Below are positions 1-64,000 of a stretch of DNA of 64,000 nucleotides, in pieces. Source of the stretch: Streptomyces sp. 846.5 (GTDB taxonomy: Bacteria > Actinomycetota > Actinomycetes > Streptomycetales > Streptomycetaceae); NCBI RefSeq assembly GCF_004365705.1, contig NZ_SOBN01000001.1:2652001-2716000 (forward strand), given 5' to 3'. Each line of letters opens with the position of its first letter. The stretch's first letter is position 1. Under the pieces are notes generated by a model. The model did no database searches, was not told where the DNA came from, and worked only from the letters and a program-made list of their open reading frames with translations. Position numbers and translations under genes: made by a program.

Positions 1-924
1 CAGCATCGGTGAGGAGTACTTGTTGCCGGCCCGCTGGACCACCGCGTGGAACAGGAACTGCTGGCTCTCCGCGGCCTTGGTGACCAGCGCCTCGTAGTTG
101 CCGTACACCTGCGGCCCGACGACGAAGGCGACGTCGGGGTCGCGGAAGTAGCCGAGGGTGCGCTCCAGGAAGTTGCCGTGCGGGACGTGGTCGGTGTCGA
201 CGCAGGCCAGGAAGTCGTAGTCGGCGCCGTGCGCGTCCAGCCAGCTGTTGTAGTTGCCGTGCTTGGTCCTGGCCCTGAAGTGGCCCTTGCGCTGGTTCCA
301 GCGCTCGACGCCCTTGCGGGAGAAGTGCCGCACGCCCAGCTCCTCGCACAGCGCCAGCATCTCGGGCTGGTCGCCCTCGTCCAGCAGCCAGACGTCGACC
401 GTGCCGCTGTGCCGGATCCTGCGGGCCGCGGCCAGCGTGGTCCTGACCATCGCGATGGGTTCCTTGCCGGGCACGCAGGCGGTGACGAAGGCGACCCTGG
501 TGCCGGACTTCGGGCGCACCGGTACCGGGTCGCGGGCGAACAGGGTGCCGTGGACGTTGGAGACGATCTGCAGCAGCCGGAAGGTCTCGATCAGCACGAT
601 GGTGCCGAGCACCACCTTGTCCATGACGCGGAGCCAGGTGCGCGGGTCGAAGGGGCGCTGGGACCAGTTCTGCGGCAGCAGCATCCAGACCAGCAGCGCG
701 AGCTCGGCCAGCGGGGCGAGCAGCATCATCACCCAGAGCCTGATCCGCTTGTCGGTGCGGCTGAGCAGGCTGCGGTACTCGACCCGGTAGGGCCGGTCGG
801 CGGCCGGCTCGGTCACCGGCCCCGCGAGATGGCTGTACCGGGCGTAGTCGTAGACCGGAGCGGTGGCCTGATCCGTTGTGGGCGGCCCGGTGGATACCTC
901 TGCCGCAGCTGAAACCTGTGTCAT
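1..924 (-). CDS. Glycosyltransferase family 2 (cellulose synthase-like), C-terminus cut by window edge
   Basis: The first 308 residues of a processive family 2 glycosyltransferase are present; the frame is open to base 1. An ATG at 924 is preceded by a GGGGAGG ribosome site. A hydrophilic N-terminus is followed by hydrophobic stretches at about residues 65-82 and 103-118, then a GT-A nucleotide-sugar domain with the acidic motifs DEGDQPE and DTDHVP and the segment NQRKGHFRARTKHGNYN, as in cellulose-synthase-like enzymes. The family polymerises beta-glucans from UDP-glucose at the membrane. In Streptomyces a CslA-type enzyme acts at hyphal tips; whether this is that ortholog cannot be told from the part seen. 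The catalytic ED and QxxRW motifs lie outside the window. It follows smc on the same strand after a 370-bp gap, so it probably has its own promoter. Confidence 0.8.
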   Translation of the reverse strand, partial: MTQVSAAAEVSTGPPTTDQATAPVYDYARYSHLAGPVTEPAADRPYRVEYRSLLSRTDKRIRLWVMMLLAPLAELALLVWMLLPQNWSQRPFDPRTWLRVMDKVVLGTIVLIETFRLLQIVSNVHGTLFARDPVPVRPKSGTRVAFVTACVPGKEPIAMVRTTLAAARRIRHSGTVDVWLLDEGDQPEMLALCEELGVRHFSRKGVERWNQRKGHFRARTKHGNYNSWLDAHGADYDFLACVDTDHVPHGNFLERTLGYFRDPDVAFVVGPQVYGNYEALVTKAAESQQFLFHAVVQRAGNKYSSPML

Positions 925-1293
925 CCGTGCCTCCCCCATGCCGACGCCCTGTGCGCGGCGAAAACCGGCGTAGTTCGACCCCGGGCATGGCGGTGCACGG
1001 CAGCGACAGCTGCCCTCCCCGTACTGGATCCCCCCGCGCGAGCGCGCACACAGAGAATGCAGCGCAAGCGAATTCGACCAGACCCCCGTCGACGCCCGGA
1101 CGGTTCCCCGCCCCCGCGCCGACACCCCCTTGCCCCCAAGGTGTTGCTCTTTCACCCTAGCCAAGATGTCAGAGTGTCACCTGGCGATTACAGAAAGGTG
1201 ACCCAAGTCTTTCTCCGGTGCTACGGCCAACGCACGGGCGGCCCGTCAGCACAATCAGCCCCACGGGGACCAGATTCGCTGTCCGGCCACCGC
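925..1293. other. Intergenic region between smc and the glycosyltransferase
   Basis: This stretch has no convincing gene. It holds an inverted repeat GTCACC/GGTGAC (1176-1181 and 1197-1202). On the minus strand a TAGGGT hexamer follows about 15 bases after GTGACA, which could be the promoter of the glycosyltransferase with a leader of about 230 nt. No riboswitch core that I can defend was found. Confidence 0.4.
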
Positions 1294-4200
1294 TCAGACG
1301 CCCTGCTGGGCGGGCACGACCCGGCGCGGGGGCTTCCTCGGCTCGTCCCGCAGCCGCTGGCTGATCACCTGGGAGATGCCGTCGCCGCGCATGGAAACCC
1401 CGTAGAGCGCGTCGGCGCACTCCATGGTGAGCTTCTGATGGGTGATCACGATCAGCTGGGAGCTGTCCCGCAGCTCCTCCATCAGGCCGATCAGCCGGCG
1501 CAGGTTGGTCTCGTCCAGCGCCGCCTCGACCTCGTCCATCACATAGAACGGGCTGGGCCTGGCCTTGAAGATGGAGACCAGCAGCGCGACGGCGGTGAGC
1601 GAGCGCTCGCCGCCGGAGAGCAGCGAGAGCCGCTTGACCTTCTTCCCCGGCGGCCTGGCCTCCACCTCGATGCCGGTGGTCAGCATGTTGTCGGGGTCGG
1701 TGAGGACCAGCCGGCCCTCGCCGCCGGGGAACAGCCGCGAGAACACGCCCTCGAACTGCGCCGCGGTGTCGTGGTAGGCAGCGGTGAACACCTGCTCCAC
1801 CCGCTCGTCCACCTCCTTGACGACGGTGAGCAGGTCGCGCCGGGTGGACTTCAGGTCCTCCAGCTGCTCGCTGAGGAACTGGTGCCGCTCCTCCAGCGCC
1901 GCGAACTCCTCCAGTGCCAACGGATTGACCTTGCCGAGCTGGGTGTACGCCTTCTCCGCGGCGCGCAGCCGCTTCTCCTGCTCGGCCCGGTCGTACGGGC
2001 GGGGCTCAGCGCCCTCCGCCTCGTCGGACGCCGGCACCAGCTGGTCGGGGCCGTACTCGGCGAGCAGCCCGTCGGCCTCGATGCCGTGCTCCTCCAGCGC
2101 CTTGGCCTCCAACTGCTCTATCCGCAGCCGCTTCTCCGCGCGCAGCACCTCGTCGCGGTGGACCGAGTCGGTCAGCCGGTCCAGCTCGGCCTTGAGCTCG
2201 CGGCTGCGGACCCGCTGCTGCGACAGCTCGGCGTCATGGACCGCGCGCTCCTGCTCGGCCCGCTCCTTCTCCAGGGCCGCCGTCGCCAGCGACGCCTCGA
2301 CGGCGGTGAGCAACTGCCGGGCGCCGTCGCCGACTGCGGTGGCGACCAGCGCCTCCGCCCGCAGCCGCTGCTGCCGCTGGGCGGCGCGGGCCCGGGCCTC
2401 GCGCTCGGCGCGGGCGCCGCGGTCCAGCGAGTCCGCCCGGCCGGCGAGGCCGCGCACCCGCTCCTCATGGGTCCGGACCGAGAGCCTGGCCTCCATCTCG
2501 GCCTGCCGGCACTGCGCCGAGGCCTCGGCGAGGCGGTCCCGCTCACCGGTGTCGGGCTCCTCGTCGGCAGGAATCTCCTCCGCGGTCAGCAGCCGCTCGC
2601 TGAGCTCGGCGAGCTCGGCCTCGGCCTGCTCCAGCGCCGCCTCGGCCTTCGCCGCCGCCGCGCCGAGCCGCTCGGCCTCGCCGGCCGCGCCGCGGGCCTG
2701 GCCGCCGAGCCGCCCCAGTTGCTGGGCCACCGCGGACTTCTCCTTCTCGGCGGCCCGGCGGCGGGCGGCCAGCGCCTCGGCCTCGGCCGCCAGCTCCCGG
2801 CGGCGCGCGGTGGCCTGCTCCAGCGCGGTCGCGAGCGCCTCCCGTCGCCCCGACAGTTCCTCCAACGCGGCGGTAGCCTCGTCCACCGCGGCCTGGGTCT
2901 CCAGCAGGCTCGGCGCGGCGGCGGAGCCTCCGTACGCGAAACCCCGTCCGAGCAGATCGCCCTCGGCGGTCACCGCCGTCACCCCGGGACGGGAGCCGAC
3001 CAGCGCCTCGGCCTCCGCCAGGCCCGCGACCAGCACATAGCCGCGCAGCAACCCGCGCACGACGCCGACCAGCTCCGCCGGACCGTCCACGCACCCGGCG
3101 AGCCCGTCCCCGTCCTCACGAAGAGCGCCACCGTCCGCTGCACCGGAGGCGATCAGCAGGCCGGCCCGGCCCGCGTCCTCCTTGCGCAGCAGGCGAAGCG
3201 CCTCCACCGCCGTGCCGACGCCGTCCACCGCGACCGCGTCGGCCGCGTGGCCCAGCGCCGCCGCGACCGCCGCCTCCGCGCCCGGACGGACCGACAGCAG
3301 CGAGGCCGCCGAGCCGAGCACTCCGCCCAGTCCGTCGCCGGGGCCCCGCTCCCCCGCCGCCAGCAGCGCGCCGCTGCCGTCCTTGCGGCGCAGGCCCAGC
3401 GCCAGTGCCTCCCGACGCGCCGTCAGCCCGGCGCGTTCACGCTCCACCGAGGCCAGCTCCTCGCGGGCCCGCGACTGCGCCTCCTCCGCCTCGCCCAACG
3501 CCGTCCGCACCTCGGCGAGCTGGGCCTCGGCCTCCGCGTCGCCCGCCTCGACCCCGTCGACCTGTGCCTTGAGCAGCTCGTACTCCTCGGCGGCGGCCTC
3601 CGCCCGCTCCCGGGCGCCGTCCCTCGCCTCGGCGAGCCGACCGATCTCCTCGCCCGCGCCGACCGCGCGCGACCGCGCCGCGGCGACCCTGCCCTGCAGC
3701 CGGGCCAGCCCCTCCCGGCGGTCGGCCAGCGCGCGGGCGGCCGCGCGCAGCCGCTGCTCCTCCCCCGCCAGCTCCCGTTCCAGCTCCCCTCGCCGCTCCA
3801 CCGTCTCGGCGAGCGCGTACGACGCCTCCTCCAGCGCCTCCTTGAGCTCGGCCTCCTCCTCACGGATCCGGGCCGCCTCGCGCTCCATCTCCTCCGGGTC
3901 CCGGCCGCGCCGCTCCTCGGTCTGCTGGCTGCGGGCGTGCCGGACCCGGGCCTCGGCCAACCCGACGGTGCCGCGGACCCGCTCCGCCAGCGCGGACAGT
4001 TCGAACCAGGTCTGCTGGGACTGCTCGACCCGCGGGCCCAGCTGGGCGACCTGCGCCTCCAGCACCGCCTCCCGCTGCTGAAGCGCCGTCAGCTCCTGCT
4101 CGACCCCGGAGCGCCGCAGCCGCAGCGCCATCTCGTCGGCGACCTCCTCCTCGACCGCCTTGCGCAGCGTCACCAGGTCGTCGGCGAGTATCCGCAGCCT

Positions 4201-4875
4201 GGCGTCGCGCAGATCGGCCTGGATGGTCGCCGCCCTGCGGGCGATCTGGGCCTGCCGGCCGAGCGGCTTGAGCTGCCGCCGCAGCTCGCCGACCAGGTCC
4301 TGCACCCGGGTCAGGTTGGCCTGCATCGCGTCCAGCTTCCGCAGCGCCTTCTCCTTGCGCTTGCGGTGCTTGAGGACGCCGGCGGCCTCCTCGATGAAGG
4401 CGCGCCGGCCCATCGGGTCGGCGTGCAGCACCGAGTCCAGCTGGCCCTGGCCGACGATGACGTGCATCTCACGGCCGATGCCGGAGTCGGACAGCAGTTC
4501 CTGGATGTCCAGCAGCCGGCAGGTGCTGCCGTTGATGGCGTACTCGCTGCCGCCGTTGCGGAACAGCGTCCGCGAGATGGTGACCTCGCTGTACTCGATG
4601 GGCAGCGCGCCGTCGCTGTTGTCGATGGTCAGCGCGACCTCGGCGCGGCCCAGCGGGGTGCGTCCGCTGGTGCCGGCGAAGATGACGTCCTCCATCTTGC
4701 CGCCGCGCAGGGACTTGGCGCCCTGCTCGCCCATCACCCAGGACAGCGCGTCGACGACATTGGACTTGCCGGAGCCGTTCGGGCCGACCACGCAGGTGAT
4801 CCCCGGCTCAAAGCGGAGAGTGGTCGCCGAGGCGAAGGACTTGAACCCACGCAGCGTGAGGCTCTTGAGATGCAC
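1294..4875 (-). CDS. smc: Chromosome segregation ATPase SMC
   Basis: A full-length SMC protein of 1193 residues, the usual size. Visible parts: Walker A GPNGSGKS at residues 31-38, a long Glu/Arg/Ala-rich coiled coil, a Gly-rich hinge near the middle, a second coiled coil, the ABC signature LSGGERS at about 1086 and Walker B FYVMDE at 1110-1115. SMC dimers with ScpA and ScpB form the condensin that organises and separates chromosomes; in sporulating actinomycetes this matters most when aerial hyphae septate. The ATG at 4875 starts the standard MHLKSLTLRGFKSF N-terminus. The gene lies downstream of the small coiled-coil gene and acylphosphatase gene on the same strand. Confidence 0.97.
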   Translation of the reverse strand: MHLKSLTLRGFKSFASATTLRFEPGITCVVGPNGSGKSNVVDALSWVMGEQGAKSLRGGKMEDVIFAGTSGRTPLGRAEVALTIDNSDGALPIEYSEVTISRTLFRNGGSEYAINGSTCRLLDIQELLSDSGIGREMHVIVGQGQLDSVLHADPMGRRAFIEEAAGVLKHRKRKEKALRKLDAMQANLTRVQDLVGELRRQLKPLGRQAQIARRAATIQADLRDARLRILADDLVTLRKAVEEEVADEMALRLRRSGVEQELTALQQREAVLEAQVAQLGPRVEQSQQTWFELSALAERVRGTVGLAEARVRHARSQQTEERRGRDPEEMEREAARIREEEAELKEALEEASYALAETVERRGELERELAGEEQRLRAAARALADRREGLARLQGRVAAARSRAVGAGEEIGRLAEARDGARERAEAAAEEYELLKAQVDGVEAGDAEAEAQLAEVRTALGEAEEAQSRAREELASVERERAGLTARREALALGLRRKDGSGALLAAGERGPGDGLGGVLGSAASLLSVRPGAEAAVAAALGHAADAVAVDGVGTAVEALRLLRKEDAGRAGLLIASGAADGGALREDGDGLAGCVDGPAELVGVVRGLLRGYVLVAGLAEAEALVGSRPGVTAVTAEGDLLGRGFAYGGSAAAPSLLETQAAVDEATAALEELSGRREALATALEQATARRRELAAEAEALAARRRAAEKEKSAVAQQLGRLGGQARGAAGEAERLGAAAAKAEAALEQAEAELAELSERLLTAEEIPADEEPDTGERDRLAEASAQCRQAEMEARLSVRTHEERVRGLAGRADSLDRGARAEREARARAAQRQQRLRAEALVATAVGDGARQLLTAVEASLATAALEKERAEQERAVHDAELSQQRVRSRELKAELDRLTDSVHRDEVLRAEKRLRIEQLEAKALEEHGIEADGLLAEYGPDQLVPASDEAEGAEPRPYDRAEQEKRLRAAEKAYTQLGKVNPLALEEFAALEERHQFLSEQLEDLKSTRRDLLTVVKEVDERVEQVFTAAYHDTAAQFEGVFSRLFPGGEGRLVLTDPDNMLTTGIEVEARPPGKKVKRLSLLSGGERSLTAVALLVSIFKARPSPFYVMDEVEAALDETNLRRLIGLMEELRDSSQLIVITHQKLTMECADALYGVSMRGDGISQVISQRLRDEPRKPPRRVVPAQQGV

Positions 4876-5158
4876 GCCCTGAACCTTCCGCCGGGAGAAC
4901 CACGCCTTTGCGGAACTCTATCCGGGAGCGGTGCGCCGACCAGGGGACGCGCCAGTTGGTTTCACCTGCGCAGGCAAGGGGCATCTCAGGAACACAGAGC
5001 AACGGGCAGCGCACAACGGGGTCGATCACAGGGGTGGAAATGACGAAGGGACGCCACGATGGGCGTCCCTTGCACTATCTGTCAGTCGGTGCCGCCGGAT
5101 TCGACCGGACCAGTTCGACCGGGACCAGGGAGTTGCGGACCCCGGGCCGGCGATCGGA

Positions 5159-5362
5159 TCAGGAATAGGCGGGTACCGGCTGGGCTGCGTCGATGCTGCG
5201 GAGCAGCTGCTCGTGGTCCGCGACGGCAGACAGCGCGTCGTTCTCGGCCTGCATCCGAACAAGCTCGGATTCCAGGTCCTGGACACGCTGCTGGAGACGT
5301 CGCATCTCGGAGAGCACGCGGGGGTCGGGGCCACCGACGTAACCGAGAAGCGCCTTTGCCAT
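5159..5362 (-). CDS. Small coiled-coil protein of unknown function
   Basis: A 67-residue protein starting MAKALLGYVGGPDPRVL. Residues 18-50 form heptads with hydrophobic a/d positions (RRLQQRVQDLESELVRMQ), so a short parallel coiled coil is likely. No signal peptide or membrane segment is visible. An ATG at 5362 is preceded by an AGGACC-type ribosome site. It sits between acylphosphatase and smc on the same strand. I do not recognise a function; the look is that of small actinobacterial orphan genes conserved by position rather than by known activity. Confidence 0.75.
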   Translation of the reverse strand: MAKALLGYVGGPDPRVLSEMRRLQQRVQDLESELVRMQAENDALSAVADHEQLLRSIDAAQPVPAYS

Positions 5363-5733
5363 GATGGATGGTCCTCCACGCTGAGTGACCGACCGATGAA
5401 GGTGGGGTCGTGGTTGGGATCACGCACTCGATGCCAGCCCTAGCAAGGCGGAACGGGGCCGAACGCCTTGGGCTGTACGTGCGGGTGCGCGGGTTTCCAG
5501 CGTCTCACCAAACGCGAAAACGGTCAACACGATCACAGCGTGCTACGCCGACCACATCGCCCGGGCAGTGGTTTTCCCACACTGCGGGCCGGTGGTACGG
5601 CCGAGTGACCACCGGTGGCCGGTCGATCACTGCTCGGTGCGGAGTTAACCACGGACCGGCTGGGAACGCAACCAATTGACAACGGCATGTGCATCGTTCC
5701 GGCCGCTGCCGGGAGCCGCCGGATCCGACGGAC
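5363..5733. other. Intergenic region upstream of the coiled-coil gene
   Basis: About 370 bases without a supportable gene. Minus-strand TTGACC near 5530 and plus-strand TTGACA near 5677 resemble -35 boxes, but neither has a convincing -10 at the right distance. I see no further structure. Confidence 0.3.
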
Positions 5734-6012
5734 TCAGCGGATGGCGAAGCCCAGGTAGCCGCCCTCCGGGCTGCCCCATATTTCGGTCACCCCGTCGACC
5801 CTGCCGGGCGTGTCGCCGTGCCGGAGCAGTTCCAGCAGTCGCCCGCAGTCCTCCCGGCTGCCCTCGGCCACCACCTGGACCCGGCCGTCGCCCAGGTTGG
5901 AGGCGTATCCGAGGAGGCCGATCTCCAGCGCCCGGGACCTGGTCCACCAGCGGAACCCGACCTGCTGAACGGCGCCGCGCACCCACGCGGTCATCCGGAC
6001 ATCCTCACTCAT
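5734..6012 (-). CDS. acyP: Acylphosphatase
   Basis: A 92-residue acylphosphatase, which hydrolyses carboxyl-phosphate bonds of acylphosphates such as acetyl phosphate or carbamoyl phosphate. The phosphate-binding loop [13 protein letters not shown] carries the catalytic Arg, and the catalytic Asn is in GYASNLGDG; the C-terminus (GGYLGFAIR) has the family look. The ATG at 6012 was chosen because GGGAGAA lies about 9 bases upstream and the protein then has the family length; an in-frame start at 6045 would add 11 residues that do not look conserved. It is divergent from the secreted CAP-domain gene. Confidence 0.92.
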
Positions 6013-6159
6013 ATGCGGCATTCTCCCATCGCCGTCTACGCGCACTTCCCACGCGACGCACCCCTATGCTCTACGCTCCCCATCATCACCCGTTCGGGTG
6101 AGCAGCAACGCGAGTCCAGTTACCGGTCGGGGGGCCGAGGAAGAGGGACGGCACCTGAC

Positions 6160-7110
6160 ATGCCCCGTCACGCGCAGGGATCTCAGACGCAAGACCCCGA
6201 GCCGGCTTCGCATTCGCACCGGCGCGGTTCGCACGGGGCGACGTCACACCGCAGGGCCGCACCGTCAGCGCCGTCGCGGCCCTCACGCAGACGGCAGCAG
6301 CAGCGCAGCCGGATGCCGCGCAGCCTGCTGGCCGTCACCGCCACCGCGCTGGCCGTGGGGGCGGGCGGGATGTTCAGCGGAGTACTGCCGCTGCCGCCGG
6401 GGATGACCGCAAGCCTGGTGGTAGCCGGGGATCCGGCCAGTGCCAAGCCGGTGGCCACCATCGGGACGGCCCGGACCCCGAAACCGGCCGGCAGCACCTT
6501 CCGGGCTTCTGGCGGGACCAGCACCCGGGACACGGCACGACCGTCGCTCGCGCCGAGCACCGGCGCCCCCTCGGCGAGCGCGTCCGCCACGGCGTCGACC
6601 TCCCCCAGTGCCTCGGCCTCCGCGAGCGCCACCGCGTCGGCGACGCCGTCGGCTTCCGCGAGCGCCGCGTCGGCCAGCGCCTCGGCCTCGGTCCCCGTGA
6701 CCACAGCCACCGGTGGCGCGACCACGGCCATGACCGCGGCCGAGGACCAGGTCCTGGCCCTGGTCAACGTCCAGCGCGTGGCCAACGGCTGTGCCGCGCT
6801 CAGCTACTCGGGGCCGCTCACCGTGCTGGCCCAGAACTTCAGCGCCGAGATGGCCACCCTCAAGTTCTTCGACCACACCGACCCGCACGGCAAGACGCCC
6901 TGGGACCGGGCCAATGGTCTGGGCATCTCCAACCTCGGCGGCGAGAACATAGCCATGGGCCAGCAGACCCCGGAGGACGTGATGGCCGCCTGGATGAAGA
7001 GTCCGGGGCACCGCGCCAACATCCTCGACTGCGCCTACCACTCGCTCGGTGTCGGGGTGTACTACGCCTCCAGCGGCGGCCCGTGGTGGACCCAGGACTT
7101 CGGCTTCTAG
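6160..7110 (+). CDS. Secreted CAP/SCP-domain protein
   Basis: A 316-residue exported protein. A long basic N-region (about residues 1-48) precedes a hydrophobic segment SLLAVTATALAVGAGGMF, so it is a signal peptide or signal anchor. A Ser/Ala/Thr/Pro-rich linker follows (about 95-190), then a C-terminal CAP (SCP/PR1, DUF-free cysteine-rich secretory protein type) domain with the family residues in FFDHTDPHGKTPWDR, GGENIAMG and SPGHRANIL, ending GGPWWTQDFGF. Bacterial CAP proteins are extracellular; their activity is generally unknown. The ATG at 6160 follows an AGGAAGAGGGA purine tract; an earlier in-frame start at 5689 would overlap acylphosphatase and is rejected. A small hairpin CACCCG/CGGGTG lies near 6090. 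Confidence 0.88.
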   Translation: MPRHAQGSQTQDPEPASHSHRRGSHGATSHRRAAPSAPSRPSRRRQQQRSRMPRSLLAVTATALAVGAGGMFSGVLPLPPGMTASLVVAGDPASAKPVATIGTARTPKPAGSTFRASGGTSTRDTARPSLAPSTGAPSASASATASTSPSASASASATASATPSASASAASASASASVPVTTATGGATTAMTAAEDQVLALVNVQRVANGCAALSYSGPLTVLAQNFSAEMATLKFFDHTDPHGKTPWDRANGLGISNLGGENIAMGQQTPEDVMAAWMKSPGHRANILDCAYHSLGVGVYYASSGGPWWTQDFGF

Positions 7111-7173
7111 CGCTCCGTCCAGTACTCCGTCGCATGGCAGGCTGGTCGCAGGGCGACAGCTGACGGAGGAACG

Positions 7174-7938
7174 GTGCAGATCAGTCACACCAGTGAGGCG
7201 AGTCCGGACGCGGCCGCGAACGAGGACTTCGTCATCGCCTCGGAGCGCTTCGCGGTGGTCCTGGACGGCGCCACCGACAGCGGACTGCCCAACGGCTGCG
7301 TGCACGGGGTGGCCTGGCTGGCCGGTCGGCTGGGAGCGCAGCTGGCCGCCGTGCTGGTCGCCGAACCGGAGCTGGAGCTGCGCGCGGCGCTGCGCCAGGG
7401 GATCCTCAACACCCGTGCGCTGCACGCCGGCTGCGATCTGACCAATCCCAACAGCCCGTCCGCGACGATCGCCGTCGCCCGGGAGCGCGACGGGATGCTG
7501 GACTGCCTGGTGCTGGCGGACGCCGCCGTGGTGGTGGAGCGCCGCGACGGCGAGGTGGTCGAACTCACCGACGACCGGGTGGACCACCTCCCCGCGTACG
7601 ACCGCGAGTCGGTCAGTCGGCTGCGCAACGCCGAGGGCGGCTTCTGGGTGGCGGGCGCCGAACCCGCCGCCGCCGACCGGGCCCTGACGATCAGCCTGCC
7701 GCTGTCGGAGATCCGCCGCTTCCTGCTGGTCAGCGACGGGGTGTCGCGGCTGGTGGAGCGCTTCGGCTGGGGCTGGCGCGACGTCCTCGACCTGGTCGGG
7801 AAGCAGGGCCCGGCCGCCGCGGTGCGCGCCGTGCGCGAGGCCGAGCGGGCGATGCCCGAGGGCGGCTTCCGCGGCAAGCGGCACGACGACGCCACGGCGG
7901 CGTTCGGGACGACGTGGACGCGGCCGTTCGCAGCGTGA
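7174..7938 (+). CDS. PP2C-like (PPM family) serine/threonine phosphatase
   Basis: A 254-residue soluble protein with the metal-binding motif series of PPM phosphatases: NEDF near residue 20, VVLDGATD near 30, PSATIAV near 95, LVSDGVSRL near 190 and HDDATAAF near the C-terminus. These Asp residues would bind the two catalytic Mn/Mg ions. The usual DGHGG is replaced by DGATD, as in many divergent bacterial members, so activity should be tested. The GTG at 7174 is preceded by GGAGGA at ideal distance. It lies 63 bases after the CAP gene and before galM, all plus strand, possibly one transcript. The substrate is unknown. Confidence 0.75.
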   Translation: MQISHTSEASPDAAANEDFVIASERFAVVLDGATDSGLPNGCVHGVAWLAGRLGAQLAAVLVAEPELELRAALRQGILNTRALHAGCDLTNPNSPSATIAVARERDGMLDCLVLADAAVVVERRDGEVVELTDDRVDHLPAYDRESVSRLRNAEGGFWVAGAEPAAADRALTISLPLSEIRRFLLVSDGVSRLVERFGWGWRDVLDLVGKQGPAAAVRAVREAERAMPEGGFRGKRHDDATAAFGTTWTRPFAA

Positions 7939-8007
7939 AAATGTGGGGCTCGCGCACCCCGGCCCCCTCACGGCAGGTGCCGCGAGACCGGATCAGGAGT
8001 TCTGCCC

Positions 8008-9102
8008 TTGCTGTCCTCAGCCCAGTCCCACGCCCCCGTACGCGAACACTTCGGCGCCCTCGCGGACGGCACCCCGGTGCACCGGTGGATCCTCACCCAC
8101 GGCACCGGAACCACGGCAGGCGTCCTGGAGTACGGCGCCGTCCTGCACACCGTGCACCTCCCCGACGCGGTGAACGTCGTGCTCGGCCACCCGGACCTGG
8201 ACGGCTACCTCCGGGAGCGGCCCCCCTTCTTCGGCGCCACCATCGGCCGCTTCGGCAACCGGATAGCCGACGGCCGCTTCACCCTGGACGGCCGCACCCA
8301 CCAGGTGCCGCTCAGCGACACCCCGCGCCCCAACGCCCTGCACGGCGGCGACGAGGGGTTCGACGCCCGGCTGTGGTCGGCCGAGCCGGTCGAGGTACCC
8401 GGCGGCAGCGGCGTCGAGCTCACCCTGGTCAGCCCCGACGGCGACCAGGGCTTCCCCGGGACGTTGCAGGCCAGGGTGCGCTACAGCCTCTCCGACGGGC
8501 GGCTGCGCATCGACTATCGCGCCACCACCAGCGCCCCGACCGTGGTCAACCTGACCAACCACACCTATCTCAACCTGGCCGGCGAGGGCTCCGAGACCGT
8601 CCTCGACCATGAGCTCACCCTGGTCGCCTCGGCCTACCTCCCGGTCGACCGCGAGCTGCGACCGCTGGCCGGCGCGCCCGTCCCGGTCGCCGGGACGCCG
8701 TTCGACTTCGGCGCCGCGCGGACGCTGGGCGAGCGCATTCACGACGACGACGAGCAGCTGTCCATCGCCGGCGGCTACGACCACTGCTGGGCCCTGGACG
8801 GCGGCCGCACGGACGCTCCGCGGGTGGTCGCCGTGCTGCGGCATCCGGGCTCGGGGCGGGTGCTGACGCTCTCCACCACCGAACCCGGCATCCAGGTCTA
8901 CAGCGGCAACGGCCTCGACTCCACCCTGACCGGGCCGTCCGGGCGCCGCTACGGGCCGTACTCGGGCGTTGCCTTGGAGACCCAGCACTTCCCGGACTCT
9001 CCGAACCGCGGCGACTTTCCGTCGACGGTTTTGCGGCCGGGTGAGGAGTATCGCTCCAGCACGGTGTACGACTTCGCCGTGGCGGGGTCCCAGGGCAACT
9101 GA
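8008..9102 (+). CDS. galM: Aldose 1-epimerase (galactose mutarotase)
   Basis: A 364-residue GalM-fold protein that interconverts alpha and beta anomers of galactose/glucose, feeding the Leloir pathway. Family signatures: FFGATIGRFGNRIADG, NALHGG, the catalytic His in NHTYLNL (His185) and the catalytic Glu in LETQHFPDSPN (Glu324). The start is TTG at 8008 with GGAG nine bases upstream. No signal peptide is evident, so cytoplasmic. It converges on mutM; the gap is filled by a palindromic repeat that could end transcription from both sides. Confidence 0.92.
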   Translation: MLSSAQSHAPVREHFGALADGTPVHRWILTHGTGTTAGVLEYGAVLHTVHLPDAVNVVLGHPDLDGYLRERPPFFGATIGRFGNRIADGRFTLDGRTHQVPLSDTPRPNALHGGDEGFDARLWSAEPVEVPGGSGVELTLVSPDGDQGFPGTLQARVRYSLSDGRLRIDYRATTSAPTVVNLTNHTYLNLAGEGSETVLDHELTLVASAYLPVDRELRPLAGAPVPVAGTPFDFGAARTLGERIHDDDEQLSIAGGYDHCWALDGGRTDAPRVVAVLRHPGSGRVLTLSTTEPGIQVYSGNGLDSTLTGPSGRRYGPYSGVALETQHFPDSPNRGDFPSTVLRPGEEYRSSTVYDFAVAGSQGN

Positions 9103-9114
9103 AGGGCCGCGGGT

Positions 9115-9212
9115 GGCTTGTCGCGCAGTTCCCCGCGCCCCTGGGGGCTGCAACTGAACCGCTGTGGGTCAGTTGCACCCCCCTAGGGGCGCGGGAAACT
9201 GCGCGACAAACC
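9115..9212. repeat. Intergenic palindromic repeat, copy 1 (two arms)
   Basis: Left arm contains GTCGCGCAGTTCCCCGCGCC; right arm is its near-perfect inverse with a second nested pair, GCAACTG.../...CAGTTGC, in the centre. It folds into a long hairpin between the convergent genes galM and mutM, so it probably acts as a bidirectional terminator. The right flank CCATGCAGACGCCGCAG recurs at copy 3. Confidence 0.9.
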
Positions 9213-9241
9213 ATGCAGACGCCGCAGCCGAAAAGCCGACC

Positions 9242-10111
9242 CTAGCCCCGGGGCCGCGGCAGCCGCTGGCACCGCGGGCAGAAATAGCTGGAGCGGTTCA
9301 TCCACGCCGCGCGCCGCATCGGCGTGGCACAGCGGTTGCAGGGCTCGTTCTCGCGGCCGTAGGCGTCCAGGGTGCGGGCGAAGTAGCCGGATTCGCCGTT
9401 GACGTTGACGTAGAGGCTGTCGAAGCTGGTGCCCCCGACCGCCAGGGCCGCTCCCATCACATCCCGGGCCGAGGCCAGCAGCAGTGCCGCCTGGGCTCGC
9501 GAGAGCGTGTCGGCGGGGCGTTCGTAGTGCAGCTTCGCGCGCCACAGCGCCTCGTCGGCGTAGATGTTGCCGACGCCGCTGATCAGGGTCTGGTCCAGCA
9601 GCGCGCGCTTCACCCCGGAGCTGCGGCGCCGCAGCGCGGCGAGGAAGGCGTTGTCGTCGAAGCGCGGGTCCATCGGGTCGCGGGCGATGTGCGCGAGCGA
9701 CAGCGGCGCGGCTTCCGGGTCGCTGGGGTCGGCGTCCTCGACCGCGAGGCCGCCGAAGGTGCGCTGGTCGACGAAGCGCAGCTCGGTGTCGACCGCGTCG
9801 TCGAAGCGGATCCTGACCCGGAGGTGGGTCTCGGCCGGGGCCGCCTCGGGCTGGATCAGCAGTTGGCCGCTCATGCCGAGGTGGCCGATCAGCGAGCTGC
9901 CAGTGCCGGGCATGGGCAGCCAGAGGTACTTGCCGCGGCGCTGCGCCGGGCCGAGGGTGCGGCCGGCCAGCTGCGCGGCGAAGTCCTCGGCGCCCGCGGT
10001 GTGCCGACGCACCGCGCGGGGGTGGAGCACCGTGACGGAACTGACGGTTCGTCCACTGACCCACTGTTCGAGGCCGCGGCGGACCACCTCGACCTCGGGA
10101 AGTTCAGGCAC
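9242..10111 (-). CDS. mutM: Formamidopyrimidine-DNA glycosylase (Fpg/MutM)
   Basis: A 289-residue base excision repair enzyme removing 8-oxoguanine and ring-opened purines. The processed N-terminus PELPEVE gives the catalytic Pro and Glu; Lys61 in RRGKYLWL corresponds to the conserved Lys. The C-terminal zinc finger has CNRC and CPRC pairs. The ATG at 10111 overlaps the end of rnc by 8 bases, so the two are translationally coupled, as is usual in actinobacteria. It ends the recG-to-mutM minus-strand block. Confidence 0.97.
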
Positions 10112-10895
10112 CTGCGGAGGGGTCCGCGGGAGTGGTCGCGGTCTGCTCCGGAGCCGGCTGCGGCTCGGCCAGACCGTGCTTCTCGCGGATCGAGTGCCAG
10201 GCGTTCTGCGCGGCCTTCTGCTCCGCTTCCTTCTTGGAGCGGCCGCTGCCGGTGCCGTAGTCGTCGCCGGCGACCCGGGCCGCGGCGATGAAGGTCTTCT
10301 CGTGGTCGGGACCGGACTCGGAGACCACGTACTCGGGGACGCCGATGCCGACGGAGGCGGTGAGCTCCTGCAGGCTGGTCTTCCAGTCGAGCCCGGCGCC
10401 GAGGTTGGAGGACTCCTCGATCAGCGGGTCGAACAGGCGGTGAACGAGCTCGTCGGCCGCTTGCAGGCCCTGGTCCAGGTAGACCGCACCGATGATCGCC
10501 TCAAGGGTGTCGGCGAGGATGGAGGACTTGTCGCGTCCGCCGGTGCCCTCTTCGCCGCGCCCGAGACTGATGAAGGAGCCGAGCTCCAGGCCGCGGGCCA
10601 CTCCGGCGAGGGCACGCGAATTGACCACCGCGGCGCGCAGCTTCGCGAGCTGCCCCTCCGGGAGGTCGGGGTGGATCCGGTACAGAGTGTCCGTGACCAC
10701 CAGGCCCAGCACCGAGTCGCCCAGGAACTCCAGGCGCTCATTGGTGGGCAGGCCACCGTTCTCGTACGCGTACGAGCGGTGCGTGAGTGCACGTACCAGG
10801 AGGGCCGGCTCGAGTTGGTACCCGAGCCGCCCCTCCAGGACGGCATACCCGGTGTCGGCGTGTTGCAGCGCAGACGCTGACATCGTGTGTGTCAC
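10104..10895 (-). CDS. rnc: Ribonuclease III
   Basis: A 263-residue RNase III cleaving double-stranded RNA in rRNA maturation and mRNA turnover; in Streptomyces the ortholog (AbsB) affects antibiotic production. The signature [13 protein letters not shown] lies at residues 52-64, with second metal ligands at Asp129 and Glu132. A dsRNA-binding domain fills about 182-250. The start used is GTG at 10895, seven bases after rpmF; an ATG at 10883 is an alternative and neither has a strong ribosome site, which suggests coupling to rpmF translation. Confidence 0.95.
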
Positions 10896-10902
10896 CAGCC
10901 GA

Positions 10903-11076
10903 TCAGACCGAGAGGACCTGACGGCGGTTGTACGTACCGCAGCTCGGGCACGCGATGTGGCCCAGCTTGGGCTCGTGGCAGCGGTCGCAAGCCACCAGGG
11001 CGGGGACCGCAGCCTTCCACTGCGAACGGCGGTGGCGCGTGTTGCTGCGCGACATCTTCCGCTTCGGAACAGCCAC
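10903..11076 (-). CDS. rpmF: 50S ribosomal protein L32
   Basis: A 57-residue protein, [20 protein letters not shown] at its N-terminus, with zinc-ligand pairs CDRC and CPSC, so the zinc-binding (C+) form of L32. GTG start at 11076, GGAGAAGTA just upstream. It follows the DUF177 gene by 2 bases and precedes rnc by 7, the classic DUF177-rpmF-rnc arrangement. Confidence 0.97.
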
Positions 11077-11078
11077 GG

Positions 11079-11744
11079 CTACTTCTCCTGGTTCTCGGCA
11101 GCACCCTCACGGGTACCGCTGTCTTCGCTACCGGCCTCAGATGCGAGAGCCGAGAGTCCCTGCAGAGCCGCCCACCGGGGGTCGACGGCCTCGTGGTGGT
11201 GGTCCGGGTCGTCCGTGAGCCGCGCCCCGCATTCGGAGCAGAGGCCCAGGCAGTCTTCCTGGCACACCGGCTGCAGCGGCAGTGCGAGCACCACCGCGTC
11301 ACGCAGCACCGGCTCGAGGTCGAACAGGTCGCCCTCGAGTCGGGAAGCTTCTTCGTCCTCGTCGTCGTCCTCAGCGGTCTTGGACGTGCCACCGAAACGG
11401 TCCGCGGACTCGGGGTAGTAGTACAGCTCCTGGAAGTCCGCTTCGAGCTCCTGCTCGATCGGCTCCAGGCAGCGCACGCACTCGCCCTTGAGATCCGCCT
11501 CGACCGTACCCGTGACGAGTACGCCCTCGACCACCGACTCCAGTCGGAGGTCCAGCTCGACAGTGCTGCCGACGGGGACGCCGATCACCTCGATGCCGAG
11601 GCCCTCCGGCGCCGGGAGGGAACGGGAAACCTTGCGCATCGACCCAGGCCGACGTCCCAGCTCATGTGTGTCAAACACAAGCGGATCGCGGTGGTCGAGG
11701 CGGTTCAGGGTTTCCTGCTCTCTACGGCGCACGTCGTGAGCCAC
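11079..11744 (-). CDS. DUF177 (YceD-like) protein
   Basis: A 221-residue protein of the DUF177/YceD family, always linked to rpmF; work on other bacteria ties the family to 23S rRNA accumulation or processing. Visible features are [20 protein letters not shown] near the N-terminus, the Cys pair CVRCLEP in the middle and a CQEDC...CSECG cluster near residue 180, which should bind a metal. An acidic run (EDDDEDEE) lies between. The start at 11744 is GTG; a few N-terminal residues are uncertain. Confidence 0.88.
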
Positions 11745-11897
11745 GACTGCGGTGATCTGCCTACCGGCTGCACACGCGAACGTACGGGACGTTCGGGGCA
11801 GCCGACATTCCCCGGCACTGAACAGGCCGGAGAGGTCAGACTACCGGAGGACGGCCCCAGGTCCCAATCCACCTGTTGGGCGCCTGCCGCCGAGCGC

Positions 11898-13028
11898 TCA
11901 GTGGTGCTGTCCGCCGCCGAGCTCGCGCAGTTTGCTGACGTCGATGAAGCCGGTGTCGAAGAAGCTGGTCTCGTCCAGACCGGCCTGCTGCGGGGCGGCC
12001 TGCTGCGGCACGTACAGCGGCACCGGCTGCCCGTAGGCGTCGTACTGCTGCTCCGGCTGGGCCGGGGCGTAGCCGGTGTACGGGTCGTACTCCTGGGCCT
12101 GCTGCTGCGGGGCCTGCTGCTGCGGGGCCTGCTGCTGCGGGGCTTGCTGCTGCGGGATCTGGTAGCCGTACGGGTCGTACTGCTGCTCCTGCTGCTGGTA
12201 CACCCCGGGCTGGGCGTAGGGGTAGCCGTTGGCGTCCACCTCGACCGGCTGCCAGTACTGCTGGTCGTACTGCTGCTGGTGCTGGGGCTGCTGGTCCGGC
12301 GGCAGCAGGCCGGCCTGGGCCAGCTCGGCGGCGACCGCGGCCTGGCGCTCGGCGCCCTGGGTGACGCCGGTGGCCTCGTCGGCCGCGGCCAGGTAGGCGC
12401 CCAGCTCGTCGATCGGGGCCTTGCCGAGGAGCTTGTCCCGGCCCCGGCCGACCGCGTCCAGGGTCTTGCTCAGCGCGGTCTCCAGAGCGGCGAGCTTCAC
12501 GTCGACGTACTCGTCCACCTCGGGGCTGGGCGAGCGGAACTGGTCCTGCTCGAACTCCTCGCCGTCCTCACCCTCGACCGGGGCGCCGCCGGTGCGCAGC
12601 TTCGCCCTGCCGCGGCCGATGGCGCCGAGGGTCTTGGTGAGCACCACCTCGAAGTTGGCCAGCTTGCTGTCGACGTAGTCGTCGGCCTCGCGGCGCTCCT
12701 CCGCCGACTCGGCCCTGGCCTCGGCCAGGATCCGGTCCGCCTCGGCCTGGGCCCGCATGGCGACCTCGGTCCCGGAGATCAGCCTGGCGCGCTCCCCCTG
12801 CGCCTCCCTGACGATCCGCTCCGCCTCGCGGCGGGCCTCCTCGACCACCTGGTCGCCCTGCTGCACGGTCTGCTGCGCCTGCGCCAGCTCGGTCGGCAGC
12901 GCCTCCCGCAGTTCCGCCAGCATGGCGATCAGTTCGGCCTTGTTGACCACGATCGACGCCGACATGGGCATCGACCGGGAGTTCTCGACCGTCGTGGTGA
13001 TCTCGTCGAGCTTCTGCTGCACGTCCAC
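11898..13028 (-). CDS. SepIVA/DivIVA-like cell division protein
   Basis: A 376-residue protein. Residues 1-60 resemble the N-terminus of division initiation proteins (MDVQQKLDEITTTVENSRSM), 60-240 are charged coiled coil, and 270-376 are Gln/Pro/Tyr-rich. Position next to the coaD, DUF177 and rnc genes matches mycobacterial SepIVA, a septum and subpolar wall-synthesis factor; that identification rests on synteny and coiled-coil character. The tail holds a perfect QQQAP repeat encoded by 15-bp units near 12098-12158. ATG at 13028 follows an AGGTGAGC-type site. A 153-bp gap separates it from the DUF177 gene. Confidence 0.8.
   Translation of the reverse strand: MDVQQKLDEITTTVENSRSMPMSASIVVNKAELIAMLAELREALPTELAQAQQTVQQGDQVVEEARREAERIVREAQGERARLISGTEVAMRAQAEADRILAEARAESAEERREADDYVDSKLANFEVVLTKTLGAIGRGRAKLRTGGAPVEGEDGEEFEQDQFRSPSPEVDEYVDVKLAALETALSKTLDAVGRGRDKLLGKAPIDELGAYLAAADEATGVTQGAERQAAVAAELAQAGLLPPDQQPQHQQQYDQQYWQPVEVDANGYPYAQPGVYQQQEQQYDPYGYQIPQQQAPQQQAPQQQAPQQQAQEYDPYTGYAPAQPEQQYDAYGQPVPLYVPQQAAPQQAGLDETSFFDTGFIDVSKLRELGGGQHH
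12098..12158 (-). repeat. 15-bp tandem repeat encoding QQQAP
   Basis: About four copies of a 15-bp unit (core CTGCTGCTGCGGGGC on the plus strand) inside the SepIVA-like gene, encoding consecutive QQQAP pentapeptides. In-frame unit gain or loss would change tail length without breaking the gene. Confidence 0.85.
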
Positions 13029-13116
13029 CTGAGCTCACCTGTTCGGGTGCGGGGGGCGCCCCCTGAGGAGTGGAGTCAGGAGGCAATGGACCAGGAGGTA
13101 GGAACTCTACTGCCCG

Positions 13117-13623
13117 TCACTTGCGTTCGGCGATCCTGGCGACCAGGCGGCGGTGCACCAGCGCCGGTACCAGGTGCGAGACATCGCCTCCGTAGGCGGC
13201 GACTTCCTTGACCAGAGAGGAGGACAGGAAGCTGTAGGTCGGACTGGTCGGCACGAACAGGGTCTCCACACCGGAGAGGCCGATGTTCATCTGGGCCATC
13301 TGCAGCTCGTAGTCGAAGTCGCTGACCGCGCGCAGGCCCTTCACGATCGCCGGGATGCCGCGGTCGCGGCAGTAGTCGACCAGCAGGCCGTGGTGGGACT
13401 CCACCACCACGTTGCCGTACTCGGCGGAGACCTCCTCGATCATCTGGATCCTCTCCTCCACCGTGAACAGTCCCTGCTTGGACTTGTTGATCAGCACGGC
13501 GATGTGGACCACGTCGTAGAGGCGCGAGGCCCGCTCGATGATGTCCAGGTGCCCGTTGGTGATCGGGTCGAAGGAACCCGGACAGACAGCACGGCGGACG
13601 ATGGTCTTCTCTTGCACGGACAT
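13117..13623 (-). CDS. coaD: Phosphopantetheine adenylyltransferase
   Basis: A 168-residue enzyme of coenzyme A biosynthesis that transfers AMP from ATP to 4-phosphopantetheine. The nucleotidyltransferase motif TNGH is at residues 22-25 within [16 protein letters not shown], and the C-terminal SxxxSSxxVKE element ([13 protein letters not shown]) is intact. Length is typical. The ATG at 13623 is 3 bases after the rsmD stop, a nearly universal pairing, so the two are co-transcribed. Confidence 0.97.
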
Positions 13624-13626
13624 GTC

Positions 13627-14211
13627 TCACTCGCTCCCGACGTCGCTGGCGGCGGCGCGACCGTACCAGAGGGTGGCCTCGCCGTAACGGCGCTCCCTGA
13701 GCGGTGTGAAGCCCTCGGGCCACGCGAACTCCCCGCCCCTGGTGCCGCGCTCCACGGTGGCGAGGGTGCCCTCGGCGAGCCAGCCCCCGGTCCGGAGTGT
13801 GATCAGGATCTCGCGGACCTCGCCGTCGGTGACGGCGTACGGCGGGTCCATGAAGAGCACGTCGTACGGGCGGGTCGGGGCGCCCGCGGCGAGGACCTTC
13901 TCGACCTGTCCCGAGCGGACCTCGGCGCCGGAGAGGGAGAGGGTGCGGACGTTGGCCAGGATCGTTTTCACGGCGGCCGGGTCGCTCTCGACCAGCAGGG
14001 CGGCCCCGGCGCCGCGGGAGAGGGACTCCAGGCCTACGGCGCCGGAGCCGGCGTAGAGGTCGATCGCGCGCGCGCCCGCGAGGGAGCCGCGGAGGGATTC
14101 CCAGGTGGAGAAGAGACCTTCGCGGGCGCGGTCGGAGGTCGGGCGGGTGCCCTCGCCGGGCGGGACGGCCAGGCGGCGGCCTCGGGCGGAGCCGGCGATT
14201 ACGCGGGTCAT
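13627..14211 (-). CDS. rsmD: 16S rRNA (guanine966-N2)-methyltransferase
   Basis: A 194-residue methyltransferase. The SAM-binding loop DLYAGSGAVG is at 51-60 and the catalytic DPPY at 122-125. It methylates G966 of 16S rRNA in the 30S head. The start MTRVIAGSARGRRL is standard for the family. It precedes coaD and follows recG after a gap that carries one arm of the palindromic repeat. Confidence 0.95.
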   Translation of the reverse strand: MTRVIAGSARGRRLAVPPGEGTRPTSDRAREGLFSTWESLRGSLAGARAIDLYAGSGAVGLESLSRGAGAALLVESDPAAVKTILANVRTLSLSGAEVRSGQVEKVLAAGAPTRPYDVLFMDPPYAVTDGEVREILITLRTGGWLAEGTLATVERGTRGGEFAWPEGFTPLRERRYGEATLWYGRAAASDVGSE

Positions 14212-14300
14212 TACTGGGTCCTTCGTGGGGTGGATGGTGGGTACAACGCTAGCCGCCCGGGGTGGGAGGAGCTGGCCGTGCGGGGCTCTACCTTGTGGTG

Positions 14301-14330
14301 GGCTTGTCGCGCAGTTCCCCGCGCCCCTAT
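14301..14330. repeat. Intergenic palindromic repeat, copy 2 (single arm)
   Basis: A solitary left arm containing GTCGCGCAGTTCCCCGCGCC between the recG stop and the rsmD start. No inverse arm follows, so it is a decayed or half element. Confidence 0.8.
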
Positions 14331-14343
14331 CGGGCTGCGTGGT

Positions 14344-16509
14344 TCAGCCCTTTTCTAGGTATTCCGCTCGGTCGTCGTCCACCAGGGCTCGGAGGGCGGC
14401 TGCCAGGGCTGGGCGGGTGGTCAGGTCGGGGTCTTCGGCTACCAGGCGGGCGGCCTCGTCGCGGGCCTCTGAGATGACCTCTTCGTCCTCCAGGACGGAG
14501 AGCAGGCGGAGGGAGGACTTGACTCCGGACTGGGCCGCGCCCAGGACGTCGCCCTCGCGGCGCTGCTCCAGGTCGATGCGGGAGAGTTCGAAGCCGTCCA
14601 GGGTGCCGGCCACCGCGTCCAGCCGCTGCCGGGCCGGGCTGCCGCCGGGCATCTCGCTCACCAGCAGGCACAGCCCCGGCGCGGAGCCGCGTCCGACCCG
14701 GCCGCGGAGCTGGTGCAGTTGGGAGACGCCGAAGCGGTCGGCGTCCATGATGACCATCACGGTGGCGTTGGGGACGTTGACGCCGACCTCGATGACGGTG
14801 GTCGCGACCAGCACGTCGACCTCGCCGGCCGTGAAGCGGCGCATCACGTCGTCCTTGGCGTCGGGCTGCATCCGCCCGTGCAGCACCTCGACGCGCAGTC
14901 CGGACAGCGGGCCGTTGGAGAGTTCGTCGGCCATGTCCAGGACGGCGAGGGGTGGGCGGCGGTCGTCGTCGCCAGCGGGTTTCTTCTTGTCGTCCTCGGC
15001 GTCGCCGATGCGGGGGCAGACCACGTAGGCCTGGTGGCCCTTGCCGGTCTCCTCGCGGATCCGCTCCCAGGCGCGGGTCAGGAAGTTGGGCCGCTCCAGG
15101 GCCGGGACCACGTGCGAGGCGATGGGCGAGCGTCCGGCCGGGAGCTGGTCCAGGACCGAGGTCTCCAGATCGCCGAAGACCGTCATGGCCACCGTGCGCG
15201 GGATCGGGGTGGCGGTCATCACCAGCAGGTGCGGCGGGCGTTCGGCCTTGGCGCGGAGCGCGTCGCGCTGCTCGACGCCGAAGCGGTGCTGCTCGTCCAC
15301 GACCACCAGGCCGAGGTCGCGGAACTGCACCTTGTCCTCGATCAGGGCGTGGGTGCCGATGACGATCCCGGCGTCCCCGCTGATCATGTCCAGCATCGCC
15401 TGCCGCCGCGCCGGGACCCCCATCGAGCCGGTGAGCAGCACCACTTTGGTGCCCAGGTCGGATCCGCCGAGCATGCCGCCCTCGGCGAGGTCCCCCATCA
15501 TCTCCACGATGGAGCGGTGGTGCTGCTGCGCCAGCACCTCGGTGGGCGCCAGCATCACCGCCTGACCGCCGGTGTCCACCACGGCGAGCATGGCCCGCAG
15601 TCCCACCAGGGTCTTGCCGCTGCCGACCTCGCCCTGGAGCAGCCGGTGCATCGGGTGGGCGGTGGCCAGCTCCGCGAAGATCTCGGCGGAGACCGTCTGC
15701 TGACCGTCCGTCAGAGTGAACGGCAGCCGGGCGTCGAAGGCGTCCAGCAGGCCGTCCTTGACGGGTACCCGGGGGAGGGCGGGCTGGGCCGAGTCGGCAG
15801 CCCGGCGTTGGGCCAGGGCGACCTGGAGGACGAAGGCCTCGTCCCACTTCAGCCTGGTCTGGGCGGCGACGCGCTCGGCGTGGTTGCTGGGGCGGTGGAT
15901 CTGCCGTAGGGCGTCGGTCAGCGGCAGCAGCCCGCGCTGCAGCCGCAGCGCGTCGGGCAGCGGGTCCTCCAGGGCCTCCCAGTCCAGGCCGCCGAGGAGG
16001 GTGTCGACCGCCAGCGAGACCTTCCAGGAGGGCAGCTTGGTGCTGGCCGGGTAGACCGGGATCAGCCGCCCGGCGAAGGCCGCCGCCTGGTCGGGGTCCT
16101 CCTCGTCCATCAGCTGGTAGTCGGGGTTGATCAGCTGGCGCACCCGGTTGAAGACGCCGACCTTGCCGGCGAACAGGCCCTGGCGTCCGGGGCGCAGTTC
16201 GTGCACCCGGTGGGCCTGGTTGAAGAAGGCGAGGGTGAGCCGGCCCCGGCCGTCGGTGACCACGACCTGCAGGCGGTTGCCCTTGCGGCCCTTGAACGGG
16301 ATGACCTCGGCCTTCTCGATCCTGGCCATCACCGTGACGTGTTCGTCGAGTTCCAGCTCGTCCAGGCTGGTGAGCTCGCCGCGCTCGACGTAGCGGCGCG
16401 GGTAGTGGTGCAGCAGGTCCCCGGTGGTGTGCAGGTCGAGGCTGTCGGCGAGCGCCTTGGCGCTGTTACCGCCGACCAGCTTCTTCAGTGGTTCGTCGAG
16501 CGTGGACAC
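14344..16509 (-). CDS. recG: ATP-dependent DNA helicase RecG
   Basis: A 721-residue helicase that regresses stalled replication forks and branch-migrates Holliday junctions. An N-terminal OB-fold wedge domain (about 50-150) precedes the helicase core with Walker A GEVGSGKT (293-300) and the RecG-type Walker B DEQH (405-408), followed by QLRGRVGRG of motif VI. I chose GTG at 16509 because GGGAGGT lies eight bases upstream and the N-terminus then matches RecG; an in-frame extension to 16650 would run into the DhaL gene. It begins 55 bases after that gene. Confidence 0.95.
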   Translation of the reverse strand: MSTLDEPLKKLVGGNSAKALADSLDLHTTGDLLHHYPRRYVERGELTSLDELELDEHVTVMARIEKAEVIPFKGRKGNRLQVVVTDGRGRLTLAFFNQAHRVHELRPGRQGLFAGKVGVFNRVRQLINPDYQLMDEEDPDQAAAFAGRLIPVYPASTKLPSWKVSLAVDTLLGGLDWEALEDPLPDALRLQRGLLPLTDALRQIHRPSNHAERVAAQTRLKWDEAFVLQVALAQRRAADSAQPALPRVPVKDGLLDAFDARLPFTLTDGQQTVSAEIFAELATAHPMHRLLQGEVGSGKTLVGLRAMLAVVDTGGQAVMLAPTEVLAQQHHRSIVEMMGDLAEGGMLGGSDLGTKVVLLTGSMGVPARRQAMLDMISGDAGIVIGTHALIEDKVQFRDLGLVVVDEQHRFGVEQRDALRAKAERPPHLLVMTATPIPRTVAMTVFGDLETSVLDQLPAGRSPIASHVVPALERPNFLTRAWERIREETGKGHQAYVVCPRIGDAEDDKKKPAGDDDRRPPLAVLDMADELSNGPLSGLRVEVLHGRMQPDAKDDVMRRFTAGEVDVLVATTVIEVGVNVPNATVMVIMDADRFGVSQLHQLRGRVGRGSAPGLCLLVSEMPGGSPARQRLDAVAGTLDGFELSRIDLEQRREGDVLGAAQSGVKSSLRLLSVLEDEEVISEARDEAARLVAEDPDLTTRPALAAALRALVDDDRAEYLEKG

Positions 16510-16564
16510 GGTCGCCGACCTCCCTTCCGCGTCAACCTCTACACCCCGGTACTGACATGTCGGC

Positions 16565-18208
16565 TCATTCGACACCGATGAGCAGCGGGGAGGTCGGCTG
16601 ACCGCCCCGGTAGACCAGGGTGTCGACGACCGGGTGGGTCCGTCGCACATGGGCGACCAGGCGGTCGGCGACGGCGTCGTCGGCGCCCTCGCCGAGGATC
16701 AGCGTGACCAGCTCGCCGCCGGCCGCGAGCATCCGGTCCAGCACCACGGCCGCGGTCTCCCCGGTCGAGGCGCCGATCACCGCGACGTCCCCGTCGATCA
16801 GACCGAGCACGTCCCCGGCCTGGCAGACCCCGGCCATGGTCCAGGACTCGCCCTCGGCGACCAGGATCTCGGCGTAGCGGGTGGCTCCGGCGGCCGAGGT
16901 CATCGCGACCACGTCCTCGTCGAAGCGCCGGGACGGCTCGTGCACGGCGAGCGCCGCGAGACCCTGCACCGCGGAGCGGGTGGGGATGACGGCGACCCGC
17001 ACGCCCTCCTTGCGCAGCTGCTCGGCGGCGGCCCCCGCGGCGGCACGGAGTTCGGTGTCGTTCAGCAGCAGCACCACCTCGCGGGCGTGCGCCCGGCGGA
17101 CCGCGGCGGCCAGTTCGGTGCTGGAGGCCGCCCGGTCGGGGTCGGCGTGCAGCACGGTCGCGCCGGATTCGGCGCAGAGCACCGCCAGCCCCTCGCCGTG
17201 GACGACGCTGACGACGCCCCGCGACTCGGCCGGGGCGTCGGCGTCGGGACGGGAGGCGGCGGTGGCCGTCGCGGCGGCCGAGGCGAAGTGGGTGATCCTG
17301 ATCCGGTGCGGCCGGCCCGCCTCTATGCCGGCCTCCACGGCGGCGCCGGGGTCGTCCACATGGACGTGGACGTTCCACAGGCCGTCACCGCCGACCACGA
17401 CCAGCGAGTCGCCCAGGGCCCCCAGCGCCTCCCTGAGCAGCGGCAGCGCGGAGTCCTCGGCGTCCAGCAGATAGATGACCTCGAAGGCCGGGGTGCCCTC
17501 GGCCGCGAGATGTTCGCCGTGCGGCACCGGTTCGGCGGCCCTGGTCCCGGCCAGCGCGAGCGGGCCCATCGGTGTCTGTCTGGTCACGGCGTCGGCCAGC
17601 GCGCCGAGCAGGGTGACCAGTCCGCGGCCGCCGGCGTCCACGACGCCGGCCCGGGCCAGCACGTCGAGCAGCAGCGGGGTGCGGGTCAGTGCGATCCGGG
17701 AGGCCTCGTAGGCGGTCTCGGCCACAACAGCCAGCGCGATCCGGGGGTCCGCCAGCGCGGCGGCCTCGGCCGCGGCGGCGGCCGCTGCGGCGACGGTGAG
17801 CACGGTCCCCTCGACCGGCTTGGCGACCGCCTCGTAGCCGGCGTCGGCGGCGCGGCGCAGCGCCCGGGACAGCGCGGGGCCGTCGGCCGGGCCGGCGCCG
17901 ATGGCGGAGGCGATGCCGCGCAGGAGCTGGGCGACGATCACCCCGGAGTTGCCCCGGGCGCCCAGCAGGGCGCCGTGCGCCATCGCCTTCAACGCCTGCG
18001 CGAGGGAGGGGGCTTCGGCCCCGGCCCCGAACAGCCCGTCGACCTCCTCGGCGGCGGACTCCACGGTGAGGTAGAGGTTGGTGCCGGTGTCCCCGTCCGG
18101 AACCGGGTACACATTGAGCGCGTCGATCTCCTCGCGGGCCTGCCCGAGCGCGGCGAGGGACAGTCGGCACCAGGTGCGCACGGCGGGAGCGTCGAGGGTG
18201 TCCAGCAC
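16565..18208 (-). CDS. DhaL-domain kinase, FakA/YloV-like
   Basis: A 547-residue protein. The N-terminal DhaL domain carries the Mg-ADP motif NVYPVPDGDTGTNLYL and the loops GARGNSGV and DAGGRGLV; the C-terminal half is the FakA-type domain (LLNDTELRAAAGAAAEQL region) that docks the acyl-carrier FakB in other bacteria. FakA phosphorylates FakB-bound fatty acids; whether that is the role here is inference, since no fakB is in the window. The GTG at 18208 is preceded by AAGGAG; a frame open much further upstream lacks family resemblance. It is divergent from rpmB and upstream of recG, as in other actinobacteria. Confidence 0.88.
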   Translation of the reverse strand: MLDTLDAPAVRTWCRLSLAALGQAREEIDALNVYPVPDGDTGTNLYLTVESAAEEVDGLFGAGAEAPSLAQALKAMAHGALLGARGNSGVIVAQLLRGIASAIGAGPADGPALSRALRRAADAGYEAVAKPVEGTVLTVAAAAAAAAEAAALADPRIALAVVAETAYEASRIALTRTPLLLDVLARAGVVDAGGRGLVTLLGALADAVTRQTPMGPLALAGTRAAEPVPHGEHLAAEGTPAFEVIYLLDAEDSALPLLREALGALGDSLVVVGGDGLWNVHVHVDDPGAAVEAGIEAGRPHRIRITHFASAAATATAASRPDADAPAESRGVVSVVHGEGLAVLCAESGATVLHADPDRAASSTELAAAVRRAHAREVVLLLNDTELRAAAGAAAEQLRKEGVRVAVIPTRSAVQGLAALAVHEPSRRFDEDVVAMTSAAGATRYAEILVAEGESWTMAGVCQAGDVLGLIDGDVAVIGASTGETAAVVLDRMLAAGGELVTLILGEGADDAVADRLVAHVRRTHPVVDTLVYRGGQPTSPLLIGVE

Positions 18209-18506
18209 CGTGGTGTCTCCTTGGGTACGCGAGGGGTGTGCAGGCAGATTACTCGGCTTCACCCGACGGATTCCGTTCCGTGACGCCCGCCGCCTCGCAG
18301 TTCGCAGGACGGATGCGGAGCCTGCCGGGGTCACGTGGTAGTTTCGTTGTACGGAGTGAGCCGATGTATGCTGCTCCGGTTGCCTGGATCCCTCCGGGCC
18401 ACCCCTGGGTAGCAGCGCAGTCGTCAAGGCGGCACTGCCATCACACGGCCACTGCGCCTCCGGGGTTGTCAACGTAAGTGCATCTGAAGTCTTTGGAGTG
18501 ACTCCC

Positions 18507-18692
18507 GTGGCTGCCAACTGCGACGTCTGCGGCAAGGGGCCGGGCTTCGGCAACAACATCTCCCACTCGCACCGCCGTACCCGTCGTCGTTGGAACCCCA
18601 ACATCCAGACGGTACGCGCTGTGGTTGGGCGGACGCCGAAGCGGCTCAACGTCTGCACCTCGTGCATCAAGGCCGGCAAGGTGTCGCGCTGA
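18507..18692 (+). CDS. rpmB: 50S ribosomal protein L28
   Basis: A 61-residue L28 of the zinc-binding (C+) type: [20 protein letters not shown] near the start and CTSC near the end. Start is GTG at 18507 with GGAG eight bases upstream; an in-frame ATG at 18498 would overlap the ribosome site. Followed by a strong terminator hairpin. Divergent from the DhaL kinase across a 298-bp promoter region in which I could not place a confident -10/-35 pair. Confidence 0.97.
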
Positions 18693-18712
18693 CGCGGCCA
18701 CCTGCAGGCTTC

Positions 18713-18750
18713 CAGAAGGCCGGTCCACCTCACGGTGGGCCGGCCTTCTG
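18713..18750. terminator. Hairpin terminator between rpmB and thiD
   Basis: Arms AGAAGGCCGGTCCACC and GGTGGGCCGGCCTTCT (one T-G wobble) with a 4-base loop; no U tract. It separates convergent rpmB and thiD and can serve both strands. Confidence 0.85.
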
Positions 18751-18774
18751 CATGTCCGGCGGCGGACGGCCGGG

Positions 18775-19575
18775 TCAGCGCCAGCGCCAGCCGTGGTCGA
18801 CCGGGCCGATGCCCGCGCCCAGGGCGAAGCCGCCCGCGATCGCGCCGGTGACGTACTCCTTGGCGGCGGCCACCGCCTCGGGCACGTCCAGGCCCAGGGC
18901 CAGCTCCGAGGCGATCGCGCTGGCCAGGGTGCAGCCGGTGCCGTGGGTGTGCCGGTTGTCGTAGCGGGCGGCACGGAACCAGTGCTCCTCGCCGTCCGGC
19001 CCGCGCAGCAGGTCGGCGGCCTCGCCCTGCAGGTGGCCGCCCTTGATCAGGGCCCAGACCGGGCCGAGGTCCTGGAGCGCCCGGGCCGCGTCCGGCATCC
19101 CGCTCTCGCGGCTCACCTCGATGCCTGTGAGCTGTGCCACTTCGTGCAGGTTGGGCGTGGCGACGGTGGCCACCGGCAGGAGCCGGTCCCGCAGCACCGA
19201 GACCGCGGAGTCGGCCAGCAGCGCGTCGCCGTGCTTGGAGACGCCCACCGGATCGACCACGACCGGGGCGTCCACGCCCGCGAGCAGTTCGGCGACGGTG
19301 GCCACCAGTTCGGCCGAGGCCAGCATCCCGGTCTTCACCGCCTGGACGCCGATGTCGTCGACCACGCTGCGGAACTGGGCCCGCACCGCCTCCGCCGGGA
19401 GCTCCCAGTAGCCCTGCACCCCGACCGAGTTCTGCGCGGTGACGGCGGCGATCACGCTCATGCCGTGGACGCCGAGCGCCAGCATGGTCTTCAGGTCGGC
19501 CTGGATGCCCGCGCCGCCTCCGGAGTCGGATCCGGCGACGGTGAGCACCCGCGGCGGTGCAGTACGTGTCGACAT
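18775..19575 (-). CDS. thiD: Hydroxymethylpyrimidine/phosphomethylpyrimidine kinase
   Basis: A 266-residue ribokinase-fold enzyme phosphorylating HMP and HMP-P in thiamine biosynthesis. Family marks: [18 protein letters not shown] at residues 13-30, [20 protein letters not shown] and the C-terminal anion hole [15 protein letters not shown] at 19575. Downstream of pfkA and thiL on the same strand; thiL works later in the same pathway. No TPP riboswitch was found upstream of either. Confidence 0.96.
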
Positions 19576-19598
19576 GGGACCAACCTATCCGGCGGCCG

Positions 19599-20624
19599 CT
19601 AGAGCACCGCCTCCGCCTCCGACCAGCGGCTCTCGGGGACGGTCTTCAGCCGGGTCACCGCGTCCACGATCGGGACCAGCCGGATGTCGGTGCCGCGCAG
19701 CGCCGTCATATGGCCGTAGGCGCCCTTGTGCACGGCCTCCACGGCGTGCCAGCCGAAGCGGGTGGCGAGCACCCGGTCCTGGGCGGTGGGGGTGCCGCCG
19801 CGCTGGACGTGGCCCAGGATCACCGGCTTGGACTCCTTGCCGAGCCACTGGGCGATCTCGCCGGCCAGCCGGGTGCCGATGCCGCCGAAGGTCTGGTGAC
19901 CGTAGGCGTCGGTCGCGCCGTGCTCGAAGCGCATGGTGCCCGGCTGCGGGGCGGCGCCCTCGGCGACGGCCACGATGGCGAACTTCTTGCCCCGGGAGAA
20001 CCGCTCCTCGACCATCCGGCAGACCTCCTCGACGTCGAAGGGCCGCTCCGGGATGAGGATGCCGTGGGCGCCGCCGGCCATCCCGGCGTGCAGGGTGATC
20101 CAGCCGGTGTGCCTGCCCATCAGTTCGACCACCATCACCCGTTGGTGTGACTCGGCGGTGGTCTTCAGCCGGTCGATGGCCTCGGTGGCGACATGGACCG
20201 CGGTGTCGTGGCCGAAGGTGACGTCGGTGGCGTCGATGTCGTTGTCGATGGTCTTGGGCACGGCGACGACCGGCAGCCCGGCGTCGCTGAACAGCTGGGC
20301 GGCGGTAAGGGTGCCCTCGCCGCCGATGGTGATCAGGGCGTCGATGCCGAGCGCCTCGGCCAGCTCGGCGGCCCGGGCCACACCGTCGCGCATCCGGTCC
20401 CTGGCCACCCGGGCCGAGCCGAGGACGGTGCCGCCGCGGGTGAGGATGCCGTGGACGTCGTCCAGGGCCAGCGGACGGCCGCGGCCCTCGATCAGACCCA
20501 GGAAGCCGTCCTCGATGCCGACGACGGTGTCCTTGTGGTCGGCGACCGCGCGGTGCACCACCGAGCGGATCACCGCGTTCAGTCCCGGACAGTCCCCGCC
20601 GCTGGTCAGCACACCGATTCGCAT
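19599..20624 (-). CDS. pfkA: ATP-dependent 6-phosphofructokinase
   Basis: A 341-residue phosphofructokinase. Numbering coincides with E. coli PfkA: GGEGT at 101-105 and PKTIDND at 123-129, with catalytic Asp127. The pair Gly104 plus Lys124 is seen in group III actinobacterial enzymes: Gly104 points to ATP as donor, while Lys124 is otherwise linked to pyrophosphate enzymes. It commits fructose 6-phosphate to glycolysis. Located between thiD and thiL on one strand with short gaps (23 and 64 bases), so probably co-transcribed with them despite the unrelated pathway. Confidence 0.95.
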   Translation of the reverse strand: MRIGVLTSGGDCPGLNAVIRSVVHRAVADHKDTVVGIEDGFLGLIEGRGRPLALDDVHGILTRGGTVLGSARVARDRMRDGVARAAELAEALGIDALITIGGEGTLTAAQLFSDAGLPVVAVPKTIDNDIDATDVTFGHDTAVHVATEAIDRLKTTAESHQRVMVVELMGRHTGWITLHAGMAGGAHGILIPERPFDVEEVCRMVEERFSRGKKFAIVAVAEGAAPQPGTMRFEHGATDAYGHQTFGGIGTRLAGEIAQWLGKESKPVILGHVQRGGTPTAQDRVLATRFGWHAVEAVHKGAYGHMTALRGTDIRLVPIVDAVTRLKTVPESRWSEAEAVL

Positions 20625-20688
20625 GGATCAAGCCTATGCAGAAAGGGATGCTTCATGCCGCTTCGTCCGCATACGGACACGCGGCGGG

Positions 20689-21654
20689 TCAGCCGCCGAA
20701 GTGGTCCCAGCCGCCGACCCGGTCCCAGACGGCGCCGTCCACCGTCACGGTGCCGGTCTTGGACAGCCCGGCCGGCCGGGTGACCTCGCCGACGATGCGC
20801 CAGCGCGAGGGGAGGTGGGTGTCCGGGGGGAAGGTGGCGACCAGGGCGTGGTCCTCGCCGCCGGAGAGCACCCAGGTCAGCGGGTCGACCCCGACCGCCT
20901 GGCCGATGTCGGCCATCTGCGCGGGGATGTCGAACCCGGCCGCCCGCAGGTCGATGTGGACGCCGCTGGCCTCGGCCACGTGTCCCAGGTCGGCGACCAG
21001 GCCGTCGCTGACGTCGATCATCGAGGTGGCGCCGAGCTGCGCCGCCGCGGGGCCCGCGTGGTACGGCGGCTCCGGACGGCGGTGCGCCTCGACGAAGGCG
21101 CGCGGCGAGCGGAAGCCGCGGGAGAGGACCGTGAAGCCCGCGGCGGACCAGCCGAGCCAGCCGGTCACCGCCACCACGTCGCCCGGGCGGGCGCCGGAGC
21201 GGGTCACCGCGGCGCGGCCCTGGAGGTCGCCGAGGGCGGTGATGGCCACCATGATGGTGTCGCCGCGCACCACATCGCCGCCGACCACGGCGGCCCCGGC
21301 GACCTGGCACTCGTCCCTGATGCCGTCCATCAGCTCCAGCGCCCAGGTGGCCGGGAGCTCGGCCGGGGCGACCAGGCCCAGCAGCAGCGCGGTGGGCGCG
21401 GCGCCCATGGCGGCGATGTCGGCGAGGTTCTGCGCGGCGGACTTGCGGCCCACGTCGTAGGCGGTGGACCAGTCCCGCCGGAAGTGCCGGCCCTCCAGCA
21501 GCACGTCGGTGCTGGCGACGACCCGTCCGTCCGGGGTCGCGACCACGGCCGCGTCGTCGCCGGGGCCGAGTTCCACGGCCCTGGTCCGGGGCAGCCTCGC
21601 GGTCAGCTCACGGATCAGCCCGAACTCGCCGAGCTCGCCGACGGTGCCCTGCAT
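20689..21654 (-). CDS. thiL: Thiamine-monophosphate kinase
   Basis: A 321-residue AIR-synthase-fold kinase making thiamine diphosphate from the monophosphate. The start MQGTVGELGEFGLI at 21654 has GAAGGA upstream; a longer open frame to 21903 is rejected because its first 83 residues are not ThiL-like. Motifs: GPGDDAAVV near residue 30, STDVLLEGRHF near 55, MGA..PTALLLGL near 85, and VSGGEDHALVATF (LSGGEDHAL) near 265. Confidence 0.95.
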   Translation of the reverse strand: MQGTVGELGEFGLIRELTARLPRTRAVELGPGDDAAVVATPDGRVVASTDVLLEGRHFRRDWSTAYDVGRKSAAQNLADIAAMGAAPTALLLGLVAPAELPATWALELMDGIRDECQVAGAAVVGGDVVRGDTIMVAITALGDLQGRAAVTRSGARPGDVVAVTGWLGWSAAGFTVLSRGFRSPRAFVEAHRRPEPPYHAGPAAAQLGATSMIDVSDGLVADLGHVAEASGVHIDLRAAGFDIPAQMADIGQAVGVDPLTWVLSGGEDHALVATFPPDTHLPSRWRIVGEVTRPAGLSKTGTVTVDGAVWDRVGGWDHFGG

Positions 21655-21904
21655 GTGTGTCCTTCCGGCCCTTGTGGCTCCGACTACCCGGGGAGCGGCC
21701 CCAGGTAAGGGCTGAGTGATACTCCCGCGCGCAGCGTACGCCCTCGACTCCGGCCGCACGCCTCCCCCTCGCGGTGGGGGCGCGATAACGTGCGGCCCCG
21801 CCGGGGATTCAGCGGGCCGCTGGCGGGGAACCACAGCCCTCGCACGATCCCCACTCTCACGATCCCACTCGCACGATCCGCGCAGAGCCGCCGGGAGGTC
21901 CACC
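21655..21904. other. Divergent intergenic region between thiL and the AsnC-domain gene
   Basis: It holds the thiL ribosome site, a hairpin CCTCCCCCTCGCGG/TGGGGGCGCG near 21762-21785 and a direct repeat CACGATCC(C/G)... at 21842-21880. No complete riboswitch is present. Confidence 0.3.
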
Positions 21905-22138
21905 GTGGTACACGCCTACATCCTCGTGCAGACCGAAGTAGGAAAAGCGTCCGCAGTAGCCGGGGTGATAGCCGCCATCACGGGCGTACTGCAGGCCGAG
22001 GACGTCACCGGGCCCTATGACGTCATCGTCCGGGCCGAAGCCCCGACCATGGACGACCTGGGCCGCATGGTCGTCGCCCAGATCCAGCAGGTCGAGGGCA
22101 TCACCCGAACCCTGACCTGCCCGGTGGTGAATCTGTAG
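21905..22138 (+). CDS. Stand-alone AsnC/Lrp ligand-binding (RAM) domain protein
   Basis: A 77-residue protein corresponding only to the effector-binding domain of Lrp/AsnC regulators (VVHAYILVQTEVGKASAVAG, then EDVTGPYDVIVRAEAP and a C-terminal TRTLTCPVV strand). It has no DNA-binding helix-turn-helix, so it may form oligomers with full-length Lrp proteins or act as an amino acid sensor on its own. GTG at 21905, GGGAGGT nine bases upstream. It precedes the DUF3515 lipoprotein by 19 bases. Confidence 0.88.
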   Translation: MVHAYILVQTEVGKASAVAGVIAAITGVLQAEDVTGPYDVIVRAEAPTMDDLGRMVVAQIQQVEGITRTLTCPVVNL

Positions 22139-22157
22139 CCCGGTCTAGCATCGCTGG

Positions 22158-22682
22158 GTGAGCTACTGCCCGCCCCGCCGCGCCCTGACGGCCCTGCTGC
22201 CCGCGACGGCCCTGCTGCTGGCGGGCTGCTCGGGCGGCGGCGCCGTTCAGGTGGCTGCGCCGACACCGACGGGCACCGCGGCGGCGCGGTGCGGTGCGCT
22301 GGTGAAGGCGCTGCCCGGGACGCTGCTGGGGCAGCGCTCCCGCCCCGTCTCGCCGGCCTCGACCACCACCGCGGCCTGGGGGGACCCGGCGATCACGCTG
22401 CGGTGCGGGGTGGGCACCCCGGGGGCCCTGGACCCGACCTCCAGCGAGTACGACCCCAATCTGGCCCACCACGACGCGCAGGACGTCAACGGGGTGTGCT
22501 GGCTGATCGGGCAGACCCGGGGCGGGGGGTACCGGTTCACCACGATCGTCCAGAAGACCTATGTCGAGGTGAACGTCCCCGCGGCCTATGCGGGGCAGCA
22601 GTCGCCGCTGGGGGGGCTGGCGTCGGCGGTGCTGGCGAGCGACCCGGCGGATCCGGCTCGGGCGCAGTTCAACTGCATCTGA
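22158..22682 (+). CDS. DUF3515 lipoprotein
   Basis: A 174-residue predicted lipoprotein: basic N-terminus, hydrophobic core and lipobox LLAGC with Cys at residue 24. The rest, with three further Cys residues (about 44, 82 and 114) and a final CI, matches actinobacterial DUF3515 proteins, whose function is unknown. The partner gene ddl, convergent here, is the usual neighbour, which hints at an envelope role. The GTG at 22158 has GGTCTAGC upstream, a weak site. The ISL3 element is inserted 2 bases beyond the stop codon, so the gene is intact but its 3' untranslated region is new. Confidence 0.8.
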   Translation: MSYCPPRRALTALLPATALLLAGCSGGGAVQVAAPTPTGTAAARCGALVKALPGTLLGQRSRPVSPASTTTAAWGDPAITLRCGVGTPGALDPTSSEYDPNLAHHDAQDVNGVCWLIGQTRGGGYRFTTIVQKTYVEVNVPAAYAGQQSPLGGLASAVLASDPADPARAQFNCI

Positions 22683-22692
22683 GCCTTTTTCT

Positions 22693-24096
22693 GGCTCTTG
22701 TGCTCCATCTGTGGGTCGGTTCGGAGCGCCTGACGCAATGCACGCCGTCCCCTGTGCAGATCTTGAGGTATCGAGGCTCAGGATCAGATGCGTAGGGAGA
22801 ACGGCGTGCGGTTCACCACCGTATTGAAGGCACTGGTCGGATGCGAGGAAGCAGCGCCGGAGGACATGTGGTTCGAGGATGAATCGCAGGTCATGGTGAT
22901 CGCGGTGCGGGCGAAGTCGCGGGTGCGACGGCGGTGCGGGAGCTGCGGGACCCGCAGTCCGGGGTTTGATGCCGGGGCTGGTCGACGCCGCTGGCGACAC
23001 CTGGACGCGGCCGGGCTGAAGCTGTTCCTGGAGGCCGACGCACCTCGGGTGAGGTGCAAGCGACACGGAGTGGTGGTCGCCGCGGTGCCCTGGGCGAGGC
23101 ACGGCGCCGGTCACACCTACGACTTCGACCAGCAGGTCACCTGGATGGCCACCGAGTGCTCCAAAGCGGCCACCGCCCAGCTGATGCGGACTGCCTGGCG
23201 CACCGTGGGCGCGATCATCACCCGCTACCAACGCGAGGCTGACGCGGGCATCGACCGCCTCGCCGGCCTGCGCCGGATCGGCATCGACGAGATCTCCTAC
23301 CGCAGGGGCCAGAAGTACATGACCGTCGTGGTGGACCACGACACCCGCAAGGTCGTATGGATGTGCGAGGGCCACGGCAAGGACCCGCTGCGCGGCTTCT
23401 TCGACGCGCTCGGCGAGGAACGTTCCCACAAGCTCACCCACATCAGCGCGGACGGTGCGGAGTGGATCGCCGACGTGGTCGCCGAACGGGCCCCCAACGC
23501 CGTGCGCGCCATGGACCCGTTCCACGTGGTCGCCTGGGCCACTGATGCCCTGGACGAGGAGCGCCGCGCCGCCTGGAACCGAGCCCGGCGCGAGGCCGGC
23601 GACCCTGATCTGGCACGTAAGTTGAAGCACTCCCGGCACGCCCTGTGGAAGAACCCCGAAGACCTCACGCCCCGCCAGCAGGCCAAACTCGGCTGGATCG
23701 CGACCAACGACCCCCGCCTGCACCGCGCCTACCTCCTCAAGGAGGGCCTGCGCACGATCTACCAGATCGCCAGAACCGAGGGGACCGATGCCGCCATTGC
23801 CGCCCTGGACCGCTGGCTGACCTGGGCCGCACGCAGCCGCATCCTCGCGTTCGTCGAACTCGGCCGCAAGATCCGCCGTCACTACGACGCCATCCTCCAC
23901 GCCGTCGTCGAGCAACTGAGCAACGGACTGATCGAGTCAACGAACACCAAGACCAGGCTCATCATCCGCCGGGGCTTCGGCTTCCGCACCGCCGAAGCAA
24001 TCATCGCCCTCGTCATGCTCTGCCTCGGCGGCAACCGCCCGCACCTACCCCGCCGCCAACCCGCATGATCACACCCACAGATCCAGCAGAAGAGCC
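22693..24096 (+). mobile_element. ISL3-family insertion sequence, complete, with target duplication
   Basis: A 1404-bp element. Terminal inverted repeats of 24 bp (22693-22716 and 24073-24096) match at 21 of 24 positions; both begin GGCTCTT and end ATCTGTGGGT. It is flanked by the perfect 8-bp direct repeat CTTTTTCT at 22685-22692 and 24097-24104, the target-duplication size typical of ISL3. It carries one transposase gene, intact, so the insertion looks recent and possibly still active. Confidence 0.95.
22806..24068 (+). CDS. ISL3-family transposase
   Basis: About 420 residues. The N-terminal zinc-finger region has CGSCGTRSP and CKRHG, followed by a helix-turn-helix and the DDE catalytic domain: IGIDEISYRRGQKY (first Asp), MDPFHVVAWA (second Asp) and SNGLIESTNTKTRLIIRRGFGF (Glu), the hallmark C-terminal ISL3 stretch. 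I prefer GTG at 22806, since GGGAGA lies five bases upstream; an in-frame ATG at 22788 adds six residues. No frameshift or stop is visible. Confidence 0.95.
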   Translation: MRFTTVLKALVGCEEAAPEDMWFEDESQVMVIAVRAKSRVRRRCGSCGTRSPGFDAGAGRRRWRHLDAAGLKLFLEADAPRVRCKRHGVVVAAVPWARHGAGHTYDFDQQVTWMATECSKAATAQLMRTAWRTVGAIITRYQREADAGIDRLAGLRRIGIDEISYRRGQKYMTVVVDHDTRKVVWMCEGHGKDPLRGFFDALGEERSHKLTHISADGAEWIADVVAERAPNAVRAMDPFHVVAWATDALDEERRAAWNRARREAGDPDLARKLKHSRHALWKNPEDLTPRQQAKLGWIATNDPRLHRAYLLKEGLRTIYQIARTEGTDAAIAALDRWLTWAARSRILAFVELGRKIRRHYDAILHAVVEQLSNGLIESTNTKTRLIIRRGFGFRTAEAIIALVMLCLGGNRPHLPRRQPA

Positions 24097-24117
24097 CTTT
24101 TTCTGCGGGTCTTGCAT

Positions 24118-24204
24118 GGTTGGTCGCGCAGTTCCCCGCGCCCCTGGGGGTCTGCAACTGAGCCAGTTGCACTACCTGGGGGCGCGAGGAACTGCGCGCC
24201 AAGC
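24118..24204. repeat. Intergenic palindromic repeat, copy 3 (two arms)
   Basis: Left arm GTCGCGCAGTTCCCCGCGCC, central nested pair CAACTG/CAGTTG, right arm inverse with variant AGGAACTGCGCGCCAAG. It lies between the ISL3 element and the end of ddl; before the insertion it would have separated the convergent DUF3515 gene and ddl. Confidence 0.9.
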
Positions 24205-24220
24205 CATGCAGACGCCGCAG

Positions 24221-25396
24221 CTACCGCAGGCCCGTGCTGCGCCGCAGTGCCGCCTTGATCAGACGGTCGATCAGCTCCGGGTAGGGCACCCCGGACGCCT
24301 CCCACATGCGTGGGTACGCGGAGATGGGGGTGAAGCCCGGCATCGTGTTGATCTCGTTGACCACGAAGGTCCCGTCCGCCAGCAGGAAGACGTCCACCCG
24401 GGCCAGGCCCTCGCAGGACAGCGCCTCGAACACCTCGACGGCCAGCGCCTGCAGCCGCGCGGTCTCGTCCTCGGTGAGCGCCGCGGGGATCTGCACATCG
24501 CTGGAGTCGATGTACTTGGCCTCGAAGTCGTAGAAGTCGTAGCCCTCGCCGACCATCACCTCGGCCGGCAGGCTGGCCCGCGGGCCGTCCTCGAACTCCA
24601 GGACGCCGCACTCCAGTTCACGGCCGACCAGTCCGGCCTCGATGATCAGCTTGGGGTCGTGCCGGCGGGCCTCCGCCATCGCGGCGTCCAGCTGCTCCGG
24701 GTCGGAGACCTTGGTGATGCCCATGCTGGAGCCGGCCCTGGCCGGCTTCACGAACACCGGGAAGCCCAACTCGGCGATCCTGGCCCGGACGGCGGGCCGG
24801 TTGGCCTCGACGTCCCACTCGCGCGGACGGACCACGGTGTACGGGCCGACCGGCAGCCCGAAGGCCTGCAGCAGCCGCTTGGTGTACTCCTTGTCCATGC
24901 CCACCGCGCTGGCCAGCACGCCGGAGCCGACATAGGGCACCCCGGAGAGCTCCAGCAGGCCCTGGACGGTGCCGTCCTCGCCCCAGGGGCCGTGCAGCAG
25001 CGGGAGGACCACGTCCACCTCGCCCAGCGCCTTGGGGACGGCGCCCGGCTCGGTGTAGACCAGCTCGCCCCTGGACACCGGATTGACCGGCAGGGTGACC
25101 TGTCCCTCGGCGGACTCGGCGACCTGGTCGACGCTGGGAAGCCTGCCGTCGGTGATGGCCATCCTGGCCGGCTCGTCGGCGGTCAGCGCCCAGCGGCCGT
25201 CGGCGGTGATGCCGATCGGCAGCACCTGGTACGCCTCGCGGTCGATGGCGCGCAGCACGCTGCCCGCCGTGATCGTGGAAACGGCGTGTTCGGAGCTGCG
25301 ACCACCGAAGACGATCGCGACACGCGGCTTGCGGGCGGAGGCTGCGGCGAACGCGGGGTCGGCAGCCGGGACTGGGGAGGAGGACTCAGTGCTCAT
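24221..25396 (-). CDS. ddl: D-alanine--D-alanine ligase
   Basis: A 391-residue ATP-grasp ligase making the D-Ala-D-Ala end of the peptidoglycan stem. Visible motifs: VFGGRSSEHAVS near residue 30, HGPWGEDGTVQGLLEL near 135, the specificity segment YDFYDFEAKYIDSS near 290, and the Mg-binding VNEINTMPGFT near 345. The KY pair favours D-Ala over D-lactate. ATG at 25396. Upstream of it on the same strand lie gpsA and plsC. Confidence 0.96.
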   Translation of the reverse strand: MSTESSSPVPAADPAFAAASARKPRVAIVFGGRSSEHAVSTITAGSVLRAIDREAYQVLPIGITADGRWALTADEPARMAITDGRLPSVDQVAESAEGQVTLPVNPVSRGELVYTEPGAVPKALGEVDVVLPLLHGPWGEDGTVQGLLELSGVPYVGSGVLASAVGMDKEYTKRLLQAFGLPVGPYTVVRPREWDVEANRPAVRARIAELGFPVFVKPARAGSSMGITKVSDPEQLDAAMAEARRHDPKLIIEAGLVGRELECGVLEFEDGPRASLPAEVMVGEGYDFYDFEAKYIDSSDVQIPAALTEDETARLQALAVEVFEALSCEGLARVDVFLLADGTFVVNEINTMPGFTPISAYPRMWEASGVPYPELIDRLIKAALRRSTGLR

Positions 25397-25454
25397 ATCC
25401 CCATGGAGACTACCGTTCGGGCCTGAAGGTTGCGCGCTGCACCCTCCTGGCGCG

Positions 25455-26459
25455 TCAGCGGCGCTCGGGCTTCGCCGAACGGGACATCAGTTCCTTGACG
25501 GCGACCAGCGGGGGCTTCCCGCCGTGGACGATGTCCACCACGGTCTCGGTGATCGGCATGTCCACCCCGTGCCGCCGGGCCAGGTCCAGCACCGACTCGC
25601 AGGAGGTGACCCCCTCCGCGGTCTGCTTGGTGGCCGCGATGGTCTCCTGCAGGGTCATCCCGCGGCCCAGGTTGGTGCCGAAGGTGTGGTTGCGGGACAG
25701 CGGCGAGGAGCAGGTGGCGACCAGGTCGCCCATCCCCGCCAACCCCGCGAAGGTGTACGGGTCCGCGCCCATCGCGAGGCCCAGCCGGCTGGTCTCGGCC
25801 AGGCCGCGGGTGATCAGCGAGGCCTTGGTGTTGTCGCCCAGGCCCATGCCGTCCGCGATGCCGACCGCCAGGCCGATGACGTTCTTCACCGCGCCGCCGA
25901 GCTCGCAGCCGACCACGTCGGTGTTGGTGTACGGGCGGAAGTAGCCGGTCTGGCAGGCCGCCTGGAGCCGCTTGGCGACCTCCTCGTCCTCACTGGCCAC
26001 CACGCTCGCCGCGGGCTGCCTGCGGACGATCTCGGCGGCCAGGTTGGGTCCTGACACCACCGCGATCCGCTCCGGACCGGCGCCGGTGACCTCGGCGATG
26101 ACCTCGCTCATCAGCTTGCCGCTGCCGAGCTCGACCCCCTTCATCATGCTGACCAGCACCGTCCGCCGGTCGAGCACCGGCGTCCAGGCCTCCAGGTTGG
26201 CCCGCAGCGTCTGCGACGGCACCACCAGCACCGCGAACTCCGCACCGGCGGCGGCCTCGGCCGGGTCGCTGGTCGCGCTGACCCCCGGCGGAAGCTCCAG
26301 GTCGGGGAAGTAGTCCGGGTTGTGGCGGGTCCGGTTGATGGTCTCCGTCAGTTCGGGGCGGCGTCCCCACAGCGAGACCTCACAGCCGGCGTCGGCGAGG
26401 ATCATCGCGAAAGCCGTGCCCCACGACCCGGTTCCAAACACGGCACAACGGGTCGTCAC
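25455..26459 (-). CDS. gpsA: Glycerol-3-phosphate dehydrogenase [NAD(P)+]
   Basis: A 334-residue enzyme reducing dihydroxyacetone phosphate to sn-glycerol 3-phosphate for phospholipids. N-terminal Rossmann motif FGTGSWGTAFA, SMMKGVE, catalytic Lys in AVKNVIGLAVG and GLAGMGDLVATC. The GTG at 26459 overlaps the plsC stop by 4 bases (GTGA), so the pair is translationally coupled and both serve phosphatidic acid synthesis. Confidence 0.97.
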   Translation of the reverse strand: MTTRCAVFGTGSWGTAFAMILADAGCEVSLWGRRPELTETINRTRHNPDYFPDLELPPGVSATSDPAEAAAGAEFAVLVVPSQTLRANLEAWTPVLDRRTVLVSMMKGVELGSGKLMSEVIAEVTGAGPERIAVVSGPNLAAEIVRRQPAASVVASEDEEVAKRLQAACQTGYFRPYTNTDVVGCELGGAVKNVIGLAVGIADGMGLGDNTKASLITRGLAETSRLGLAMGADPYTFAGLAGMGDLVATCSSPLSRNHTFGTNLGRGMTLQETIAATKQTAEGVTSCESVLDLARRHGVDMPITETVVDIVHGGKPPLVAVKELMSRSAKPERR

Positions 26460-27235
26460 CGACCGGCCTCCCTCTCCCGGCGCTGCTCCGTCGCGGCGCG
26501 CTGCACGTCGTAGCGTACGGGGGGCGCCTTCTCGTCGCGCAACTGCTCCAACAGCGCGGTGATGGCATCCATGATCACTTCGGTGGCCTCGCGGAGCACC
26601 GGGCCGGTGATCGGCTTGTCCTGAAAGGCACTCAGGTCCACCGCGGGGCCCGCGGCGACCTGGACCGTGTGCCGCGGGAAGGGCTGGAACCTGCGATCGC
26701 CCTTGCCGCCCCTGGCATAGCGCGGAATGATCTCGTGCGCGCCCCACTGCGCCACCGGGATCACCGGGGCGCCGGTCATCAGCGCGACCCTGGCCGCACC
26801 GGTCTTGGCCGTCATCGGCCACAGCTCCGGGTCGCGGGTCAGCGTGCCCTCGGGGTAGAAGGCCACGCACTCGCCCTTGTCGACGGCCTCGACGGCGGCC
26901 CGGAAGGCGTAGGCGGCGTCGGCGGAGCCCCGGTACACCGGGATCTGCCCGGCGCCGTGCAGGATCCGGCCGATGACCGGCACCTTGAACACCCCGGCCT
27001 TGCCGAGGAAGCGGGCGGGGCGCCCGGAGTCGTACTGGAAGTGGCCGTAGACCAGCGGGTCCAGATAGGAGTTGTGGTTGATCACGGTGATGAACCCCCC
27101 GGTCTCCGGGAAATTCTCCATTCCGCTCCAGTCGCGCTTGGTCAGCAGGAACAGCGGCGGCTTTCCGATGGCTGCCGCGAGGCGGTACCAGAATCCGTAT
27201 CTGCGACGGGCCGCCTTCGTACTCCTGCCGGGCAC
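26456..27235 (-). CDS. plsC: 1-acyl-sn-glycerol-3-phosphate acyltransferase
   Basis: A 259-residue PlsC-type acyltransferase. Block I HNSYLD (HX4D) near residue 45, block III YPEGT near 120 and the block IV VIPVAQWG near 145 are intact. It adds the second acyl chain to lysophosphatidic acid at the membrane. The start GTG at 27235 has AAGGAGGA six bases upstream; a much longer frame to 28030 is the antisense of cofC and rejected. Coupled to gpsA. Confidence 0.92.
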   Translation of the reverse strand: MPGRSTKAARRRYGFWYRLAAAIGKPPLFLLTKRDWSGMENFPETGGFITVINHNSYLDPLVYGHFQYDSGRPARFLGKAGVFKVPVIGRILHGAGQIPVYRGSADAAYAFRAAVEAVDKGECVAFYPEGTLTRDPELWPMTAKTGAARVALMTGAPVIPVAQWGAHEIIPRYARGGKGDRRFQPFPRHTVQVAAGPAVDLSAFQDKPITGPVLREATEVIMDAITALLEQLRDEKAPPVRYDVQRAATEQRREREAGR

Positions 27236-27353
27236 GCGCACTCCTCCTTGCACAGTTTCCGCTGATCCTGACCGTACAAGTGTCTCCCGCTGCCGGACAG
27301 ACTGTCGAGGCACCCCCCTTGCCGGACACCGGGACCGGGCACAATGGCCTGCT

Positions 27354-28016
27354 GTGAGCCCCCTCCGCTGGACCCTGGTCGTGCCGCTGAAACCGCTGGC
27401 GCGCGCCAAGAGCAGGCTGGCCGACGCCACCGGGGCGCTGCGGCCCGAACTCGCCATGGCCTTCGCCCAGGACACCGTGGCGGCGGCGCTCGACTGCCCG
27501 TCGGTGGCACGGGTGCTGGTGGTCTCGGACGACGCGGTCGCCGGGGCGGCGCTGGCGGTCCTGGGCGCGGAACTGCTGCCGGACCTCCCCCGGGCGGGGC
27601 TCAACGCCGCGCTGGCGCACGGCGCGGAGGAGGCGCGCGGCCGGTTCGGGGCGGGGCGGGTCGCCGCACTGTCGGCCGATCTGCCCGCGCTGCGCCCGGC
27701 GGAGCTGGACCGGGTGCTGCGGGCCGCGGCCGGACAGCGGCGGGCCTTCCTGGCCGACGCCCAGGGCGTCGGCACCACCCTGCTCGCAGCCGCCGCCGGG
27801 GTACCGCTGGGACCGGGCTTCGAGGGCGGCTCCCGGCTGCGCCACGCCCGCTCCGGCGCCCACGAGCTGACGCTCCCTGATGTCCCCTCCGTCCGCAGGG
27901 ACGTGGACACCCTGGACGACCTCCGCGAGGCGCTGGCGCTGGGCGCAGGGCCGCGTACGGTCGCGCTGGCGGCACTGGTCAGCCTCTCGGCCGGTCGGCC
28001 GGCTGATCTAGGCTGA
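27354..28016 (+). CDS. cofC: Phospholactate/phosphoenolpyruvate guanylyltransferase
   Basis: A 220-residue CofC/FbiD nucleotidyltransferase of cofactor F420 biosynthesis, which joins GTP with 2-phospholactate or, in actinobacteria studied so far, phosphoenolpyruvate. Family marks: LVVPLKPLARAKSRLA at the N-terminus, VLVVSDD near 60, ALSADLPALRPAEL near 105, DAQGVGTTLLAA near 140. The GTG at 27354 lacks a Shine-Dalgarno site; TTGCCG and CACAAT about 30 and 10 bases ahead could be a promoter giving a leaderless mRNA. No other F420 genes are in the window. Confidence 0.9.
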   Translation: MSPLRWTLVVPLKPLARAKSRLADATGALRPELAMAFAQDTVAAALDCPSVARVLVVSDDAVAGAALAVLGAELLPDLPRAGLNAALAHGAEEARGRFGAGRVAALSADLPALRPAELDRVLRAAAGQRRAFLADAQGVGTTLLAAAAGVPLGPGFEGGSRLRHARSGAHELTLPDVPSVRRDVDTLDDLREALALGAGPRTVALAALVSLSAGRPADLG

Positions 28017-28020
28017 GACC

Positions 28021-28224
28021 ATGCAGGCAACCGCGTTCACGTACTCCGCCGAGACCCGCAGCGGTTCGGTGCTGCTCGACGACGGCACCCCGCTGGCGTT
28101 CGACGCCCCGGCGTTCGACGCGGGCGGACTGCTGCTGCTCCGGCCGGGGCAGCGGGTCAGGATCGAGACCGAGGGCGAGGGCGACGCCCGCCGCGTGGTC
28201 CTGCTGACGCTGCAGACCTTCTGA
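28021..28224 (+). CDS. Small conserved protein downstream of cofC
   Basis: A 67-residue protein beginning MQATAFTYSAETRSGSVLLD and ending VVLLTLQTF. Predicted mostly beta strand, with the pattern SGSVLLDDGTPLAF...RPGQRVRIE, reminiscent of a small OB or cold-shock-like barrel, but the RNP motifs of cold-shock proteins are absent. It starts 4 bases after the cofC stop and so is co-expressed with it. Function unknown. Confidence 0.75.
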   Translation: MQATAFTYSAETRSGSVLLDDGTPLAFDAPAFDAGGLLLLRPGQRVRIETEGEGDARRVVLLTLQTF

Positions 28225-28239
28225 CGCTGCGGAACGACG

Positions 28240-28285
28240 GACGGGCCGGGCGCCAGGAGGATGGTCCCCTGGTGCCCGGCCCGTC
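28240..28285. terminator. Bidirectional terminator between the cofC operon and hupS
   Basis: Long hairpin: left arm from 28240 (GACGGGCCGGGCGCCAGG), right arm ending 28285 (CCTGGTGCCCGGCCCGTC), one mismatch, 10-base loop. Separates convergent genes. Confidence 0.88.
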
Positions 28286-28330
28286 GGCCAGCGCCTACAG
28301 GTACTGCTACTGCTGCTGCTCGGCCTGCGG

Positions 28331-29080
28331 TCAGACCTTCTTGACGACCCGCTTGGCGGGAGCCTTCCTGGCGACAGCCTTCTTCGCCGTGGTGGCCTTG
28401 ACGGCCGTCTTCTTCGCCGCGACGGCCTTCTTGGCCGTGGTCGCCTTCTTGGCGGCCGGACGGGTCGCCGAGGCGGTGACCGTCTTCTTCGCCGGGGCCT
28501 TGGACGCCGCCGAGGTCTTCTTCGCCGCGGTGGTGGTCTTCTTGACGGCGGTCTTCTTGACCGCCGCCTTCTTCGCGGGGGCCGCGGCCTTCACGGCCGT
28601 GGTCTTCTTGGCCGCTGCGGCAGCCGTGGTCTTCTTGACCGCGACTGCCTTCTTCACCGTCGCCGTCGCCTTCTTAGCGGTGGTCTTCTTGGCCGCCGCC
28701 TTCTTCGCGGCCGGGGAGCCGGCCGGAGCCGTCATCCCGCTCTTGCCCGGGGTCAGAGAGCCCTTGGGGGCCTTCTTGACCGACGGGCCGGTCTTCGGAA
28801 GCTTCTTCGAGCCGCTGACCAGGTCCTTGAAGCCCTGACCCGGACGGAAGCGGGGCACCGCGGTCTTCTTGACCTTGACCCGCTCGCCGGTCTGCGGGTT
28901 GCGGGCGAACCGCGCGGAGCGGTCCACCTTCTCGAAAGTGCCGAAACCGGTGACGGATACGCGGTCTCCCGCGGTCACCGCACGGACGATGGTGTCGAGC
29001 ACAGCGTCCACTGCTTCTGCGGCGGCCCGACGGCCACCCAGCTGCTCGGCCACCGCTTCAACAAGCTGCGCCTTGTTCAC
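28331..29080 (-). CDS. hupS: HU-family nucleoid protein with histone H1-like tail
   Basis: A 249-residue two-domain HU. Residues 1-92 are the HU fold ([40 protein letters not shown]); residues 93-249 are Lys/Ala-rich with AKK-type repeats like eukaryotic histone H1. This architecture is the Streptomyces HupS, a nucleoid protein upregulated in sporulation. The start is GTG at 29080 with GGGGAAG upstream. The tail is low-complexity and its repeat number can vary between strains. Confidence 0.96.
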
Positions 29081-29211
29081 GTCTTCCCCTTCGGAAACCA
29101 GTGCCCGGATGATTCTGTTTCGATCCGGGCTTTTCGCACGTTAGGCATGTATATGCGGCAATTCAAATACCAAACCTGCGAATCACCCTTGTGTCGCAAT
29201 GGATTCGGCTT

Positions 29212-29490
29212 TCAGGACCCGGGCGGCAGCGGGAGCTCCCCGCTGTCCAGCGCGTCCGTGAAACTGGCCAACCTCCGTGCCGCTTCCGGGAGATCGCGCT
29301 TCGCCGCCTCGGTTACCAGGAGCAACGAACGGGTCAGCGCGGCCCGGATGGGCTCCGACACGTCCAGGGCACGCACCTGGGCGTGTGCCACCTTCAGCCG
29401 CGTGGCCACAAGCCTGTAGAGCTCGGCCTCGACAGCCTCCTCCGCGTCTCCCGGGTCGGGGTCGCGAGGGGGTTGGTCGGCCGGACTCAT
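29212..29490 (-). CDS. Small conserved helical protein
   Basis: A 92-residue soluble protein: acidic N-terminus (DPDPGDAEEAVEAELYRLV), then amphipathic helices through RLKVAHAQVRALDVSEPIR and a Pro/Gly end. It sits between leuD and hupS on the same strand. I do not recognise a function. The ATG at 29490 was chosen as the start because it gives a compact, evenly helical protein; the ribosome site is weak. Confidence 0.65.
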   Translation of the reverse strand: MSPADQPPRDPDPGDAEEAVEAELYRLVATRLKVAHAQVRALDVSEPIRAALTRSLLLVTEAAKRDLPEAARRLASFTDALDSGELPLPPGS

Positions 29491-29569
29491 GTGCTGATTG
29501 TGCCATCTGCGGGGAGTTGCACCTTCCGGAGCCTCAGTTCGACCTTACACAGAGTCACCGGCGGCAAGC

Positions 29570-29616
29570 CAACGGCCCCCCGGTTCGGTCGCTTGGACCG
29601 CCCCGGGGGGCCGTTG
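29570..29616 (-). terminator. Terminator of leuCD
   Basis: Outer arms CAACGGCCCCCCGG and CCGGGGGGCCGTTG (14 bp), with a nested CGGTC/GACCG stem inside. It lies 44 bases downstream of the leuD stop. Confidence 0.85.
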
Positions 29617-29659
29617 TGACGAACTATCAAACTTCAGCCGTACGGCCGTGACGAGGGCC

Positions 29660-30256
29660 TCAGCCGACCGGCTGGGTACGCGGCTTGAAAGCGGGCCGCT
29701 CGGACTCGAACGCGGCGATCTCGGACTCCTGCTGGAGCGTGATGCTGATGTCGTCCAGGCCGTTGAGCAGCCGCCAACGGACGTTCTCGTCCAGTTCGAA
29801 CGAGTCCGTGACGCCCTCGGCGCGCACCTCGCGGGCCTCCAGGTCGACGGTGACCTCCGCGGTCGGGTCGGCCTCGATCAGGGCCCAGATCCGCTCCACG
29901 GTCTCCTGCGGGAGGATGACCGTCAGCAGGCCGTTCTTCAGCGAGTTGCCACGGAAGATGTCGGCGAAGCGGGAGGAGATGACGGCCCGGAAGCCGTAGT
30001 TCTCCAGCGCCCAGACGGCGTGCTCGCGGGACGAGCCGGTGCCGAACTCGGGTCCGGCGACCAGGATGCTGGCCCCGGCGTACTGCGGCTGGTTGAGGAC
30101 GAAGCTGTCGTCCTTGCGCCAGGCCTCGAACAGGCCGTCCTCAAAACCGGTGCGGGTGACCTTCTTCAGCCAGTGCGCCGGGATGATCTGGTCGGTGTCG
30201 ACATTGCTGCGGCGCAGCGGGACGGCCCGGCCGGTGTGGGTGGTGAACTTCTCCAT
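29660..30256 (-). CDS. leuD: 3-isopropylmalate dehydratase small subunit
   Basis: A 198-residue swivel-domain subunit: [20 protein letters not shown] start, [24 protein letters not shown]. With LeuC it isomerises 2- and 3-isopropylmalate in leucine synthesis; with citramalate-derived substrates it also serves the isoleucine route started by CimA. ATG at 30256, 5 bases after the leuC stop, so one operon with leuC. Confidence 0.97.
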
Positions 30257-30261
30257 GGTGC

Positions 30262-31686
<1,425 letters not shown>

Positions 31687-31802
31687 CACTGTCCCTCCGA
31701 CCGGCTGCATCGTCGGTCTACGTGTTGTCATTGCGTGCCCCGTACATCCGCAGAGGCCCTGGGGCTGCTGTTCTCAAGAGTGGCGCAGATCCCAGAGAAT
31801 TG

Positions 31803-31834
31803 AACTTGCGTCTCGCGATCTGAGACTGCAATAT
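31803..31834. promoter_or_regulatory. Face-to-face ndgR and leuCD promoters with operator palindrome
   Basis: Plus strand: TTGCGT (31806-31811), 17-bp spacer, CAATAT (31829-31834), ATG of ndgR six bases later, hence a probably leaderless mRNA. Minus strand: TTGCAG (31831-31826), 17-bp spacer, CAAGTT (31808-31803), reading into leuC. The shared spacer is filled by GTCTC-N7-GAGAC (31810-31826), a likely site for NdgR, so both genes could be controlled by one bound dimer. Seen by eye; no start-site data. Confidence 0.6.
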
Positions 31835-31840
31835 CAGCGC

Positions 31841-32554
31841 ATGGACAACTCTAGTGGCGTCGGCGTTCTCGACAAGGCTGCTCTGGTGCTGAGCGCGCTG
31901 GAGTCAGGCCCCGCAACTCTGGCCGGACTGGTGGCCGCGACCGGACTGGCGCGTCCCACCGCGCACCGGCTGGCCGTCGCGTTGGAACACCACCGACTCG
32001 TGACCCGTGACATGCAGGGCCGTTTTATTCTCGGCCCCCGACTCTCAGAACTCTCGGCGGCGGCGGGTGAGGACCGGCTGCTGGCGACGGCGGGACCGGT
32101 GCTCACGCATCTGCGCGACGTCACCGGCGAGAGCGCCCAGCTCTACCGCCGCCAGGGTGACCTGCGCATCTGCGTGGCCGCGGCTGAGCGGCTGTCCGGG
32201 CTGCGGGACACCGTGCCGGTCGGCAGCACCCTGCCGATGAAGGCCGGCTCCGCCGCCCAGGTGCTGCTGGCCTGGGAGGAGCCGGAGCGGCTGCACCGCG
32301 GCCTGCAGGGCGCGCGGTTCACCGCGACGGCGCTGTCCGGGGTGCGGCGGCGCGGCTGGGCCCAGTCGATCGGCGAGCGCGAGCCCGGGGTGGCCTCGGT
32401 GTCGGCACCGGTGCGGGGGCCCTCCAACCGGGTGGTCGCCGCGGTGTCCGTCTCCGGACCGATCGAGCGGCTCTCCCGCCACCCTGGACGGCTGCACGCC
32501 CAGGCCATCATCGAGGCGGCGGGAAGGCTCACTGAGGCGCTACGGCGGGCTTGA
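31841..32554 (+). CDS. ndgR: IclR-family regulator of leucine genes (NdgR/AreB type)
   Basis: A 237-residue IclR regulator: N-terminal winged helix-turn-helix (VLDKAALVLSALESGPATLA, GLARPTAHRLAVALEHH) and C-terminal effector-binding domain. Opposite leuCD it matches NdgR of Streptomyces, which controls branched-chain amino acid and other amino acid genes. The ATG at 31841 starts directly at MDNSSGVGVLDK, six bases after a -10-like CAATAT, so a leaderless transcript is likely. Confidence 0.93.
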   Translation: MDNSSGVGVLDKAALVLSALESGPATLAGLVAATGLARPTAHRLAVALEHHRLVTRDMQGRFILGPRLSELSAAAGEDRLLATAGPVLTHLRDVTGESAQLYRRQGDLRICVAAAERLSGLRDTVPVGSTLPMKAGSAAQVLLAWEEPERLHRGLQGARFTATALSGVRRRGWAQSIGEREPGVASVSAPVRGPSNRVVAAVSVSGPIERLSRHPGRLHAQAIIEAAGRLTEALRRA

Positions 32555-32568
32555 GGTCCCCTTTTGAC

Positions 32569-32700
32569 TGCGGACCGTAGCTGGCTTGTCGCGCACGCGG
32601 TTAAATCAGCACAGCCCCGCGCCCCTAGCACGTGCAACTGGCTCAGTTGCAGACCCTCAGGGGCGCGAGGAACTGCGCGACCAGCCAGCTACGGTCCGCA
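32569..32700. repeat. Intergenic palindromic repeat, copy 4 (interrupted arm, extended ends)
   Basis: Outer arms TGCGGACCGTAGCTGGC and GCCAGCTACGGTCCGCA flank the usual arms. The left inner arm is broken: after GTCGCGCA a 19-base AT-richer piece containing GGTTAAATCAGCACA replaces GTT. Right inner arm intact. It lies between convergent ndgR and the GT-C gene. Confidence 0.88.
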
Positions 32701-32704
32701 CTGT

Positions 32705-33934
32705 TCAGGAAGGTGCCCCGCCGTAGAAGACCACGAAGGCGCCATAGAGACCCGAGACCAGGGCCGCCGCGGTGAGCACCAGCAGCAGCGTCACCCTGGA
32801 CCGTAGCCGGGAGAGCGACACCGCCAGCGGGAACAGCAGCGGGAGGGCCGGCATCAGGAAGCGGGCCAGCGGTGGGTAGAGCGAGGCGTTGCCCAGGTCG
32901 ATGACCAGCAGACTCGCGCTGAAGACCAGCAGCACCAAGGGCTGCCGATGCGCCAGGGCGATCGCGAACAGCAGCAGGTAGCCGAAGACGGTGAGGGCCA
33001 TCACCGAGTACGCCAGCGGGATGCCCACGGCCGCCCGGTGGCTGAGGAAGACATGGTCGAACCACTTCACCGTGCCCGCGCCGCCGTCGAACGTGGAGCC
33101 CCAGGCCCGCTGGATTCGGAAGTACGCGCCCCAGGAGTGCTCCGCCCAGCCCACGTACAGGATGTAGCCGACCCAGCCGAGAGGGGCCAGCAGAGCGGCC
33201 GCCAGCGGCCGCCACCAGCGCACCGAACCGCGTCCGCGCAGGCCGCGGTAGAGCTCCACCGCCGCCGCGACGCCGACCGCCGCGGTCAGCGCCATCGCGC
33301 TGGGCCGGCTCAGGCCGGCCAGCACGCACAGCAGACCGGCCAGCAGCCAGCGGCGGCTCAGCACCGCGTAGAGGGCCCAGATCGCCAGGCAGCTGAACAG
33401 CGCCTCCGAGTAGGCCGTGTTCTCCAGCACCGCCAGCGGCAGCACCCCCCAGAGCACCGCGGCGACCGCCCCGGCACGGCGCCCGTGGCACATCGCGGCG
33501 ACCGCGTAGGCGCCCCAGGCCGCGCCCAGGCCGCTCAGCGAGGCGACCAGGACCAGCGCGGTGCCGGCCGTCACCGGGAGGACCGTCCTGACCGCCTCGC
33601 CCAGCCAGGGGAACAGCGGGAAGAAGGCGCGGGTGCTGTAGGGGATCCCGTGGCTGCCGATCAGGCCGTTCGCCGACCCGTAGCCGTGCTCGATGATGCG
33701 GATGTACCAGCCCGCGTCCCACAGGGTGCCGAGCCGGTGCAGTACCGGCTTGTGCTGCTGCCTCCCGACGGCCAGGAGCATCAGCAGCCCGATCGCGCGG
33801 ACCGCGCAGTAGCCGAGCAGGGCCGGGGCGGCGGCGCGGAGCGGGTGGAGCGAGACGGGCCGGATCACGGTCCGCAGGGAGACCGCCCGCCGGGGGGTTG
33901 GCACTCGGCTCCTCGCGGGGGCGGTCGCTGTCAT
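32705..33934 (-). CDS. Multispanning membrane glycosyltransferase (GT-C fold, PIG-V-like)
   Basis: A 409-residue polytopic protein with about nine to eleven hydrophobic helices. After a basic N-terminus the first loop carries WDAGWYIRIIEHGY, the acidic catalytic-type motif of GT-C mannosyltransferases related to PIG-V, followed by AFFPLFPWLG. Such enzymes transfer a sugar from a polyprenyl-phosphate donor outside the membrane. Substrate unknown. It stands alone between copy 4 of the repeat and the ABC gene pair; ATG at 33934. Confidence 0.8.
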   Translation of the reverse strand: MTATAPARSRVPTPRRAVSLRTVIRPVSLHPLRAAAPALLGYCAVRAIGLLMLLAVGRQQHKPVLHRLGTLWDAGWYIRIIEHGYGSANGLIGSHGIPYSTRAFFPLFPWLGEAVRTVLPVTAGTALVLVASLSGLGAAWGAYAVAAMCHGRRAGAVAAVLWGVLPLAVLENTAYSEALFSCLAIWALYAVLSRRWLLAGLLCVLAGLSRPSAMALTAAVGVAAAVELYRGLRGRGSVRWWRPLAAALLAPLGWVGYILYVGWAEHSWGAYFRIQRAWGSTFDGGAGTVKWFDHVFLSHRAAVGIPLAYSVMALTVFGYLLLFAIALAHRQPLVLLVFSASLLVIDLGNASLYPPLARFLMPALPLLFPLAVSLSRLRSRVTLLLVLTAAALVSGLYGAFVVFYGGAPS

Positions 33935-34042
33935 ACAGAAACGTTAAGTGATTCCTGATTGCGACCAGGGAGAAGGCTGGGATTTCGCTCGAATTCTTGT
34001 CCCATTCTTGATCTGCGCCTTGACCTGCGCCTCGATCCGAGC

Positions 34043-35719
34043 TCAGTCCTTGGGACGGTGCCGGCCCGACAGCGTGAGCGCCCGCTGGTAGGCCCAGTAG
34101 AGCAGGACCGCGGCGAAGACCAGGCACCAACTGACGGCCAGCGGGGCGCTGGGCCCCCGGCCGAGGCCGAACACCAGGGCCAGGGCCGGGACCAGGGTGA
34201 CCGGCCCCGCGGCGTACCAGGCCAGGAAGATGAACGGGCCCATGCTGCCCATCCCGGTCGGCGAGTACATCAACGCCTGCCGCGAGGGGCCGCGGCAGGC
34301 GTTCACCATCGCCGCCGCGGTGAGCGGCAGGGCGGCGACCGGCGCCAGCCACACCGCCGCGCCCGCTCCGGCGAGGACGGCCACCGCGGCGCCGAGCACC
34401 GCCAGCAGCACGCTCGCCAGCGCCGGGACCACCGCGTGACGCAGCATCAGCTCGCCGTACGGGTAGGGCGACCAGCCGGCCCGGCGCGGGTCGTCGGCCT
34501 CCACCCGCGCCGGTTCCGCGAGTTGGGCCACCGCCAGGTAGCCGAAGGCCACCGAGCAGGCGGTGATCAGCAGCCGGTCCGCGCCGCTCGCCGCCACCGC
34601 CGCGGGCAGCAGCAGCATGGCCGGGGCCGAGAAGAACACCGCGCGACCGAGCCGTGACGGCGCGCGCAGCAGGGCGGTGAGGTCACGCCAGGGAACGGCC
34701 AACCAGGGCCGGGTGGGCGGCGGGATCCGCAGCCTGGCCCGGTGGACCCGCTGGTCGGACTGGGCCAGCACCATCCGGGCCGAACGCAGTTCGGCGGTGC
34801 GCAGGGCCGCCGCGACCCCGGCCGCGGTCCTGGCCCGGTGCCGCAGACTGCTCAACGGGATGGCCGGGGCGGCCCGGTAGGCCAGCACCATGGCGACGGC
34901 GGTCAGCAGCAGCAGCGGGACCAGCGCCGCCCAGCCGCCGGGGACCGCTGCGGTGGTGGGGGTGAGGCCGACCAGCGCGGGCCAGCCCCAGGGTCCTGAC
35001 CACATCTCGATCCGCTCCAGCAGCGTGGACCGGTGCCCGTTCCAGGCGAAGCCGCTCTGCACGACGAGCAGCAGCACCAGCACCGCGACCACCGGGGTCG
35101 CCCTGCGGACGAAGCGGGCCGCCGCCTCGTAGCGCTCCACCGCGACGGCGCAGCAGGTGGCGATCAGCGGCACGCACACTCCGCCGATCAGCGCCCAGCC
35201 GAAGGCGGGCAGAAAGCCGGTCCGGTCCATCAGCCCCAGGGCCACCCCGGACGCGGCCGCCGCCAGCAGACCGGGGACCAGCGCGACGGCGCAGGAGGTC
35301 CAGAACCACGGACGCAGCACCGGCCCCGGACGCATCGGCTGCGCCAGCAGCCAGTCCACGGTGGCCCGCGGGGCGACCACCGGGCCGCGCCACAGCGCGT
35401 CCCTGGCCACCACCAGGATCAGGCCGAGGCTCAGCGCGCACACCCCGGAGGGGAGCGCGGCGAGCAGTTGGGCGCCGTGGGCGGTGTAGTCGGTGCCCAT
35501 CGAGGCGTTGGCGAAGGCCCCGATCGAGAACATCCCGCCCCAGGCGAGGACGATCATCAGGCCGACGTAGACGGTGTAGCCGATCTGGCCCGCCCGCGAA
35601 CGGCGGTGCGGTGCGCGCAGGGCGCGCAGCAGGGCCATGGTGTCGTCGGTCCAGTCCGTCCACTCGGCCTCGGCGGGCTCGGCGGACTCCGGCGCGACGC
35701 CTCCGTCGGCGACGCTCAC
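34043..35719 (-). CDS. ABC transporter permease-like integral membrane protein (DUF6297-like)
   Basis: A 558-residue membrane protein with roughly twelve hydrophobic segments and an acidic N-terminal tail (SAEPAEAEWTDWTDDTMALL). Its GTG start overlaps the ABC ATPase stop by 4 bases, so the two form a coupled exporter or membrane-remodelling pair. I recognise the general type (large actinobacterial permease next to a single ATPase), not the substrate. Confidence 0.72.
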   Translation of the reverse strand: MSVADGGVAPESAEPAEAEWTDWTDDTMALLRALRAPHRRSRAGQIGYTVYVGLMIVLAWGGMFSIGAFANASMGTDYTAHGAQLLAALPSGVCALSLGLILVVARDALWRGPVVAPRATVDWLLAQPMRPGPVLRPWFWTSCAVALVPGLLAAAASGVALGLMDRTGFLPAFGWALIGGVCVPLIATCCAVAVERYEAAARFVRRATPVVAVLVLLLVVQSGFAWNGHRSTLLERIEMWSGPWGWPALVGLTPTTAAVPGGWAALVPLLLLTAVAMVLAYRAAPAIPLSSLRHRARTAAGVAAALRTAELRSARMVLAQSDQRVHRARLRIPPPTRPWLAVPWRDLTALLRAPSRLGRAVFFSAPAMLLLPAAVAASGADRLLITACSVAFGYLAVAQLAEPARVEADDPRRAGWSPYPYGELMLRHAVVPALASVLLAVLGAAVAVLAGAGAAVWLAPVAALPLTAAAMVNACRGPSRQALMYSPTGMGSMGPFIFLAWYAAGPVTLVPALALVFGLGRGPSAPLAVSWCLVFAAVLLYWAYQRALTLSGRHRPKD

Positions 35720-36459
35720 CGCGTTCCCCCGGCGGCGGCGCCGGGGAAGGCCGTCGGCAGGACGGCCTCCGGAGTGCCCTGGGCCAGCAGCGCCCCGTCC
35801 TCCAGCAGCAGGACCCGGTCGGCGACATGCATCGCCAGGTCGGGGTGGTGGGTGGCGAGCAGGACGGCGACCCCGTCGGCGAGCTCGGCCTTGAGCAGGT
35901 CGGCCAGCCGCTGCCGGGCGCCGGGGTCGAGCCGCTGCTCGGGCTCGTCCAGGATCAGCAGGTCGCGCGGGCGGACCAGGGCGGAGGCCAGCAGCAGTGA
36001 CTGGAGCTGGCCGGAGGAGAGCGAACCGGGCAGCGCCTCGGCGTGCTCGGCCAGGCCGCGGTCGGCGAGGGCCCGGTCGACCCAGTGCAGCGGCTCCTCC
36101 ACCCCGTGCGCCACGGCCACCAGGGCCAGGTGCTCACGCACCGTCAGATCGGGGTAGCAGGCCGAGACATCGCCGACCACCGCGAGCCTGGCGCGGACCC
36201 GGGGGTCGTTCTCGTCCATCGGGACGCCGTCCAGCTTCACGGTCCCGCTGGTGGGGGTGTCCCGGCCGGCGGCCAGCCGCAGCATCGTCGACTTGCCCGA
36301 GCCGTTGTGGCCGACCAGGGCGACGCACTCGCCGGCGGCGAGGTTGAGGCTGACCGGCTGCAGGGCGACCCGGCCGCCGTACCGCCGACTGACCTGATGC
36401 AGCGCCAGCAGCGGCGGACGTGCGGCTTTTCTGCTGCTCTGCTTCTTCGCCTGAGCCAT
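35716..36459 (-). CDS. ABC transporter ATP-binding protein
   Basis: A 247-residue nucleotide-binding protein: Walker A GHNGSGKS near residue 47, Q-loop region, signature LSSGQLQ near 145, Walker B LLILDEP near 167 and the H-loop THH. A Lys/Arg-rich start (MAQAKKQSSRKAARPP) precedes the domain. ATG at 36459; an open frame further upstream would run through the tRNA-Gln gene and is rejected. Coupled to the permease gene. Confidence 0.9.
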   Translation of the reverse strand: MAQAKKQSSRKAARPPLLALHQVSRRYGGRVALQPVSLNLAAGECVALVGHNGSGKSTMLRLAAGRDTPTSGTVKLDGVPMDENDPRVRARLAVVGDVSACYPDLTVREHLALVAVAHGVEEPLHWVDRALADRGLAEHAEALPGSLSSGQLQSLLLASALVRPRDLLILDEPEQRLDPGARQRLADLLKAELADGVAVLLATHHPDLAMHVADRVLLLEDGALLAQGTPEAVLPTAFPGAAAGGTR

Positions 36460-36512
36460 GCGCGCTGCCGGCCTCTCAAATGCGCTCGCAGGCATAACAC
36501 TCGCCCGCATAC

Positions 36513-36533
36513 AAAAAATGGCCCTTTCGGGCC
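36513..36533 (-). terminator. Intrinsic terminator of the tRNA array
   Basis: Hairpin GGCCC-TTTC-GGGCC (36520-36533) followed on the minus strand by ATTTTTT. One of only three terminators in the window with a true U tract. It ends the tRNA transcript 15 bases beyond the last tRNA. Confidence 0.88.
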
Positions 36534-36548
36534 TTCGGTGTTGCCTTG

Positions 36549-36620
36549 CTGGGGTACCAGGACTCGAACCTAGACTAAGTGAACCAGAATCACTCGTGCT
36601 GCCAATTACACCATACCCCA
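36549..36620 (-). tRNA. tRNA-Gln (CTG anticodon), copy 1
   Basis: 72 bases; acceptor TGGGGTA/TACCCCA perfect, discriminator G73, D-loop region TGTAATTGGC, anticodon loop TTCTGGT with CTG, T-arm GGTTCGAGTCC. No encoded CCA. It differs from copy 2 by one base in the anticodon stem (C-G pair here, G-T wobble there). Confidence 0.97.
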
Positions 36621-36739
36621 AAGGGAGTTCAACCAGTTCTCCGGCGAACACTCCGGAGAGAACAATACCTGACCAACGGCATGATCCACACCAGCGACGC
36701 AGCAGGCCCCCGACCGGAGCCGGGGGCCTGCTGACCACG

Positions 36740-36812
36740 TACCCCCGACCGGATTCGAACCGGCGCTACTGCCGTGAGAGGGCAGCGTGCTAGGCCGCTA
36801 CACAACGGGGGC
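36740..36812 (-). tRNA. tRNA-Glu (CTC anticodon), copy 1
   Basis: 73 bases beginning GCCCCCGTTGTGTAGCGGCC; anticodon loop CCTCTCA with CTC; T-arm GGTTCGAATCC; no encoded CCA. Identical to the two other copies. Confidence 0.97.
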
Positions 36813-36910
36813 AAGCTTTGGTGATCCTGCTTCGTCGCCTCGGGGACCGGAGCCTTCCGGAGCGTGTCCGGTGCACGGGGTCGACCCGATGGTGAGGGTG
36901 GAGGATCTGG

Positions 36911-36983
36911 TACCCCCGACCGGATTCGAACCGGCGCTACTGCCGTGAGAGGGCAGCGTGCTAGGCCGCTACACAACGGGGGC
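36911..36983 (-). tRNA. tRNA-Glu (CTC anticodon), copy 2
   Basis: 73 bases identical to the neighbouring Glu copies; spacer to copy 1 of 98 bases, to copy 3 of 25 bases. Confidence 0.97.
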
Positions 36984-37008
36984 TTGATCTTCATCTGCTG
37001 GTGGTGCG

Positions 37009-37081
37009 TACCCCCGACCGGATTCGAACCGGCGCTACTGCCGTGAGAGGGCAGCGTGCTAGGCCGCTACACAACGGGGGC
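37009..37081 (-). tRNA. tRNA-Glu (CTC anticodon), copy 3
   Basis: 73 bases identical to the other two Glu copies, 31 bases from tRNA-Gln copy 2. Confidence 0.97.
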
Positions 37082-37112
37082 TCGCGAGAACGGATCTCGC
37101 AAGGGAACTGCG

Positions 37113-37184
37113 CTGGGGTACCAGGACTCGAACCTAGACTAAATGAACCAGAATCACTCGTGCTGCCAATTACACCATACCCCA
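37113..37184 (-). tRNA. tRNA-Gln (CTG anticodon), copy 2
   Basis: 72 bases, same as copy 1 except for one substitution (T for C) in the 3' strand of the anticodon stem giving a G-T wobble. First gene of the array in the direction of transcription. Confidence 0.97.
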
Positions 37185-37300
37185 TTGGCTGTCCAGGTGA
37201 TCTTGGTGAGAGTTTCTGGTTCTCTCCCCGTCCCTCCCGGGCGGCGCAACAAGAAGAACGTTACCCGATGGGGGGCATCGCACCAAAATCGATAAGCCCT

Positions 37301-37330
37301 GCCCCCGGCGGCGGTCGCTCCGCCGGGGGC
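37301..37330 (-). terminator. Terminator of gltX
   Basis: 11-bp perfect stem GCCCCCGGCGG/CCGCCGGGGGC with an 8-base loop, 9 bases beyond the gltX stop; a weak CGATTTT follows on the minus strand. Read-through into the tRNA array is possible. Confidence 0.82.
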
Positions 37331-37339
37331 GGACCCGGA

Positions 37340-38851
37340 TCAGCTTCCGGTGCGCTCCAGCGCGGCCCGCAGCCGGCGCAGGGTCTCCTCCCGGCCCAGC
37401 AGTTCCATCGACTCGAACAGCGGCGGCGAGACCCGGCGGCCGGTGACGGCCACCCGCAGCGGGGTGAAGGCGAACTTGGGCTTGATGCCCAGGCCGTCGA
37501 CCAGGGCGGCGCGCAGGGCGGCCTGGATGTCGTCCGGGTCGAAGCCCTCCAGCGCCTCCAGCGCGTCGATGCTGGCCTGCAGCACCGGTGCGGCGTCGGG
37601 GGTGAGCACCTTCTCGGCGTCGGCCGGGTCGAGGGCGAAGTCCTCGGGGGCGACGAAGAGGAAGCCGAGCATGCCGACGACCTCGCCGAGCACGACCATC
37701 CGCTCCTGGGTCAGCGGGGCGGCCGCGATCAGCAGGTCCAACTGGGCGTCGGTCGGGCCCTCGGCGGCGAACAGGCCGGCCGCGGTGAGGTAGGGGATCA
37801 GCCGCCGGACGAACTCGGCCGGCGCCAGGGCGCGCAGGTGCTCGGCGTTGATCGCCTCGGCCTTCTTGAGGTCGAACCGCGCCGGATTGGCGTTCACCTT
37901 GGCGATGTCGAAGGCGGCGACCATCTCCTCCATGGAGAAGCGGTCCCGGTCCTCGGCCAGCGACCAGCCCAGCAGCGCCAGGTAGTTGAGCAGCCCCTCG
38001 GGCAGGAAGCCGCGCTCGCGGTAGAGGTTGAGCGAGGCCTGCGGGTCGCGCTTGGACAGCTTCTTGTTGCCCTCGCCCATGACGTACGGCAGGTGCCCGA
38101 ACTGCGGCGTCGGCCCGGTGGCGATGCCCAGCTCGGCCAGCGCCCCGTAGAGCGCGATCTGCCGGGGGGTGGAGGACAGCAGGTCCTCGCCGCGCAGCAC
38201 GTGGGTGATCCCCATCAGTGCGTCGTCCACCGGGTTGACCAGGGTGTAGAGCGGCGCGCCGTTGGCCCGGACGATGCCGTAGTCCGGCACGTTCTCCGGG
38301 GTGAAGGTCAGCTCGCCGCGGACCAGGTCGGTGAAGGTGATCGGCGCGTCGGGCATCCAAAAGCGGACGATCGGCTTGCGCCCCTCCGCCTGGTACGCCG
38401 CGATCTGCTCGGCGCTCAGGGCGCGGCAGTGGCCGTCGTAGCCGGAGGGCCGGCCGGCCGCGCGGGCGGCCTCGCGGCGGGCGTCCAGCTCCTCGGTGGA
38501 GCAGTAGCAGTGGTAGGCGCGGCCGGACTCCAGCAGTTTGGCGGCAACGTCGGCGTAGATGTCCATCCGCTGCGACTGCCGGTAAGGCGCGTGCGGCCCC
38601 CCGACCTCGGGCCCCTCGTCCCAGTCGAAGCCCAGCCAGCGCATCGCGTCCAGCAGCTGGTTGTAGGAGTCCTCCGAGTCGCGGGCCGCGTCGGTGTCCT
38701 CGATCCGGAACACCAGGGTGCCGCCGTTGTGCCGGGCGAAGGCCCAGTTGAACAGGGCGGTGCGGACCAGGCCGACGTGCGGGTTGCCGGTCGGGGAGGG
38801 ACAGAAGCGGACCCGGACGGTGGGGTCGAGCTCGCTTGCGGTGTTAGCCAC
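37340..38851 (-). CDS. gltX: Glutamyl-tRNA synthetase (probably non-discriminating)
   Basis: A 503-residue class I synthetase: the HIGH-type motif in [11 protein letters not shown] (residues 17-27) and the KMSKS-type motif KKLSKRDP. It charges tRNA-Glu; in actinobacteria lacking GlnRS it also mischarges tRNA-Gln for repair by GatCAB. Its two tRNA substrates are encoded immediately downstream. The ATG at 38851 overlaps the FAH-family stop by 8 bases, so the two genes are translationally coupled. Confidence 0.97.
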
Positions 38852-39626
38852 GCTTGATCACCTTGTTGGTGAGAGTGCCGATGCCTTCGATGGAGACGGC
38901 GACCTCGTCGCCGACGTTCAGGGGGCCGACACCCGCCGGGGTGCCGGTGAGGATGACGTCGCCGGGGAGCAGCGTCATCGCCTCGGTGATGTGGACGATG
39001 AGGTCCGCCACCGAGCGCACCATCTGCGAGGTGCGGCCGGCCTGGCGCAGCTCCCCGTTGACGGTGCAGGTGATCGCCAGGTCGGCCGGGTCGAGGTCGG
39101 TCTCGATCCAGGGGCCGAGCGGGCAGGAGGTGTCGAAGCCCTTGGCCCTGGCCCACTGGCCCTCGCGCTGCTGGACGTCGCGCGCGGTCACGTCGTTGGC
39201 GCAGGTGTAGCCGAAGACCACCTCGGGCACCCGCTCGTGCGGCACGTCGCGGCACATCCGGCCGATGACCACGGCCAGCTCGGCCTCGTACTGGACGTCG
39301 GAGGAGAACGGCGGGTAGGCGATGTTCTCGGTGGGGCCGACCACGGCGGTCGAGGGCTTGAAGAAGGTGAGCGGAACCTCGGGGACCTCGTTGCCGAGCT
39401 CCGCCGCGTGGGCGGCGTAGTTGCGCCCTACCGCGACGATCTTGTTGGGGAGCATCGGGGGCAGCAGCCGCACGTCCTTGAGCGGCAGGACCTGGCCGGT
39501 GGGCTGCAGGTCGCCGAAGGGGTGGCCGGAGAGCACATGCAGGGTCAGCGCCTCCGGTCGGGTGGCGTCCCCCTCGACGACACCGAAGGAAACGGTCCCC
39601 TCACTGGAAAACCTGGCGATACGCAC
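38844..39626 (-). CDS. Fumarylacetoacetate hydrolase-family protein
   Basis: A 260-residue FAH-fold protein with the metal-binding residues in [25 protein letters not shown] and [13 protein letters not shown], and the C-terminal [13 protein letters not shown]. Members hydrolyse or isomerise C-C bonds of acylpyruvates or catechol breakdown products; many core-genome copies act as oxaloacetate decarboxylase or tautomerase. Exact substrate cannot be read from sequence. ATG at 39626; overlaps gltX, a pairing that I recall as conserved in Streptomyces. Confidence 0.9.
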
Positions 39627-39688
39627 GGTGGCTGCTGTCCTCTTCGGGCTCGCGAACGGTGGTGCCGCCAGCCTATCCGCCGATACGC

Positions 39689-39725
39689 CGAAGGCCCTGC
39701 CGGTTTGCGGCCGGCAGGGCCTTCG
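39689..39725. terminator. Hairpin terminator after the TANPRRT-repeat gene
   Basis: Arms CGAAGGCCCTGCCGG and CCGGCAGGGCCTTCG around a short loop; 13 bases beyond the stop of the small gene. It insulates that gene from the FAH gene downstream. Confidence 0.82.
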
Positions 39726-39738
39726 GTGGCGCGCGGGG

Positions 39739-39930
39739 TCAGTCCTTGACCGCCTGCGCCGGAGCGACCATCAGGTTGGTACGCCGCGGGTTGGCGGTCG
39801 TGCGGGGCAGTTCGGCCTGCTCGGTCGCGGAGCTGCGGAGCGCAGGGGCGCCGTCGACGGGCAGGGAGGCGAGAGTCGTCCGGCGCGGGTTTGCGGTCGG
39901 ACGGAAGCTCATCGTCGTCTTGGTGGACAC
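39739..39930 (-). CDS. Unrecognised 63-residue protein with duplicated TANPRRT motif
   Basis: GTG at 39930 with GAGGTAG eight bases upstream, and a strong terminator 13 bases after the stop, so it looks like a real independent gene. The protein reads VSTKTTMSFRPTANPRRTTL at its start and contains the heptapeptide TANPRRT twice (residues 12-18 and 45-51), each followed by T/N-L and a hydrophobic stretch ending in a small acidic or Ala-rich segment. Basic, no Cys, no signal peptide, no membrane segment. Neighbours are the gltX pair and conservon 1. I do not recognise a family. It could be a nucleic-acid-binding or protein-docking peptide; a peptide natural product precursor is less likely, since no modification enzymes are adjacent. 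Confidence 0.7.
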   Translation of the reverse strand: MSTKTTMSFRPTANPRRTTLASLPVDGAPALRSSATEQAELPRTTANPRRTNLMVAPAQAVKD

Positions 39931-40468
39931 GCGGACTACCTCACAGGGGCAGAAGGGCGGAAGATCGGATGCGCATCAGGATCTCATTCCACACAGGAGC
40001 CGCCTCGCACTACCTCAACTCCTGTGATTTTGCTCACTTCTAACCCACGGAGTTCCGACAGTTACGACATTGTGCCCTGTTGAGACAAACAGACATCACG
40101 GGGCAGACCGGACAAAATCATCACGGGGCGTAATGCCGTTCGAACACGCGGCATGCTGCTACTGTCCGAAACGTGCGGTATTCCAGGGGGATCGACGCAC
40201 AATCTGTCAAGGGGGAGCCGCAGAGAGTAACCGAAGTGGCTACACTGCGTCGCCCCTTGTTGCAGGTGCGGCACTGTGCTGAAATTCCACGGACCGCCGG
40301 AGGCCGCCCCTCCACTGCGCTACTGCCAGCGCCGGGGCCCAACTCCTACGGCGGCACGGGCACACAACAGGGTCTGCTGAAACAGGACCCGGGCCCGCCC
40401 GAAACTCGACACCGTCCTGCTTCCGCGTACGCGTGGACAGGGCGCCTGGTCCAGAGGTTGCGACGCTA
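39931..40468. other. Long regulatory region upstream of conservon 1
   Basis: About 540 bases, markedly lower in GC around 39970-40200. Contains the promoter of the small minus-strand gene (not located), an 11-bp direct repeat CATCACGGGGC at 40094-40104 and 40119-40129, and the predicted cvnA1 promoter at 40257-40285. Short open frames on both strands lack ribosome sites and family resemblance. Confidence 0.5.
40257..40285 (+). promoter_or_regulatory. Predicted promoter of conservon 1
   Basis: TTGTTG, 17-bp spacer, TGAAAT (40280-40285). The -10 lies in the 14-mer GTGCTGAAATTCCA (40276-40289), repeated exactly upstream of conservon 2. The mRNA leader would be about 175 nt. Confidence 0.55.
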
Positions 40469-43400
40469 GTGCAGGGACGTATCAAGAGGGGTGGCGGCGG
40501 CCCGGGCGACCCGGCGGACCGCGAAGCAGCCGTTCGTCAGCAGCAGGCGCCCACGGCGCCGACTGCCGACCCGGGCCGAGAGGGCGGTTCCACCGGCAGC
40601 CGACAGCGGACCGCTGACGCCGCGAAGGCCCGAATAGGGCGGCTCACCCCGACCCGGGTCACCGGCATCAAGCGCTATGCGCTGAGCAACTGGCGTATCC
40701 GGACCAGGCTGACCGCACTGCTGATCCTCCCGGTGATCGCGGCCATGGTGCTGGGTGGTTTCCGCATCCAGGCGTCCCTGCAGACCCAGCAGCAGCTCGC
40801 CAAGGCCTCCCAGCTGGGTGGGATCGCGCAGAGCGCGACCCTGCTCGCCACCGCGCTGGAGAACGAGCGCGACACCGCGGCCGGCATCTCCACCGCCACC
40901 GGCGACAAGACGGCGGACGCGATCCAGGCGGCCCAGAAGATCACCGCCACCCGGCGGATCAACTTCACCACGCTGACCAACAGCCTGGACTCGGCCACCC
41001 TGCCCGGCAACGGCGTCGACATCACCAGTATCAACAGCAGCCTGCAGGGGCTCGGCGACATCCGGGCGAACTCGTTCTCCCGCGGCGGCACCAACATCCT
41101 TCAGTCCGTCAACTCCTACGACAAGCTGATCACGCCGCTGCTGACGCTCAGCCAGGACATCGCCCTGGCCTCCAGCAACGCCCAGCTGATCCAGAGCACC
41201 CGTGCGCTGCAGGAGTTCTCGCTCTGGAAGGAGAGCCAGTCCATCATCCGCGCGGTGATCAGCGCCGGACTGGCCTCCAAGCCGCAGACGCTGCAGGTCG
41301 GTGACCGGGCCTACGCCGCAGCCGCCTTCGCCGACGCCCAGAGCGCCCAGACGGCCTTCGAGCGCCTCTACGGCGGCGGTGTCACCGCGGCCCAGGCGTT
41401 CAGCGCCACCTGGGCCAACAACATCAACGTCAAGAACGCGACGCGACTCACCACCACCGTCCTGCAGTCCGCCGAAGGCTTCGCCGCCTACCCGAACCTC
41501 CCGCAGTACGCCGACTGGGACGCCGAGGCGACCACCCAGATCAGCCTGATGAGCCAGGCCGAGAACGTCCTGGTCCTCGGCCTGAACGCGCAGACCAGCA
41601 GCCTGAGCAGCGCGGCCAGGACCGACGCGATCGTCAACTCGGTGCTGATCGGCCTGGTCCTGCTGGTCGCCATCGTCGGCGCCGTGATCGTGGCCCGCTC
41701 CATGGTCCGCACGCTGAGCAAGATGCAGCACGCGGCCGAGGACGTCGCCGAGAACCGGCTGCCGGAACTGGTCCGCACGCTGTCCGAGTCGGACCCGCAG
41801 GACGTGGACACCTCGGTCGCACCGATCGGCATCAACACCACGGACGAGATCGGCCACGTGGCCCGAGCGTTCGACCAGGTGCACGCCCAGGCCGTCCGCC
41901 TCGCCGCCGAGCAGGCGCTGCTGCGAGGCAACATCAACGCGATGTTCACCAACCTCTCGCGCCGCTCCCAGGGCCTGATCCAGCGCCAGCTGTCGATGAT
42001 CTCCGAGCTGGAGAGCCGCGAGGCCGACCCGGACCAGCTGGCCAGCCTCTTCAAACTGGACCACCTCGCCACCCGTATGCGCCGTAACGGCGAGAACCTG
42101 CTGGTCCTCGCGGGTGAGGACCCGGGCCGCCGGTGGACCCGCCCGGTTCCGCTGGTCGACGTGCTCCGCGCCGCCGCCTCCGAGGTGGAGCAGTACGAGC
42201 GCATCGAACTGGCCTCGGTGCCCACCGCCGACGTCGCCGGACGGGTCGTCAACGACCTCGTCCACCTGCTCGCCGAGCTGCTGGAGAACGCGACCTCGTT
42301 CTCCAGCCCGCAGACCCGGGTCCGGGTCACCGGCCACGCGCTGCCGGACGGCCGGGTGCTGGTCGAGATCCACGACACCGGCATCGGCCTCTCCCCCGAC
42401 GACCTGGCCGAGATCAACGAGCGGCTGGCGAACCCGCCGGTGGTGGACGTCTCCGTCTCCCGCCGCATGGGCCTGTTCGTGGTCGGTCGACTCTCGCTGC
42501 GCCACGGCATCCGGATCCAGCTGCGCCCCAGCGACTCCGGCGGCACCACCGCGCTGGTCATGCTGCCCGTGGACGTCACCAACGCGGCCGAGCGCCGCGG
42601 CGGTTCGGCCGGTCCCGGCCAGCAGCGTCCGCAGGGCGCGCCCGGCCAGGGCGGTCAGAACCCCGGCGCGCCGGGCAGCGTGGGCATGCAGCAACAGCGC
42701 GGCGCGATGCCGCAGGCACCCGGTCGCGCGCCGCTGGGAGGCAGCCCCTCGGGCGGCCCCGGCGGGCGTCCCTCGCTGCCCCCGCAGCCCGGTCCGCAGC
42801 AGCCCGGCCTGCCCCAGCGCGGCGACACCCCGGGGCTGCCCCAGGGCTCCTCGCCGATGGGCGCCCCGGCGCCCGGCGGTCGCCCCGGCGGCCAGCAGCA
42901 GCCGGCCCACGCCCAGCAGGACCCGACTCTGCGGACCATGGCGCAGCAGGGCCCCGGCCCGCAGCAGCGCGGACCGCAGGGACCCCAGCAGGGCATGCAG
43001 CAGCCCGGCATGCAGCCGCCGGTCCCGCTGGACGAGCAGGGCCTGTGGAGCGAGCAGCCGCAGCACGGATCGCCGGCCCCGACCGGACGGCCCCAGGCCC
43101 CGGCCGGACGGCCTTCGGTCCCGGCCGGCCAGTCGGCCCCTGACGCGATGGAGAGCACCGCGCAGTTCGCCCGACCGCACTTCGACGAGGAGCCGGCCCG
43201 GCCGATCCCGCCGCAGCCGATGCCGCCGCGGCCGGTCGAGCCTCAGGCGTTCGCGCCGCAGCAGCCCCAGCGTCCGCAGCAGCAGATGCCGCCCCAGCAG
43301 CAGGTCCCGCAGCAGCAGGCCCCGGCCCAGCCGGTGGCGCTTCCCTCCGCCGACGCGGCGAACCACCCGCTGACCCGGGCCCTGCCGCCGGCCGAGGCCG

Positions 43401-44080
43401 GCGCGGGCAGCTCGCCGATCTTCGAGGCGATGGAGTCCAACTGGTTCCGCAGCGGCCGTGCCGACCGGATGCGGGCCGTGCAGGTGACGGCCCCGGCCGA
43501 GACCGCAAGTCCGGAGCAGGCGGCCCCGCAGGCCCCTGCGCCGCAGCGGCCCTCGCAGAACCGCTTCCAGCGCCCCGGCACCTCGGCGCCCCAGCCCCCC
43601 GTCCAGCAGGGGCCGGGCTCCGTGCAGCCGCAGCAGTCCCAGGCCCCGCAGGCCGAGACATGGCAGCGTCCCTCCGCCCCGGCGGGCGACGCGCCGTTCG
43701 GCGCGCCGCAGCGGGCGCGGCGCGGAGTCGGCGAGTCCATGCCGGCAGGCGCCAGCGCCGCCGGTCAGTGGCGGACCTCCGCCAACGACGAGGTGTGGCG
43801 CCGGGCCGAGCAGGTCCGTGAACCCAGTGCCGGCGGGGTGCTGCCCTCGGGTCTCCCCCGCCGGGTGCCCAAGGCCAACCTGGTCCCGGGCACCGCCGAA
43901 TCCGTCCCGCCGGAAGGTCCGCAGAGCCAGGTGTCCCGTTCGCCCGAGGAGGTCCGCGGCCGGCTCACCAACCTGCGCCGCGGCATCCAGCAGGGACGCC
44001 AGGCCGGCGCAGGCGGCTCCAACCAGGCCAACCCCGGCGGCAATGCGGGCCCGTACGGCACCAACCCCCAGGAGCGTTGA
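40469..44080 (+). CDS. cvnA1: CvnA1, membrane histidine-kinase-like protein of conservon 1
   Basis: About 1203 residues. After a basic start, TM1 (about 80-98), a 290-residue extracytoplasmic nitrate/nitrite-sensor (NIT)-like domain, TM2 (about 390-412), a HAMP linker, a helical dimerisation region with LFKLDHLATRMRRNGENLLV, an HATPase domain (N-box ENATSF near 607, G1 box DTGIGLS near 636) and a 500-residue Pro/Gln/Gly-rich tail. The last 60 residues regain conservation (GLPRRVP, RSPEEVRGRLTNLRRGIQQG), as in CvnA2. Conservon A proteins resemble sensor kinases and, with the roadblock and GTPase proteins B-D, form a membrane complex compared with eukaryotic G-protein signalling. GTG at 40469 chosen; AGAGG 11 bases upstream. 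An in-frame GTG at 40433 has no ribosome site. Confidence 0.9.
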   Translation: MQGRIKRGGGGPGDPADREAAVRQQQAPTAPTADPGREGGSTGSRQRTADAAKARIGRLTPTRVTGIKRYALSNWRIRTRLTALLILPVIAAMVLGGFRIQASLQTQQQLAKASQLGGIAQSATLLATALENERDTAAGISTATGDKTADAIQAAQKITATRRINFTTLTNSLDSATLPGNGVDITSINSSLQGLGDIRANSFSRGGTNILQSVNSYDKLITPLLTLSQDIALASSNAQLIQSTRALQEFSLWKESQSIIRAVISAGLASKPQTLQVGDRAYAAAAFADAQSAQTAFERLYGGGVTAAQAFSATWANNINVKNATRLTTTVLQSAEGFAAYPNLPQYADWDAEATTQISLMSQAENVLVLGLNAQTSSLSSAARTDAIVNSVLIGLVLLVAIVGAVIVARSMVRTLSKMQHAAEDVAENRLPELVRTLSESDPQDVDTSVAPIGINTTDEIGHVARAFDQVHAQAVRLAAEQALLRGNINAMFTNLSRRSQGLIQRQLSMISELESREADPDQLASLFKLDHLATRMRRNGENLLVLAGEDPGRRWTRPVPLVDVLRAAASEVEQYERIELASVPTADVAGRVVNDLVHLLAELLENATSFSSPQTRVRVTGHALPDGRVLVEIHDTGIGLSPDDLAEINERLANPPVVDVSVSRRMGLFVVGRLSLRHGIRIQLRPSDSGGTTALVMLPVDVTNAAERRGGSAGPGQQRPQGAPGQGGQNPGAPGSVGMQQQRGAMPQAPGRAPLGGSPSGGPGGRPSLPPQPGPQQPGLPQRGDTPGLPQGSSPMGAPAPGGRPGGQQQPAHAQQDPTLRTMAQQGPGPQQRGPQGPQQGMQQPGMQPPVPLDEQGLWSEQPQHGSPAPTGRPQAPAGRPSVPAGQSAPDAMESTAQFARPHFDEEPARPIPPQPMPPRPVEPQAFAPQQPQRPQQQMPPQQQVPQQQAPAQPVALPSADAANHPLTRALPPAEAGAGSSPIFEAMESNWFRSGRADRMRAVQVTAPAETASPEQAAPQAPAPQRPSQNRFQRPGTSAPQPPVQQGPGSVQPQQSQAPQAETWQRPSAPAGDAPFGAPQRARRGVGESMPAGASAAGQWRTSANDEVWRRAEQVREPSAGGVLPSGLPRRVPKANLVPGTAESVPPEGPQSQVSRSPEEVRGRLTNLRRGIQQGRQAGAGGSNQANPGGNAGPYGTNPQER

Positions 44081-44085
44081 TTCAG

Positions 44086-44508
44086 ATGAGTCAGATGTCC
44101 CAAGCGGCACACAATCTGAACTGGTTGATCACCAATTTCGTGGACAACACCCCCGGGGTGTCGCACACGGTGGTGGTCTCCGCCGACGGCCTCCTGCTCG
44201 CCATGTCCGAGGGCTTCCCGCGGGACCGTGCCGACCAGCTGGCCGCGGTCGCCTCCGGGCTGACCTCGCTCACCCAGGGCGCCTCCCGGATCTTCGAAGG
44301 CGGCCGGGTCACCCAGACCGTGGTCGAGATGGAACGCGGCTTCCTGTTCATCATGGCCGTCTCCGACGGATCCTCACTCGCCGTCCTCGCCTCCCCCGAC
44401 AGCGACATCGGCCTGGTCGGCTACGAAATGGCCCTCCTCGTCGACCGCACCGGTGACGTGCTGACCCCGGCACTCCGGACGGAGCTCCAAGGCAGCCTGC
44501 TCCACTGA
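44086..44508 (+). CDS. cvnB1: CvnB1, roadblock/LC7 protein of conservon 1
   Basis: A 140-residue roadblock/LC7 domain protein (LNWLITNFVDNTPGVSHTVV, LLLAMSEGFPRDRADQLAAV, ASGLTSLTQGASRIF), related to MglB-type regulators of small GTPases; presumed GAP or scaffold for CvnD. The ATG at 44086 is chosen by comparison with cvnB2, where the same MSQMSQAA start follows the A stop directly. Bases 44137-44447 are identical to cvnB2 (311 bp without a mismatch). Confidence 0.93.
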   Translation: MSQMSQAAHNLNWLITNFVDNTPGVSHTVVVSADGLLLAMSEGFPRDRADQLAAVASGLTSLTQGASRIFEGGRVTQTVVEMERGFLFIMAVSDGSSLAVLASPDSDIGLVGYEMALLVDRTGDVLTPALRTELQGSLLH

Positions 44509-44598
44509 GGCATGCCGCTCCATCCGGGCACACACTCCCTCGCACCAACCCCACGCCGCGGAGAGGCACGACGGACCGCTGCAGCTCAAGGAGGACAG

Positions 44599-45057
44599 AT
44601 GACCCCGCCCCAAGGCTCCACCGGTCCGTACGGCAATCCGTACGGCGGCGGCTCGTACGGCGGCCAGCAGGGACCGCACGGCTCGCACGGCTCGCAGTCG
44701 CCCCAGGGGGGTGCCCGCCAGCCGCTGGTGCGCCCCTACGCCATGACCGGCGGACGGACCCGGCCGCGCTACCAGCTCGCCATCGAGGCCCTCATCTCCA
44801 CCACGGCCCAGGCCGACCGGGCGGGCACACTGCTTCCCGAGCACGCCCGGATCGTCCAGCTGTGCCGTGAGGTCAAGTCGGTCGCCGAGGTCAGCGCGCT
44901 GGTCCCGATGCCGCTGGGCGTGGCCCGCATTCTCGTAGCCGACCTGGCCGAAGCCGGCCTGGTCGCCATCCACCAACCTGCGGCCGCCTCCGAATCGGGC
45001 GGAACGCCGGACGTCACACTGCTCGAAAGGGTGCTCAGTGGACTTCGGAAGCTCTAG
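44599..45057 (+). CDS. cvnC1: CvnC1, DUF742 protein of conservon 1
   Basis: A 152-residue DUF742 protein: Gly/Tyr/Ser-rich N-terminus, then VRPYAMTGGRTRPRYQLAIE, the hallmark of the family, and a winged-helix-like C-terminus. ATG at 44599 with AAGGAGGACAG immediately upstream. Role in the complex unknown. Its end overlaps cvnD1 by 20 bases. Confidence 0.93.
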   Translation: MTPPQGSTGPYGNPYGGGSYGGQQGPHGSHGSQSPQGGARQPLVRPYAMTGGRTRPRYQLAIEALISTTAQADRAGTLLPEHARIVQLCREVKSVAEVSALVPMPLGVARILVADLAEAGLVAIHQPAAASESGGTPDVTLLERVLSGLRKL

Positions 45058-45646
45058 GCCCGCGGCGCCCTTCGCGCCGGCCCCACCCGCCCCGCACCGG
45101 GCCACCACCTCGGCGAAGATCGTCGTGGCCGGCGGCTTCGGGGTGGGCAAGACGACCCTGGTCGGCGCGGTCTCCGAGATCAACCCGCTGCGCACCGAGG
45201 CCGTGATGACCAGCGCCTCGGCCGGCATCGACGACCTGACGCACATCAGCGGGAAGACCACCACCACGGTGGCCATGGACTTCGGTCGCATCACCCTGGA
45301 CGAGGACCTGATCCTCTACCTGTTCGGCACCCCCGGACAGGACCGCTTCTGGTTCATGTGGGACGACCTGGTCCGCGGCGCCATCGGCGCCGTCGTCCTG
45401 GTCGACACCCGCCGCCTCGCCGACTGCTTCCCCGCCATCGACTACTTCGAAAACAGCGGACTGCCCTTCGTCGTCGCCCTCAACGCCTTCGACGGCAACC
45501 AGACCCACAACCCCGACGAAGTCCGCGAAGCCCTCCAACTCGGCCCCGACACCCCCGTCATCACCACCGACGCCCGCCGCCGCGACAGCGCCAAATCCGC
45601 ACTCATCACCCTCGTCGAACACGCACTCCTCGCCCGACTCCGCTGA
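45038..45646 (+). CDS. cvnD1: CvnD1, Ras-like small GTPase of conservon 1
   Basis: A 202-residue GTP-binding protein: P-loop GGFGVGKTT, G3 FGTPGQDRFWF (with Gln in the switch II position as in Ras Gln61), G4-type NAFD. It is the G-protein of the module and overlaps cvnC1, implying coupled translation. Its last 372 bases (45275-45646) match cvnD2 exactly, a sign of gene conversion. The Pro/Ala-rich N-terminal 25 residues are unlike cvnD2. Confidence 0.95.
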   Translation: MDFGSSRPAAPFAPAPPAPHRATTSAKIVVAGGFGVGKTTLVGAVSEINPLRTEAVMTSASAGIDDLTHISGKTTTTVAMDFGRITLDEDLILYLFGTPGQDRFWFMWDDLVRGAIGAVVLVDTRRLADCFPAIDYFENSGLPFVVALNAFDGNQTHNPDEVREALQLGPDTPVITTDARRRDSAKSALITLVEHALLARLR

Positions 45647-45797
45647 GGCTCTGCATAACAGTTCGACACGCAATTCATTCACAAAAATCACCACAGGTGA
45701 CCACATGCACACGGAATGCCTACCAGCGGGTGAGCATTCGCCGCAATCAGCTCCTTATGTCCTATTTATCGTCAGTAAGCGGACCTACCAGGGGTGT

Positions 45798-45827
45798 TTG
45801 GCCCGTACCGCGCGTACGTGCTGAAAT
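45798..45827 (+). promoter_or_regulatory. Predicted promoter of conservon 2
   Basis: TTGGCC, 18-bp spacer, TGAAAT (45822-45827) within the 14-mer GTGCTGAAATTCCA (45818-45831) shared with conservon 1. The 150 bases ahead (45647-45790) are AT-richer than the surroundings and may bind regulators. Confidence 0.55.
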
Positions 45828-45894
45828 TCCAGCGATCCGCGCAGATCAGTAGCACGCTCAGAAATGGCCGCCCCGGCCGAGAGGTTGTTGTCGA

Positions 45895-48800
45895 GTGAGG
45901 CAGAAGCAGGCAGACCCTGGACCGCGGCAGGCCGAGCCCCAGCCCGTGGACGGCGGTGGCTCCAGCTGGGCCTTCCGCCACTGGCGCGTGCCCACCCGGC
46001 TGACGGCCATCGTGCTGGTCCCCGTGGTCACCGGACTGGTCTTCGCGGGGCTGCGCGTCAAGGACCAACTGGACCTCGCCAGCACCGCCGGGCAGAACGA
46101 GAAGGTCGCCATCCTGGTCCGGGACGCCGGCACGGTGGCCGATGACCTCGAGACCGAGCGCGACCTCGCGGTCATCCCGCAGATGATGGGCGACCATCAG
46201 AACGCCCAAGTGCTGGCCGCGCGCAAGAAGACGGACGCGGACATCGCGGTGATGGACGCCGACGCCGCACAGGTCAAGCCCGACCTGCAGATCAGCACCG
46301 ACCTCAGCAACTTCCACGCCACGGCCGCCAAGACTCTCAACAACCTGCGGGACAAGGGCTACGACGTCACCAGCCAGACCTACAGCCCGGTCGCCACCGA
46401 GGTGGCGTACTCCAACATCTACCTGGGCCTGCTGGGGCTGGACAACGAACTCGCCTTCGGCGACAAGAACATCAACAGCCGCGGTCGTGAGCTCTTCGCG
46501 CTGAGCCTGGAGAAGGAGTCCACCGCGACCGAGCGCAACCTGGTCACCATCGCGCTGATGTACGACAAGATGCCGTCGCAGCTCGCGGACGCGATCCAGG
46601 TGGCCGGGCGCCTCACCCAGGTCACCGAGCAGCAGGTGCTGCTCTCCGGTGTCCCCTCGGACCTCAAGCTCTACCAGCAGACCGTGATCGGCCAAGGCAT
46701 CGCCTCGGCCGAGGGCACCCTGCTGGCGATGGCGGGCAAGCCCTCGCTCAAGTCCTCCGGGATCACCCCGGTCTCCTGGTACACCCTGGCCAGCCAGAAG
46801 ACCGGCCAGGAACGCAAGGTCGAGACGGCCATCACCAGCCAGGTCCTCGCCGACGCGCACCAGGCCAAGCAGGACGCCAACCAGCAGGCCATCACCATCG
46901 GCGCCGAGGCGCTGGCGCTGGTGCTGCTGGCCGGCGCGCTGGCCTACCTGATGGGCCGCTCGATGGTGCGCGGTATGCGTACCCTGCGCGACAGCGCCAC
47001 CGGCATCGCCACCGACCGGCTGCCGGACCTGGTCCGCAAGCTCTCCAAGACCGACCCCGAGCGCGTCGACACCACCGTCCGGCCGATCCCGCTGACCGGC
47101 CGTGACGAGATCGGCGAGGTCGCCCGGGCGTTCGACGAGGTCCACCGCGAGGCCATCCGACTGGCCTCCGAGCAGGCCATGCTCCGCGGGAACGTCAACG
47201 CGATCTTCACCAACCTGTCCCGTCGCTCCCAGAGCCTGATCGAGCGTCAGCTGTCGCTGATCACCGACCTGGAGAACAACGAGGCGGACCCGGACCAGCT
47301 GGAGAGCCTGTTCAAGCTGGACCACCTGGCCACCCGTATGCGCCGCAACGGCGAGAACCTGCTGGTCCTCGCGGGCGAGTCGGCGGGCCGCGAGTGGAGC
47401 GACCCGATCCCGCTGGTGGACGTGCTCCGCGCGGCCGCCTCCGAGGTGGAGCAGTACGAGCGCATCGAGCTCAGCGGCATACCCGAGACCGACGTCATCG
47501 GTCCGGCCGTGACCGACATGGTGCACCTCCTCGCGGAGCTGCTGGAGAACGCCACCACCTTCTCCAGCCCGCAGACCCGGGTGAAGGTCACCGCCACCCG
47601 GCTGCCGGACCAGCGGGTGCTGGTCGAGATCCACGACAAGGGCATCGGCCTCACCGCCGCCGACTTCGCCGAGATCAACGCCAAGCTGGCCGACCCGCCC
47701 ACGGTCGACGCCTCGGTCTCCCGCCAGATGGGCCTGTTCGTGGTCGGCCGGCTGGCCGAGCGCCACGCCATCCGGGTCCAGCTGCGTCCCTCCGGCGAGT
47801 CCGCCGGCACCACCTCGCTGGTGATGATCCCGGACCACCTCACCCAGCTGCCCCGGGCCGCCGAGCCCGAGGAGCAGTTCACCGTCTCCCGGATCTACGG
47901 CGAGCCCGAGGCGGGCCCGTACGCGGAGTCCGGCCAGCTGACCGCCAGCGAACTGGGCTTCGACGACAGCCGCTACGACCGTCCCGCCGTGGACGTGCCG
48001 GCCGCCGTCGCCCCCGACCACCTGATGCAGCGCACCATGCGGCTCGGCCAGCGGCGCGAGCAGGCGGCGCTGGAGGGCCCGGGCGAGGGCGCACCGGCCG
48101 CGCAGCAGCCGTCGGCCCCGGCCCCCGCGCCGCAGCCGGGAGAGACGTACGAGCCCTACCCCGACTCCTACGTCCCCGAGTTCGACGGCTTCGACGCCCG
48201 GCCGGCCGCCGCCTCCTACCCCGCGCCCGACGCCGGCTACGAGGCGGGCAGCTACACCGCCGCCGACTTCGACACCTACGGCGCCGGGAACGGGACCGCG
48301 AACGGGAACGGGAACGGGAACGGTCGGCAGTACCAGCAGCAGGACCAGTACCAGCCCGACCCCTCGTACGACACCCCGCAGTTCAGCACCGCGCAGTACG
48401 GCCAGGACCCGTACGTCCCCGAGCAGTACCAGGCCTACCAGCCGGACCAGTACGGTCACCAGCAGTACCCCGACAGCACCTCCGAGCCCCAGTACGGTCA
48501 CCCGTACTACCCGGAGACCCCGCAACCCGCCCCAGCACCTGCCCCCGAGGCGCCCGTGGCTCCCCTCCCCCCCGCATCCCGTCCGGCGGCCAACAACGCG
48601 CCGGCGGCCCTGCCCCAGCGGCCCAGCTCCCCGGTTCCGTCTCCCCCGGGCGGCTCCGCGAACGGCTCGCTCCCCACCCGCCGTCCCGGCCAGGCACTGG
48701 GCGGCGGCCGGGCGATCGGCGACCGAGAGGCCGGTGAACGGCCCAACTGGTTCACCGGAGCCCGCGAGGACGGCGACCCGGCCACGGTGGCCATGCCGTC

Positions 48801-49089
48801 CCTCTCGCTCCCGACCGTGCCCGCGGAGCCCGTCGCCGGGGGTACCACCCCGGCCGGACTCCCGCGTCGCGTACCCCGCCAGAACCTGCTTCCCGGCAAT
48901 GTCCAGGAGCCGAGCAGCGCAGTACCGGACGCCTCCCCACAGCTGTCCCGTTCCCCCGAGGAGGTCCGCGGCCGGCTCACCAACCTGCGCCGCGGCATCC
49001 AGCAGGGGCACAACGCAGGCGACACCCCTTCCCCCGACCAGCACGGGGCAGCCGGACTCTTCGGCGGCCCGAACCACCCGGAGCGTTAG
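45895..49089 (+). CDS. cvnA2: CvnA2, membrane histidine-kinase-like protein of conservon 2
   Basis: A 1064-residue paralog of CvnA1. TM1 about 31-50, extracytoplasmic NIT-like domain, TM2 about 337-356, HAMP, helical region LFKLDHLATRMRRNGENLLV, HATPase (N-box ENATTF near 550, DKGIGLT), then a Tyr/Gln/Pro-rich tail with a (GN)n run from a GGGAAC hexamer repeat (48286-48324), and the shared end motif RSPEEVRGRLTNLRRGIQQG. The sensor domain differs from CvnA1, so the two conservons probably respond to different signals while feeding near-identical B and D proteins. GTG at 45895, GAGAGG upstream. Stop abuts the cvnB2 start. Confidence 0.92.
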   Translation: MRQKQADPGPRQAEPQPVDGGGSSWAFRHWRVPTRLTAIVLVPVVTGLVFAGLRVKDQLDLASTAGQNEKVAILVRDAGTVADDLETERDLAVIPQMMGDHQNAQVLAARKKTDADIAVMDADAAQVKPDLQISTDLSNFHATAAKTLNNLRDKGYDVTSQTYSPVATEVAYSNIYLGLLGLDNELAFGDKNINSRGRELFALSLEKESTATERNLVTIALMYDKMPSQLADAIQVAGRLTQVTEQQVLLSGVPSDLKLYQQTVIGQGIASAEGTLLAMAGKPSLKSSGITPVSWYTLASQKTGQERKVETAITSQVLADAHQAKQDANQQAITIGAEALALVLLAGALAYLMGRSMVRGMRTLRDSATGIATDRLPDLVRKLSKTDPERVDTTVRPIPLTGRDEIGEVARAFDEVHREAIRLASEQAMLRGNVNAIFTNLSRRSQSLIERQLSLITDLENNEADPDQLESLFKLDHLATRMRRNGENLLVLAGESAGREWSDPIPLVDVLRAAASEVEQYERIELSGIPETDVIGPAVTDMVHLLAELLENATTFSSPQTRVKVTATRLPDQRVLVEIHDKGIGLTAADFAEINAKLADPPTVDASVSRQMGLFVVGRLAERHAIRVQLRPSGESAGTTSLVMIPDHLTQLPRAAEPEEQFTVSRIYGEPEAGPYAESGQLTASELGFDDSRYDRPAVDVPAAVAPDHLMQRTMRLGQRREQAALEGPGEGAPAAQQPSAPAPAPQPGETYEPYPDSYVPEFDGFDARPAAASYPAPDAGYEAGSYTAADFDTYGAGNGTANGNGNGNGRQYQQQDQYQPDPSYDTPQFSTAQYGQDPYVPEQYQAYQPDQYGHQQYPDSTSEPQYGHPYYPETPQPAPAPAPEAPVAPLPPASRPAANNAPAALPQRPSSPVPSPPGGSANGSLPTRRPGQALGGGRAIGDREAGERPNWFTGAREDGDPATVAMPSLSLPTVPAEPVAGGTTPAGLPRRVPRQNLLPGNVQEPSSAVPDASPQLSRSPEEVRGRLTNLRRGIQQGHNAGDTPSPDQHGAAGLFGGPNHPER

Positions 49090-49512
49090 ATGAGCCAGAT
49101 GTCCCAGGCGGCACAGAACCTCAACTGGTTGATCACCAACTTCGTGGACAACACCCCCGGGGTGTCGCACACGGTGGTGGTCTCCGCCGACGGCCTCCTG
49201 CTCGCCATGTCCGAGGGCTTCCCGCGGGACCGTGCCGACCAGCTGGCCGCGGTCGCCTCCGGGCTGACCTCGCTCACCCAGGGCGCCTCCCGGATCTTCG
49301 AAGGCGGCCGGGTCACCCAGACCGTGGTCGAGATGGAACGCGGCTTCCTGTTCATCATGGCCGTCTCCGACGGATCCTCACTCGCCGTCCTCGCCTCCCC
49401 CGACAGCGACATCGGCCTGGTCGGCTACGAAATGGCCCTCCTCGTCGACCGTGCCGGTACCGTACTCACCCCCGCGCTCCGCGCCGAGCTCCAAGGCAGC
49501 CTGCTCCACTGA
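49090..49512 (+). CDS. cvnB2: CvnB2, roadblock/LC7 protein of conservon 2
   Basis: 140 residues; differs from CvnB1 only at a handful of positions near both ends (for example DRAGTVLTPALRAEL against DRTGDVLTPALRTEL). The ATG at 49090 directly follows the cvnA2 TAG. Central 311 bp identical to cvnB1. Confidence 0.94.
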   Translation: MSQMSQAAQNLNWLITNFVDNTPGVSHTVVVSADGLLLAMSEGFPRDRADQLAAVASGLTSLTQGASRIFEGGRVTQTVVEMERGFLFIMAVSDGSSLAVLASPDSDIGLVGYEMALLVDRAGTVLTPALRAELQGSLLH

Positions 49513-49606
49513 CTGCGCGCAACACCGGCACCACCTGCACCCGCACCGCCTGCACACGTTCAGCAAGAGCCGTAACGCCCCTGTCGCTCAACTGTGAGGA
49601 GGACCC

Positions 49607-50254
49607 GTGACACCGCCCGAGGACCAGAACGGCCAGTACGGCACCGGCTACCCCGGTTCAGGCCACGATGCGTTCGGTGGTCCCGGCGGCGGCTACGCCC
49701 CGGGCTACCCCAGCTATGAGCAGGAGCAGCGCAACGGCTACGGCGGCAACCCGTACCAGGAGAACCCCTACTCCAACGGCAACGGCCAGGCGCCCCGGGG
49801 GAACCCCGAGCCCAACGCGCCCACCACCAGCGGCACCGGATCCGGCTACAACAGCCGTCCGTCGTACGCCGACGACTGGACCCGGCAGCCGGCCCAGGAA
49901 CCGGAGATGGACGAGGAGCCGCTGATCCGGCCCTACGCCATGACCGGCGGACGGACCCGGCCGCGCTACCAGCTCGCCATCGAGGCCCTGGTCTCCACCA
50001 CCGCGCCGCCCGAGCGGATCGGCACGCTGCTCCCCGAACACCAACGGATCTGCGGTCTCTGCCTGGAGATCAAGTCCGTGGCCGAGATCTCGGCTCTGCT
50101 TTCCATGCCTCTCGGCGTGGCCCGCATCCTCGTCGCCGACCTGGCCGAATCCGGTCTGGTCGCGATCCACCAACCCGCTGCCGGAGGCGAATCCGGCGGC
50201 ACGCCAGACGTGACACTGCTCGAAAGGGTGCTCAGTGGACTTCGCAAGCTCTAG
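49607..50254 (+). CDS. cvnC2: CvnC2, DUF742 protein of conservon 2
   Basis: A 215-residue DUF742 protein; the Gly/Tyr/Asn-rich N-terminus is 60 residues longer than in CvnC1 while the IRPYAMTGGRTRPRYQLAIE core and C-terminus match. GTG at 49607 follows GAGGAGGA. The core carries a stretch of about 50 bases identical to cvnC1. Overlaps cvnD2 by 20 bases. Confidence 0.93.
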   Translation: MTPPEDQNGQYGTGYPGSGHDAFGGPGGGYAPGYPSYEQEQRNGYGGNPYQENPYSNGNGQAPRGNPEPNAPTTSGTGSGYNSRPSYADDWTRQPAQEPEMDEEPLIRPYAMTGGRTRPRYQLAIEALVSTTAPPERIGTLLPEHQRICGLCLEIKSVAEISALLSMPLGVARILVADLAESGLVAIHQPAAGGESGGTPDVTLLERVLSGLRKL

Positions 50255-50834
50255 GCCCGCGCCACCGGCGGCCGCCACCGGAGCCCGCACGACCACCTCG
50301 GCGAAGATCGTCGTGGCCGGCGGCTTCGGGGTGGGCAAGACGACCCTGGTCGGCGCGGTCTCCGAGATCAACCCGCTGCGCACCGAGGCCGTGATGACCA
50401 GCGCCTCGGCCGGCATCGACGACCTCAGCCATGTGGCCGACAAGACCACGACCACGGTCGCGATGGACTTCGGTCGCATCACCCTGGACGAGGACCTGAT
50501 CCTCTACCTGTTCGGCACCCCCGGACAGGACCGCTTCTGGTTCATGTGGGACGACCTGGTCCGCGGCGCCATCGGCGCCGTCGTCCTGGTCGACACCCGC
50601 CGCCTCGCCGACTGCTTCCCCGCCATCGACTACTTCGAAAACAGCGGACTGCCCTTCGTCGTCGCCCTCAACGCCTTCGACGGCAACCAGACCCACAACC
50701 CCGACGAAGTCCGCGAAGCCCTCCAACTCGGCCCCGACACCCCCGTCATCACCACCGACGCCCGCCGCCGCGACAGCGCCAAATCCGCACTCATCACCCT
50801 CGTCGAACACGCACTCCTCGCCCGACTCCGCTGA
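50235..50834 (+). CDS. cvnD2: CvnD2, Ras-like small GTPase of conservon 2
   Basis: A 199-residue GTPase with P-loop GGFGVGKTT, FGTPGQDR and NAFD, all as in CvnD1. Differences from CvnD1 are confined to the N-terminal 25 residues and a short patch near residue 65 (DLSHVADK against DLTHISGK). Last gene of the conservon, followed by a strong terminator. Confidence 0.95.
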   Translation: MDFASSRPAPPAAATGARTTTSAKIVVAGGFGVGKTTLVGAVSEINPLRTEAVMTSASAGIDDLSHVADKTTTTVAMDFGRITLDEDLILYLFGTPGQDRFWFMWDDLVRGAIGAVVLVDTRRLADCFPAIDYFENSGLPFVVALNAFDGNQTHNPDEVREALQLGPDTPVITTDARRRDSAKSALITLVEHALLARLR

Positions 50835-50850
50835 GCCGGAGCCGGACGAA

Positions 50851-50888
50851 CTGAGGGGCCGTCACGCTGCTGCGTGACGGCCCCTCAG
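50851..50888. terminator. Bidirectional terminator between conservon 2 and cimA
   Basis: Perfect 17-bp stem CTGAGGGGCCGTCACGC with its inverse and a 4-base loop, followed on the plus strand by TTGTTCT. It stops cvn2 transcription and cimA transcription from the other side. Confidence 0.92.
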
Positions 50889-50912
50889 TTGTTCTCCGGT
50901 ACTTCGTCGGGG

Positions 50913-52499
50913 CTAGGGCTCCAGCCCCGCGCGGAGCAGGCCGAAGGTGTAGGCGTCCTCAAGTGCCTGCCAGGAGGCGCCGATCACGTTCTCCGCCACC
51001 CCGACCGTGGACCACTCGTCCTGGCCGTTGCTGGTGGTCACCAGGACCCGGGTCTGCGAGCGGGTGCCGTGCTCGCCCTCCAGGATGCGGACCTTGTAGT
51101 CCACCAGCTCCAGGGCGGCGAGCTGCGGGTAGAACCGCTCCAGCGCCGCGCGCAGCGCCACGTCCAGGGCGTGCACCGGGCCGTTGCCCTCGCCGGTGGC
51201 GATGATCCGCTCGCCCTTGGCGTGCAGCTTCACCGTGGCCTCGTTGGCCTGGCTGCCGTCCGCCGCCTGCTCGACGATGGTGCGCCAGGACTCCAGGGTG
51301 AAGAAGCGCGCCCGGTTGCCGTTGATCTCGTCCCGCAGCAGCAGCTCGAACGAGGCGTCGGCGGCCTCGTAGGTGTAGCCCTGGAGCTCACGGGCCTTGA
51401 CGGTCTCCACCACCCGGCCGACCGTCTCCCGGTCGTCGGAGACGTCGTAGCCGAGCTCCTTGGCCTTGAGCTCGACCGAGGCCCGGCCGGCCATGTCCGA
51501 GACCAGCATCCGCATCGAGTTGCCGACCAGGGCCGGGTCGGTGTGCTGGTAGAGGTCCGGGTCGACCTTGATGGCGGAGGCGTGCAGCCCGGCCTTGTGG
51601 GCGAAGGCGGAGACCCCGACATAGGGCTGGTGGGTGGAGGGCGTGAGGTTGACGACCTCGGCGATGGCGTGCGAGATCCGGGTCATCTCGGTGAGCTTGC
51701 CGGCCGGCAGCACCCGCCGGTCGAGCTTCAGCTCCAGCGCGGCGGTCACCGGGAAGAGGTTGGCGTTGCCGACCCGCTCGCCGTAACCGTTGGCGGTGCA
51801 CTGCACGTGGGTGGCACCGGCGTCGACGGCAGCGAGGGTGTTGGCCACCGCACAGCCGGTGTCGTCCTGGGCGTGCATGCCCAGCCGGGCGCCCGTCTCG
51901 GCGAGGACGTCCGCGACGATGGCGCGGACCCCGGTCGGGAGCATCCCGCCGTTGGTGTCGCAGAGCACCACCACGTCGGCCCCGGCCCGGTGCGCGGTGC
52001 GGACCACGGCGAGGGCGTAGTCGCGGTTGGCCTTGTAGCCGTCGAAGAAGTGCTCGCAGTCGATGAAGACGCGGCGGCCCTGCGCGCGCAGGAACTCCAC
52101 GCTGTCACGGACCATCTCCAGGTTCTCGTCCAGGGTGGTGCGCAGCGCCAGCTCGACATGGCGGTCGTGCGACTTGGCGACCAGGGTCACCACGGGCGCG
52201 CCGGAGGCGACCAGGGCGGCGAGCTGGGCGTCGGTGGCGGCCTCGCCGCCGGCCCTGCGGGTGGCGCCGAAGGCCACCAACTGGGCGTTCCGCAGCTGCA
52301 GCTCGGCGGCGGCGCGGGCGAAGAACTCGGTGTCACGGGGGTTGGCGCCGGGCCAGCCGCCCTCGATGAAGCCGACGCCGAAGTCGTCCAGATGCCGGGC
52401 GATGGTCAGCTTGTCGGCGACGGTGAGGTTGATGCCCTCGCGCTGCGCACCGTCGCGCAGGGTGGTGTCGAAGACATGGAAGTCGTCGCTGAGGGTCAT
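50913..52499 (-). CDS. cimA: (R)-citramalate synthase
   Basis: A 528-residue alpha-isopropylmalate-synthase-family enzyme, CimA type: FDTTLRDGAQREGINLTVAD at the N-terminus, CDTNGGMLPTGV, HAQDDTGCAVANTLAAVDAG and the catalytic TIM barrel metal ligands; the C-terminal LeuA dimer domain carries the feedback site. It condenses acetyl-CoA and pyruvate to citramalate, giving 2-ketobutyrate for isoleucine independent of threonine, then uses leuCD and leuB. ATG at 52499. A structured leader precedes it. Confidence 0.94.
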   Translation of the reverse strand: MTLSDDFHVFDTTLRDGAQREGINLTVADKLTIARHLDDFGVGFIEGGWPGANPRDTEFFARAAAELQLRNAQLVAFGATRRAGGEAATDAQLAALVASGAPVVTLVAKSHDRHVELALRTTLDENLEMVRDSVEFLRAQGRRVFIDCEHFFDGYKANRDYALAVVRTAHRAGADVVVLCDTNGGMLPTGVRAIVADVLAETGARLGMHAQDDTGCAVANTLAAVDAGATHVQCTANGYGERVGNANLFPVTAALELKLDRRVLPAGKLTEMTRISHAIAEVVNLTPSTHQPYVGVSAFAHKAGLHASAIKVDPDLYQHTDPALVGNSMRMLVSDMAGRASVELKAKELGYDVSDDRETVGRVVETVKARELQGYTYEAADASFELLLRDEINGNRARFFTLESWRTIVEQAADGSQANEATVKLHAKGERIIATGEGNGPVHALDVALRAALERFYPQLAALELVDYKVRILEGEHGTRSQTRVLVTTSNGQDEWSTVGVAENVIGASWQALEDAYTFGLLRAGLEP

Positions 52500-52740
52500 T
52501 GCCTGTGGTCTCCTGTCCGGGGCTGGTTGGCCCCCAGCAGGGTCTGCCTGCTGGGGGATCCGACTCCACTGTCCACCATCGCCGCGAGCTGCTCGCTTGT
52601 CGGGACGCTCCCTGTGGGGAACGCGTCGGCAAACAAAAAGACCCCTCGCGGGTGCGAGAGGTCTGCGCGCGGGTCATGTGACACGGTGTCCGTTCCGCGT
52701 ACGGGTCGTACGTCGCGGATCGGTCACTGCGGACCGGCGC
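52500..52740 (-). promoter_or_regulatory. Structured leader of cimA with intrinsic terminator
   Basis: In the direction of transcription: a closing stem GTCCG/CGGAC (52734-52688) around a CGTACG hairpin, then an intrinsic terminator GACCTCTCGC-ACCC-GCGAGGGGTC followed by TTTTTG (52663-52635), then an 11-bp hairpin CCCCCAGCAGG/CCTGCTGGGGG (52558-52532) shortly before cimA. The order looks like an attenuator, but no Ile/Leu/Val-rich leader peptide was found, so the trigger is unknown. A promoter between the terminator and cimA is also possible. Confidence 0.6.
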
Positions 52741-52860
52741 GCCTGCTGCCAATAATGAGCGCGAGCGAGGACACCTGTGCAGTCTGGCACAGCTCCGGGA
52801 GGCGCGGTGGGGGGTCTCAGCATTCGGGACCGTGCACCTCGGGGGCGTTTGGCCTAGCAA

Positions 52861-52960
52861 GTGCAACTGAGCCAGTTGCAGACCCATAGGGGCGCGGGGA
52901 ACTGCGCGACCAGCCCTCTACGGAGGTGCATGGTTGGCAGCGCAGTTCCTCGCGCCCCTG
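52861..52960. repeat. Intergenic palindromic repeat, copy 5 (arms in reversed order)
   Basis: Here the right-type arm (GGGGCGCGGGGAACTGCGCG, 52889-52908) comes first and a degenerate left-type arm (GCGCAGTTCCTCGCGCCCC, near 52940-52958) second, the reverse of copies 1, 3 and 6. It sits between cimA and ilvE, both minus strand. Confidence 0.8.
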
Positions 52961-52972
52961 TTGTGGTTCAGG

Positions 52973-54082
52973 TCAGGCGATTCGGTGCATCCAGTTGTGG
53001 GTGTCCTCGCGGTGGCCGGTCTGGAGCGCCAGCAGGGACTCGCGGAGGCGCATGGTGACCGGGCCGGGGGTGCCGTCGCCGACGGTCCAGTCGCCGCGGG
53101 CGGACTTGACCGAGCCGACCGGGGTGATCACCGCAGCCGTGCCGCAGGCGAAGACCTCGGTGAGGGTGCCGTCCGCGTTCCCGTCGCGCCACTCCTCGGT
53201 GGAGATCTTCCGCTCCTCGGTCGCGTAGCCGAGGTCCGCCGCGATGGTGAGCAGCGAGTCGCGGGTGATGCCCGGCAGCAGCGAGCCGGAGAGCTCGGGG
53301 GTGACGATACGGGCGTCCTCGCCCTCGCCGAAGACGAAGTAGAGGTTCATCCCGCCCATCTCCTCGATCCAGCGGCGCTCGATCGCGTCCAGCCAGACCA
53401 CCTGGTCGCACCCCTGCGCCGCCGCCTGGGCCTGGGCGACCAGCGACGCGGCGTAGTTGCCGCCGCACTTCGCCGCGCCGGTGCCGCCGGGCGCCGCGCG
53501 GACGTACTCCTCGGAGAGCCAGACCGAGACCGGCTCGACGCCGCCGGGGAAGTAGGCCCCGGCCGGGGAGGCGATCAGCATGAACAGGTACTCGTTGGCG
53601 GGGCGGACGCCCAGCCCGACCTCGGTCGCGATCATGAAGGGACGGAGGTAGAGGCTGGCCTCGCCCTCGCTCGGGACCCAGGCCTGGTCCTGCTGGACCA
53701 GGGCCTCGACCGCGGCGACGAAGGTCTCCTGCGGCAGCTCGGCCATGGCCAGCCGGCGGGCGGAGGACTGGAAACGGGCGGCGTTGGCGTACGGGCGGAA
53801 GGTCTGGATGCCGCCGTCGGCGGTGCGGTACGCCTTGAGGCCCTCGAAGATCGACTGGCCGTAGTGCAGGATCGCCGTGGCCGGATCCAGCTCGATCGGT
53901 CCGTACGGGACGAGCTGGGCGTCGTGCCAGCCGCGGCCCTCGGTCCAGCGGATGGTCACCATGTTGTCGGTGAAGTAGCGGCCGAAGCCCGGGTTGGCCA
54001 GGCGGGCCTGCCGCTCGGCGTCGGAAAGCGGGTGAGCCGAGGGCTTCAGCTCGATCTCGATGGGCTCCGTCGGGGAGGTCAT
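52973..54082 (-). CDS. ilvE: Branched-chain amino acid aminotransferase
   Basis: A 369-residue fold-type IV PLP enzyme transferring the amino group of glutamate to the three branched-chain keto acids. PLP Lys in [14 protein letters not shown] near residue 215; [15 protein letters not shown] and [13 protein letters not shown] are also standard. ATG at 54082. Upstream is CTCATT-N4-AATGAG (54122-54137), a candidate operator. Confidence 0.95.
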
Positions 54083-54121
54083 GGCGTTACGTCCTTCACC
54101 GTGTCGTCATGGTGGACAGGA

Positions 54122-54137
54122 CTCATTGTCCAATGAG
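54122..54137. promoter_or_regulatory. Inverted repeat upstream of ilvE
   Basis: CTCATT-GTCC-AATGAG, perfect 6-bp arms, 40-55 bases before the ilvE start, overlapped by GGACA-N8-TGTCC (54114-54131). Candidate regulator site; nature unknown. Confidence 0.4.
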
Positions 54138-54274
54138 CGTGTCCAAGGTCGATAGTCGCACTTTCGCGGGCCGGTCGGCATACGACGAAACGGCCCGGAA
54201 GGCGCGTGCTGTCGGACGTGGCCGACAGTGCTGCTTCCGGACCGCTCGTGGTGGTCCTGCGCTGTGCCGGCTGG

Positions 54275-55318
54275 TCAGCCGGCTACTCGCGCGGCGAGGG
54301 CGTCGCCGACCTCGCTGGTGGAACGGGCGGGCCTGCCGACGCGCTCGGCGAGGTCCGCGGCGACCGCGGTCTCGATCCTCGCGGCCTCGTCGGTCAGGCC
54401 GAGGTGCTGGAGCAGCATGGCGACGGACAGCACGGTGGCGGTCGGGTCGGCCTTGCCCTGTCCGGCGATGTCCGGGGCCGAGCCGTGGACCGGCTCGAAC
54501 ATGGACGGGAACTCGCCGCTGGGGTTGATGTTCCCGCTGGCGGCGAGGCCGATGCCGCCGGTGACGGCCGCGGCCAGGTCGGTGATGATGTCGCCGAAGA
54601 GGTTGTCGGTGACGATCACGTCGAAGCGCTCGGGCTGGGTGACGAAGAAGATCGTGGCCGCGTCGACGTGCAGGTAGTCGGTGCTGACCTCGGGGAACTC
54701 GGTCGCGACCTGGTTGAAGATCCGGGTCCACAGATGGCCGGCGTGGACCAGCACGTTGTTCTTGTGGACCAGGGTGAGCTTCTTGCGCGGACGGGCCTGG
54801 GCCCGGGCGAAGGCGTCGCGGACGACGCGCTCGATGCCGAACGCCGTGTTCAGGCTGACCTCGGTGGCGATCTCCTGCGGCGTACCGGTGCGCAGGGTGC
54901 CGCCGTTGCCGACGTACGGGCCCTCGGTGCCCTCGCGGACGACCACGAAGTCGATCACCGGCTCGCCCGCGAGCGGGGAGGCGACACCCGGGAAGAGCTT
55001 GCCGGGGCGCAGGTTGACGTGGTGGTCGAAGGCGAAGCGCAGCTTCAGCAGCAGCCCGCGCTCCAGCACCCCGGAGGGCACGGAGGGGTCGCCGATAGCG
55101 CCGAGGAGGATGGCGTCGTTGTTCTTGAGCTCCTCCAGCACGCTCTCCGGCAGGGTCTCGCCGGTGGCGTGGTAGCGGCGCGCGCCGAGGTCGTACTCGG
55201 TGCTCTCCACCTTGGTGTCGGCGGGGAGGACGGCGGTCAGGACCTTGAGTCCTTCGGCGACGACTTCCTGGCCGATGCCGTCACCGGGGATCACTGCGAG
55301 GCGGAGAGTGCGAGACAT
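54275..55318 (-). CDS. leuB: 3-isopropylmalate dehydrogenase
   Basis: A 347-residue decarboxylating dehydrogenase converting 3-isopropylmalate to 2-ketoisocaproate; it also acts on 3-methylmalate in the citramalate route. N-terminus [28 protein letters not shown]-type motif [21 protein letters not shown] and [12 protein letters not shown] near the C-terminus. Length suits the shorter actinobacterial type. ATG at 55318. Confidence 0.96.
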
Positions 55319-55379
55319 GCCTCCGACCCTACTCCGGGGCCCAACAGGTGGGCAGTTGGCGTCCGGAATGTGGACCGCC

Positions 55380-55505
55380 CTACTGGTGCCCGGTGGAGCC
55401 GCCGTTGTCGCGGCGGTCCAGGGCGCGCTGGAGCGCGGCCATGGCCGCGGCCCGGTCGTTGTTCTGGGGACGCTGGGTGGGGTTCTGCGGGCGCTGCTGG
55501 TCCAT
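55380..55505 (-). CDS. Small hydrophilic 41-residue protein
   Basis: [20 protein letters not shown] at the start, then a short Ala/Leu helix ([13 protein letters not shown]) and [11 protein letters not shown] at 55505 with GGAGTCCC nine bases upstream; stop TAG at 55380. Gln/Arg/Asn-rich and unstructured apart from the helix. It lies between serA and leuB on the same strand. The clear ribosome site and codon pattern argue that it is translated; function unknown. Confidence 0.68.
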
Positions 55506-55723
55506 GAGGGACTCCGTTCACGCGCGGGGGTGCGGCAAAGAGACTGTGCGGGAAAAGGCTGCGAGAAGGGGCCGCGCGAGGGTCACCCGCGAAAAGGGCC
55601 GGGTCGGAACTGGCCGTGGATACAGCAGATCGTCCGACATTCTCACGGTACGACAGCTCACCGCGACTGTCTGCAGAACTACTTGGATTTCCTACTATCT
55701 GAGACGGAGGTCACCCGGACATA

Positions 55724-55766
55724 CGAAAGCCCCGTCCGTCACGGACCGCGACAGACGGGGCTTTCG
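55724..55766. terminator. Terminator of serA
   Basis: 13-bp perfect stem CGAAAGCCCCGTC/GACGGGGCTTTCG with a 17-base loop, 12 bases beyond the serA stop. Confidence 0.85.
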
Positions 55767-55778
55767 GCGGCTCAGGGG

Positions 55779-57386
55779 TCAGGAGTCGCTGAGGTTCACC
55801 GAACGGGCGAACTTGGCGCCGATCTCAGCGGCGATCTCGGTCAGCAGCGGCTGCGGGATCTCGCTGTCCACGGTGAGCGAGACCAGCGCGTCGCCGGCCT
55901 CGTCGTCGCGGGAGACCTGCATGCCCGCGATGTTGATGCCGGCCTCGCCGAGGATCCGGCCGAGCGAGCCGACCACGCCGGGGCGGTCGTCGTAGCGGAA
56001 GAAGGCCATGTGGTCGGTGAGCACCACGTCCACGTCGAAGGTGTCGACGCCGACGATCTTCTGGATCCGCTTGGGGCCGGTGAGCGTGCCGGAGACGGCG
56101 ACCTCGCGGCCGTCGGTCAGGGTGCCGCGCACGGTGATGACATTGCGGTACTCGGGGCTCTCGCTGGTCGTGGTCAGCCGCACCTCAAGGCCGCGCTCCT
56201 GGGCGAACAACGGGGCGTTGACGTAGGAGACCGTCTCGGCGACGACGTCCTCGAAGACGCCCTTGAGGGCCGACAGCTCCAGCACCTTGACGTCGTGCTG
56301 GGTGATCTCGCCGCGCACCTCGACGTCGAGGCGGACCGCGACCTCGCCGGCCAGGGCGGTGAAGATCCGGCCGAGCTTCTCGGCCAGCGGCAGCCCGGGA
56401 CGCACGTCCTCGGCGATGACGCCGCCCTGGACGTTGACCGCGTCCGGGACCAGCTCGCCGGCGAGGGCGAGGCGGACCGACTTGGCGACCGAGATGCCGG
56501 CCTTCTCCTGCGCCTCGTCGGTGGAGGCGCCCAGGTGCGGGGTGCAGACCACGTTGTCGAAGGCGAACAGCGGGGAGTCGGTGCACGGCTCCTTGGCGTA
56601 GACGTCGAGGCCGGCGCCGGCCACCCGGCCCTCCTTGAGGGCGGCCGCCAGGGCCTCCTCGTCCACGATGCCGCCGCGGGCGGCGTTCACGATGCGGACG
56701 GTCGGCTTGACCTTGTGCAGCGCCTCGTCGCCGATCAGACCGACGGTCTCCGGGGTCTTCGGGAGGTGCACGGTGATGAAGTCGGAGACCGCCAGCAGCT
56801 CGTCCAGCGACATGAGCTTGACGCCCATCTGCGCGGCCCGGGCGGCCTGGATGTAGGGGTCGTAGGCGACGATCTTCATGCCGAAGCCGGACATGCGCTG
56901 CGCGACCAGGACGCCGATGCGGCCGAGGCCGACCACGCCGAGGGTCTTCTCGGCCAGCTCGACGCCGGTGTACTTGCTGCGGGCCCACTTCCCGGCCTTC
57001 AGCGCGGTATTGGCGGCCGGGATGTGCCGGGCGGTGGAGATCAGCAGGCCACAGGCCAGCTCGGCGGCGGTGACGATGTTGGAGGTCGGGGCGTTCACGA
57101 CCATCACACCCGCCTTGGTCGCGGCGGGTACGTCCACGTTGTCCAGGCCGACGCCGGCGCGGGCGACGACCTTGAGCTTCCCGGCGGCGGCGATGGCCTC
57201 GGCGTCGACCTTGGTGGCGGAGCGGATCAGGATCGCGTCCACGTCGGCGATGGCGGGCAGCAGCTCGGCCCGGTCGGCGCCGTCGCAGTGGCGGATCTCG
57301 AAGTCGGGGCCCAACGCGTCCACGGTCGCGGGGGAGAGCTCTTCCGCGATGAGAACGACAGGCTTGTGGGTGGGTGCAGCGCTCAC
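55779..57386 (-). CDS. serA: D-3-phosphoglycerate dehydrogenase (long form with ACT domain)
   Basis: A 535-residue type I enzyme starting serine biosynthesis. Substrate and NAD domains hold VARAGVGLDNVDVPA, LGRIGVLVAQRM (nucleotide loop) and HLPKTPETVGLIG; an intervening domain (about 315-455) and a C-terminal ACT domain for serine feedback (MAFFRYDDRPGVVGSLGRIL) follow. The GTG at 57386 follows TAAGGACAA; a longer open frame to 57716 is not conserved. Flanked by leuB and ilvC. Confidence 0.96.
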   Translation of the reverse strand: MSAAPTHKPVVLIAEELSPATVDALGPDFEIRHCDGADRAELLPAIADVDAILIRSATKVDAEAIAAAGKLKVVARAGVGLDNVDVPAATKAGVMVVNAPTSNIVTAAELACGLLISTARHIPAANTALKAGKWARSKYTGVELAEKTLGVVGLGRIGVLVAQRMSGFGMKIVAYDPYIQAARAAQMGVKLMSLDELLAVSDFITVHLPKTPETVGLIGDEALHKVKPTVRIVNAARGGIVDEEALAAALKEGRVAGAGLDVYAKEPCTDSPLFAFDNVVCTPHLGASTDEAQEKAGISVAKSVRLALAGELVPDAVNVQGGVIAEDVRPGLPLAEKLGRIFTALAGEVAVRLDVEVRGEITQHDVKVLELSALKGVFEDVVAETVSYVNAPLFAQERGLEVRLTTTSESPEYRNVITVRGTLTDGREVAVSGTLTGPKRIQKIVGVDTFDVDVVLTDHMAFFRYDDRPGVVGSLGRILGEAGINIAGMQVSRDDEAGDALVSLTVDSEIPQPLLTEIAAEIGAKFARSVNLSDS

Positions 57387-57691
57387 GACAGTTGTCCTTA
57401 CTGTCCGGATCTCCCCTGCCGCATGGGTGTGGGTGGCACCCGTGTAGGGGCGGCATGGTGGGAACGGTGGCATGCCGCGTTGGAGACGCACGACGCTGTG
57501 GGCCTGACGCGCAATCGGGAGTCTAGCGAGGGTTGGAGCCGTACCACTCGCCCCTGCGGCGGAATCACCCGCACGGGACCTTACGAACCGTACAACTGAG
57601 CTACGCCGGACAGAAACAGTCCCGCCCAGGCCCGCCTGCTTGGGGTTTCGCAGGGGTCCGGGGCATCGTGCCCCGAAAAGTTGGAGCAAGG
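57387..57691. other. Intergenic region between ilvC and serA, with tRNA-like fragment
   Basis: No gene. On the minus strand 57611-57590 reads TCCGGCGTAGCTCAGTTGTA, the typical 5' end of a tRNA (acceptor plus D arm), but no matching acceptor strand, D-stem partner or T arm follows; either a decayed tRNA or chance. Confidence 0.35.
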
Positions 57692-57723
57692 TGCGGGGGT
57701 GCCCGTTCCAGGACACCCCCGCA
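57692..57723 (-). terminator. Terminator of the ilvBNC operon
   Basis: 10-bp stem TGCGGGGGTG/CACCCCCGCA with a 12-base loop, 18 bases beyond the ilvC stop. Confidence 0.82.
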
Positions 57724-57741
57724 GCCGAGGTGGGAGGAAGC

Positions 57742-58836
<1,095 letters not shown>

Positions 58837-58860
58837 TCAGCGAAGGTGCAGGTCAGCTGT

Positions 58861-58948
58861 GGCTTGTCGCGCAGTTCCCCGCGCCCCTATCTGGTTGCAG
58901 CCGGGCCAGTTGCATAACCTCAGGGGCGCGGGGAACTGCGCGAGAACC
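58861..58948. repeat. Intergenic palindromic repeat, copy 6 (within the ilv operon)
   Basis: Left arm GTCGCGCAGTTCCCCGCGCC, right arm GGGGCGCGGGGAACTGCGCG, central GGTTGCAG/CAGTTGCA. It lies in the 223-bp gap between ilvN and ilvC, where a hairpin could lower ilvC expression relative to ilvBN or protect the upstream mRNA end. Confidence 0.9.
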
Positions 58949-58963
58949 ATGCACCCAGGGTGG

Positions 58964-59488
58964 TCACGCGGAGCGGTCCAGCGCGCGGAGGGAACGGTCG
59001 GTGATGGACCTTGCACCGCGGCCCACGGCGACCATCCCGGACTGGACGAGTTCCTTGATGCCGTACGGCTCCAGCATCTTGAGCATGGCCTCCAGCTTGT
59101 CGCTGCTCCCGGTGGCCTCGATGGTGACGGCGTCCGGGGAGACGTCCACCGTCTTCGCGCGGAAGAGCTGGACGATCTCGGTGATCTGGGAGCGGCTCTC
59201 GCTGTCCGCGCGCACCTTGACCAGGACCAGTTCGCGGCGCACTGCCGCCTCCGGGTCCAGCTCGACGATCTTTATGACGTTGACCAGCTTGTTGAGCTGC
59301 TTGGTGACCTGCTCCAGCGGCAGGTCCTCCACGTTGACGACGATGGTCATCCGGGAGATGTCGGGGTGCTCGGTCGGTCCGACCGCGAGCGAGTCGATGT
59401 TGAATCCCCGGCGGGAGAACAGGGCGGCGATGCGGGCGAGCACGCCTGGCTTGTTCTCGACCAGGACGGAGAGGGTGTGCTTGGACAT
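58964..59488 (-). CDS. ilvN: Acetolactate synthase small (regulatory) subunit
   Basis: A 174-residue two-domain protein: N-terminal ACT domain (SKHTLSVLVENKPGVLARIA, FSRRGFNIDSLAVGPTE), which binds valine for feedback, and the C-terminal ALS_ss_C domain (RSQITEIVQLFRAKTVDVS). It starts 12 bases after ilvB and is co-expressed with it. Confidence 0.97.
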   Translation of the reverse strand: MSKHTLSVLVENKPGVLARIAALFSRRGFNIDSLAVGPTEHPDISRMTIVVNVEDLPLEQVTKQLNKLVNVIKIVELDPEAAVRRELVLVKVRADSESRSQITEIVQLFRAKTVDVSPDAVTIEATGSSDKLEAMLKMLEPYGIKELVQSGMVAVGRGARSITDRSLRALDRSA

Positions 59489-59500
59489 GGTTCCTATCCC

Positions 59501-61333
59501 TTAGTCGAGCTGGTCGCCGAAGTCCGGACGGACGTCACGCGCCGCCAGGATCTCGTCGTTGCTGGTTCCGGCGGCGACCATCGGCCAGACCATGGCGTCC
59601 TGGTGCACGATGAAGTCGATGACGACCGGGGCGTCGTTGATGGCCATCGCCTGCTGGATGACCGCGTCCAGGTCCTCGGGGCGCTCGCAGCGCAGGCCGA
59701 CGCAGCCCATCGCCTCGGACAGCTTGACGAAGTCCGGGATCCGGGTGCCCTGGGCGGGCTGGGCGACGCCGTCGTGCTCGGGGCCGCTGTGCAGCACGGT
59801 GTTGGAGTAGCGCTGGTCGTAGAACAGGGTCTGCCACTGGCGGACCATGCCCAGCGAGCCGTTGTTGATGACCGCGACCTTGATCGGGATGTTGTTCAGG
59901 GCGCAGGTGACCAGCTCCTGGTTGGTCATCTGGAAGCAGCCGTCGCCGTCGATCGCCCAGACCTGGGTGTCCGGCATGCCGGCCTTCGCGCCCATGGCCG
60001 CCGGGACGGCGTAGCCCATGGTGCCCGCGCCGCCGGAGTTCAGCCAGGTGGCCGGCTTCTCGAAGGTCAGGAACTGGGAGGCCCACATCTGGTGCTGGCC
60101 CACGCCCGCCGCGTAGATCGCGTCCGGGCCGACCAGCTGGCCGATCCGCTCGATCACCTGCTGCGGGCTCAGCATGTTGTCCGGGGCCGCGTCGTAACCG
60201 ACCGGGTAGGTCTTGCGCCAGCCGTTGAGCTGCTGCCACCACTCCGTGTAGTCCGAGGTCGTGCCGCCGGCGTACTCGGCCTGGACCGCCTGGATCAGGT
60301 CGGCCAGGATCTCGCGGGCGTCGCCGACGATCGGCACGTCGGCGGTGCGGTTCTTGCCGATCTCGGCCGGGTCGATGTCGGCGTGGACGATCTTGGCGTG
60401 CGGGGCGAAGGTGTCCAGCCGGCCGGTGACCCGGTCGTCGAAGCGGGTGCCGACGGCGAACAGCAGGTCGGCCTTCTGCAGCGCGGTGACGGCGGCGACA
60501 CTGCCGTGCATGCCGGGCATGCCCAGGTGCTGTTCGTGGGTGTCGGGGAAGGAGCCCAGCGCCATCAGCGTGGTGACCACCGGGGCGCCGGTCAGCTCGG
60601 CCAGGATGCGCAGCTCGGCGGTGGCGCCGGACTTGATGACGCCGCCGCCGATGTAGAGGACCGGGCGCTTGGACGTGGTCAGTAGCCGGGCCGCCTCGCG
60701 GATCTGCTTGGCGTGCGGCTTGGTGACCGGGCGGTAGCCGGGCAGCTGGTGCTCCGGCGGCCAGCGGAACACGGTCCGGGCCTGCAGCGCGTCCTTGGCG
60801 ATGTCGACCAGCACCGGGCCGGGGCGGCCGGTGGCGGCGATGTGGAACGCCTCGGAGATCACCCGGGGGATCTCGGCCGGGTCGGTGACCAGGAAGTTGT
60901 GCTTGGTGATCGGCATGGTGATGCCGCAGATGTCCGCCTCCTGGAAGGCGTCCGTGCCGATGGCGGCACTGGCGACCTGTCCGGTGATGGCGACGATCGG
61001 CACCGAGTCCATGTAGGCGTCGGCGATCGGCGTGACCAGGTTGGTGGCGCCCGGACCCGAGGTGGCCATGCAGACGCCGACCTTGCCGGTGGCCTGCGCG
61101 TAGCCGGTGGCCGCGTGGCCGGCGCCCTGCTCGTGCCGGACCAGGATGTGACGGACCTTGACCGAGTCCATCAGCGGGTCGTAGGCGGGGAGGATCGCGC
61201 CGCCCGGGAGTCCGAACATGGTCTCGACGCCGACCGCTTCGAGCGAGCGGATGAGCGACTGGGCCCCGGTCATGGGCTCGGCGACGGGGGACGTCTCGCC
61301 TCGCTGCGGGGCGGCGGCTGCCTGCTCAGTCAT
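59501..61333 (-). CDS. ilvB: Acetolactate synthase large subunit
   Basis: A 610-residue ThDP enzyme (acetohydroxyacid synthase) forming acetolactate or acetohydroxybutyrate. Active-site Glu in [34 protein letters not shown] region and the ThDP motif [14 protein letters not shown]...NN. The ATG at 61333 ([13 protein letters not shown]) follows AAGGAA. Transcription passes a leader peptide and intrinsic terminator first, so attenuation by branched-chain amino acids is expected. Confidence 0.97.
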
Positions 61334-61393
61334 CTGCTGATTCCTTCTCGGAGTGGTACGTGGCGGGGTTGCGAGCTTCTGGGGCGTGGGCAA

Positions 61394-61428
61394 CAAAAAA
61401 CCCCTCGTGCCCGTGGGCATGCGAGGGG
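61394..61428 (-). terminator. Attenuator terminator upstream of ilvB
   Basis: On the minus strand CCCCTCG...CGAGGGG with inner GCCC/GGGC, followed by TTTTTT (61400-61395) and TGTTG. It lies between the leader peptide and ilvB, about 55 bases before ilvB. Confidence 0.85.
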
Positions 61429-61482
61429 TGGCGCGTCGGCCTGAGTGATTCCGTGGACCAGGTGATACTGGAGTCCTGCGGA

Positions 61483-61524
61483 TCAGCCGACGCGCCCGCC
61501 AAGTACGAGAATTCGGGTGCTCAT
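61483..61524 (-). CDS. ilvB leader peptide
   Basis: A 13-residue peptide, [13 protein letters not shown], with consecutive Ile-Leu-Val-Leu codons and a later Val; ATG at 61524, GGAGGAAGG six bases upstream, stop at 61483. Its last codons (GGCGCGTCGGC, 61496-61486) are the exact inverse of GCCGACGCGCC at 61440-61430, beside the terminator, giving a ribosome-sensitive helix. This is the arrangement predicted for actinobacterial ilvB attenuators. Confidence 0.82.
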
Positions 61525-61556
61525 GGCTCGACCTTCCTCCGGCGGTGACCGGAGTG

Positions 61557-64000
61557 TCAAGCCGGTGGGATCGATGTCTCATCATGCGGACCCAGGCCGA
61601 GATGACTGCCGCGGGAGCGTCCTTGCTGGTCAGAGTTGGTGCGGGGGTGGCCGGGGCGATGAATCCGCAGGTCACTCCGGGAGTCACTCGAAGGGTGGAC
61701 GACCCGGGGCGACTCGGCTGTGGCCGCCCGGGGCACGGCCGCCTCCGGGGCCGTGGGCACCTCGAAACTGGGGCCGCAGAGGACGGCGTCCAGCTGCTCC
61801 TCGGGCAGGGGTCCGGAGAAGAACTGGCCCTGGCCGCGGCGGCAGCCCAGCTCGCGCAGCAGTGCCGCCTGGGGCGCGTGGTCGACGCCCTCGGCGACCG
61901 TGGTGAGGCCCAGTTCCTGCCCCAGCCGGAGCACGGAAGTGGTCAGGGTCCGCAGGAACGCCGACTCGGTCAGGCCCTCGACCAGAGCGCGTTCCACCTT
62001 GATCATGTCCACCGGCAGTCGGCGCAGCCCGCTGAGCGGGGCCCCGAGGCCGCCGAACCCGTCCAGCGCGATCCCGACGCCGAGCCTGCGCAGCGCGGTG
62101 AGCCTGCGGACCAGTTCGTCGGAGTGGTGGCTGCGGATGTCGGCGGCGTCGCCCTCGGCGATCTCCAGGAGTAAGGAATCCGCGGGCAGGCCGCTGCGCA
62201 GCAGTATGGCCTCGATGGTCTCGCACAGCCCGGGCGCGGCCAGTCTGCGGGCCGGCAGCCGGAGCGCCACCGGGAGCTGGGAGACGGTGGCGCCGAGCCG
62301 GTCCCGGCGTTCCCTGGACAGCTGCAGCGCCTGCTCGACCATCCAGCGGGTGAACCGGGCCGCACGGTCGCCGCCCTCCGAGGCCCGCAGGAACTCGGCC
62401 GGGGTGAGCAGCAGGCCCTGCGCCGAGCGCCAGCGGGCCTGCGCCGACAGGGCGACCACCTCTCCGGACTCCAGGTCGACGACGGGCTGGTGCAGCAGGG
62501 CGAACTGGCCCTCGCGCACCGCGATCCTGAGCCGCTGCTCCAGCTCGGTGCGACGGTGCAGCTCGGTGCGCAGTTGCGGGTCGTAGACGGCGACCCGGCC
62601 CTTGCCGTTCTTCTTGGCCTGGTACATCGCCAGATCGGCGTTGCGCAGCAGCCTGGCCGGGGTGATCCCCGGCTCGGCGAAGGCGATGCCGATGCTGGCG
62701 GCGACGCCGAGCTCCTCGCTGCCGATCCAGTACGGCGCGGACAGCGCCGCGCGCAGCCGCTCGGCGACCTCCGCGGCCTGCTCCTGGTCGAGCCCGGTCA
62801 GCAGCACCGCGAACTCGTCGCCGCCCAGGCGGGCCACGGTGTCCCCGGTGCGGACGGTGTCCTGGAGCCTGCGGGCCGCCTGCACCAGCAGTTCGTCGCC
62901 GACCTGGTGTCCGGCGCTGTCGTTGACGGCCTTGAAGCCGTCGAGGTCGAGGAAGAGCACCGCGACGCCCTCGGCCGTCTTCGGTGGCGTCCTGTTGAGT
63001 GCAGCCCTGCCGCGGTTCAGGAACAGAGCGCGGTTGGGCAGGTCGGTGAGCGCGTCGTGGAACGCGTTGTGCTCCAACTGCGCCTGCAGTCGCACCCGTT
63101 CGGAGACGTCCCGGCAGTTGAAGATCAGTCCGTCGCGGTAGCGGTTCACCGTGGACTCGACGTCCAGCCACTCCCCCGCGCCGGAGCGCACCCGGCACTC
63201 GATCCTCGCGGTCGGCTCCTGGGCCGGACTCTGCGCGAGGTAGCGCTGCACCTCCCAGAGGACGTGCCCGAGGTCGTCCGGGTGGACCATCTCCGGCAGC
63301 CGGGTGCCGACCAGCTCCTCGGCCGGACGGCCGTAGACGCCGGCGGCGGCCGGGCTGACATAGCGCAGGATGCCGTCCGGGTCGGCGATCATGATGACGT
63401 CGCTGGAGCCCTGCACCAGCGAGCGGAAGTGGTTCTCCTGGTGCGAGAGCTTCTGCGCCAGCGACAGGTTGTCCAGCAGCATGATGCCCTGGCGAAGGAT
63501 CAGCGCGAACACCACGGTGCAAGCGACGATCAGCACGAAGCGGTCCAACTCGCGCTGCGCGAAGGCGTTGTAGATCAGGCCGACGGTGCAGACCCCGGCC
63601 GCGGCGTAGGGGGTCAGCACGCTGAAGGTGGAGGCGACCCTGGTGCGGCCCCCGGCGGAGGCGGCGGAGCCGCCGGTGCTGCTGGGCCTGGCCCAGGGGG
63701 CCCAGGCGAGCAGCATGCTGCCGGTGAACCAGCCGGCGTCCAGCAGCTGGCCGGAGTGGTAGGCGTCCCTGAGCGCCTGGCTGGTGAACAGGGCGTCGCA
63801 GAGCACGGTCAGGGCCAGCGCCACCATCGCGGTGTGCACGGCCGCCCGGTTGCTGTCACGGCTCCGGAAGCGCAGCCCCAGCACCATGCTGACCAGCAGG
63901 ATGTCCAGCACCGGGTAGGCCAGGGCCATGGACAGCCGCAGCGGGCTGCCGGAGTCGCCGTGGGCGGTGCGCGCCAGCGCGAGGCTCCAGCTGAGCGTCA
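61557..64000 (-). CDS. Membrane PAS-GGDEF-EAL protein (N-terminus beyond the window)
   Basis: 814 residues seen; the frame is open past base 64000. Several membrane helices, a PAS domain ([20 protein letters not shown]), a GGDEF diguanylate cyclase domain ([21 protein letters not shown] with the inhibitory RxxD site RTGD five residues upstream) and an EAL domain. GGDEF looks catalytic. The EAL domain lacks its name motif ([10 protein letters not shown] in place of the EAL segment), has LDGFGG for DDFG and Glu for the Lys-adjacent Asp (IKVERALV), so it is probably a non-cleaving, possibly c-di-GMP-binding domain. It turns over c-di-GMP, which controls the vegetative-to-sporulation switch in Streptomyces. 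Confidence 0.88.

What the first reader, a model, noticed from the sequence alone, without database searches (positions are those of the whole stretch)
39739..39930. Unrecognised small gene with a duplicated TANPRRT motif beside conservon 1
A 63-residue basic protein with ribosome site and own terminator carries TANPRRT twice, 33 residues apart, each in a similar context. I know no described family with this motif. The regular spacing suggests a peptide binding two equal partners, for example a dimer or two RNA or DNA sites.
Basis: partly seen in the sequence, partly recalled or inferred. Interest (0 to 1): 0.55.

Follow-up and report, generated by a model that had tools for sequence, protein, structure and literature searches.

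The report
Conserved twin-motif small protein beside conservon
Nearly every member of the antibiotic-making Streptomyces family carries a tiny, probably unfolded protein whose only strongly conserved feature is the same short motif twice; its gene sits next to a signalling operon, it matches no known protein family, and its function is unknown but now testable.

Summary
Window 39739-39930 (-) encodes 63 residues with TANPRRT at 12-18 and 45-51. The family is in 247 of 249 sampled Streptomycetaceae genomes, and in 0 of 15 sister-family genomes. Pfam, NCBIfam, PADLOC and PDB give no hit. ANPRRTxL is almost invariant in both copies; pN/pS is 0.021 in the motifs, 0.581 elsewhere. Spacing runs 30-49 and charge -2 to +7, so "basic" and "regular spacing" do not generalise. 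AlphaFold2 predicts no fold. The gene lies divergent to cvnA1 in 86 of 86 loci. In two genomes the block small gene-cvn1-cvn2 is inverted as one unit, away from fahA-gltX. Best reading: a disordered protein whose two equal linear motifs clamp two copies of a homodimeric partner, most likely in the Cvn1 G-protein system; the partner is inferred. Against: one lineage lost the gene but kept both conservons. Five loci with a single conservon still have both motifs, so one motif per conservon is unlikely.

The parts
39739..39930 (-). Small gene, 63 aa, two ANPRRTxL motifs in an otherwise variable chain
   Evidence: 86 unique homologues, motif pN/pS 0.021 vs rest 0.581 within the genus
39877..39897 (-). 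Motif copy 1, TANPRRT (residues 12-18)
   Evidence: A N P R R T identical in 86, 86, 86, 85, 86, 86 of 86
39778..39798 (-). Motif copy 2, TANPRRT (residues 45-51)
   Evidence: A N P R R T identical in 86, 86, 85, 80, 86, 82 of 86
39688..39726 (-). Perfect 16-bp hairpin between the small gene and fahA, likely terminator (no T-run)
   Evidence: a perfect stem of 9 or more bp in 16 of 78 loci tested, so not general
40023..40037 (-). Conserved palindrome GTGA[GC][CG]AAA[AC]TCACA upstream of the small gene; CRP/GlxR-type spacing
   Evidence: 46 nt before a TAxCCT/TAxGCT -10-like hexamer in 49 of 90 loci that have the box; absent in genera g2 and g4
38844..39626 (-). fahA (FAA hydrolase family), downstream neighbour with its own promoter-like -10
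37340..38851 (-). gltX, glutamate-tRNA ligase
   Evidence: TIGR00464 above cut-off
40433..44080 (+). cvnA1, histidine-kinase-like sensor with NIT domain and HATPase, divergent to the small gene
44083..45646 (+). cvnB1, cvnC1, cvnD1 (assigned by position and by similarity to their cvn2 copies)
45895..50831 (+). cvn2 (second conservon cvnA2-D2), moves with the small gene and cvn1 in the inversions

Best explanation
The gene encodes an intrinsically disordered, bivalent linear-motif protein of the Streptomycetaceae. It carries two copies of ANPRRTxL on a flexible, usually acidic linker. Each copy docks into the same pocket of a partner, so one small protein clamps the two equal subunits of a homodimer. 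The most likely partner is in the divergently encoded Cvn1 G-protein module: the CvnA1 kinase dimer or the roadblock protein CvnB1. The small protein would then tune the output of that module. Shown here: the gene, the two motifs, selection on the motifs, predicted lack of fold, family-wide occurrence, own regulatory region, and co-movement with cvn1-cvn2. Inferred: direct binding, the homodimer, the identity of the partner, and the effect on signalling.
For: Family in 247 of 249 Streptomycetaceae genomes sampled. Both motifs nearly invariant while synonymous sites in the motifs vary as much as elsewhere (motif pS 0.304, rest 0.346 in the genus), so selection is on the protein. In the divergent genera g2 and g4 the flanks and linker differ strongly yet both motifs persist. 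Variable spacing (30-49) fits a flexible tether. AlphaFold2 mean pLDDT 60.8, pTM 0.17. cvnA1 adjacent and divergent in 86 of 86 unique-protein loci, fahA adjacent in 82 of 86. In both rearranged genomes read in full, small-cvn1-cvn2 is inverted as one block away from fahA-gltX. The order's sister families have fahA-gltX but no cvnA next to fahA (5 of 5 loci examined) and no small gene (0 of 15 genomes).
Against: No physical or genetic interaction was tested. One lineage (G027) lost the small gene yet keeps both conservons, so Cvn1 does not strictly need it. CvnA1 has its own NIT sensor domain, whereas the known accessory proteins CvnE/CvnF go with CvnA proteins that lack one (PMC13343842, passages). 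Adjacency could reflect only a shared divergent regulatory region. A weak AlphaFold2 model from 19 sequences does not prove disorder.
Confidence: 0.4

Rival explanations
1. A bivalent motif protein whose partner is not Cvn1 but another family-wide homodimer (for example a developmental regulator or a cell-division protein); it sits next to cvn1 only because the two genes share a divergent, developmentally controlled regulatory region.
For: The cvn1 promoter is reported as bound by BldC and BldD (PMC6428758, passages), WhiB (PMC4850268, one figure-legend passage), WblC (PMC7157823, passages) and ScbR/ScbR2 (PMC4595836, table passages). Cvn1 and Cvn2 are retained in the lineage that lost the small gene.
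Against: The gene stays with cvn1-cvn2 through an inversion, though a shared promoter region would give the same result.
Confidence: 0.35
2. A cis-acting leader peptide or attenuator that controls fahA-gltX.
For: Same strand, directly upstream in 82 of 86 loci, with a strong hairpin in between in the window.
Against: fahA has its own TAxxCT -10-like hexamer about 50 nt before its start in most loci; a perfect hairpin is present in only 16 of 78; the gene separates from fahA in rearranged genomes; no Glu-rich stretch; selection on two internal amino-acid motifs rather than on RNA.
Confidence: 0.05
3. A two-core precursor of a ribosomally made, modified peptide.
For: Short, two identical conserved segments, variable linker.
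Against: No maturation enzyme among the neighbours read (fahA, gltX, cvn1, cvn2); family-wide and normally one match per genome; no family hit.
Confidence: 0.04
4. A small nucleic-acid- or ribosome-binding protein using two Arg-Arg motifs.
For: Each motif has RR, and the window protein has net charge +5.
Against: Charges across the family run -2 to +7 with a linker of median -4; conserved Asn-Pro and a spaced Leu suggest a peptide-docking motif rather than charge alone (inference).
Confidence: 0.12

Closest known systems
CvnF/CvnE accessory proteins of actinobacterial G-protein systems (PMC13343842, passages read)
   Same: Additional protein encoded with a conservon; CvnF8 binds and stimulates its CvnA kinase
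   Different: CvnF has a GAF domain and CvnE is a P450; they go with CvnA proteins lacking a sensor domain. This protein matches no domain family, is divergently transcribed, and CvnA1 has a NIT sensor domain.
SCO5545 of S. coelicolor, 'putative uncharacterized protein' (PMC4595836, table passage)
   Same: Probable orthologue: it lies across the same intergenic region from cvnA1, and the 24-nt site sequence printed for that pair closely resembles the aligned intergenic stretch of locus L070 (comparison by eye)
   Different: Its protein sequence was not read here; no function found. The term sco5545 alone gave 0 papers.
Proteins with duplicated short linear motifs (general kind, recalled)
   Same: Disordered chain, short motif repeated, variable linker
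   Different: No match of ANPRRTxL to a family was found; TANPRRT occurs in 0 papers of the library

Membership tests
CvnF/CvnE-type conservon accessory protein | GAF domain (CvnF) or cytochrome P450 (CvnE) | tested here: not met
   0 Pfam and 0 NCBIfam families
CvnF/CvnE-type conservon accessory protein | Accompanies a CvnA that lacks an extracytoplasmic sensor domain | tested here: not met
   CvnA1 has PF08376 NIT, E 9e-25
CvnF/CvnE-type conservon accessory protein | Genetic linkage to a conservon | tested here: met
   86 of 86 loci adjacent to cvnA; moves with cvn1-cvn2
CvnF/CvnE-type conservon accessory protein | Binds the cognate CvnA | not testable with these tools
   No complex prediction or binding assay available
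Leader peptide of fahA-gltX | Shares the transcript with the downstream operon and stays upstream of it | tested here: not met
   fahA has its own -10-like element in most loci; separated in rearranged genomes
RiPP precursor | Maturation enzyme nearby | tested here: not met
   Neighbours fahA, gltX, cvn1, cvn2; an enzyme elsewhere in the genome was not sought
Bivalent linear-motif protein (working description) | Two near-invariant motifs in a freely varying chain | tested here: met
   of 86, L087 alone has both copies altered (ANPQRT, ANVRRT)
Bivalent linear-motif protein (working description) | Intrinsic disorder | tested here: inconclusive
   AlphaFold2 pLDDT 60.8, pTM 0.17 from 19 sequences
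Bivalent linear-motif protein (working description) | Both motifs bind the same partner site | not testable with these tools
   No binding assay or complex prediction available

The most novel reading that the evidence does not exclude
This is a new class of conservon component, a disordered bivalent clamp specific to Streptomycetaceae. Its two ANPRRTxL motifs engage both subunits of a homodimeric Cvn1 protein. In most members, where CvnB1/CvnB2 and CvnD1/CvnD2 are near-identical, it could also bridge the twin Cvn1 and Cvn2 systems so that two different sensors share one G-protein output.
Probability: 0.2. Interest if true: 0.75.

Novelty: new variant of a known kind. Interest (0 to 1): 0.5.

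Why it matters
A cvn1 null mutant of S. coelicolor is reported to be impaired in antibiotic production and aerial growth (Takano 2011 as cited in PMC9739842 and PMC6428758, passages only), but what the Cvn1 complexes bind is open. A family-wide gene with an almost invariant docking motif next to it gives a small bait: mutate one or both ANPRRT copies and see what is lost. It also shows how a core gene of a heavily studied group can stay without a family model because it is short and varies outside two motifs.

Tried and rejected
Rejected: chance ORF (247 of 249 genomes, protein-level selection). DNA-level function of the repeated sequence (synonymous variation in the motif is close to the rest; only two ANPRRT-coding sites of the pattern searched in this 9-Mb genome, both in this gene). 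Phage or plasmid origin (no hit in phages, plasmids or viral contigs; the best PHROGs match is E 0.014, that family matching 6 of 19 members, taken as chance). One motif per conservon: five loci from g2/g4 have a single conservon within the 15 kb read but two motifs (L139-L143; L141's small gene is below that script's cut-off and was read as L107). BldD as the factor at the palindrome: the BldD box TNAC(N)5GTNA (PMC4151990, passages) has the opposite arrangement; the CRP/GlxR form GTG(N)8CAC (PMC10033298, passages) fits. Crp itself was not tested, and Rex (recalled) has a similar frame.

Led nowhere: papers on 'SCO5545', 'TANPRRT' and S. venezuelae or S. lividans tags (tags recalled or guessed; only the sco5544-5545 table was found); searches on Crp motifs and Streptomyces small proteins gave no mention that I read of this gene. 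A likeness between the CvnA tail GLPRRVPKANLVPG and NPRRTxL is noted only as a lead.

Bias to state: the 86 proteins were picked with a script that requires an ANPx(R/K-like)T first motif and an AN(P/V)xR(T/I/V) second one, so invariance of those letters is partly by construction. The check that does not depend on it: of 79 loci fetched by tblastn or HMM before that script, 77 fit a two-motif pattern and the other two are one genome with indels; 20 of 20 further loci, chosen by hand from HMM/tblastn hits to include the weakest, hold at least the first motif and a recognisable second. Of 119 loci then held, 101 gave such an ORF, and 15 duplicates were dropped to reach 86. One search dropped 8 of 86 loci where no fahA start was found by pattern.

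Full report
What is there. Window 39739-39930 on the minus strand encodes 63 residues from a GTG with a GTGAGG ribosome site. TANPRRT occurs at residues 12-18 and 45-51. In composition shuffles of the protein an identical 7-mer pair arises in 8 of 200,000. A 16-bp perfect hairpin follows the gene (39688-39726). No family in Pfam, NCBIfam or PADLOC matches and no PDB chain.

It is a family. tblastn in 61 genomes found it in all 14 of the window's genus; locus titles and matching contig lengths identify that genus as Streptacidiphilus. A profile of 24 rows (A1) found it in 247 of 249 Streptomycetaceae genomes. The two without are G027 (98% complete) and G161 (71% complete). In an order sample all 132 Streptomycetaceae genomes have it and 0 of 15 genomes of the two sister families. 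In the class sample every strong hit lies in Streptomycetaceae; seven genomes of other families give weak, partial matches (E 0.002-0.01) that I take as chance. In the phylum sample 9 of 296 match at E 1e-4, all Streptomycetaceae. A DNA pattern requiring both motifs matched 31 of 394 class genomes, all Streptomycetaceae.

What selection sees. Across 86 unique proteins the letters A N P R R T are kept in 86, 86, 86, 85, 86, 86 (copy 1) and 86, 86, 85, 80, 86, 82 (copy 2), and the following L in 84 and 85 (partly by construction, see Tried and rejected). Both copies are exact ANPRRT in 75 of 86. Among 13 Streptacidiphilus sequences pN/pS is 0.021 in the motifs and 0.581 elsewhere, with similar pS; among all 86 it is 0.061 and 0.916. 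The rest of the chain drifts: spacing 30-49, net charge -2 to +7, length 53-88. In genera g2 and g4 little but the motifs is shared. AlphaFold2 gives pLDDT 60.8 and pTM 0.17. The picture is of two docking motifs on a flexible string.

Where it sits. The neighbours are fahA and gltX downstream and cvnA1 upstream, divergent. Of 86 loci, cvnA is adjacent in 86 and fahA in 82. In two of the four exceptions, read in full (G136, G076), the order is acc-small-cvn1-cvn2-fahA-gltX, that is, the block small-cvn1-cvn2 is inverted as a unit (the acc gene is named by me from its sequence). In the other two (G121, G139) fahA lies on another contig near its end, which fits a rearrangement but was not read further. 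Five of five sister-family loci with enough sequence (L102, L103, L108-L110) have fahA, four of them seen with gltX beside it on the same side and the fifth (L102) likewise, without an adjacent cvnA or small gene. The simplest reading is that the small gene came with, and moves with, the conservon block.

Regulation. Between the genes is a conserved palindrome, GTGA[GC][CG]AAA[AC]TCACA. It was found in 90 loci and lies 46 nt from a TAxCCT/TAxGCT hexamer on the small gene's side in 49 of these 90; 26 have no such hexamer in range, the rest lie at other distances. It fits the CRP/GlxR form GTG(N)8CAC (PMC10033298, passages). Identity of the factor is inferred only. The box is missing in g2 and g4. 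Published ChIP work places BldC, BldD, WhiB, WblC and ScbR/ScbR2 at the cvn1 promoter or the sco5544-5545 region (passages only).

Mechanism. The best reading is a disordered bivalent clamp for a homodimer, with Cvn1 the leading candidate. A link of each motif to one of the twin conservons was tested and is unlikely: five loci of g2 and g4 have one conservon in the 15 kb read and still two motifs. Loss of the gene in G027 with both conservons kept shows it is not strictly needed. My confidence is about 0.98 that the gene is real, about 0.75 that the two motifs are docking sites on a flexible chain, and about 0.4 that the partner is in Cvn1; these are judgements.

Known or new. No earlier description of the motif was found and no paper in the library names SCO5545 alone; supplementary files and subscription papers were not searched. 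It is not a CvnE or CvnF protein by domain. I rate it a new variant of a known kind: a lineage-specific linear-motif protein attached to a known signalling module.

Noticed in passing
window 44083-50831; loci L136-L138, L144-L152: In these loci CvnB1/CvnB2 are 94-99% and CvnD1/CvnD2 92-100% identical within a genome while the CvnA N-terminal parts are 26-34% identical (no CvnD pair matched in L146): two different sensors appear to feed one shared, concertedly evolving output module.
   Followed up: partly
L136 (G136), L137 (G076): Local inversion of the whole block small gene-cvn1-cvn2 between an accB-like gene and fahA.
   Followed up: yes
L138 and L100 (G027): Loss of the small gene with both conservons and the palindrome retained upstream of fahA; a natural test of dispensability.
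   Followed up: partly
L025 1447-1467: A third in-frame TANPRRT-coding stretch lies in the leader just after the -10-like TAGCCT, with no ATG or GTG in frame before it; origin unexplained.
   Followed up: no
L014 and L037 (L037 near 3985-4015): Indels in motif 1 in a genome of 76% estimated completeness; probably sequencing errors.
   Followed up: partly
window 36548-37184 (-): Five tRNA genes downstream of gltX: Gln(CTG), three Glu(CTC), Gln(CTG).
   Followed up: no
window 40433-44080 and 45895-49089, C-terminal tails: The otherwise low-complexity CvnA tails share GLPRRVPxxNLxPG and RSPEEVRGRLTNLRRGIQQG, likely docking motifs of their own; the first vaguely resembles NPRRTxL.
   Followed up: partly
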